In this document: piece by piece, positions 1 to 34,848 of the stretch
Numbering within the stretch: the first letter of the stretch is position 1
Layout: each line of letters opens with the position of its first letter
Source of the DNA: Rhodothermales bacterium
Lineage (GTDB): Bacteria; Bacteroidota; Rhodothermia; Rhodothermales; UBA10348
Direction: 5' to 3'
Length of the DNA: 34,848 nt
Assembly: GCA_024711125.1 (NCBI GenBank)
Contig: JANJTM010000066.1
Location: 1-34,848 of the forward strand
Notes under the pieces: model-generated
The model's input: the letters and a program-made list of their open reading frames with translations, nothing else
Told to the model about the DNA's origin: nothing
The model's database searches: none
Translations under genes and position numbers: made by a program

Positions 1-200
1 CGGGACCCACCACAAAAAAAAAAAACCACCAACCAACAAAATAAAAAACACTAGAAAAAATACACACACTTAAAATCCAAAAACAAAGGCCAACAAATGA
101 GCGGGGTGGTAATGCAGGCGGCGCCACAGACAACCACCGCCCGGCCCGGCCGCAACCAGGTCCCGCCGCCCCGTCTCGCGTCTTCCCGGGGAAGCGCCGA
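1..200. other. A/C-rich low-complexity edge, no gene
   Basis: The first ~95 bases are almost only A and C, with A-runs of 12, 6 and 6, in sharp contrast with the high-GC DNA that follows. Bases 96-200 return to normal GC composition. I see no coding frame here. CTTCCCGGGGAAG at 182-194, just past the stop of the minus-strand gene at 201, could form a very small hairpin but has no T-tract, so I do not call it a terminator. The composition may be real intergenic DNA or a poor-quality contig end. Confidence 0.6.
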
Positions 201-3200
201 TTACTTCAGCAGGACCATCTGACGGGTGGCCGTCGCCCGCTCCGTGCTGAGGCGGTAGATGTACGTTCCGCTCGGCAGCGACGACGCGTCGAACGTCACC
301 GACTGGCGTCCCGCGAACGCCTGCCCGTCAAAGAGAACCTGGACCTCGCGCCCGAGCACGTCGAAGACGACGAGGCGGGCGTGGCCGGTCTCCGGCATCG
401 AGAAGTCGATCGTCGTCACCGGGTTGAACGGGTTCGGATAGTTCTGCGCGAGCACGAACTCGTCGGGCACTTCGGCACCCGGTTCGGCTTCGTTCGCCGT
501 CGAGATGGCCGCGGCGAACTGGTAGAGACCGCCGTTGGCCGTTCCCACGATGATTCCGCCGCCTACACCCGGAGCCACGAAGGTGATCTCCTGGCCCCGG
601 AGCTGGAAGAACTGCCAGGAGCCCATGCCTCCGATCGGATCCTCAAGGCGGTAGACGCCGCTGCCCCACGTGGCCACGTAGAGGTCGTCGTCGCTGTCCA
701 CCGGATCGCCGTCGAGCACCGTGTCGTCCAGGTCGAACGCCAGCGAGCGGGCTTCGGGGCCCACCGGGTCGCCCGGATTGATGCGCAGGCCGGTGTCGAC
801 CCAGGTCCACAGGTTCTGCGGCATGCCGAGATCGATCTTGAACACGCCCAATCCGGTCGCGGCGAAGAGCACGTCCGGGTTGTCGGGCGAGAACTCCAGG
901 TCGAAGATGTGACCGCCCGACATGAGCACGAGGTCGTCATTGACGAGCGTGCCGCCCAGGGGCTCCCACGTCTGGGTGAAGTCGTTCGTGACGAATACCC
1001 CGCGACCGAACGTTCCGGCGTAAATGGTCCCTTCCGTGTCGGGGTCGGCCACGAGCGACCACGGCGTGTCGGCGTCGACCCAGGGCAGTGAACCGCCGAG
1101 CGTCCAGTTGGTACCGCCGTCCAGCGAGAAGAAGACCTTGCCGTCATTCGCCGAGATGTAGAGGAACCCGTTGATGTCCTCCTCGATCGCGAAGATGTTC
1201 ACCCAGCCCTGCGGCACGTTGGCCAGGTTCGGCTCGGACGCCGTCCAGGTGAGGCCGCCGTTGTCGCTGTAGTACAGGCCGGCGTGACCCCAGGTCGCGA
1301 GCCAGATGCGGCCGTTCGAGTCCTGCATCAGGTCGTTCGGATGCAGCGGGTACGGCAGGCCTTCCGAACACTGGCGCCAGCGGTTGGCCACGAAGGCGTC
1401 CGGCACCGTGTAGTACGGGCTGCCCGCGACCGGACGGGGGATCTGGCAGATCACCGCGCCGGTGAGCGACGGGGCTCCCTGGTACAGGCCGACGATCAGG
1501 CGCTCGAACTCCTCGGGACCGTTGATGCCGTCATCGACGGTGTAGCGGTAGACGAGCGCCTTCTGCGCCACCGTCGGCGCCGGGAACTTGAACGCCTCGC
1601 CGATGATCTGGGCCGAGTTGTTTACCGTGACCGAGTCCGTGGTGCCCGAGTCCACGGTCGAGACCGTGGGCAGGAACGTGTTCACGAACACGGTCGCGTT
1701 CAGCGTTGCGAAGAAGGTGTCGACCGGCGTCGGAGCCGCCAGCGACGAGATCAGCCAGTCCGGGCCGATCGTCGGGCTGGGATCGAGCGCTCCGGCCGAC
1801 AGCGTCACCGGGCTCTGAAGGATGAGGTCGGCCGGGAGCACGTTCTCGACGACGATGCACTGGGCGGCCGACGGTCCGTTGTTCGTAACCGTGACGGTAT
1901 AGGCCGCAAGGTCACCCGGGTACAGCACCGGGGTCGCCTCGATTTCGAGATCGGCGTACGCGTTCGGGAACGCCTCGATGCCGGTGTACGAGAACGGGAA
2001 GTACCCCGGCACCGTCCACGGGGACGCGCCGACGGTCACCGGCTCGAACGACGAGTCGACGTGCAGCTCGTCCCCCGGGCAGACGGCCGGGGCACCGCCG
2101 TTGTACTGGATCGACGCGTAGTTGCCGTCACCGGGATTCGCGAGCGGGAAGATGTGGAAGTGGTCCCGTCCGAGGCCGCCGTTGACGGTGACGGCGATCG
2201 CCGGGATGAAACCCAGCAGATCGGTGCCCATCGGGTACGTGTAGATCGTGTCGTTTCCGTTCAAGCCGTTAATGACCAGGGTCGCCGTCGGGTTGACGAA
2301 ATCGATGCGCTCCGAGGTGTCCGAGTCGATGCGCGACACGTTGTTGTCCACCGTGTCGTCGTCACCGAGCGTGACGGAATCGTCGGCGGCCGTGAAGTTG
2401 AAGATGCGGTTCGCGGCGACCACGTTGTCGAAGATCGGGTCGAGGCCGAAATAGGACAGGTCGAAGCCCGGCGCGTAGGTGTACGTACCGGTGTGTTCGT
2501 CCACGGCGACGTGCGTGATGGTCGTGAACGGAACCGCCCCGTTCAGGATCGTCATCGAGTCGAAGCCGGCCCCGAGGTCCACCATGAAGTCGCCGATCGT
2601 CAACAGGTCCGCGTCGATGGACACGGCCTCGTCCCCGTTCGTTCCGTAGAGGGAGGGAACGAGCGTGAAGCCCGGCGGAGGCACGGGGATCGACAGGTTG
2701 AGATCGATCACCTCGAGATTCGGGAACGTGTAGCGGATGACATCGGGAGCCGAGGAGAACAGGGTCACGGTCGTGCCGTCGATCGTGCCGTCGCTCGGCT
2801 GCGCCGAAACCGTTCCGCCCGACTGCACGCCGTCGTACAGGCTCTGGATGTCGTCGAAGTAGCCGATCACGTCCGGAGCGTCGAGCAGCCCCGCGGGAAG
2901 CAGGTCGGTCGATACGAAGAACGGGGCAAGGTTCGTGGGGTCGACCGTCGCCAGCGGGTAGTCTCCCACCGCCGCGAACGACAGGTTGACCACCATGGGG
3001 CCGGTCACGCTGCCCAGTCCGTTCGGGAACGCCTGGTAGGACTCGGCGACGAGCGAATTCTCGGTCTGCGCGAGCACGCCCACCTGGGCGTTGTCGCACG
3101 CAGTACCCGACGTGTTGATGCCGGTATCGCCGGAATCGCTGTCGTCGTCCTGGACGAGCGCGACGCAGATTCCGTATTCGAAGGCCGCGCCGAGCGAGGC

Positions 3201-3965
3201 CGAGGCCGGGCTCGGCGAACCGTCGAGCATGGTGTCGATGCGGTTGTTGCTGACGGTCGCGCCGTTGACGCTGGCCAGGTGCATGCCGATGCCGCCGGTG
3301 CTTTCGTCGAACGGCACCGTGCCGTCACCGATGTCCTGGACCAGGTTTCCCGTGATGGAGAGGTTCGCGATGGACGACCGGTTGCCCGGGGTGCCGGCGC
3401 CCAGCGTATGGATCCCGTACGAATAGTTGTAGGTCGGCGCCGCGACCGGCTCGGCCCGCTCGATGCCCAGGATGCGGTTGTTGACGACGGAGACGTTCGT
3501 CACGGCCGTACCCGTAACCTGCACACCTGCCCACGTGGACTGGTTTACGCTGCCGTCGATCTCGAACCCGCGGAACGTCACGTTCGACGCCGAGATGACG
3601 ACGGCCGCCGCCCGGTCAGCCGGGGGGGCCGCGACGATCACCGGCGGCACGATGCGGGATTCGCCCGCACCGCGGCCCACGGCCCATCCGGTCGAAAGGA
3701 ACTTTTCGCCCCGGACCGTGAGCGGCTTGTCGATTTCGACGAACTCGGGGTAGACGCCGTCGTCCACGACGATCAGGTCACCCGCCGACGCACGGAAATC
3801 GATCGTGTACTGGATGGACGCGCAGGGGGTCACCACCGTGGTGCCGCACGTGAGAACGTCGGTGCCGGTGTCGACGTCGACGAAGAACGTCGTCTGCGCC
3901 TTGACGGGGGCGGCCGCAAGCAGCAGCAGGGCAAGGGCGGCTGTGGCGGTCTTGGCAAGTCTCAT
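201..3965 (-). CDS. Large secreted beta-helix/DUF11/BNR protein with T9SS sorting tail
   Basis: A secreted protein of about 1254 residues, probably exported by Sec and then by the type IX system. MRLAKT begins a clear signal peptide ending near PVKAQ. ATG at 3971, two codons upstream, is equally possible; earlier in-frame starts add a basic, non-signal N-terminus. Residues ~40-300 look like a parallel beta-helix (right-handed helix repeats with NNRI-type turns). Residues ~665-790 hold a DUF11-like domain (YTVTVTNNGPSAA). Residues ~875-1145 carry BNR/Ycf48-like propeller repeats (YYSDNGGLTW, FFSLDGGTNW). The last 81 residues are a type A T9SS sorting domain (QNYPNPFNPVTTI...GTYIYRL). The modules between are Asp/Thr-rich and unrecognised. 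Substrate and role are unknown; a cell-surface or released protein is likely. It stands alone, 315 bp downstream of the metal-transport operon. Confidence 0.9.
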   Translation of the reverse strand: MRLAKTATAALALLLLAAAPVKAQTTFFVDVDTGTDVLTCGTTVVTPCASIQYTIDFRASAGDLIVVDDGVYPEFVEIDKPLTVRGEKFLSTGWAVGRGAGESRIVPPVIVAAPPADRAAAVVISASNVTFRGFEIDGSVNQSTWAGVQVTGTAVTNVSVVNNRILGIERAEPVAAPTYNYSYGIHTLGAGTPGNRSSIANLSITGNLVQDIGDGTVPFDESTGGIGMHLASVNGATVSNNRIDTMLDGSPSPASASLGAAFEYGICVALVQDDDSDSGDTGINTSGTACDNAQVGVLAQTENSLVAESYQAFPNGLGSVTGPMVVNLSFAAVGDYPLATVDPTNLAPFFVSTDLLPAGLLDAPDVIGYFDDIQSLYDGVQSGGTVSAQPSDGTIDGTTVTLFSSAPDVIRYTFPNLEVIDLNLSIPVPPPGFTLVPSLYGTNGDEAVSIDADLLTIGDFMVDLGAGFDSMTILNGAVPFTTITHVAVDEHTGTYTYAPGFDLSYFGLDPIFDNVVAANRIFNFTAADDSVTLGDDDTVDNNVSRIDSDTSERIDFVNPTATLVINGLNGNDTIYTYPMGTDLLGFIPAIAVTVNGGLGRDHFHIFPLANPGDGNYASIQYNGGAPAVCPGDELHVDSSFEPVTVGASPWTVPGYFPFSYTGIEAFPNAYADLEIEATPVLYPGDLAAYTVTVTNNGPSAAQCIVVENVLPADLILQSPVTLSAGALDPSPTIGPDWLISSLAAPTPVDTFFATLNATVFVNTFLPTVSTVDSGTTDSVTVNNSAQIIGEAFKFPAPTVAQKALVYRYTVDDGINGPEEFERLIVGLYQGAPSLTGAVICQIPRPVAGSPYYTVPDAFVANRWRQCSEGLPYPLHPNDLMQDSNGRIWLATWGHAGLYYSDNGGLTWTASEPNLANVPQGWVNIFAIEEDINGFLYISANDGKVFFSLDGGTNWTLGGSLPWVDADTPWSLVADPDTEGTIYAGTFGRGVFVTNDFTQTWEPLGGTLVNDDLVLMSGGHIFDLEFSPDNPDVLFAATGLGVFKIDLGMPQNLWTWVDTGLRINPGDPVGPEARSLAFDLDDTVLDGDPVDSDDDLYVATWGSGVYRLEDPIGGMGSWQFFQLRGQEITFVAPGVGGGIIVGTANGGLYQFAAAISTANEAEPGAEVPDEFVLAQNYPNPFNPVTTIDFSMPETGHARLVVFDVLGREVQVLFDGQAFAGRQSVTFDASSLPSGTYIYRLSTERATATRQMVLLK

Positions 3966-4280
3966 TTCCATCGCTCTGGGCGGGTGTGTCGCTGGGAATA
4001 GGCGTGTCGAACGCCTCGGGAGGGCATCCGTGCGGCGACCCCGGGGGGCAGCCGGACTTCTTTGAGGATGGGAACGGCCCAATTTGTCGATTTCGCTTTC
4101 CATGCGGAGAAAAATCTCGGCGAAGGGAGACAGCGAAGAGGCCGCAGGAGGTCATGCCGGCGTTCCGGTCGTCCGGCCGGGTCCGGAATCGGAACCCGGG
4201 ATCCGGCGCCCGGACATCCGGGGGTCCGGGCCGCGGCCTCCGGTCCGGACGGCGCCGACCATGGTAATACCGGGCGTCGC
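3966..4280. other. Intergenic region with clustered TCCGG motifs
   Basis: This 315-bp gap lies between the last gene of the metal-transport operon and the start of the T9SS-tailed protein, both on the minus strand. Bases 4164-4248 contain eight copies of TCCGG and several overlapping inverted repeats, including a perfect 8-bp stem at 4208-4231. The part next to the T9SS gene (3966-4110) is lower in GC and should hold its promoter, but I could not pick out a convincing one. I see no conserved small gene. Confidence 0.5.
4208..4231 (-). terminator. Possible GC-rich hairpin terminator of the metal operon
   Basis: GCCCGGAC (4208-4215) pairs perfectly with GTCCGGGC (4224-4231) around an 8-nt loop, about 50 bp after the stop codon of the last permease gene. 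No T-run follows on the minus strand, so it may instead be an RNA-stabilising or REP-like structure. Confidence 0.3.
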
Positions 4281-5393
4281 CTAGAGTTCCTCCACCGCGC
4301 GCGCGGCAACCGCGCGGCCGTCGGGTGTGAGCGCCAGCACGCCCTCGTCGATGCGGACGAGCCCGGACCGGCGCGCGCGCGAGACCGCATCCGACGCGAC
4401 GTCGGGCTTCCACCTCAGATGCTCGACCAGGTGTTCGGAACGGCACGTGATGCCGCGATCGGGGTCGCGTTCGTGCTGCAGCAGGTGCACGAGGAGCATG
4501 CGCTCGGTGAACGTCCGGCGTTGCCGCTCGCGGCGAAGCGCCCCGGCGACGAGCCCGCGCTCGGGCGCGAAGAGATACGCCGCGGCGAACGCGAGCCCGA
4601 CGACGGTAGCCATGGAGCCGCCGATGGAGGCATCCAGGGCGCGCGCCAGCCAGTAGCCGCCGATCGCCGACAGGCCTCCGATGACGACCGAGAGAACGAG
4701 GAGCGTCTTGAGGCGGTCGGTGAGGACATACGCGGCGGCCGGCGGTCCGATCATCAGGGCGACCACCAGGATGGACCCCACGGCGTCGAACGCTCCGACG
4801 GCGGTCACGGAGACGAGCGCCATGAGCAGGTAGTGGATCAGGGCCGGCGCGAATCCGAGCGCCGCGGCGAGACCCGCGTCGAAGGTCGCCACCTTCAGTT
4901 CCTTGTAGAAGAGAAGGATGAACCCGAGGTTGATCAGCGCGATGCCGCCCATTACCCACAGCGAGCGCGGACCGAGATCGAGCCCCAGGGGCGCGAAGCG
5001 GTCGAAGGGTGCGAACGCGATCTCGCCGAGCAGGACCGCGTCGACGTCGAGGTGCACGTCGCCGGCGTTACGCGCGATCAGCAGCACGCCGACGCTGAAC
5101 AACACCGGGAATACGATGCCGATCGCCGCGTCCTCCTTCAGCAGGCGCGAGCGACCGATGAACTCCACGAGCGATACCGTTACGAGTCCGGTGGCCGCGG
5201 CCCCTACGATCAGCCAAGGTGACGAAAGATCGCCCGTGAGCAGGAACCCCACGACGATGCCCGGCAGGATGGAGTGGCTGACCGCGTCGCTCATCATGGC
5301 CATGCGGCGCAGCACCAGGAACGCGCCCGGGAGCGCGCAGGCAGCTGCCACGACCACGGCCACGAGCTGGATTTCGAGTTGTGCCGCGCTCAC
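4281..5393 (-). CDS. Metal ABC importer permease 2 with winged-helix tail
   Basis: Inner-membrane permease of the ABC-3 family (TroCD/MntB/ZnuB-like), importing Mn, Zn or Fe from the periplasmic binding protein. The first ~270 of 370 residues hold about eight hydrophobic segments and family motifs (VLRRMAMMSDAVSHSILPGI near the N-terminus, VGAFDAVGSILVVALMIGPPAAA later). The last ~85 residues are soluble: RTFTERMLLVHLL...LTPDGRAVAARAVEEL reads as a DtxR/MntR-like winged helix. The start is GTG at 5393, because its GTGA overlaps the stop of the upstream permease (5390-5392). The open frame runs further upstream but only as an overlap of the other permease gene. The two permeases are homologous and probably form a heterodimer with the ATPase at 6540-7313. 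Confidence 0.9.
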   Translation of the reverse strand: MSAAQLEIQLVAVVVAAACALPGAFLVLRRMAMMSDAVSHSILPGIVVGFLLTGDLSSPWLIVGAAATGLVTVSLVEFIGRSRLLKEDAAIGIVFPVLFSVGVLLIARNAGDVHLDVDAVLLGEIAFAPFDRFAPLGLDLGPRSLWVMGGIALINLGFILLFYKELKVATFDAGLAAALGFAPALIHYLLMALVSVTAVGAFDAVGSILVVALMIGPPAAAYVLTDRLKTLLVLSVVIGGLSAIGGYWLARALDASIGGSMATVVGLAFAAAYLFAPERGLVAGALRRERQRRTFTERMLLVHLLQHERDPDRGITCRSEHLVEHLRWKPDVASDAVSRARRSGLVRIDEGVLALTPDGRAVAARAVEEL

Positions 5394-6526
5394 GATCCCG
5401 ATCCTCCGCCCCGCGGCGAGCGCAGCAGCTCGCGGGCCCGTTCGGTGCCGGCCTCGGTGAGCGCCCACTCCCGGGACGCGGTCCGGACCACGTAACCCCG
5501 CTCCAGGAGAAAACGGAGCGAGCGCTTCGCCGCCCCGGTCGGCCGGGCCATCATGTCGAGCACCCGCCGGTCGTGCGGATGGCCCGGCACCTCGTGCTGC
5601 GCCGACAGGGCGTACAGGTCGAGCAGCACGGCGTCCATGCGAAGCCGCCGCCCCGAGCGGAACTCGCGCAACCGTTGCCATACGACCCCACGCCGCGGGG
5701 CCGCCAGCAGCGAAAGCGCAACCATCGCCCCGGCGCAGAGCACGATGACCGGTCCGGTCGGAAGCCGGTTCGCCGTCGCGCTGAGCACCGCCCCGGTCAC
5801 ACCCGAGAGCGCGCCGAAAACGCCCGCGAGCACGACCATGGTGGATAGCCGGTCGGTCCACTGCCGCGCCGCAGCCGCCGGCGTGATGAGCAGGGCGCTC
5901 ATCAGGACGACGCCGACCGTCTGCAGCCCGATGACGATGGAAACCACCAGCAGCGTCGTCAGCAGGAGATCGGCCTTCCGCATGCCCAGCCCCATGCTCT
6001 CTCCGAACTCCCGGTCGAAGGCGAGCAACTTGCACTCCTTCCAGGCGGCCAGGAGGAGGAACAGCGTGACCAGCGCGATGGCCGTCATGAGGAGGACGTC
6101 CCCGGCGAGCAGCGCGGCGGCCTGGCCGAAGAGATACGATTCGAGTCCGGCCTGGTTGGCATCCGGGCGTCGCTGGATGATGGTCAGCAGAACGAGGCCG
6201 AACCCGAAGAACACCGAGAGCAGGAGTCCGAGCGCACTGTCCATGCGGACCCGTGACGACCGCGTGACCGAGAGCACCAACAGCGCGCCGAGCCAGCCTG
6301 CCAACGCGGCGCCCAGGACGAGCACGAGAGGAGCCTTGCTCCCTGTCAGCAGGAACGCGAGCGCGATGCCCGGCAGGGCGGCGTGGGACATCGCATCACC
6401 GAGCAGGCTCTGCCGGCGCAGCACGGCGAAGGACCCCAGCGCCCCGCTCGTGAGGCCGAGCACGGCGGCCCCGGCCGCGACGGTTCGCAGCGTATAGTCC
6501 GAGGCGAGTTGCTGCAGGATGTCCAT
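5390..6526 (-). CDS. Metal ABC importer permease 1 with winged-helix tail
   Basis: Inner-membrane ABC-3 family permease of 378 residues, partner of the permease at 4281-5393. Residues ~1-285 contain the transmembrane bundle (VLRRQSLLGDAMSHAALPGI; QTVGVVLMSALLITPAAAARQW). Residues ~300-378 form a soluble tail with a winged-helix look (AKRSLRFLLERGYVV...LTEAGTERARELL), like the C-terminal half of MarR/DtxR-type DNA-binding modules. The ATG at 6526 is chosen because MDILQQLASDY begins the usual short N-terminus. Upstream in-frame residues overlap the ATPase gene end. It lies 13 bp after the ATPase stop and overlaps the next permease by 4 bp. The metal cannot be decided from this subunit. Confidence 0.9.
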   Translation of the reverse strand: MDILQQLASDYTLRTVAAGAAVLGLTSGALGSFAVLRRQSLLGDAMSHAALPGIALAFLLTGSKAPLVLVLGAALAGWLGALLVLSVTRSSRVRMDSALGLLLSVFFGFGLVLLTIIQRRPDANQAGLESYLFGQAAALLAGDVLLMTAIALVTLFLLLAAWKECKLLAFDREFGESMGLGMRKADLLLTTLLVVSIVIGLQTVGVVLMSALLITPAAAARQWTDRLSTMVVLAGVFGALSGVTGAVLSATANRLPTGPVIVLCAGAMVALSLLAAPRRGVVWQRLREFRSGRRLRMDAVLLDLYALSAQHEVPGHPHDRRVLDMMARPTGAAKRSLRFLLERGYVVRTASREWALTEAGTERARELLRSPRGGGSGS

Positions 6527-6539
6527 GGCCCCTCGCGGT

Positions 6540-7313
6540 TCAGGTTCCGCCCGCGGCCGAGGCGACGTCAAGGAACGCTACGCGGCCTCCGTACGTGAGG
6601 CGGAGATTGTCCTCGGTGAAGACCTGCGGAACCGGACCGGACGCGACCCGGCGCACGTTCAGCAGGAGCACCTCGTCGAAATACTCCCGCACGGTCTGCA
6701 GGTCGTGGTGCACGACCAGCACGGTCCGGCCCCGGGCACGAAGATCCCGGAGCAGGGCGACGATGGCCTTCTCGGTGGTCGCATCGACCCCCTGGAACGG
6801 CTCGTCCATGAAATAGACCTGCGCGTCCTGGACGAGCGCGCGCGCCAGGAAGACGCGCTGCTGCTGCCCGCCCGACAACTGGCTGATCTGCCGGTCGGCG
6901 AAATCGGCCATCGATACCTGCTCCAGGGCATCGAGCGCCAGGCGGCGTTCGTCCCTTCCTGGCCGCCGGAACCAGCCCAGCCTCCCGTAAAGGCCCATCG
7001 TGACGACGTCGAGCACGCTGGTCGGAAAGTCCCAGTCGACGCTGCCCCGTTGGGGCACGTATCCGACCAGGCGGCGCTGCTCGCCGTACGGGCGCCCGTG
7101 GATCAGCACGTCGCCGGCCGCCGGCCTTACCAATCCCAGGATCGCCTTGATGAGGGTGGTCTTGCCGGCGCCGTTGGGTCCGACCACTGCCATGAGCACA
7201 CCGGGGGGCACCACGAGGTCGATGTCCCACAGCACGGGGTGCTCCCGGTAGGCCACCGTAAGGTCCCGTACCTCGATGGCCGGCGCGCGCGGGGATCCGG
7301 TGGCGTCATTCAC
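6540..7313 (-). CDS. Metal ABC importer ATPase subunit
   Basis: Cytoplasmic ATPase of 257 residues that drives the two permeases encoded downstream. Walker A is GPNGAGKT (~45-52), the Q-loop is in YVPQRGSVDWDFP, the signature is LSGGQQQR, Walker B is VYFMDEP and the switch His is in VVHHD. The PQR-x-x-DWDFP stretch is typical of MntB/TroB/ZnuC-family ATPases. The start is GTG at 7313: the eight bases GTGAATGA contain both this start and the TGA stop of the binding-protein gene. The ATG inside that overlap is out of frame. Translational coupling with the lipoprotein gene is likely. Confidence 0.93.
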   Translation of the reverse strand: MNDATGSPRAPAIEVRDLTVAYREHPVLWDIDLVVPPGVLMAVVGPNGAGKTTLIKAILGLVRPAAGDVLIHGRPYGEQRRLVGYVPQRGSVDWDFPTSVLDVVTMGLYGRLGWFRRPGRDERRLALDALEQVSMADFADRQISQLSGGQQQRVFLARALVQDAQVYFMDEPFQGVDATTEKAIVALLRDLRARGRTVLVVHHDLQTVREYFDEVLLLNVRRVASGPVPQVFTEDNLRLTYGGRVAFLDVASAAGGT

Positions 7314-8244
7314 GGGCGAGTGCCTCGGCCAGGGTTTCGGCGTTGGACCGCAGCATGCCCGGGTAGGTCGAAGCCGGCGTTCCGGGCGATCCCAGCGCGT
7401 CCCCGAACAGCGTTCCCCCGAGGCGCACGTCGTGACCGCGGGACCGGACGGCCGCGAGCACGGCTTCCATTCCGCGCGAAGACACCGAGGTCTCGAGGAA
7501 CAGCGCCGGAATCCGGCGCTCAGCCACGAATTCGGCCAGGTCCTGCACATCGGCCGTGCCCGCCTCGGCCGCCGTCGACAGGCCCTGCAATCCCCGGACC
7601 TCGAATCCGTAGGCCCGTCCGAAGTACCCGAACGCGTCGTGCGAGGTCACGACGACGCGGTCCCGGGGCGCGATCCGCGCGATGGTGCGGCGCACGTAGG
7701 CGTCAGCGGAGTCCATTTCTGCCAGGTAGGCATCCCGTCGCCCGGCGAACGCCTCGGCAGACGCCGGATCCGCGGCCGTCAACGCCTCGGCGACCCGCAG
7801 GACCGCCAGCCGCCAGAGCGCCGGGTCGAACCAGACGTGCGGATCGTGGCTGCCCGAGAACTGCTCGGACCGCAGCAGGGAGTCCTCCGGGATCGCGTCG
7901 GCCACGGCGACGGTGCGATCGCCTCGCGCCGCCATGCGCTCGAACAGGTCGACCATCTTGCCCTCCAGGTGCAACCCGTTGTACAGCACCAGGTCGGCCT
8001 CGGCCATGCGGGATACGTCGCCCTCCGAAGCCTTGAAGAGGTGCGGATCGACACCGGGGCCCATGAGGCCGGTGACGACGGCGCGGTCGCCCGCGATCCT
8101 TGCCGCCGCCTCGGCGATCATGCCCGTCGTGGCCACCACGCGGAGCGATCCGTCACGGGTTTCCTCCGGGCCTCGGGCGCATCCGGACGCTGTCGCCAGG
8201 ATCGCCGGGAGGGCCAGGACGAGGAAGGGGGTGTTCCTGCGCAT
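7306..8244 (-). CDS. TroA/ZnuA-like metal-binding lipoprotein
   Basis: Periplasmic cluster A-I solute-binding protein of 312 residues that delivers a divalent metal to the ABC permeases. The N-terminus is a lipoprotein signal (lipobox ATASGC, Cys22). Likely metal ligands are H68 (VDPHLF), H136 (HDPHVWFDP), H202 (TSHDAFGYF) and D282 (LFGDALG). A three-His plus Asp set resembles zinc/manganese TroA; most Mn-specific relatives have Glu at the third position. The His-rich loop usual in ZnuA is absent. First gene of the four-gene importer operon; it overlaps the ATPase start by 8 bp. Zinc is my preferred substrate, but Mn or Fe is not excluded. Confidence 0.93.
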   Translation of the reverse strand: MRRNTPFLVLALPAILATASGCARGPEETRDGSLRVVATTGMIAEAAARIAGDRAVVTGLMGPGVDPHLFKASEGDVSRMAEADLVLYNGLHLEGKMVDLFERMAARGDRTVAVADAIPEDSLLRSEQFSGSHDPHVWFDPALWRLAVLRVAEALTAADPASAEAFAGRRDAYLAEMDSADAYVRRTIARIAPRDRVVVTSHDAFGYFGRAYGFEVRGLQGLSTAAEAGTADVQDLAEFVAERRIPALFLETSVSSRGMEAVLAAVRSRGHDVRLGGTLFGDALGSPGTPASTYPGMLRSNAETLAEALARE

Positions 8245-8265
8245 GGTTCCGGGTCGATTGGGTAT

Positions 8266-8288
8266 GGGGTCGACCGCGGAACGACCCC
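8266..8288. promoter_or_regulatory. Inverted repeat in leader of metal-importer operon
   Basis: GGGGTCG (8266-8272) and CGACCCC (8282-8288) form a perfect 7-bp inverted repeat with a 9-bp spacer, 22 bp upstream of the lipoprotein start codon. Its place and symmetry fit an operator or a leader hairpin. No regulator gene for it lies in the window, and the match to a known Fur, Zur or MntR box is poor. Confidence 0.35.
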
Positions 8289-8326
8289 TGCCGCCTCTCC
8301 CGGCGGGGCCGTACGCTCGAGGAAAT

Positions 8327-8357
8327 GCCCCGGGAGTCGGTCCGCGACCCCCGGGGC
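8327..8357 (-). terminator. Hairpin terminator after TolB-like gene
   Basis: GCCCCGGG (8327-8334) pairs with CCCGGGGC (8350-8357), and an inner GTCG/CGAC stem (8336-8339 and 8345-8348) extends it past one A/C mismatch, leaving a 5-nt loop. It starts 7 bp after the stop codon at 8365. On the minus strand it is followed by ATTTCC, a weak T-run. It would separate the propeller gene from the metal-importer operon. Confidence 0.6.
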
Positions 8358-8364
8358 CCGGCGC

Positions 8365-9519
8365 CTACTTCCCGAAGTCCAGGTCGACCTGCTCGGGGGT
8401 CTCAACCCAGTCGGCCACGAAAATGTTCGTGTCGCGCGACGGGGTACGGGAAACGTTACGATTCGAGGCGAAAACGAGTTTCGTGCCGTCCGGTGAGAAC
8501 ATCGGGAACGCGTCGAAGGTGCCCGAGTGGGTCAGCTGGACCAGGTCCGAGCCGTCGAGGCGAACCATGAATACCGCGAACTCGCGACCGCCGCGATCGA
8601 TCGAGTGGTGGTTCGACGAGAACAGCACGCGCTGCTGGTCCGGGTGGAAATACGGGGCCCAGTTCGCTCCCGGCAGGTTCGTGACCTGGGTCGCATTGGA
8701 GCCGTCGATGTCGGCGACCCAGATGTCCAGCTCGCTCGGCTCCACGAAGTTCTTCGACAGCAGCTCCTGGTAGACGCTCGCGGCCTCGCCTTCGGGCCGG
8801 TCGGCACGCCAGACGATCTTCTTCGAGTCGGGCGAGAAGAACGCGCCCCCGTCGTACCCGAGGCCGTCGGTGAGCTGGAGCACCTCGCCGGTGGCCAGGT
8901 CGTAGCGGAACAGTTCCAGGTCTCCCGTACGGGTTGAAGTGAACACCACGTACTTGCCGTCGGGCGATACCGTCGCCTCGGCATCGTACCCGGGACCCGT
9001 GATCAGGGGCTGCACGTCGGAACCGTCGGCATTCGCGGTGTAGATGTCGTATTCGGCGTAAACGGCCCACACGTACCGTCCCGCTTCGAACATCGGGGCG
9101 GTGGGGCACTCCGGGCCGGCCGCGTGCGTCGACGCGAACAGGATTCGGCCGTCAGGAAGGAAGTACGAACACGTGGTGCGCCCCTGGCCGGTAGAGACCA
9201 GGCGGTGCCGGCTTCCGTCCTCGAGGGCCGTGCCGTCGGCGTTCATCACGAAGATCTGGTCGCAGCCCTGGGAGGTCAGCCCCGAAAAGTCGCTCTGGAA
9301 CGTGAGCTGCTTTCCGTCGAAGCTCCAGTAGGCCTCGGCGTTGTTGCCGCCGAAGGTCAATTGGCGGATGTTGCGCAGGTGCTGTTCGCCCGCGTAGCGC
9401 AGCGAATCGGACGCCGGGACGTACGCCTCGGGCGCCGGGACGTCGGGAGCGCCGCACCCGGCGACGAGAATCAAAAATGCCGTGAACGCGAATCCTGCCC
9501 GGTGAGCGATGGTTTGCAT
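8365..9519 (-). CDS. TolB-like PD40 beta-propeller lipoprotein
   Basis: Lipoprotein of 384 residues: signal peptide ending in the lipobox LVAGC (Cys22), then a WD40-like (PD40/TolB-type) beta-propeller. Blades are marked by repeated phrases such as AYWSFDGKQLTFQSD, TVSPDGKYVVFTSTR, FFSPDSKKIVWRADR, YFHPDQQRVLFSSN and MFSPDGTKLVFASN, about 45-60 residues apart. No peptidase or Pal-binding domain follows, so it is a stand-alone propeller rather than TolB itself or a tricorn/DPP-type peptidase. Likely role: protein or ligand binding in the periplasm or at the outer membrane; the partner is unknown. It is divergent from the thioredoxin gene (86-bp gap) and ends in a clear hairpin. Confidence 0.88.
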   Translation of the reverse strand: MQTIAHRAGFAFTAFLILVAGCGAPDVPAPEAYVPASDSLRYAGEQHLRNIRQLTFGGNNAEAYWSFDGKQLTFQSDFSGLTSQGCDQIFVMNADGTALEDGSRHRLVSTGQGRTTCSYFLPDGRILFASTHAAGPECPTAPMFEAGRYVWAVYAEYDIYTANADGSDVQPLITGPGYDAEATVSPDGKYVVFTSTRTGDLELFRYDLATGEVLQLTDGLGYDGGAFFSPDSKKIVWRADRPEGEAASVYQELLSKNFVEPSELDIWVADIDGSNATQVTNLPGANWAPYFHPDQQRVLFSSNHHSIDRGGREFAVFMVRLDGSDLVQLTHSGTFDAFPMFSPDGTKLVFASNRNVSRTPSRDTNIFVADWVETPEQVDLDFGK

Positions 9520-9605
9520 GGGGGTACCGTGAGAGTCGTGACCGCTTGGGGGACGCCGAAACTACGGCGCGACGCCCGGCGAGTCCGTGAAAAACTGTGG
9601 CAGCG

Positions 9606-10415
9606 ATGGCGTACGAAGTGGAGCATTTCGAGCGGGACGTGCTGGCAGCCAGCCACGGCACGCCGATACTGGTGGATTTCTGGGCCCCGTGGTGCGGACC
9701 GTGCCGGGTGCTCGGCCCGGTGCTCGAACGGCTGGCCGACGAAGCCGCGGGTGCCTGGAGGCTCGTGAAGGTCAATACCGACGTACACCAGGACCTGGCG
9801 GTGCAGTACGGAATCCGCGGCATTCCCGCCGTCAAGTTGTTCGTGGACGGTAATGTCGTGGATGAATTCACCGGCGCGCTTCCGGACTACGCCATCCGGC
9901 AGTGGTTGGAGAAGGCGCTGCCGAGTCCCGTGAAGGACCTGCTCGGCGAGGCCGAGGCGCTGCTCGACGAGGGAGCCGCGGACGAGGCGGCCGCCGTGTT
10001 GCAGGAAATCCTCGCGGAACAGCCCACCCATCCCGCCGCTTCGGCCCTGCTGGCGGGTCTGCTGGTATTCACGGATCCCGACCGCGCCCGCGCGCTGGCC
10101 GAAACGGGCATGTCGGCGGAGGCGCGGTACGTCCAGGTTGCCGAATCGGTCCGACTCGTGGCCGAGGCCCTCGGTCGGCGCGGCGCCGACCTTCCGGAGG
10201 GACCGGGTCGCGCCCCGTACCTGGCCGCGCTCGAGGCGATGGCCTCACGGACGTTCGACGAGGCCGTGGACCGGCTCATCGACGTACTGCAGAAGGACCG
10301 GTATTACGATGACGACGGCGCCCGCAAGGCGGGGATCGCCCTGTTCACGTTGCTGGGGGACGGGCATCCGGTGACGCGCGGGAAGCGCCGCACGTTCACC
10401 ATGTGGCTGTACTGA
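9606..10415 (+). CDS. cnoX: Thioredoxin-domain co-chaperone, CnoX/YbbN-like
   Basis: Cytoplasmic protein of 269 residues: an N-terminal thioredoxin fold (~1-108) with an intact WCGPC active site (C30, C33) and the cis-Pro loop GIPAVKLF, then a TPR-like helical region (~115-269; GEAEALLDEGAADEAAAVLQ, ending in a basic tail). This architecture is that of CnoX/YbbN, which holds oxidation-damaged clients and passes them to GroEL or DnaK. E. coli YbbN has lost the CxxC; this one keeps it, so it could also reduce disulfides. The ATG at 9606 is preferred over an in-frame GTG at 9597. It ends 7 bp from the convergent ABC exporter gene. Confidence 0.88.
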   Translation: MAYEVEHFERDVLAASHGTPILVDFWAPWCGPCRVLGPVLERLADEAAGAWRLVKVNTDVHQDLAVQYGIRGIPAVKLFVDGNVVDEFTGALPDYAIRQWLEKALPSPVKDLLGEAEALLDEGAADEAAAVLQEILAEQPTHPAASALLAGLLVFTDPDRARALAETGMSAEARYVQVAESVRLVAEALGRRGADLPEGPGRAPYLAALEAMASRTFDEAVDRLIDVLQKDRYYDDDGARKAGIALFTLLGDGHPVTRGKRRTFTMWLY

Positions 10416-10422
10416 CCGTCCG

Positions 10423-12210
10423 TCAGGCCGCCCGCTCCTGCTCCCGGTACTGGAGTTCGTACAGACGCCGATACAGCCCGCCGGCCGCGAGAAGCTCCTG
10501 GTGCGTCCCCCGCTCCCGGATTTCGCCCCGGTGCATGACGAGGATCTGGTCGGCGTGCTGGATCGTGGATAGCCGGTGCGCGATGACGATCGAGGTGCGC
10601 CCATCGAGCAGCTGTTCCAGCGCCCGCTGGATCACCTGTTCGGTTTCGGTGTCCACGCTCGAGGTGGCTTCGTCCAGGACGAGGATTCGGGGATCGTAGG
10701 CGAGGGCCCGAGCGAACGACAGGAGTTGGCGCTGCCCATGCGACAGCGTGACACCGCGTTCGCGCACGTCCTGGCCGTACCCGTCGCGAAGGCGTTCTAT
10801 GAACGCGTGCGCGCCGATGCGCCGCGCCGCATCACGCACCCGGTCCGGGGGAATGTCGGTGTTGCCGAGACTGATGTTGTCCTCCACGGACCCGGAGAAC
10901 AGGAACACGTCCTGGAGCACCAGCCCGAGACGACGGCGAAGGTCTGCGATGCGCAGATCGCGCAGGTCGACGCCGTCCACGAGAATGGAGCCCCGACCGA
11001 CGTCGTGGAATCGCAGCAACAGTTGGATGATCGTCGACTTGCCCGCTCCCGTTGCCCCGACGATGGCCACCGACTGCCCGGGCTCGACCCGGAACGAGAC
11101 GCCGCGAAGCACCCAGTCCGGCTCCCCGTCGGGCTTCGAGCCGTACGCGAACCAGACGTCGCGGAATTCGATCTCCCCGCGGGGCGCCTCCAGCGTCACC
11201 GGGCTCGCGGGTTCCGGGATCGCCTCGTCGCGATCGAGCAACGTGAAGATGCGCTCTGCCCCCGCCATGCCGGACTGGAGCACGTTGAACTGGTCGCTGA
11301 GATTGCGGATAGGCTCGAAGAACTGTCGCGCATACTGCAGGAACGCGATCAGGACGCCGATCGATACGGCTCCGTCCATGGCCCTGAGGCCTCCGAACCA
11401 CAGGACGAGGCCGACCGCCGAGGAACCGATGATGTCGACCGCGGGCCAGAACAGGGCGAAGTAGAAGATGGTCCGGATGTGCGCCTGCCGGTGGTCGTCA
11501 TTGATCCCGCGGAACCGGCGAAGCTCCTCGCGCTCCCGGCTGAACATCTGCACGACCCGCATTCCCGACACGTGCTCCTGCAGGAAGGAGTTCAGCCTGG
11601 CCACCTGCCTGCGCGTGTCGCGGTAGGCGTCTTCCACCTTCTTCTTGAACCAGAGCGTGGCCCACAGCATCACGGGCATGACCGCGATCGTGACGAGGGC
11701 AAGCGTGACATCGAGAGAGAACATGAACCAGCCGATGAAGATCAGCTTGGTCAGGTCGCCCAGGATCGTAATGACGCCGGACGACAGCACCTGGGAGAGC
11801 GATTCGACGTCGCTCGTGGCCCGGGTGATGAGTCTTCCGATGGGAGTCCGGTCAAAAAACGCGAGCGGTTGGCGCAGCAGGTGCCGGTGCACGCGCGAGC
11901 GAAGGTCATAGATCGCGCTCTGCCCGATCCACTGGGTCAGGTACTCGTTGACGAACGACAGCACAGCCTCGCCGGCCAGGACCACCACGAGCAGCATGAC
12001 CATGCGCCCGAGCGATTCCAGGTCGCCCGACGCGATGTCCCGGTCGATCGCGACCTGGATGAGTTTCGGCCGCAGCGGTCCGAGGTATGCGGCGGCCAGC
12101 ACCGTCGCGAACGCGAGCGCCACCCAGCGCCGGTACGGCACCAGGTGCGCAAGGATGCGGCGAAAGAGCCGTCCGTCGAAACCCCTGGTATCGTTCTCGT
12201 CCTGGCTCAT
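10423..12210 (-). CDS. ABC exporter half-transporter, catalytic-site subunit
   Basis: Membrane-fused ABC exporter half of 595 residues (YheH/MsbA-like). Residues ~20-330 form a six-helix transmembrane domain. The nucleotide-binding domain has Walker A GATGAGKST (385-393), Walker B ILVLDE with catalytic E514, switch H545 and signature LSHGQ (489-493) instead of LSGGQ. The altered signature would pair with the degenerate Walker B of its neighbour (12207-14009), as expected of a heterodimer with one working and one weak ATP site. It follows that gene with a 4-bp ATGA overlap. Substrate unknown: drugs and lipids are usual for the family. Confidence 0.93.
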   Translation of the reverse strand: MSQDENDTRGFDGRLFRRILAHLVPYRRWVALAFATVLAAAYLGPLRPKLIQVAIDRDIASGDLESLGRMVMLLVVVLAGEAVLSFVNEYLTQWIGQSAIYDLRSRVHRHLLRQPLAFFDRTPIGRLITRATSDVESLSQVLSSGVITILGDLTKLIFIGWFMFSLDVTLALVTIAVMPVMLWATLWFKKKVEDAYRDTRRQVARLNSFLQEHVSGMRVVQMFSREREELRRFRGINDDHRQAHIRTIFYFALFWPAVDIIGSSAVGLVLWFGGLRAMDGAVSIGVLIAFLQYARQFFEPIRNLSDQFNVLQSGMAGAERIFTLLDRDEAIPEPASPVTLEAPRGEIEFRDVWFAYGSKPDGEPDWVLRGVSFRVEPGQSVAIVGATGAGKSTIIQLLLRFHDVGRGSILVDGVDLRDLRIADLRRRLGLVLQDVFLFSGSVEDNISLGNTDIPPDRVRDAARRIGAHAFIERLRDGYGQDVRERGVTLSHGQRQLLSFARALAYDPRILVLDEATSSVDTETEQVIQRALEQLLDGRTSIVIAHRLSTIQHADQILVMHRGEIRERGTHQELLAAGGLYRRLYELQYREQERAA

Positions 12211-14009
12211 GCGAGCGTCGCGAATTCCTCCTCGAGCAGCTGCTTGCGGTACAGGCTTGCGTAAAGCCCCTCGCGTGCCAGCAGTTCGTCGTGCGTTCCC
12301 GCCTCGGACACCCTTCCCCCGTCGAGCACCAGGATGTGGTCCGCGTCCTGCACGGCCGAGATCCGGTGACTCACGATGACGATGGTACGTTTCCCGAAAT
12401 GGGTGCGCAGGTGCGAGAGGATGCGCCGCTCGGTGGCCGTATCGACCGCCGACAGCGCGTCATCCAGGATGAGGATGCGCGGCTCCCTGACGAGCGCCCG
12501 GGCGATCGCGGTACGCTGTTTCTGGCCTCCGGACAGCGTGATTCCGCGTTCCCCGACGACCGTTTCGAACCCGTCGGGGAACGATTCGACGCTCTCGAGC
12601 AGATCGGCCTCCCCGGCGGCGCGCCGGATGTCCTCGACCGGTGCGTCCATCCGACCGAAGGCGATGTTGCCCGCGATGGAATCGGAGAACAGGAACACGT
12701 CCTGCGAGACGTATCCGATGGCCTCGCGCAGCACGTGGAGCGGAATCTCCCGAACGTCCCTTCCGTCGACAAGGACGCGTCCCTCGTCGGGCTGCAGCAA
12801 CCGGGGAATCATCTCGACGAGCGTGGACTTGCCGGAGCCCGTCCGGCCGACGATGCCGAGGGTGCTTCCCGGCCCGACCGACAGCGTCACGTCGTCGAGC
12901 ACGGGATCCCGGTCGGCTTCGTACCGAAAACGCACCCGGTCGAACGCGATGCCTCCCTCGACACGCGTGACCCCTGATTCCGTGAGGTCGCCGTCCGCAA
13001 TCTCGGGCTTCGCGTCGAAGATCACCTGCAGCCGGGCCATGGAGGCCGAAGCGCGTTGCACCATCGAGATGACGTACCCGAAGGCCGCGACCGGCCACGT
13101 CATCAGGGCGACGTACAGGATGTATTCGGCGATGTTGCCGAGCGTGATCGTGCCGCCGACGACCAACCTTCCGCCCTGCCAGACGACGATGATCGTGGAC
13201 AGCCCGACGATCACGACGAAGACCGGGTGCCATGCGGCCTCGACGAAGGCGAGACCGAGCGAGCGTCGCCGGTATTCCGAACTCTCCCGGTCGAAGGCCG
13301 CCTGCTCGTCCTCCTCCCTCACGTAGGCCTTGAGAACCCGTATGCCCGAGAGGGTCTCCTGCACCCGGCTCGTTAGCGAAGAGTACTGTTCCTGGACGGC
13401 GTCGCTGCGCCGGTGTACGCCCCTGGCCAGGAAGAACACCGAAAGCGCCAGGAAGGGCATCGGGACCAGGGCATACAGCGTCAGTCGCGGCGAAATGATG
13501 AACATCGCCGTGATGGCCGTCACGATCGTCACGATCGCGCGCGTCGAGTACATGAGCGCCGGGCCGATGTACCGTCGGACCTGCTCGATGTCGCTGGTTG
13601 ACCGGGTGATGAGGTCTCCGGTCGAATGGCGCACGTAAAACGCGTGCGACAGGGTCTGGATGTGCTCGTACAGGCGATTGCGAAGGTCGAATTCGATATG
13701 GCGCGAGGCCACGACGACCGTCTGTCGCATCAGGAACGAGAAAACGCCGCTGAGTACCGAGAGCAGGAGGACGAGCCCACCCGAGACCGCGAGCGACTGC
13801 CCGAGGGTTCGCCGGATCGATCCGGCCGCCGGGGTGTCGGCAAATCCGCCGTACGTGGTGACCATCTGCGGGATCACGTCCACCGCCTGGCGCACGACGC
13901 CGGGCACGATGATCGCGAACACCGAGGACGCGATGGCGCACAGCAGCCCGGGAATGAATAGCCGCCGGTACTTCCAGTAATAGGAATTGAGGTTCGAGAG
14001 CGATCCCAT
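12207..14009 (-). CDS. ABC exporter half-transporter, degenerate-site subunit
   Basis: Membrane-fused ABC exporter half of 600 residues (YheI/BmrC-like), first gene of the two-gene exporter unit. The transmembrane domain covers ~15-330. The nucleotide-binding domain has Walker A GRTGSGKST (388-396), a perfect signature LSGGQKQ (492-498) and switch H548, but Walker B reads ILILDDALS, so the catalytic Glu is Asp (D517). Glu-to-Asp at this place marks the degenerate site in known heterodimeric exporters (BmrCD, TM287/288 types). The ATG at 14009 starts a typical short N-terminus (MGSLSNLNSYYWKYR). The 82-bp gap to the NUDIX gene may carry its promoter. Confidence 0.93.
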   Translation of the reverse strand: MGSLSNLNSYYWKYRRLFIPGLLCAIASSVFAIIVPGVVRQAVDVIPQMVTTYGGFADTPAAGSIRRTLGQSLAVSGGLVLLLSVLSGVFSFLMRQTVVVASRHIEFDLRNRLYEHIQTLSHAFYVRHSTGDLITRSTSDIEQVRRYIGPALMYSTRAIVTIVTAITAMFIISPRLTLYALVPMPFLALSVFFLARGVHRRSDAVQEQYSSLTSRVQETLSGIRVLKAYVREEDEQAAFDRESSEYRRRSLGLAFVEAAWHPVFVVIVGLSTIIVVWQGGRLVVGGTITLGNIAEYILYVALMTWPVAAFGYVISMVQRASASMARLQVIFDAKPEIADGDLTESGVTRVEGGIAFDRVRFRYEADRDPVLDDVTLSVGPGSTLGIVGRTGSGKSTLVEMIPRLLQPDEGRVLVDGRDVREIPLHVLREAIGYVSQDVFLFSDSIAGNIAFGRMDAPVEDIRRAAGEADLLESVESFPDGFETVVGERGITLSGGQKQRTAIARALVREPRILILDDALSAVDTATERRILSHLRTHFGKRTIVIVSHRISAVQDADHILVLDGGRVSEAGTHDELLAREGLYASLYRKQLLEEEFATLA

Positions 14010-14091
14010 GGGGGCTGGGTCGTGGCCGGAACGCGTACGATACGAAACCCGGCCGCCCGGTTGCCGAACGAATTTCGTGCGCCGGACCGGC

Positions 14092-14559
14092 CTACGGCAG
14101 GATCCGGCATTCGGCCGGTACGCCGCGTGCGAGCAGGTCGGCCACCATGCGCAGCAGGCTTCGCTGCTCGGGCCAGGCGAGGCGTGCCGTCGCCTCGTCC
14201 GCGGTCAACCATGCGCAGGCGTCGTGCTCGCCGTCGAGGACCGGCTCGCCATCCACCTCGGCGGCGAACGCCGGTGCCAGGTTCACCCGGTCCCGCTCCC
14301 ATTCGTAGAACGCGTTGACCGACGGGACGGCCCAGTAGGCGCGCGGCCGCAGCCCCGTCTCTTCGCCAAGTTCGCGGAGCCCGGCCTGCCAGGCCGTCTC
14401 TCCCGCCGCGATCTTTCCGCCCACCATGCGCCAGGAGCCCTCGTAGACCCGCCCCGGCGCCCTGCGAAGGAGCAGGAAGCGGGGCCCGGAGGGCTCGGCG
14501 CGGTACGGGTACACGTCCACCACGCGGAGTACGATTCGAGGGTCCGATTCGCTCGTCAT
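14092..14559 (-). CDS. NUDIX hydrolase
   Basis: Pyrophosphohydrolase of 155 residues acting on a nucleoside diphosphate-linked compound. The NUDIX box is complete: G-x5-E-x7-RELGEETGL, found in VGGKIAAGETAWQAGLREL and what follows. The stretch before it (RFLLLRRAPGRVYEGSWRMV) and after it (VNAFYEWERDRVNLAPAFAAEV) resembles NudB-like dihydroneopterin-triphosphate or dATP pyrophosphatases, but the substrate cannot be settled by eye. The ATG at 14559 is chosen; the open frame extends upstream only as an overlap of the divergent phosphatase gene. It is in the same direction as the ABC exporter pair, 82 bp before it. Confidence 0.9.
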   Translation of the reverse strand: MTSESDPRIVLRVVDVYPYRAEPSGPRFLLLRRAPGRVYEGSWRMVGGKIAAGETAWQAGLRELGEETGLRPRAYWAVPSVNAFYEWERDRVNLAPAFAAEVDGEPVLDGEHDACAWLTADEATARLAWPEQRSLLRMVADLLARGVPAECRILP

Positions 14560-14617
14560 GATGCCGGTCCGGTCGCCGTGAAGTAGATTGACTCCGCTGC
14601 CCTCTCCCGTAGTCGTC

Positions 14618-15922
14618 ATGCAGACCCCAGGATCGTCCGGCAAGTCGCTCGACATGCTCGAGCGCGAGAATCTACAACTGCGTCGCGCGGTCGACGAGTT
14701 GTCGATCCTCAATGAACTCTCCGCGGCCATCGGCGCCTCGCGGGACGTCCAGGAGGTGATCCAGAACATCATCAAGCGGTCACTGAAGGCCGTACGCGCC
14801 GAGCAGGGCGTCATCACGCTCGTCGGCGAGGAGGCCACCGACCCGACCCGGACCCTGGTGCGCACGATGGCCAGTTCGGGCCAGGCCGAAGCCTACAGCC
14901 CGGACCAGAATCTGCTGGGCTGGATGCACCTGCACAAGCGCCCCCTCGTGATCAACGAGCCGCGCACCGACGATCGATTCCGCGGGGTGCGATGGCCCGA
15001 CTCGATCTCGTCGATCGTCAGCGTTCCGATGATCGTGCAGTCCCGGCTCATCGGCATCCTGACGCTGTACAACAAGAAGTCGGGCGCCGACGGGTTTTCG
15101 GGCGAAGACCAGCGGCTCCTCGCCATCCTCGCCGCACAGTCGGCCCAGGTCGTCGAGAACGCCCGCCTGTATGCCGAAGAACGCAAGCTGACCGAGATCC
15201 GGCAGCAGGTGCGCATGGCGTACGAGATCCAGACCAACCTGCTTCCGCACCATGCGCCCACGATCGAAGGCTATGATCTCGCGGGATTGAGCATTCCGGC
15301 GTCGGAAGTGGGCGGAGACTATTTCGACTACATCGCCATGGACGACGGGCGCCTGGCGGTCACGCTCGGCGACGTGTCCGGCAAGGGCATGCCCGCGGCG
15401 CTGCTGATGGCGAACGTACAGGCCACGCTCCGGGCCCAGACCGTGCCCGGCTCCGACGCGAACACCTGCCTGGGACAGTCGAACCGCCTGCTCTGCCAGA
15501 GCACCCGCCGCGGCTCGTTCGTGACGCTTTTCCTGGGGCTGCTCGACTACCGGAGGCACGTGATGACCTTCGCCAATGCCGGACACAACCGGCCGTACGT
15601 GGTGCGGGCCGACGGTGAGGTCGATACGCTCACGCTGGGGGGTCTCGTGCTCGGATTCATGCCGAACCACGCGTACCAGCAGGAGGAGCGATCCTTCGAG
15701 GTCGGCGAAACGCTCGTCATCTTCAGCGACGGGGTGACCGAGGCCTTCGATCCCGCCGGGGAACAGTTCGGCGAGGAGCGGCTGATCGACCTGATCCGCG
15801 ACCTTCGCGGAAAGCCGTCCCGCGTCATCACGGACACCATCGTGGACCGCGTCAGGGCCTTCGCGGGATCACGGGAGCAGAGTGACGACATCACCCTGCT
15901 CGTCGTCCGCCGAACGTCCTGA
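14618..15922 (+). CDS. GAF-domain PP2C-type phosphatase (RsbU/SpoIIE family)
   Basis: Cytoplasmic sensor phosphatase of 434 residues. A short coiled-coil-like start (LERENLQLRRAVDELSIL) leads into a GAF domain (~30-190; GVITLVGEE...SVPMIVQSRLIGILTLYNK), then a linker helix and a PPM/SpoIIE phosphatase domain (~215-434). The Mn-binding motifs are intact: EVGGDYFDY, LGDVSGKGMPAAL, FSDGVTEAFD and SDDITLLVV. Proteins of this type dephosphorylate STAS anti-sigma antagonists; one lies 70 bp downstream. The GAF domain suggests control by a small molecule. Start: ATG at 14618; an in-frame TTG at 14588 is less likely. Divergent from the NUDIX gene with a 58-bp gap. Confidence 0.92.
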   Translation: MQTPGSSGKSLDMLERENLQLRRAVDELSILNELSAAIGASRDVQEVIQNIIKRSLKAVRAEQGVITLVGEEATDPTRTLVRTMASSGQAEAYSPDQNLLGWMHLHKRPLVINEPRTDDRFRGVRWPDSISSIVSVPMIVQSRLIGILTLYNKKSGADGFSGEDQRLLAILAAQSAQVVENARLYAEERKLTEIRQQVRMAYEIQTNLLPHHAPTIEGYDLAGLSIPASEVGGDYFDYIAMDDGRLAVTLGDVSGKGMPAALLMANVQATLRAQTVPGSDANTCLGQSNRLLCQSTRRGSFVTLFLGLLDYRRHVMTFANAGHNRPYVVRADGEVDTLTLGGLVLGFMPNHAYQQEERSFEVGETLVIFSDGVTEAFDPAGEQFGEERLIDLIRDLRGKPSRVITDTIVDRVRAFAGSREQSDDITLLVVRRTS

Positions 15923-15992
15923 ATCGCTTGATTCTTTGCCCTTCAGCGCCTAGCGTGCGCGTTTCCGAACCGAATCCCAAGCCGATACACCC

Positions 15993-16334
15993 ATGCCGTT
16001 TTCCGCCAGCGAACAGTACCAGGCCGTCGTGATCCAGATCAGCGGCAAGTTTCTCGGAAGCATCGAAGGCCCGGCCTTCAAGACCGAAGTCGAGCGCCTT
16101 CGTGACGCCGGCAAGAAGCGGGTCGTCATCGATCTCTCCAAGGCCGATTTCCTCGACTCTTCGGGAATCGGCGCGCTCATCGGCGCCCTGACGACGATGC
16201 GGAAGGCCGACGGCGACGTGAAGCTCTCGGGAATGAAGGACCGCGTGAAGAACCTCTTCCTGCTCACGCGCCTGCTCGGACCCGTGTTCGACGACTACGA
16301 CACGATCGAGGAAGCCGTGGCGAGCTTCGCCTGA
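15993..16334 (+). CDS. STAS-domain anti-sigma factor antagonist
   Basis: Single STAS domain of 113 residues (RsbV/SpoIIAA-like). The phosphorylation loop LDSSGIGAL is conserved, with S56/S57 as the likely switch residues (by analogy the second Ser). In partner switching the dephosphorylated form binds and traps the anti-sigma kinase, freeing a sigma factor; the upstream GAF-PP2C protein is the obvious phosphatase. No RsbW-like kinase is in the window. The 70-bp gap before it contains TTG and TAGCGTGC elements that could be a promoter but are weak. Confidence 0.92.
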   Translation: MPFSASEQYQAVVIQISGKFLGSIEGPAFKTEVERLRDAGKKRVVIDLSKADFLDSSGIGALIGALTTMRKADGDVKLSGMKDRVKNLFLLTRLLGPVFDDYDTIEEAVASFA

Positions 16335-16428
16335 TCCCCCGGGATTCGCCCGGCGGCCCGTCGCCGCCCCCCAGAGACCTGCGCGGCCGCCGCCGCGCCA
16401 CGGATTCGTCCCCGACGCGCCCCCCGTC

Positions 16429-19400
16429 ATGATCGGACAGACCGTAGGACCGTACCGCATCCTCGAGCAGCTCGGGCAGGGCGGCATGGGCGTGGTGTAC
16501 ACGGCGCGCGACGAGCGACTCGGGCGCACCGTGGCGCTCAAGTTCCTCCCGCCCCAGCTGTCGGCCGACCCGCGCGCGTCCGAGCGGTTCCGCCAGGAGG
16601 CGCGGGCGGCCTCGGCGCTGGATCACGCGAACATCTGCACGATCTACGACATCGGGCAGACCGACGACGGGCGGGTCTACATCGTCATGGCCCACTACGA
16701 CGGCCAGACGCTGAAATACCGGCTCGAGGACGGTCCGATCGCGGTCGACGAAACGATCGACATCGTCCGCCAGATCGCCCGGGGCCTGTCCCGGGCGCAC
16801 GAGGCGGGCATGGTGCACCGGGACATCAAGCCGGCCAACATCATGGTGACGGCCCGGGGCGAGGTCAAGATCCTCGATTTCGGGCTGGCCAAGCTCGCCT
16901 CGTCGGCCGACCTGACGAGGGAAGGTTCGACGATCGGAACGGCGGCCTACATGAGCCCCGAGCAGTCCCGCGGCGAGACCGTCGACGCGCGCTCGGACCT
17001 GTGGTCCCTCGGAGTGGTCGCTTACGAGATGCTCGCAGGCAAGCGACCGTTCGGCGGCGGGTACGACGCGGCCGTCCTGTACGCGATCCTCAACGAGGAG
17101 CCCGCACCGATCGACGAGGTGAATCCGGCCGTTCCGGCCGCGATTGCGAGGGTTGTGGCGCGCTGCCTTGCCAAGGACCCTGCGGCCCGATACGCCGACG
17201 TGAACGGATTCCGGGGCGAACTGGAACGCGCCGCCGGATTGACGTCGGGCGCTTCGTCCTCGCACGAAGTTCCGACGGCGTTCCCGTCCCCCCCGTCCGG
17301 TTCTCGCCTCGTGGCCGCCTTCGGCGGTGCGGCGGCGGTAACGCTGGGGATCGTGTACGCCGCGATGCACTTTTTCGGCCTGCCGGACTGGGTATTCGCG
17401 GTCGGCGTCGCCCTGATGGCCGTCGGGCTGCCGATCGTGCTGTGGGCCGGACGCCTGGAGCGGGGTCGCGCCGGAATGGACTCCGGCGAGCGCCGAGCCC
17501 TCACCGGGCTTCCGGCCTGGCTTACGGTGCGGCGCGCCGCACTGGGCGGTGTCGCGGCGATGGGAGCCCTGACCGTCGTATCGGCGCTGTGGATGGCCCT
17601 CAGGGCGCTCGGAATCGGCCCCGCCGGCACACTCGTCACCAAGGGTGCGCTCGCAGAACGGGATTTCGTGCTCGTCGCCGACTTCGAGAACCGTACGCAG
17701 GACCCCAACCTGGCCATATCGGTAACCGAGGCCTTCCGGATCGACCTGTCGGAATCGAGCGTGGTCAACGTCGTGGACGGATCGGCGGTGCGCGGCGCCC
17801 TCGAGCGCATGCAGCAACCTCCCGATCTGCCGCTGCTCGACGCCGTTGCGATGGAAGTGGCCGAGCGCACCGGGGCCAAGGCGGTCGTCGTCGGCGAAGT
17901 ATCCTCGGTCGGACGCAGTTTCGTGCTCTCGGCCCGGTTGGTCGCGACGGCCGACGGGACCGAACTGGCTGCGCTGCGAGAGAACGCCGATGATGACGGT
18001 GCGCTGCTCGCGGCGATCGACCGTCTGTCCGGGCGCCTGCGCGAGCGCATCGGGGAATCGCTCGTGTCGATACGCGGCGGTGAGCCGCTGGAAGACGTTA
18101 CGACCTCGTCGCTCGAGGCCCTGCGGGCTTATTCCGAAGCGGAGCGACTCGCCGACCAGGGCGAGTACGGTCGATCGGCCGAACTGCTCGAACGGGCGGT
18201 TGCGGTCGATTCGACCTTCGCCATGGCGTGGCGAAAGCTGGCGGTGGTGCGAGGAAACGCGGGACTCCCGGGAGCCCTGGCGCGGGACGCGGCCGAACGG
18301 GCCTATCGTCTTCGCGACAGGCTGCCGGAGCGGGAGCGCCTCCTGGCCGAGGCCTTCTATCACTACACGGTAGTGCCCGACGCCGACCGGGTGGTCGCCG
18401 CATACGAAGCGGTGTTGGACAAGTGGCCCGACGACGTGGCCGCGCTCAACAACCTCGCGATCGAGTACCGGAACCGCGAGCGATACGCAGAAGCCGAGAC
18501 CCTGCTTCGCCACGCGTACGAAGTCAGCCCTTCGATCGTGGTACGGGAGGGCCTTGTGGAATCGCTCGCCATGCAACGCAAGTTCGAAGAGGCGCAGGCC
18601 GAACTGGAACGCACCACGCAGCTGTACCCCCAGGATGCGTCGGCCCTGATACGGCTTGCCGGACTCACGGGAAAACGGGGGGACAGGGATCGGGCCGCCG
18701 CGCTGCTGGACTCGGCCGAGGCGTTCGCCGCGAACGAAGCCGAGCGGATCCGCATCGCGCGATCGCGCATCGATCTTCTCGAGGCCGTCGGGCAATATTC
18801 CGAAGCGGACCGTCTGTCGGACGTCGCCCAGGCAGGCAGGGTTGAAGCCGGTTTCCCGCAGGCCAACCTGAATTTCCCGCTGGGAAGGGCACAGCGAGAG
18901 TTCGAACTTACCGGGGACACGGAAGCGTTCGTTCGCGATCTGGATCGCATGCTCGCGGCGAGCCCCATGGACCTGCTCCCGGCGGAAGAGCGCCCCTACA
19001 TGGGCTTCCTCATGGCGTACGCGATGGCAGGCCGGGCCGAACGAGCCGAAAACCTGCGAGCCGAGTGGTTTCGCGAGGTGCCTGAGGAACTGCGGGGGGA
19101 CGCGCCGATCCTCGCCGACGCCCTCCTCGCGTTCGCGCGGAGGGACTACGCGACCAGCCTGAGGATGATCGAAGCGGCCCGCCGCGCATTCGGCTGTACC
19201 GAGTGCGCCTGGGACCTGCAGGCCGAGATGTACGTCGCGATGGACTCGGTCGCGGCGGCCATCCGGGCGATGGAGCGGCACGTCGCGGACGACAGGGGCT
19301 TCGAGGTCCACGCCGCCCAACCCGTGCACCGGCTTCGCCTCGGCGAGTGGTACGATCGGCAGGGCGACGCCCGAAAAGCCATCGAGAACTACTCCCTGTT

Positions 19401-19530
19401 CATCGAAGCGTGGGCCGATGCCGACCGGGAGAGGCAGCCGTGGGTCGATGCAGCCCGCCGCGCCATCGACCGTCTGCTCGCTCAACAGGCCCGGGAGCCC
19501 GGGTCCGTTCCCGCCCCTTCCGGCTCGTAG
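16429..19530 (+). CDS. Transmembrane Ser/Thr protein kinase with TPR sensor region
   Basis: Protein of 1033 residues. A complete Hanks-type kinase domain fills ~10-268: glycine loop GQGGMGVVY, Lys38 (VALKF), Glu57, HRDIKPAN (130-137), DFG (150-152), SPEQ and RSDLWSLG. Three hydrophobic segments follow at ~293-317, ~321-341 and ~369-394. Next comes a TolB-N/adenylate-cyclase-associated type alpha/beta domain (~405-545; VLVADFENRTQDPNLA), then TPR repeats to the C-terminus (~560-1020). The TPR half probably binds proteins or a substrate platform. If the three segments span the membrane, it lies outside the cytoplasm. It follows the PP2C/STAS genes in the same direction (94-bp gap) and is 8 bp before the ABM gene. 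Confidence 0.92.
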   Translation: MIGQTVGPYRILEQLGQGGMGVVYTARDERLGRTVALKFLPPQLSADPRASERFRQEARAASALDHANICTIYDIGQTDDGRVYIVMAHYDGQTLKYRLEDGPIAVDETIDIVRQIARGLSRAHEAGMVHRDIKPANIMVTARGEVKILDFGLAKLASSADLTREGSTIGTAAYMSPEQSRGETVDARSDLWSLGVVAYEMLAGKRPFGGGYDAAVLYAILNEEPAPIDEVNPAVPAAIARVVARCLAKDPAARYADVNGFRGELERAAGLTSGASSSHEVPTAFPSPPSGSRLVAAFGGAAAVTLGIVYAAMHFFGLPDWVFAVGVALMAVGLPIVLWAGRLERGRAGMDSGERRALTGLPAWLTVRRAALGGVAAMGALTVVSALWMALRALGIGPAGTLVTKGALAERDFVLVADFENRTQDPNLAISVTEAFRIDLSESSVVNVVDGSAVRGALERMQQPPDLPLLDAVAMEVAERTGAKAVVVGEVSSVGRSFVLSARLVATADGTELAALRENADDDGALLAAIDRLSGRLRERIGESLVSIRGGEPLEDVTTSSLEALRAYSEAERLADQGEYGRSAELLERAVAVDSTFAMAWRKLAVVRGNAGLPGALARDAAERAYRLRDRLPERERLLAEAFYHYTVVPDADRVVAAYEAVLDKWPDDVAALNNLAIEYRNRERYAEAETLLRHAYEVSPSIVVREGLVESLAMQRKFEEAQAELERTTQLYPQDASALIRLAGLTGKRGDRDRAAALLDSAEAFAANEAERIRIARSRIDLLEAVGQYSEADRLSDVAQAGRVEAGFPQANLNFPLGRAQREFELTGDTEAFVRDLDRMLAASPMDLLPAEERPYMGFLMAYAMAGRAERAENLRAEWFREVPEELRGDAPILADALLAFARRDYATSLRMIEAARRAFGCTECAWDLQAEMYVAMDSVAAAIRAMERHVADDRGFEVHAAQPVHRLRLGEWYDRQGDARKAIENYSLFIEAWADADRERQPWVDAARRAIDRLLAQQAREPGSVPAPSGS

Positions 19531-19538
19531 TTCCCCCC

Positions 19539-20300
19539 ATGTACGTCCGATTCGTCAAGCTCCGCATAAAACCCGGCATGGAAGCCGCCTACGAACGCTA
19601 TTTCCGTTCGTATGACGCCCCTGCCATGCTGCGGAACGACGGCTGCCTGTTCGCCTACCTGGTCCAGGACGAAGAGGCGCCGGATTCGCTGGTCGCGTTG
19701 TCGTTCTGGACTTCGGAGGCGCACGCCCGGGCCTACGAGGAGAGCGGCAGCTTCGAGACCCTCATGGCCCGGAGTCGCCCGTTCCTGGAGGAATCGTCGG
19801 AATGGCGCATGCAGCTCGACGAAAACCTCGAACTCGCGTACGTGCCCGTCGCGGTCGAGCCCGAGGTGGAGGCCTTCGAGGTCGCCGCGGCGAGCGTTGC
19901 CGAGGTTCCGGGCGAACAGGGCCTCTCCCACATGTACCTGCGGATCGTCGAAGGACGCGCCGATCCGGGCCAGGTGGAGGCCTTCGCCGCGGCGTATCGC
20001 GAACACGTGATCCCGGCGCTGCGCGACGTGGACGGGTGCCGATACGCCTACCTGGCGGCCGGGCGCCGGGAAAACGAATACCTGTCGGTCACCCTCTGGG
20101 AGTCGAAGGCCCACGCGCTCGCGTACGAATCCTCGGGGCGTTTCGGGGAACTGCTCCAGAAGGTGCGACCGTGGATGTCGGCGCTCACGCAGTGGAAGCT
20201 CGGACTCGACCAGTCGAAGCAGTCCCGAACCACGACGAGCGAGGATGTCGCCGTGCGCGGATTCCGGGTGCTGGGCGGTGCGGCGCGAACCGGCTCCTGA
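19539..20300 (+). CDS. Tandem ABM-domain protein
   Basis: Protein of 253 residues made of two related ABM (antibiotic biosynthesis monooxygenase-like, dimeric alpha/beta barrel) units: residues ~1-95 (MYVRFVKLRIKPGMEAAYE...SFWTSEAHARAYEESG) and ~130-235 (MYLRIVEGRADPGQVEAF...TLWESKAHALAYESSG). The shared W-x-S-x-x-HA-x-AYE-x-SG signature shows internal duplication. ABM proteins bind or oxidise small aromatics, and some degrade heme; no catalytic residues can be assigned. ATG at 19539 is 8 bp after the kinase stop, so co-transcription is likely. The tail after 235 is Ser/Thr/Arg-rich. It converges on the SDR-like gene with a 7-bp gap. Confidence 0.85.
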   Translation: MYVRFVKLRIKPGMEAAYERYFRSYDAPAMLRNDGCLFAYLVQDEEAPDSLVALSFWTSEAHARAYEESGSFETLMARSRPFLEESSEWRMQLDENLELAYVPVAVEPEVEAFEVAAASVAEVPGEQGLSHMYLRIVEGRADPGQVEAFAAAYREHVIPALRDVDGCRYAYLAAGRRENEYLSVTLWESKAHALAYESSGRFGELLQKVRPWMSALTQWKLGLDQSKQSRTTTSEDVAVRGFRVLGGAARTGS

Positions 20301-20307
20301 GTTCGGT

Positions 20308-20964
20308 TCAGCCCCGGAACAGTACTTCGTGCTCGGCCGGGCGCTCGGCATGGAGGCGCCAGTACGTTTCGGCGATCCGGTCCGGATCGAATGCCGTTCC
20401 GCCCTGCACGTAGCCCGCGATGAGGATGCTGCCGACGTAGACGCCGGTTCCCTGCAACTCCAGGGCCAGGGACGAAGCCAGGCTTCGCAACCCCGCCTTT
20501 CCGATCGCCAACGCACCGAAGTTGGCCAGGGGACGAAGGGCGAGCCCACCACCCGTGAAGAGCAGCGTTCCGCGCTTGCGCTCGCGCATGCCGGGCAGCA
20601 CCGCGCGGGCGGCCGCAAGCGCTCCGGCCACGTTCACGCGGAAACTCTCGACCAGCGCCTCGGGCGTCACGTCGGCAAGCGGGTTCGAGATGCGGGCCGC
20701 GGGGTTGTAGACCAGCACCTCGCAGGGCCCGAGCGCCGCCTCGGCCGTGCCGATCGCCTCCGTGATCGAGGCCTCGCTGGCCGCGTCGGCCACGAAACCG
20801 GCCACGGTGCCCCTGCGGCTGCGCACGGCCGGAACGTATCGGTCCAGGGCGTCCCGCCTGCGCGCCATGAGGCTGATGTCGAACCCACCCCGCGCGAAAC
20901 GGCGGGCCACGGCCAGGCCCATACCGGGTCCGGCTCCAAGAATGACGGCGTGCGGACGGCTCAT
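20308..20964 (-). CDS. SDR-family protein lacking the canonical catalytic Tyr
   Basis: Short-chain dehydrogenase/reductase fold of 218 residues. The cofactor motif is intact (GAGPGMG, 10-16) and an NAD-site Asp (VADAAS, D60) is present. K156 is in the right context (AIGKAGLRSLASSLALEL), but the YxxxK Tyr is replaced: position 152 is Leu, and the usual catalytic Ser region reads FTGGG. F149 might occupy the place of a shifted Tyr seen in some relatives. The protein therefore may bind NAD(P) without standard dehydrogenase chemistry. It is the last gene of the minus-strand run that contains the M1 peptidase (58-bp gap) and converges on the ABM gene. Confidence 0.85.
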   Translation of the reverse strand: MSRPHAVILGAGPGMGLAVARRFARGGFDISLMARRRDALDRYVPAVRSRRGTVAGFVADAASEASITEAIGTAEAALGPCEVLVYNPAARISNPLADVTPEALVESFRVNVAGALAAARAVLPGMRERKRGTLLFTGGGLALRPLANFGALAIGKAGLRSLASSLALELQGTGVYVGSILIAGYVQGGTAFDPDRIAETYWRLHAERPAEHEVLFRG

Positions 20965-21022
20965 GATCGCAGTTTTCGTATTTCCGATACACCGCCCGCG
21001 CCGGCCGTACCTACCGCGCCCG

Positions 21023-21568
21023 TCAGACGTCGAACCGTGCCTCCGGATCGTCGACGGTCAGGTACCACGTCTGCTGCTTCTCGCTCGGGAAATGCTGTAC
21101 GCGCACGATGTTGCGCTGATCGTCGAAGAGTTCGGTCAGCAGCGTATTGCGCAGCGTGAGCGTTCGCACCGGCACCGGCGCGCGGTAGGCGAAGACGTAC
21201 CACCAGACGGGTTCCTGCCCCTCCGCCTCCTCCCCGCTGGCCACGATGCCACCGGACAGCCGCGCCGTGCCGGCGGTGACGACGAAGCGGGCGTTGACAT
21301 AGGCGGTGACCAGCGAATCGACCCTCGGATCGACGGCCAGACCGGACCCAGGATCGCCTCCCGCCCGACGCAGCCCCTCGACGAGGTCGTCGGCAAAGAA
21401 CCGCAGGCGCACCTGCACGACATCGCCCTCGATGCCGAGCCTGGCGTACGTCACGTGGAATTCGTGACGCTCCCCGGCCCCTGTTCCGGCACCCGGGTCA
21501 TGCGTCGCGGCGGGCGCCCCGAACAGGACGCCCGCCGCGAGCCACCACGTCGACAGCGTGAAGATCAT
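21023..21568 (-). CDS. DUF6702 secreted protein
   Basis: Protein of 181 residues with an N-terminal signal peptide (MIFTLSTWWLAAGVLFGAPAAT) and a beta-rich body beginning HEFHVTYARLGIEGDVVQVRLRFFADDLVEGLR, which I recognise as DUF6702. The family has no assigned reaction. The WWYVFAYRAP and TLTLRNTLLTELFDDQRNIV stretches are typical. The C-terminus carries no anchor or sorting domain. The start ATG (21568) overlaps the stop of the M1 peptidase gene (ATGA), so translation is probably coupled. Association with HupE/UreJ permeases and M1 peptidases suggests an envelope role, possibly linked to metal use; that is inference. Confidence 0.82.
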   Translation of the reverse strand: MIFTLSTWWLAAGVLFGAPAATHDPGAGTGAGERHEFHVTYARLGIEGDVVQVRLRFFADDLVEGLRRAGGDPGSGLAVDPRVDSLVTAYVNARFVVTAGTARLSGGIVASGEEAEGQEPVWWYVFAYRAPVPVRTLTLRNTLLTELFDDQRNIVRVQHFPSEKQQTWYLTVDDPEARFDV

Positions 21569-23655
21569 CGATCGCCGGTCTGCTGGAGATCCGGAGCGGT
21601 CCACTCGTTGTCGCTCCGGTCGATGTCGGCGTATGCGCGGTCCGGGTCGAGCTCGACCTTGACGACCTTGCGGTTCGAGAAGAAGCCCTTCGTGAATTCC
21701 TTCTCGTTGTACCGCCACGCTTCGACCGGCATGGCAAAACGCTCGGTCGAGCCGTCGTCGTAGGTGACTTCCATCGTCAGCGGCATCAGAAGCCCGCCCT
21801 CGTTCCGCACGCCGACGCGATAGTAGAACGCGCCGCGGTCCGTCGTGCCCACGAGCGAATCGGCCGCCTGCGCCGTCACGCGCGCAATGGCCTGATCGTT
21901 GGCATGCGTCGTATAGAACCAACCCCGCCAGAACCACGCAAGGTTCTCGCCCGCGCCCTCGTCCATCTGGCGGAAGAAGTCGGCCGGCATCGGGTGCTTG
22001 AACGCCCAGTTCTGCGAGTAGGCCGAGAACGCCTGGTCGAAGGCCTCCGGGCCGAGTACGTGCTCGCGCAGCATCACGAGTCCGGTGGCGGGTTTCGCAT
22101 ACCCGTTGTTGCCGAAATCCTTGTGGATCAGGTCGCTCTCGGTCATGATCGGGACCTGGTTCGGATCGCGCATGTAGTCGGTGATCCCCTCGGCCGGGCC
22201 GCGCCGGGACGGATACGAACAATCTTCCGTCTGCGTGAAATAGGTCCCGCAGTAGGTCCTGGCGTAGTCCTTCTCGCCGTAGTACTGGAGGAACGTGTTC
22301 AGCCCCTCGTCCATCCACGTCCACTTGCGCTCGTCGCTCGCGACGATCATCGGAAACCAGTTGTGCCCGACCTCGTGGATCGTGACGCCGATCAGGGCCC
22401 GCTCGATCCCGTCGGTGTAGGTTCCGTCAGGCCGCGGACGGGCGCCGCAGAAGGCCACCATCGGGTACTCCATGCCGCCGACCGGCCCGTTGACGTTGAC
22501 CGCCTTGGGGTACGGATACTCGAAGGCCATTCGGCCGTAGGTCTTGAGGGTCTGCAGCGTGGCGCGCGTCGACACCTTGTCCCACAGCGGCATCGCTTCC
22601 TTCGGATACAGCGAGTGCACCTTGATCACGGGCGAGTCGGGCCGGTAGCGGAAGCCCGCCGCGTCCCACGCGAACGCGCGCGACGAGGCCCACGCGAAGT
22701 CACGCACGTTTTCGGCCTTGAAATGCCAGGTCAGCGTGCCGTTCTGTTTCGGACGCGCCGACGGCTTGCCGATCTCGTCGGCCGCGACGATGAAGACCGG
22801 CTCCTCGCCGCGATACGCCTGCTCGAGACGCGAACGCTGCGTGGCGGTCAGCACGTCCTGCGGGTTCTGGAGCTCGCCGGTGGCGTCCAGGATGTGGTTC
22901 CACGGCACCGTCAGCTTGACGTCGTAGTTGCCGAAGTTGAGGTAGAACTCGCCCTGCCCCATGAACTGGTCCGTCTGCCACCCGTTCACGTCGTCGTAGA
23001 CCGACATGCGCGGAAACCACTGGGCCACGTCGTAGAGCCAGCCGGCGGCCACCTTTTCCTTGGCCCCGCGTCCGTTGTCGGGCATCACGAAATTCCAGTC
23101 GATCTCGAACTCCTGGACGCCGCCCGGTTGCAGCGGCCGTTCGAGTTCGATGCGCATCACCGTGTCGTTGATGCGGTAGCGGGCGTCCACGAGCCTCCCG
23201 TTCTCGACCAGCTGCACGCGCGTTACGTCGTCGCCGCCGTCGAACGGATCGAGGCCGACGAAGCGCAGGAACATCGGGTTGAGCCGTTCGGGCAAGGCTC
23301 CCTGGGCCGCCCCGCTGCGGCTGTGGGTGCGGGACGCCTGGTTCTGGTCCAACTGCACCCAGAGGAAACGCAGGACGTCCGGCGAATTGTTGTGGTAGGT
23401 GATGCGCTCCGATCCATGGATCCGGTGCGTGGTCGTGTCGAGGCGGGCCTCGATCCGGTAATCGGCCCGCTGCTGCCAGTACCGCGGGCCCGGCGCGCCG
23501 GCGCCGTTGCGGACCTCGTTCGGATCGGGCCACTCGTCGATCGGGCGGAACATGGACCGATTGGTCTTCGAGCCGTCGTCGTGGAGCCAGTTCTGGGCGG
23601 TCGCCGACGGGGCGGCGAGCAGGATGGCGAGCAGTAGGAGTACGATTCGTTGCAT
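21565..23655 (-). CDS. Secreted M1-family zinc metallopeptidase
   Basis: Peptidase of 696 residues with a signal peptide (MQRIVLLLLAILLAAPSATAQ). The gluzincin motif is complete: HEVGHNW with zinc ligands H427 and H431 and catalytic E428, and the third ligand E450 in WTWMDEGLN. The substrate-recognition motif GGMEYP (393-398) replaces the usual GAMEN. The N-terminal half is a beta-domain (DYRIEARLDTTTHRIHGSERI), as in bacterial M1 proteins. It should cleave peptides outside the inner membrane. It is 37 bp downstream of the HupE/UreJ-like permease and overlaps DUF6702 by 4 bp. Confidence 0.93.
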   Translation of the reverse strand: MQRIVLLLLAILLAAPSATAQNWLHDDGSKTNRSMFRPIDEWPDPNEVRNGAGAPGPRYWQQRADYRIEARLDTTTHRIHGSERITYHNNSPDVLRFLWVQLDQNQASRTHSRSGAAQGALPERLNPMFLRFVGLDPFDGGDDVTRVQLVENGRLVDARYRINDTVMRIELERPLQPGGVQEFEIDWNFVMPDNGRGAKEKVAAGWLYDVAQWFPRMSVYDDVNGWQTDQFMGQGEFYLNFGNYDVKLTVPWNHILDATGELQNPQDVLTATQRSRLEQAYRGEEPVFIVAADEIGKPSARPKQNGTLTWHFKAENVRDFAWASSRAFAWDAAGFRYRPDSPVIKVHSLYPKEAMPLWDKVSTRATLQTLKTYGRMAFEYPYPKAVNVNGPVGGMEYPMVAFCGARPRPDGTYTDGIERALIGVTIHEVGHNWFPMIVASDERKWTWMDEGLNTFLQYYGEKDYARTYCGTYFTQTEDCSYPSRRGPAEGITDYMRDPNQVPIMTESDLIHKDFGNNGYAKPATGLVMLREHVLGPEAFDQAFSAYSQNWAFKHPMPADFFRQMDEGAGENLAWFWRGWFYTTHANDQAIARVTAQAADSLVGTTDRGAFYYRVGVRNEGGLLMPLTMEVTYDDGSTERFAMPVEAWRYNEKEFTKGFFSNRKVVKVELDPDRAYADIDRSDNEWTAPDLQQTGDR

Positions 23656-23692
23656 GACCGGCGGCGGTGAGTAACGGTGGAGGAGGAGACGT

Positions 23693-24295
23693 TCAGACGG
23701 CGAGGCGATCCAGCACCATGGTGGTGGCGATCCCGCCGGCGGCCCCGGAGAGCAGCAAAACCCAGCCCTTGCGGTCGACGTGACCGAGCCGGATGACGAG
23801 GGTGCCGAGCACCATGAGCCCGGCGACGATCACGATCTGTCCGACTTCGAGGCCCACGTTGAAGGCGAAGAGCGGAAGCGTGATGGATTCCTCCGCGCCG
23901 AGCGCGGCGCGAAGGAAGCTCGAGAAGCCGAGCCCGTGGATGAGCCCGAATACGAGTGCCGTTCCGTACTTGAGCCGACGGGCGATCGCGGGTTCGGCGG
24001 TGATGTCGTCGAGCCGCGACGACTCGACCACGTTCACGAGCGCCGTGAAGACGATGGTGACGGGGATGAGCGTTTCGATCAGCGCGACATCGACACGGAC
24101 CAGTTCGAGCGTCGCTAGCACCAGCGTCACCGAGTGCCCGATCGTGAAGGCCGTGATGAGCACCAGGAGCGGCTTCCAGGCCCTCAGAGGGTACGACACG
24201 CACAGCGCGGCGACGAACAGCAGGTGGTCGTACGCGCGCCAGTCGGCGATGTGCTCGAAACCGAGCCGCAGGTAGACGAGGAACTCGGACAGCAT
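23693..24295 (-). CDS. HupE/UreJ-like membrane protein
   Basis: Membrane protein of 200 residues with about six to seven hydrophobic segments, matching the HupE/UreJ_2 family. Possible metal-binding residues inside conserved patches are H15, D23 and H24 (GFEHIADWRAYDHLLF), H54 (FTIGHSVTL), H120 (GLIHGLGFS) and E150 (FNVGLEVGQ). Characterised relatives transport nickel or cobalt for hydrogenase or urease, but no such enzymes are in the window. First gene of the run to the M1 peptidase, DUF6702 and SDR. The shared 17-bp motif at 24367-24383 lies 71 bp upstream. Confidence 0.9.
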   Translation of the reverse strand: MLSEFLVYLRLGFEHIADWRAYDHLLFVAALCVSYPLRAWKPLLVLITAFTIGHSVTLVLATLELVRVDVALIETLIPVTIVFTALVNVVESSRLDDITAEPAIARRLKYGTALVFGLIHGLGFSSFLRAALGAEESITLPLFAFNVGLEVGQIVIVAGLMVLGTLVIRLGHVDRKGWVLLLSGAAGGIATTMVLDRLAV

Positions 24296-24366
24296 CGGGG
24301 CTCAGGGACAAGGGAAAATGGGCGTGGATCGTCCGCGTTCGGGACGGGGACTCCGGCGGTCCGCCT

Positions 24367-24383
24367 GCCGGGTATTCCCCTAC
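24367..24383 (-). promoter_or_regulatory. Shared motif upstream of HupE-M1 operon
   Basis: On the minus strand this reads GTAGGGGAATACCCGGC. It matches the site at 27181-27197 at 14 of 17 positions and sits 71 bp upstream of the HupE-like start. The core GGGGAA-N2-CCCG is partly symmetric. It could be an operator or part of a promoter; the other side of the gap starts the gene at 24458. Confidence 0.35.
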
Positions 24384-24457
24384 CCCATGACCGCCGATGG
24401 CCCCGGTAACCCGGGACCCCGGCTGTGCGTATACCCATGCCGTAGTCGAGGACCGTC

Positions 24458-24931
24458 ATGATCGTTCCCGTCATTCCCCAGCCACAGGTCGCGCCGCAGG
24501 ACGACCTCGTGGATCTGAAGGTCGCGATCCGCCTGCTTTCGGGCCACGAGTGCGAGCGGGACGGCTCGCAGGCACAGCGCATGCTGCTTCGGCTTTCCGA
24601 GAGCGCTGACCCGGTGGTGGCCGCCGACGCCCGGCGCCTGGTGAAGGCCGGTGCGTCGAACAAGTGGTTTTCGGAGAAGTCGCCGCGCCATTACGAACTG
24701 GAGCGCATCGCGGAGGCCTCGCTCGCTCGGCTCGCACGACGGCCTCACGCGCTTCGGACCCGGCTGGCCCTCGTCACCGGGATTGCCGTGCTCGTGGCCG
24801 GGCTCCTGGCCTTTCTCGCCATGTCGGGAGACCCGGTCGGCACCGACCGGGAGTTTCCGATCGTCGCCGTGCTGATCTTCCTGGTGATCGTGGCCCTGCT
24901 CGTCACCCGGATCGTCGCGGCAAGGCAGTGA
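24458..24931 (+). CDS. Unrecognised protein with two C-terminal membrane segments
   Basis: A 157-residue protein that I do not recognise. The N-terminal ~100 residues are soluble and helical (LVDLKVAIRLLSGHECERDG, then AQRMLLRLSESADPVVAADAR), rich in Arg and Ala. Two hydrophobic segments follow at ~102-122 and ~134-152, with a short basic tail. The helical part would face the cytoplasm if the pair is a hairpin. Codon use and GC match its neighbours. ATG at 24458 follows a 162-bp divergent gap with the HupE-like gene. It ends 7 bp from the convergent symporter gene. Confidence 0.7.
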   Translation: MIVPVIPQPQVAPQDDLVDLKVAIRLLSGHECERDGSQAQRMLLRLSESADPVVAADARRLVKAGASNKWFSEKSPRHYELERIAEASLARLARRPHALRTRLALVTGIAVLVAGLLAFLAMSGDPVGTDREFPIVAVLIFLVIVALLVTRIVAARQ

Positions 24932-24938
24932 CCACGAT

Positions 24939-26765
24939 CTAGTCGGCCTCGGCGCTGCGTTCGATCTCCAACCCGGGCCCGGCGCCCTCCGGCTCCCGGA
25001 TCGACAGGATGAGGTCCTGCACGTCGCGTCCCGGTGGTGCAAAGAACGGCGCGAGCGAGAGGGTGACGGCGAAGTTCAGCAGCATTCCGACCACGCCGAT
25101 GCCCTGCGGGCCGATGCCGAAGGCCCAGGACGGCATGCCTCCGTACACGCTTCCCAGGATGTAGGCACTCGTGAACGCGATGCCCACGACCATGCCGGAT
25201 ACCGCCGGAACCGTGCCCACCCGCCGCGAGAAGATGCCCAGCACGATGACCGGAAAGAAGCTGGACGCCGCGAGCCCGAACGCGAAGGCCACTACCTGGC
25301 TCACGAAGCCCGGCGGATAGATGCCGAGGATACCGGCCACCACGACGGCGAACCCGATGACGGTGCGGCCGACGAGCAGGCGCTGCGCCTCGCTCGCGCG
25401 GGGATTCAGGATGCGGAAATACAGGTCGTGCGCCACGCTCGACGAGATCACGAGCAGGAGGCCGCTCGCGGTGGAGAGCGCCGCCGCGAGTCCGCCCGCC
25501 GCGACGAGGGCGATGATCCAGTTCGCCAGGCGCGCCATTTCGGGGGTCGCGAGCACGATGATGTCGTTGTCCGGGCCGGACAGCCCGGCCTGGCGAAGCT
25601 CCACTCGCCCGTCCCGTCCACCCGTGCCGTCCAGCCACTGCTGGTGGGCGGCGCGCAGGTCAGAGACGGCCGCCGGACTGAGCGTCCCGCTGCGGAAGAT
25701 CTCGTTCTCCCCGGCGCGTCCGGGGCCCGTGTACGAGACCATGCCGTCTCCGTCGTCCAGCCAGAGGATGAGACCCGTGCCCTCCCACTTGTGGAACCAC
25801 TCGGGCAGTTCGGCGGCCGGTTTTCCGTTCAGGCCGTCGAGCATCACGTAACGGGCGAAGGCCCCCACGGCGGGCGCGGTGAGGTACAGCAGCGCAATGA
25901 ACAGGATGGCCCAGAAGGCGCTCCACCGCGCCGCGGCCACCGTGCGCACGGTGTAGAAACGCACGATGACGTGCGGAAGCCCCGCCGTTCCGGCCATGAG
26001 CGCCAGTGCGACGCAGAACACGTTCAGCTTGTCCCAGGCGCCTGTGAACGGCTCGGTGTAGCTCGCGAATCCCAGGTCGGCGTGGATGGCGTCGAGCCGG
26101 GCGAGCAGCGGCGTACCGTCGGCGAGCGAGCCGCCGAGCCCGAGCTGGGGAACCGGGTTTCCGGTCAGGTCGAGCGAAATCGCGATCGCCGGGGTCAGGA
26201 AGGCCGTGATCAGCACCCAGTATTGCGCCACCTGCGTCCACGTGATGCCCTTCATTCCGCCCAGCGTGGCGTAGACGAAGACGATCGCGACGCCAACGTA
26301 TACACCCACGTTGACGTCCACTTCCAGGAATCGCGAAAACACGATGCCGACACCCCGCATCTGGCCCGCGACGTACGTGAAACTCACGAAAACGGCGCAG
26401 ACGACCGCCACGACGCGGGCCGTGTTCGACGCGTACCGGTCCCCGATGAAGTCCGGCACGGTGAAATGGCCGAACTTGCGCAGGTAGGGTGCCAGCAATA
26501 GGGCCAGCAGCACGTATCCGCCCGTCCAGCCCATCAGGTACACCGACCCGGCGTACCCCATCGTGGCGATGAGGCCGGCCATCGACAGGAACGACGCCGC
26601 GCTCATCCAGTCGGCTGCCGTCGCCATGCCGTTCGCGGCGGCCGGGATTCCTTGTCCGGCCACGTAGAAGCCCCGGGTGTCGCGGACGCGCGAGAACCAG
26701 GCGATGGCCAGGTACAGGGCGAACGTCGCGCCGACGAAGAGGAACGTCCAGGCCTGGAGGCTCAT
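24939..26765 (-). CDS. Sodium:solute symporter large subunit (acetate permease-like)
   Basis: Membrane carrier of 608 residues from the solute:sodium symporter family, closest in style to ActP and the VC_2705 subfamily that works with a DUF4212 small subunit. About 13 hydrophobic segments are visible. Family patches include ADWMSAASFLSMAGLIATMGY, FVSFTYVAGQMRGVGIV, LGGMKGITWTQ and AGTAGLPHVIVRFYTV. A polar loop of ~110 residues (~310-420; ELPEWFHKW, GDGMVSY, HQQWLDG) interrupts the bundle and is longer than in ActP. The likely substrate is acetate or another small monocarboxylate. The start overlaps the stop of the small-subunit gene (ATGA). Confidence 0.92.
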   Translation of the reverse strand: MSLQAWTFLFVGATFALYLAIAWFSRVRDTRGFYVAGQGIPAAANGMATAADWMSAASFLSMAGLIATMGYAGSVYLMGWTGGYVLLALLLAPYLRKFGHFTVPDFIGDRYASNTARVVAVVCAVFVSFTYVAGQMRGVGIVFSRFLEVDVNVGVYVGVAIVFVYATLGGMKGITWTQVAQYWVLITAFLTPAIAISLDLTGNPVPQLGLGGSLADGTPLLARLDAIHADLGFASYTEPFTGAWDKLNVFCVALALMAGTAGLPHVIVRFYTVRTVAAARWSAFWAILFIALLYLTAPAVGAFARYVMLDGLNGKPAAELPEWFHKWEGTGLILWLDDGDGMVSYTGPGRAGENEIFRSGTLSPAAVSDLRAAHQQWLDGTGGRDGRVELRQAGLSGPDNDIIVLATPEMARLANWIIALVAAGGLAAALSTASGLLLVISSSVAHDLYFRILNPRASEAQRLLVGRTVIGFAVVVAGILGIYPPGFVSQVVAFAFGLAASSFFPVIVLGIFSRRVGTVPAVSGMVVGIAFTSAYILGSVYGGMPSWAFGIGPQGIGVVGMLLNFAVTLSLAPFFAPPGRDVQDLILSIREPEGAGPGLEIERSAEAD

Positions 26766-27121
26766 TCCGGTCGCTCCTCGCCGTCCAACCCTGGGGCGCC
26801 TGCCGCGAGTTCCTCGTGGTGACGCCGGTCCATCCGGTTCATCGCGAGGGCGTAGACCAGGATCAGGAGCACGAAAACGACGATCGAGCCCTGCTGGGCG
26901 AACCAGAACCCGAGCGGAAACCCGCCGATGCGAACGGACGAAAGCGTGTCGGCAAACAGCACACCGGCCCCGAGACCGGCCGCGGCCCAGATCGCGAGGA
27001 GGAGTAGCATCAGGCGTACGTTCCGCCGCCAGTAGGCCTGGATCGCCCGCTCGACGCGAGGGTCGCCGGTTCGAAGGGGCGGCGCGGACCGCGCCGATTG
27101 CGCGGTCGGGAATTCGGCCAT
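26762..27121 (-). CDS. DUF4212 symporter small subunit
   Basis: A 119-residue protein with two membrane segments (~32-54 and ~73-95), between RVERAIQAYWRRNVRLM and YALAMNRMDRRHHEEL. These phrases are diagnostic of DUF4212, the YjcH-like partner of acetate-type sodium symporters. It is the first gene of the two-gene unit and its stop overlaps the large-subunit start by 4 bp. It probably helps assembly or coupling of the carrier. The C-terminal tail is acidic. The shared 17-bp motif lies 59 bp upstream of the start. Confidence 0.9.
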   Translation of the reverse strand: MAEFPTAQSARSAPPLRTGDPRVERAIQAYWRRNVRLMLLLLAIWAAAGLGAGVLFADTLSSVRIGGFPLGFWFAQQGSIVVFVLLILVYALAMNRMDRRHHEELAAGAPGLDGEERPE

Positions 27122-27180
27122 GACGTGTCGGTGTTTCGGCGAAAGAAACGGCCGGGCGACGAGTCGGGCAAGTTCGCGTC

Positions 27181-27197
27181 GTCGGGATTTCCCCTAC
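27181..27197 (-). promoter_or_regulatory. Shared motif upstream of symporter operon
   Basis: On the minus strand this reads GTAGGGGAAATCCCGAC, nearly the same as the site upstream of the HupE-M1 operon (24367-24383). It lies 59 bp before the DUF4212 start in a 238-bp divergent gap. A related GGGGAAAGCCCGAT occurs just before the cyclophilin gene (31640-31653). Confidence 0.35.
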
Positions 27198-27359
27198 GGT
27201 TTGGACGGTCGGCCGGATTTACCTTTTTCTGCGGAGTGTGCGACTTTCGGCAAGACCGAGCGCGATCATCCCCGGATTGCGGGGCGCACCGGGCGGCTTC
27301 GCCTGCCGCGCACGCCGATCAAACCGGTGGCCCTCAACCCCCAAGCCCGTCCCCGATCC

Positions 27360-27788
27360 ATGCTTCTCTCCAGGAAAATCCTCTGGGTGGCCGTCGTCGC
27401 CTACGTCATCTCGTTGGTCCTCCCGACGGTCCAGGGCGGACAGGGCATCATCTTCGCCATGTGGGGCTTCATGGCGTTCATCCTCGAGCGGTCGTGGGCG
27501 GTCGTCTGGTTGGCGAACCCGACGTTCATCGTAGCGGCCTGGCTCAATTTCAACGGAACGCACCCCGCCTACCGCCGCATCCTGGCCATCGCCTCGGTGG
27601 CGTTCGCGCTGTTCGCGCTGACGATCGACGGTCACGGCGAAGGGCATGACGCGGTCGCGCTCCAGTACGGCTACTGGGTATGGCTGGCCTCTACCGTGTT
27701 GCTGCTGGTCTCCACCCTGCTCTCTCCGCTGCACAAGGACCCGGGCGCCGAAGCCCCGGCGGGCGGAAGCGGCACCCGGGGCGTCTGA
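27360..27788 (+). CDS. Unrecognised four-segment membrane protein
   Basis: A 142-residue membrane protein that I do not recognise. Hydrophobic segments lie at ~6-24, ~46-64, ~73-90 and ~105-122, with a His-rich loop (DGHGEGHDA, 90-98) between the third and fourth that could bind a metal or simply be solvent-exposed. The tail is Gly/Pro-rich. ATG at 27360 is chosen because the upstream in-frame extension is basic and not membrane-like. It follows the 238-bp divergent gap and converges on the amidohydrolase-DUF1080 gene (16-bp gap). Confidence 0.7.
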   Translation: MLLSRKILWVAVVAYVISLVLPTVQGGQGIIFAMWGFMAFILERSWAVVWLANPTFIVAAWLNFNGTHPAYRRILAIASVAFALFALTIDGHGEGHDAVALQYGYWVWLASTVLLLVSTLLSPLHKDPGAEAPAGGSGTRGV

Positions 27789-27804
27789 GACCGATCGACC
27801 CGGC

Positions 27805-30800
27805 TCAGTCCTTCAGCCGCAGGTTCCGGTAGGCCACCCGGTCCCCGTGACCCAGGAAGCCGAACCAGCCTTCGCGGTTGAACAGGCCCGGGTGCGCATT
27901 GCCGTCGACGGTGCCGTCGGCCGCGACTTCGCGCAGATCGGCATCCACGATCACGGTTCCGTTCAGCGTCACCCGCACCCGGTCTCCCCGCACGTCGATC
28001 TCCTGCTCGTTCCACTCCCCGACCGGGCGCTGCCGGCCCCGAAGGGCGGGCACGACGCCGTAGATCGACCCGTGGTACTGCCAGGGCTTCAGGCCGGCGT
28101 ACATCGGGTGCGAGTCGTCGAGGACCTGGATCTCCATGCCGTGGTACGCCGCGTCCTTGCCCTTGTCGGCGCGGATGCCGATGCCGTTGTTCGAGCCCGG
28201 CTCGAGCTTGAACTCGAAGCGCACGGTGAAATCGCGCAGCACGCGGTCGAAATACAGGTTCCGCCCACGACCGGGCAGGCAGACGATGGCCCCGTCCTCC
28301 ACCGCGTAGCCGAACGTGTCCCCGGTCCATCCGGTCAGGTCCCGCCCGTTGAACATCGGGCGGAACCCGTCGGCATCGACGGTCGAGAACTCGTCCCACA
28401 CCGCGCGGTCCGACAGCCCGTCCCGTTCCCAGGGCATCGGCGGACGCTTCGCGGCACCGTTGCCGACCCGGTCCATCGTGCGGGCGTCGTATAGCCGGCC
28501 GTTCACCATCACCCACGAGATGTCGGCGCTGCGGTTGAGATCGGCCAGCGGGTTGCCGTCGATCACGACGAGGTCGGCGAGCTTGCCGGGCTCCAGGCTG
28601 CCGAGTTCGCGGTCGAGACCCAGGTAGCGTGCGCCGTGCAGCGTCGCGCTGCGCAGGGCCTCGTGGGCGCTCATTCCGCCCTGCCAGAGCATGCGCATCT
28701 CCCAGTGGAAGCCGAGTCCCTGGAGCTGGCCGTGGGCGCCGACCTGGACGATATTGCCCTGGTCCACGAGCTTCTTGGCCTGCCGGGCCACCTCCACGTG
28801 GTAGTATTCGTCGTCCGGGGCCGCCTGCCGCCGGCGGGAGCGGGCGTCGACGACGGAGCGGGGCGTGAACGTCAGCAGGCGCTCATCCTCCCAGGCATTC
28901 GTGCGGTCATACCACCAGTATTCCCCCGATAGACCGCCATAGGAAACAACCAGCGTCGGGGTGTATCCCGTGCCGCTCGCTTTCCAGAGGTTCATGACGT
29001 CGGAATACAGCGGAGCCACCGGCACGTTGTGCTCGATGCCCGTATGGCCGTCGGCGATCATCGTGAGGTTGTGCTGCAGCGTCGAGCCGCCTTCCGGCAC
29101 GACCAGCATGCCGAGTTCACGCGCCGCCTGGAGGATCTGCTGCCGCTGGTCGCGGCGGGGCTGGTTGTAGCTCTTGACCGAGAAGGCGCCGACCGCCTTC
29201 ATGCGGCGCAGGTGCGAGCGCGCGTCGTCGAGCGAGTTCACCACGGCCTTGAAGTCCCCGTCGGCCCCGTAGAGGATCGTGCCGGTCGAGAACGTGCGGG
29301 GCGCCGTCAGCATGCCGGCGCGCACCATCTCGGCCTGTGTGAAGACCTCCTCGGTGCCCGACGAGGGGTTGTGGGTCGACGTGACGCCGAACGCCAGGTT
29401 CGCGTAGGTCTGCCAGTTCGGCTCGACGGCGCTCGTCGAAAGGTGCGCGTGCGCGTCGATGAAACCCGGCACGATCGTGCGGCCCGTCGCGTCCACGACG
29501 AAGGCGTCGGGCGGAACCGCGACCTCGGCCCGCGGCCCGACGGCCACGATGCGGTTCGCGTCCACGACGATCGTTCCGTCCTCGATGACTTCGTCGCCCC
29601 GCATGGTGACGATGCGCGCGCCCACGAACGCCGTGCGGCCCGCGGGACGATCCGATTCGACGGTCAGGCCGATGCGCACCCCGACGGAATCGGGTTTCGG
29701 AAGGTCGTCCGGGGCCCCGTCCACGAAGCCGAAGGCATCGCTCACCCGGCGGGTGAAGACTTCCGGGCCCAGGGTCCAGCGAAGCGCATTCGAGCCGTCG
29801 ACCCAGTGCAGGTCGATGCCCGCGTCCCGCGTGACGCGGGTCACCGGGATGGCCTTCGTGTCCTTGTTGAGGTCCACGGGCGATCCGGTCTTCGGAAGCG
29901 GCGCCACGTACGCCTGGAAAAGCTCCGTGAAGGCCACCCACTCGAAGTCGGGACTCGGCACCACCGAATTGGCGTATTTCAGCGTGAAATGGGTGCGCTC
30001 GTCGGCGCCGTCGGCGCGTACGCTGCGCCACGTCTTGGAGAGGCCGCCTCCGTCCATGAACCAGATACGGCCATCGGGGCCGAACCGCGGGTCGTAGCCC
30101 GAGGAGCGCACCTTCGTCGCGTCGCCTCCGGTGGCCGGCATGCGGTAGATGCCCGGCTCCATGCCGTGGAGGGGTCCGACCATGCCGTCGGCGCCGTTCC
30201 GCACGAAAACGATTTCCTGCCCGGACGGCGCGTAGCGCGGCGTCGCGTAGTGGCCGGGCCTCGCGGTGAGGGCGCGCGATGGGCCGCCTGTAGCCGCCAC
30301 GGCGCGGATCGAGCCGTATTCGGCCGCCGACGTACCCACGTAGACGATCGTGCGGCCATCCGGGCTGAACGACGGCTCGGTCTCGAGCCGGTCGTCGCCC
30401 GTGAGCCGGACCGGCGTGCCGTCGGGCAGGGGCTTTGACCAGAGCCTTCCGAGCGCGCTGAAGACGAGGGTGCGGCCATCGGGCGACGTCACCGCGTGCC
30501 GGATCATCTTCGCCTCGAAGCGCTCGGGGTGGTTGCGCTGCGTGCGCACCGCCTCGGTGACGCGGATCTCGACGTCGGCTTCGAAGGGAATCACCTCCGA
30601 GGCCCCCGTCGCCGCGTCGATGCGGCGGATCTTGCCGCCCGCCCAGGCGACGATCGCGCGGCCGTCGGGGGTCCAGTCGAAGGCCGGATAGACGCCGAAG
30701 ATGGCCCAGGCCTCCTGCTGGTCATGGCTCAGGCCGTCGAACAACGGCCGCTGCGCGCCCGTCGCGGTGTCGAACAGGAAGAGTACCGATTCGGAGCGCA

Positions 30801-31581
30801 CGCGCCGCACGAAGGCGATCGTCCGCCCGTCGGGCGACGGTACCGGCCGCGCCGAGCCGCCCTGACCGGTGATGTAGGACTCGATCTCCCCCGATTCCCG
30901 GTCCAGGCGGCGGACGACGTAGATCTGACCGTTCGGGTCCTTGTTGTACTCGAATGTGCTTCCGCCCGACATGTCCTCGCTGAAGTACACGTAGCGGCCG
31001 TCCGGGCTGACCGCGATCTCGTTGGCCTGGTCCTGCTGGTCGTTCTTCCGCTTCGTGAGCTGCAGCCCCGCGGTCGCCTCGCCCGAAGCGTGCCACATCC
31101 AGAGCTCGCCCGCACCGAGCGATCGCTGACTCGTGAAGTGCTTGCGGCCCAACAGGTACCGGCCGTCGGGCGTCCACGCGGGGCCGTTCACCAGGCGGAA
31201 ATCCTCGGTCGTCACCCGGCGCGCGTCGCTGCCGTCGGCGGCCATCGTCCAGAGGTTGTCTCCGCCGGCGCGGTCGCTCGTGAAGGCGATGCGGCGGCCG
31301 TCCGGGCTGAAACGCGGCTGCACGTCCCACGCGGGACCGTGGGTGAGGCGCGTGGCTTTTCCGCCCGTCACGGGAATCGTGTAGAGGTCGCCCAGCAGGT
31401 CGAACACGATCGTGCGGCCGTCGGGTGACACGTCGAGGTTCATCCAGGTGCCCTCGTCCACGGTGAACCGCACGTCGGTGGCGGGGCCGTGGGCGGCCGC
31501 GACGTCCCAGGGGGCCTCCTGGGCGGCGGCGGGGAGAGCGATCAGCAGGGCGGCGAGCAGGATCAGGCGCGTCGGTTTCAT
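27805..31581 (-). CDS. Secreted PD40 propeller-amidohydrolase-DUF1080 fusion
   Basis: Secreted protein of 1258 residues with three parts. A signal peptide ends at PAAAQ (~21). Residues ~35-630 are PD40/TolB-like propeller repeats (DVSPDGRTIVFDLLGDLYT, FSPDGRRIAFTSDR, WTPDGRAIVAWAGG, FSPDGRTIVYVG). Residues ~645-1040 are an imidazolonepropionase-like amidohydrolase: VPGFIDAHAHL with metal ligands H711 and H713, K803 in SVKSYNQ, H837 and H846 nearby, and GAHGQLQGLG in place of the final Asp motif. Residues ~1070-1258 form a DUF1080 (3-keto-disaccharide hydrolase-like) domain (FRPMFNGRDLTGWTGDTF, GIGIRADKGKDAAYHGMEIQ). The first two parts together are a known architecture; the DUF1080 tail is the unusual addition. 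Substrate unknown; a modified sugar or cyclic amide is possible. The gene is monocistronic. Confidence 0.92.
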   Translation of the reverse strand: MKPTRLILLAALLIALPAAAQEAPWDVAAAHGPATDVRFTVDEGTWMNLDVSPDGRTIVFDLLGDLYTIPVTGGKATRLTHGPAWDVQPRFSPDGRRIAFTSDRAGGDNLWTMAADGSDARRVTTEDFRLVNGPAWTPDGRYLLGRKHFTSQRSLGAGELWMWHASGEATAGLQLTKRKNDQQDQANEIAVSPDGRYVYFSEDMSGGSTFEYNKDPNGQIYVVRRLDRESGEIESYITGQGGSARPVPSPDGRTIAFVRRVRSESVLFLFDTATGAQRPLFDGLSHDQQEAWAIFGVYPAFDWTPDGRAIVAWAGGKIRRIDAATGASEVIPFEADVEIRVTEAVRTQRNHPERFEAKMIRHAVTSPDGRTLVFSALGRLWSKPLPDGTPVRLTGDDRLETEPSFSPDGRTIVYVGTSAAEYGSIRAVAATGGPSRALTARPGHYATPRYAPSGQEIVFVRNGADGMVGPLHGMEPGIYRMPATGGDATKVRSSGYDPRFGPDGRIWFMDGGGLSKTWRSVRADGADERTHFTLKYANSVVPSPDFEWVAFTELFQAYVAPLPKTGSPVDLNKDTKAIPVTRVTRDAGIDLHWVDGSNALRWTLGPEVFTRRVSDAFGFVDGAPDDLPKPDSVGVRIGLTVESDRPAGRTAFVGARIVTMRGDEVIEDGTIVVDANRIVAVGPRAEVAVPPDAFVVDATGRTIVPGFIDAHAHLSTSAVEPNWQTYANLAFGVTSTHNPSSGTEEVFTQAEMVRAGMLTAPRTFSTGTILYGADGDFKAVVNSLDDARSHLRRMKAVGAFSVKSYNQPRRDQRQQILQAARELGMLVVPEGGSTLQHNLTMIADGHTGIEHNVPVAPLYSDVMNLWKASGTGYTPTLVVSYGGLSGEYWWYDRTNAWEDERLLTFTPRSVVDARSRRRQAAPDDEYYHVEVARQAKKLVDQGNIVQVGAHGQLQGLGFHWEMRMLWQGGMSAHEALRSATLHGARYLGLDRELGSLEPGKLADLVVIDGNPLADLNRSADISWVMVNGRLYDARTMDRVGNGAAKRPPMPWERDGLSDRAVWDEFSTVDADGFRPMFNGRDLTGWTGDTFGYAVEDGAIVCLPGRGRNLYFDRVLRDFTVRFEFKLEPGSNNGIGIRADKGKDAAYHGMEIQVLDDSHPMYAGLKPWQYHGSIYGVVPALRGRQRPVGEWNEQEIDVRGDRVRVTLNGTVIVDADLREVAADGTVDGNAHPGLFNREGWFGFLGHGDRVAYRNLRLKD

Positions 31582-31633
31582 GGCGTGCGGGCGGAAGGGG
31601 ATCGCGTGGGCGCAAAGAATACGGACTTCGCGC

Positions 31634-31653
31634 TATACTGGGGAAAGCCCGAT
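31634..31653 (+). promoter_or_regulatory. Possible promoter core before the cyclophilin gene
   Basis: TATACT at 31634-31639 is a good -10-like element, with the related motif GGGGAAAGCCCGAT running directly after it (31640-31653) and the cyclophilin ATG at 31660. No convincing -35 (TTGACA) or Bacteroidota -33 (TTTG) element is at the right distance. If it is a promoter, the leader is very short. Confidence 0.35.
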
Positions 31654-31659
31654 CCCCCG

Positions 31660-32244
31660 ATGTTGCGCCGGTTGTCCGTTGCCCTTCTCCTCACCGCGGC
31701 CGCCTGCGGCCCGGGCGGTCCCACCGTTCCGCCCCTGCCCTGGGTCGTGTTCGAGACGCCTCTCGGCCCGATCACGGTCGAGATCGACACCGTGCGGGCG
31801 CCGTTGACGGCGTCGAACTTCCTGCGGTACGTGGACGAAGCGCGCTTCGACTCGGCGGCGTTCTACCGCGTGGTGACGCTGGACAACCAGCCTGACAACG
31901 ACGTGAAGATCGAGGTCATCCAGGGTGGGCTGGGCGACCGGTCCGAACGGCTGGGCCTCTCGCCGATCTCGCACGAAACGACCGACGTCACGGGCCTTCG
32001 GCATCTCGACGGCACGATCTCCATGGCCCGCATGGGCCCCGGGACGGCGTCCAGCGAGATCTTTTTCTGCATCGGGGATCAGCCGGAACTCGACTTCGGC
32101 GGTCGCCGCAACCCGGACGGGCAGGGCTTCGCGGCGTTCGGGCGGGTGGTTGCGGGGCTCGACGTGGTGCGACGAATCCAGGAGCGTCCGGCCGACGGGC
32201 AGCGGCTCGTGGAGGAGGTGCCGTTCCGGGTTCACCGCAATTAG
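31660..32244 (+). CDS. Cyclophilin-type peptidyl-prolyl isomerase lipoprotein
   Basis: A 194-residue cyclophilin that should catalyse cis-trans isomerisation at proline in the periplasm. The N-terminus (MLRRLSVALLLTAAAC) is a lipoprotein signal with Cys16. The cyclophilin core shows TPLGPITVEIDTVRAPLTASNF, FYRVV (the catalytic Arg region), IQGG, TISMAR and SSEIFFCIGDQPELD, then FAAFGRVVAGLDVVRRI. The length fits a short PpiA/PpiB-like enzyme. ATG at 31660 is preferred because it begins a clean signal peptide; upstream residues overlap the divergent gene. The gap to the amidohydrolase gene is 78 bp. Confidence 0.92.
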   Translation: MLRRLSVALLLTAAACGPGGPTVPPLPWVVFETPLGPITVEIDTVRAPLTASNFLRYVDEARFDSAAFYRVVTLDNQPDNDVKIEVIQGGLGDRSERLGLSPISHETTDVTGLRHLDGTISMARMGPGTASSEIFFCIGDQPELDFGGRRNPDGQGFAAFGRVVAGLDVVRRIQERPADGQRLVEEVPFRVHRN

Positions 32245-32421
32245 GGTTTGCACCCGCGACCGCCGATGCCAGGCCTGGCCGATGACACCCGATGCGCTCG
32301 GGACGCCGGGAGCGCGGCGGCGTACGGGACGCCTATGGGTCCCTCAACGACCCGGCTTCGCCGGGCCGGATCATGCACTATGGGCCCGGTGGAACGCATG
32401 GACCGTGGTATCGGGGGCCTT

Positions 32422-32561
32422 GGGGCCCGGAAGTGGAATCAGGGCCGTTTTTACACTTCCGCACTGGCTTTTTGGGGCCCGGAAGTGGAATCGGGGCCGT
32501 TATTCCACTTCCGCACCGCCTTTTTGGGCCCGGAAGTGGAACTGAGGCCGAAATTCCACAT
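32422..32561. repeat. Tandem 52-bp repeats, each with an inverted-repeat hairpin
   Basis: Two full units (32422-32473, 32474-32525) and a partial third (32526-32561). The two full units agree at 47 of 52 positions. Each runs GGGGCCC, left arm GGAAGTGGAAT, a ~10-nt loop with GGGCC, right arm, a spacer and TTTTT. In unit 2 the arms are a perfect 11-bp inverted repeat (32481-32491 and 32502-32512). Unit 1 has a mutated inner right arm but keeps GGAAGTG/CACTTCC. Unit 3 has a decayed right arm. The period is not a multiple of three, so a coding repeat is excluded. The T-run lies 8 nt beyond the stem, too far for a standard terminator. Confidence 0.85.
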
Positions 32562-32672
32562 CGTCTCCCTGTACGTCGGCGGCTGGAGTGCCTGGAGGGT
32601 TGGTCGCGCCGATTTCGGTCCCATTCACGGCACTCCGGATTCGCAGGCTCGCCGACGCACGGTACACCGGAA

Positions 32673-32697
32673 TTGGCGGGATTGCCGGCTGTATCTT
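32673..32697 (+). promoter_or_regulatory. Possible promoter of the small protein-CHAD-GWxTD unit
   Basis: TTG (32673-32675) and TATCTT (32692-32697) are 16 bp apart, close to the -33/-7 spacing known for Bacteroidota sigma factors, and are followed by CC rather than TG. The start codon at 32719 is 21 bp downstream. This is the only reasonable pair in the gap. Confidence 0.35.
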
Positions 32698-32718
32698 CCG
32701 GACTGATCCCCTGCCCTT

Positions 32719-33006
32719 ATGAACGAACGCCAACGCCGAATCCTGCTCGCGGGGGCCTTGGTGCTCCTGCTATCATGCCTGTTCGTGCCGTGGTATGCCG
32801 AGGACGACGGGGGTTTTCTCGATTTCGGGTATGCGTGGTTTTTCTCTGAACCGGCCGTGTACCTCGACATTCACCGGCTGGTCGTGGAGTGGGTCGCGAT
32901 CCTGGCCGCTACCGCCGCAGGCTTCTTTCTGTCCAACGAACCGCCGCGAGGTCCGGAACACGGTCGCGGCGCGGCCGCCGCCGACCGGCGCGCAGATCTG
33001 CCGTGA
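32719..33006 (+). CDS. Small two-segment membrane protein
   Basis: A 95-residue protein that I do not recognise. Hydrophobic segments lie at ~8-25 (ILLAGALVLLLSCLFVPWY) and ~54-71 (VVEWVAILAATAAGFFL), joined by a loop rich in aromatic residues (DDGGFLDFGYAWFF) that probably faces the periplasm. The tail is charged and Ala/Arg-rich. ATG at 32719 is directly after a 474-bp non-coding region. The stop (33004-33006) overlaps an in-frame GTG start of the CHAD gene, so the two are probably co-translated. Confidence 0.75.
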   Translation: MNERQRRILLAGALVLLLSCLFVPWYAEDDGGFLDFGYAWFFSEPAVYLDIHRLVVEWVAILAATAAGFFLSNEPPRGPEHGRGAAAADRRADLP

Positions 33007-33008
33007 CC

Positions 33009-33926
33009 ATGGTCGCGCCCGGCGATGACGAGGACCGCGGGGTCCGTGCCGGCGCCAGGCGTCTCCTCCGGGAGCTGCTCGAGGTCTCCGTGCGCAACGA
33101 GCCGCAGCCCGGGTCGGACCGGGATGCCGAAGTGCTGCACGATTTCCGAGTGGCCCATCGGCGCGCCCGCGTACTCTTGAAGGAGTACGGAAAGGCGTTG
33201 GGAAAGCCCTCGCGGCGACTTGCCGATGCGATGCGCCGCCTCGGGCGCCGGACAGGACCCGTGCGCGACTTCGACGTCCTGGCGCAGCGGCTCGGAGCGG
33301 CGGATCCGGCCCGGCCCGGATCGGGTCCCAACCTGCTCCTCGAGGAGATCGCCGGGCGGCGCGATGCTGCCGACACCGCGTTGATCCGGTACCTGGAGTC
33401 CCCGCGGTATGCCGGCCTCGTCGCAACCTGGGAATCGCTGTGTTCCGACCCCATCGAGGCGGCGGACGACGGGAGGACCGACGCGTTCGCGCGCTGGACG
33501 CTGGACCGGATCAGTGTCCGTTTCGGAAGGCTTGCCGCCGCCTCCGGGGCGTTCGACGCGAGGACCGACGACGACGCGATCCACGCGACGCGCATCCAGG
33601 CAAAGAGGCTCCGCTACCTGCTCGAGTTCCTGGTCAGCCATCGGCCGGATTCCCGTGAACGCGTGCGACCGATCGTCGAGCGTCTCAAGCGGCTCCAGGA
33701 TCGCCTGGGGGCCTACCAGGATCTGCGTGCACACGCAGAGCTGCTGCGCGTCGTAGCCGACGACCCCGCCGCGCCGCTCGCCGCCCGCGTGGAGGCCGTG
33801 CGCCGTGCGGCCGCGCTCGATGCGAGGCGGCTTCGGACGCGGCGCGGAGTGGGGCTCGCGCTGGCACGCTTCACGGGGAGCGCCATGCAGCGCAGGATGC
33901 GTGTATTGGCGCGGACGGGAGGATGA
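33009..33926 (+). CDS. CHAD-domain protein
   Basis: A 305-residue CHAD (conserved histidine alpha-helical domain) protein. The two defining helices are visible: EVLHDFRVAHRRARVLLKEY (~41-60) and AIHATRIQAKRLRYLLEFL in the second half, both basic with conserved His and Arg. CHAD proteins bind inorganic polyphosphate and often localise to polyP granules. No CYTH or PPK gene is in the window. The start is ATG at 33009; an in-frame GTG at 33003 overlaps the previous stop as GTGA and is a fair alternative. The stop overlaps the next ATG (ATGA). Confidence 0.9.
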   Translation: MVAPGDDEDRGVRAGARRLLRELLEVSVRNEPQPGSDRDAEVLHDFRVAHRRARVLLKEYGKALGKPSRRLADAMRRLGRRTGPVRDFDVLAQRLGAADPARPGSGPNLLLEEIAGRRDAADTALIRYLESPRYAGLVATWESLCSDPIEAADDGRTDAFARWTLDRISVRFGRLAAASGAFDARTDDDAIHATRIQAKRLRYLLEFLVSHRPDSRERVRPIVERLKRLQDRLGAYQDLRAHAELLRVVADDPAAPLAARVEAVRRAAALDARRLRTRRGVGLALARFTGSAMQRRMRVLARTGG

Positions 33927-34848
33927 TCAGGCGCCGCACATCGTGCACGCTTGGCTCCGCGATACTCCTCGCCGCCTGCTTCGCCCAGACGACCTTCGCC
34001 CAACCCGACTGCCTCGGCGACGACCTCGCCCGCACGATTGCCTGCCTCGAGGCCCGCGTTGCGAACCCGGGAAACGGCTCCCGCATGGAGCGCCGGTGGG
34101 TCGAGCGCGGCCTTGCGCTCCACATCCTGGAGCGGGATTCGACGAACGTGCCGGCCCTCTCGGTCGCCGCGAAGTGGGAGCTCGACGAGCTGTTCTGGCA
34201 GGCCCAGAACACCTCGCGCTTTCGTACCCGGTACTTCGAGCGGCGCCGGAACGCGGCCGTGGAGCGTCTAAGAGCCTACCTGGACACCTGGCAGGCCGCG
34301 GCGCCCGACGACCCCACCCCGCTGCGGCAGGCGGCCCGGCTCGACCTGCTGCTCCAGGACTGGCAGGCGCTGGAAACGACCGGGGCGATCCTCGTGGAGC
34401 GATTCCCCGAGCGGCCCGACGGGCACCTGCTGCTCGGGGTCGCTGCGGCAGCCACCGGCGCGGAAGGTACCGGCGACGCGGCCTTTGCCCGTGCGCTTCA
34501 TCTCATGGAGCCGGCAGAAAGCGCTCTCTGGCTCGATCCGGCGCGCTTTGCACCGGGGTTCGATGTGCGGAAAGCGCCGGATCGAGCCGCGGGCGACGCG
34601 GCGCAGACCGAGCCGGAGCCCCGGACCGCCGAGTCGTTCTGGGCCGTGCGGGACCCCCGCCTGCTGACCCCGGAGAACGAGCGGCGCGCGGCCCACATGG
34701 CCCGCATGACCATGGCCGATCTGCTCTTCAGCGAGGACGGGCGGCAGCGGGGCTGGCTCACGCTCCAGGGCGACCTCGTCGTCCGGTACGGGCTACCGTA
34801 CGACCCGCTGGTCACGATCGCGCCCTACGGAACCCTGTCGGATGTCAC
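33923..34848 (+). CDS. GWxTD-domain secreted protein, cut at window edge
   Basis: Partial: the first 308 codons are present and the frame stays open to the edge. A signal peptide (SAILLAACFAQTTFAQ) may be type I or a lipoprotein signal (LAAC, Cys19). Residues ~35-200 are helical, TPR-like (RLDLLLQDWQALETTGAILV). Residues ~238-308 match the GWxTD domain: SFWAVRDPRLLTPENERR, then GWLT (277-280) where the family has GWxTD and RYGLP (288-292) where it has RYGPP. The Asp is Leu here. The family is common in Bacteroidota and related phyla and is of unknown function. The ATGA overlap with the CHAD gene suggests co-expression. Confidence 0.85.
   Translation, partial: MIRRRTSCTLGSAILLAACFAQTTFAQPDCLGDDLARTIACLEARVANPGNGSRMERRWVERGLALHILERDSTNVPALSVAAKWELDELFWQAQNTSRFRTRYFERRRNAAVERLRAYLDTWQAAAPDDPTPLRQAARLDLLLQDWQALETTGAILVERFPERPDGHLLLGVAAAATGAEGTGDAAFARALHLMEPAESALWLDPARFAPGFDVRKAPDRAAGDAAQTEPEPRTAESFWAVRDPRLLTPENERRAAHMARMTMADLLFSEDGRQRGWLTLQGDLVVRYGLPYDPLVTIAPYGTLSDV

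Follow-up and report, generated by a model that had tools for sequence, protein, structure and literature searches.

Tandem units of ~43 bp make up the sopC site of the F plasmid, and a dimeric protein binds the short inverted repeat in each unit. REP and BIME elements are short palindromic units with regular spacing and alternating orientation that are extragenic, dispersed and lineage-specific (PMC2817692, PMC3733652). REPs, the best-studied interspersed palindromic repeats of bacteria, have been linked to RAYT transposases, whose substrates are single-stranded hairpins. The neisserial dRS3 element (NIME type) spans 20 bp, ATTCCC(N8)GGGAAT, with arms of 6 bp, and is present in almost 700 copies and used as a phage integration target (PMC3898611); in the BOX elements of streptococci boxA and boxC end modules stand around tandem boxB modules (PMC3049150). 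The repeat family described here has a layout similar to that of REPs and persists without a RAYT-type enzyme in its own genome.

The window, which is the whole stretch of DNA analysed (34,848 nt, contig JANJTM010000066.1 of a Rhodothermales bacterium), was first described from its letters alone. This sequence-only reading had reported three tandem units of about 52 bp, the third decayed, with TTTTT between them and lying in a gene-free gap after a cyclophilin gene, all of which was borne out. A repeat search of the window located three direct copies of a 51/52-bp unit at 32420-32574, namely 32420-32471, 32472-32523 (90% identical) and 32523-32574 (63%), with a spacing of 52 and then 51 bp. 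The T5 runs lie inside linkers, at about 32469-32473 and 32521-32525, and the gap is gene-free from the end of the upstream cyclophilin gene (PF00160) at 32244 to the next candidate gene, an ORF from 32719 encoding 95 aa with no family match, which is followed by a CHAD-domain gene. A gene for a GWxTD-domain protein (TIGR04514; window 33923-34846, at the contig end) adjoins the CHAD-domain gene. A GWxTD protein and a TonB-dependent receptor would fit a Bacteroidota-like lineage, possibly Rhodothermia.

Each module has the formula GGAAGTGGAA-N12-TTCCACTTCC and is joined to a 19/20-bp T-rich linker (Table 1). Unit 2 is a perfect inverted repeat (CGGAAGTGGAAT at 32480-32491 and ATTCCACTTCCG at 32502-32513), and here the sequence-only reading was right about the perfect stem but one pair short in its length, which is 12 bp rather than 11, made up of the arm with one flanking and one inner pair. 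The single mismatch in the right arm of module 1, TTACACTTCC, is the common GTGTAA variant, and in module 3, a terminal module, the right arm TTCCACATCG is decayed and the outer base is altered as at many array ends. The arm GGAAGTGGAA with at most one mismatch occurs seven times in the window against 1.24 expected, a count reached in 0 of 100 shuffles.

Table 1. Coordinates of the window array and of composite repeat copies elsewhere in the same genome
Feature	Coordinates	Strand	Description
Linker-like partial remnant	32420..32428	+	TTGGGGCCC; ahead of first arm; first repeat copy begins here
Module 1	32429..32460	+	Left arm GGAAGTGGAA 32429-32438, loop TCAGGGCCGTTT, right arm TTACACTTCC 32451-32460
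Linker 1	32461..32480	+	20 bp, GCACTGGCTTTTTGGGGCCC, with T5 run
Module 2	32481..32512	+	Perfect palindrome GGAAGTGGAA-TCGGGGCCGTTA-TTCCACTTCC
Linker 2	32513..32531	+	19 bp, GCACCGCCTTTTTGGGCCC, with T5 run
Module 3	32532..32563	+	Left arm GGAAGTGGAA 32532-32541, loop CTGAGGCCGAAA, right arm TTCCACATCG 32554-32563
Composite repeat copy	C55:65754-66214		Loci L004, L044
Composite repeat copy	C49:135059-135457
Composite repeat copy	C72:42196-42533
Composite repeat copy	C44:26882-27198
Composite repeat copy	C7:75197-75414
Composite repeat copy	C35:16778-16981

To the 146-bp query of the window array there were 39 BLAST matches in its own genome, and a sequence model of the unit gave 130; together these matches represent about 29 loci, located on about 24 contigs, with 1-4 module copies per locus. 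A strict palindrome pattern was found at 14 places in this genome compared with 0 for the reversed control, and was absent from 59 of the 59 relatives scanned. The arrays are intergenic and stand between convergent, divergent (4) and tandem gene pairs, the few apparent overlaps with genes being ascribed to the crude ORF caller. One array is flanked by isopropylmalate dehydrogenase and LeuA-type synthase genes (leuB/leuA-type), others have genes for RadC (radC), uracil-DNA glycosylase (UDG), an amidase, symporters and glycosidases as neighbours, and no common function was apparent among the array-neighbouring genes. The orientation of the T runs relative to co-directional genes seemed skewed (about 8 of 10-11 cases), but not significantly so.

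Three examined genomes of the genus g10 (G009, G014 and G018), from the same family as the genome containing the window (G000), were the only relatives with matches to the first model, all of them weak. A model of the combined set (R2) gave 50 matches in G000, 49 in G009, 37 in G014 and 16 in G018; a genome of another family gave one weak match (E = 0.006) and the remaining 104 genomes gave none, the filters of such a many-genome model search being able to lose weak matches. Within the genomes searched, the repeat family is restricted to two genera of one family. The search of the unit against its own and related genomes had been proposed from the sequence alone and yielded further loci in both, confirming the dispersed repeat family that was among the options raised. 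A search of 84,980 species genomes for exact palindromes gave two loci elsewhere and one viral contig, about the chance number, and the viral contig was rejected as an array carrier, as it held a lone palindrome with no array. No match to the array was found in the phage and plasmid records searched.

The g10 arrays have the same layout with other arms: GTGGAA with GTGTAA, GTCGAA, GTTSAA and AGGTTSCA. Arm letters differ between arrays and change together inside an array, and the arm consensus, GGAAGTGGAA in the own genome, is RRGTNNAA. In G009 one arm position consistently separates left from right arms (GTGGAA/GTGTAA; AGGTTGCA/AGGTTCCA), a difference that breaks the stem. The same genome holds both GTGGAA-class arrays and a seven-module array (L186, 1541-1880) of a second arm class, AGGTTGCA/AGGTTCCA (AGGTTSCA), in which the left arms are variable and the right arms invariant. 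A looser pattern gave 30 single matches in G009 compared with 5 and 10 for control patterns, and tandem pairs solely in that genome. A scan for tandem palindromes spaced 49-54 bp apart, whatever their sequence, showed one array in 400 kb of G009, with none in 306 kb of G002, in 400 kb of G008 or at control spacings. In G009, entire arrays recur as blocks of 209-301 bp (loci L193, L156, L271, L269, L284 and L281); the own genome showed no such higher-order repeat.

Arrays are frequently found close to the end of a contig, in G014 (C512, C591, C545, C135, C342, C554 and C243) as well as in the own genome (C56, C27, C12 and C22). Short-read assemblies may have been broken by the arrays and the arrays undercounted, and the arrays may help to account for contig breaks in draft genomes of the group.

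The organization of the arrays was compared among 19 simple arrays of the own genome. Array starts were left arms in 15 of 18 usable cases and array ends were right arms in 19 of 19, so that whole modules stand at 34 of 37 array ends (binomial 1e-7), and array size ranged from one module (L032 and L110) up to four. Outer bases other than GG were found in 24 of 38 terminal arms versus 11 of 69 internal arms (Fisher 1e-6). Identity was higher within than between arrays for both linkers (0.86 versus 0.62) and loops (0.72 versus 0.54), a mark of tandem duplication or conversion, and locus L014 contains identical 51-bp copies. It is predicted that arrays grow and homogenize through tandem duplication of modules.

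In the own genome, pairing between arms was the same as for shuffled columns, whether the hairpin was taken to span the loop or, alternatively, the linker. The letters of the arms are conserved, and their most frequent variant has GTGTAA in place of GTGGAA, a stem-breaking change that is rarely matched in the opposite arm. Conserved letters without covariation, together with this variant, speak for each arm being a sequence motif and not half of a maintained stem. Both array strands fold better than shuffles (z -3.9 and -4.5), as any inverted-repeat array must. Across arrays and genera, 23 both-side arm changes were counted versus a shuffled mean of 9.6 (0 of 500 shuffles), in counts that ignore relatedness and in which only free positions inform, most of the units having been selected by a pattern in which several arm positions are fixed. 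This joint arm change was similar for either of two mutually exclusive pairings, a result that a single motif shared throughout an array would give. No match was found among the 4227 families of Rfam at gathering or permissive thresholds.

To describe the geometry of the arrays, every distance of 8-60 bp between arms of opposite orientation was counted, using an arm pattern built from known arms and with many of the measured arrays being related. Distances of 20/21 bp from + to - arms were found 31/13 times (44) in the own genome and 41/41 times (82) in g10, and distances of 31/32 bp from - to + arms 31/5 times (36) and 62/7 times (69), respectively. All other opposite-arm distances had <=5 cases each, and arms of the same orientation were mostly 51-52 bp apart. 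Taking 10.5 bp as one turn of the helix, these spacings are near 2, 3 and 5 turns. Changes of 1 bp are common and larger ones nearly absent, despite diverged loops, linkers and arms, and part of this tightness could stem from shared ancestry.

Evidence on the movement of the arrays was mixed with respect to the proposal, made from the sequence alone, of a mobile hairpin remnant: whole modules do occur singly and in tandem, but neither target-site duplications nor an own-genome Y1 transposase was found. Words shared from flank to flank were no longer than those between mismatched flanks, and Y1_Tnp (PF01797) was absent from G000 (99.3% complete), G009 and G014, with three in G018. No empty site was found, the cyclophilin orthologues of 10 relatives having no shared neighbours, and relatives do not preserve the order of the genes that surround the window array. 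A MITE-like composite repeat of 500-620 bp with inverted ends GGGCGTGTTCACRCTC / GAGYGTGAACACGCCC carries one hairpin array (Table 1). Some of its copies contain a tRNA-like stretch unrecognized by ARAGORN or Rfam, and a tRNA origin was rejected on these negative results. An HxlR-family regulator gene (PF01638) adjoins one array (L118, 1987-2340, on C12), similar stretches occur at C7 and C44, and an HxlR-like, apparently truncated sequence lies beside other composite elements. Because arrays ride in composites and the G009 arrays are block-duplicated, passenger spread combined with local duplication is plausible. Under such a model the arrays would reach new intergenic places as non-autonomous passengers of some enzyme.

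Taken together, these results are most consistent with a two-genus modular repeat family whose arrays are phased putative protein-binding sites, spread as passengers, and we place a rough probability of 0.6 on this reading. The module is an inverted arm pair with centres 20/21 bp apart, with a linker that puts the next arm 31/32 bp on. With spacings near 2, 3 and 5 helical turns, every arm would lie on one side of the duplex DNA, and the array would form a phased set of sites for a sequence-specific, probably dimeric, putative DNA-binding protein whose preference would differ between lineages. Geometry kept at helical-turn multiples while the letters drift suggests protein-bound duplex DNA rather than hairpins. 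An operator array for a palindrome-binding protein, another option of the sequence-only reading, comes near to this mechanism, which we infer from the fixed two- and three-turn spacing. The binding-site model accounts for neither the C run in loops nor the A/T run in linkers.

Several of the same features might also arise from neutral repeats that are functionless, generated and homogenized by replication slippage and quasi-palindrome template switching and seeded by rare recombination or as passengers of other elements. Concerted evolution within arrays, with the identical copies in L014, fits this explanation, as do the arrays carried by MITE-like composites and the duplicated array blocks of G009. 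It is nonetheless considered unlikely given that both genera keep the two- and three-turn spacing to within 1 bp despite diverged arms, loops and linkers, and that array boundaries coincide with whole modules whose terminal arms are distinct. Hairpins of the REP/BIME type, copied and dispersed as single-stranded substrates by RAYT, would be consistent with the alternating orientation, regular spacing and extragenic dispersal that are BIME traits (PMC2817692), with strand folding stronger than in shuffles, and with arms that change together between arrays, as reported for REPs and RAYTs. This origin appears improbable, as Y1_Tnp is lacking in the own genome, G009 and G014 despite their many arrays, there is no GTAG/CGTC tag, own-genome arms show no covariation beyond shuffles, and the consistent left/right difference in G009 breaks the stem.

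The remaining explanations act at the level of RNA. Weak intrinsic terminators in a chain, or an insulator, as had been suggested from the sequence, would act where the cyclophilin transcript ends and would explain a T5 run in each linker, the position downstream of a gene and folding with z below -3.8. However, the T run is about 8 nt past the stem, where an intrinsic terminator has a GC-rich stem with the T run at once, and a terminator scan found nothing at the array. With four array contexts between divergent genes, no compensatory change in the own-genome alignment and no Rfam match, this option was not upheld and is regarded as very improbable. A transcribed, tandemly encoded family of structured RNAs would fit the strong predicted folding of both strands; the Rfam result, the uncompensated own-genome arm changes and cross-array pairing evidence that is equal for two mutually exclusive hairpins leave this explanation barely credible.

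For the favoured reading of phased putative protein-binding sites, a broader and tentative extension is that alternating binding arrays are phased chromosome-wide in two genera and read by a dedicated, fast-changing protein, with sites re-lettered in concert and more than one specificity class per genome. Two candidate specificity classes, the GTGKAA and AGGTTSMA arrays, occur together in G009. Such a chromosome-wide reader protein may be a nucleoid organizer, a partition-like protein or a recombinase. If a cognate protein exists, it would be retrievable with a bait of ~100 bp, and the two arm classes of G009 would provide a ready test of specificity.

The arrays are modular interspersed palindromic repeats that form a family without a known name or a match to a known family; in the open literature searched, the only named types of such repeats were REP/BIME, BOX and NIME. 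Like REP/BIME elements, the arrays alternate in orientation, are regularly spaced and extragenic, and have arm sequences that vary between genomes. Unlike them, they carry no GTAG or CGTC tag, having outer bases that are mostly GG/CG followed by AAGTGKAA, their own genome is without a Y1/RAYT gene, and their arms are set at two fixed spacings, near two and three turns of the helix, with stem-breaking differences tolerated. Intergenic arrays of short inverted-repeat units found with longer repeat elements are shared with the neisserial NIME (dRS3/RS). The NIME unit ATTCCC(N8)GGGAAT does not describe the units here, GGAAGTGGAA-N12-TTCCACTTCC, whose arms are 10 bp long and whose loop is N12; their period is fixed at 51/52, they occupy about 29 loci, and no phage match to them was found. 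BOX elements are likewise modular and intergenic, vary in how many tandem internal modules they hold and have ends that can be told apart, and it is the description of BOX that sets the two apart, since the array ends here are the same module with outer bases changed. In contrast to a CRISPR array, which has identical repeats and unique spacers, the linkers here are themselves conserved (identity 0.62 between and 0.86 within arrays). Finally, whereas sopC is one array per plasmid, the family described here comprises about 29 small arrays spread over the genome.
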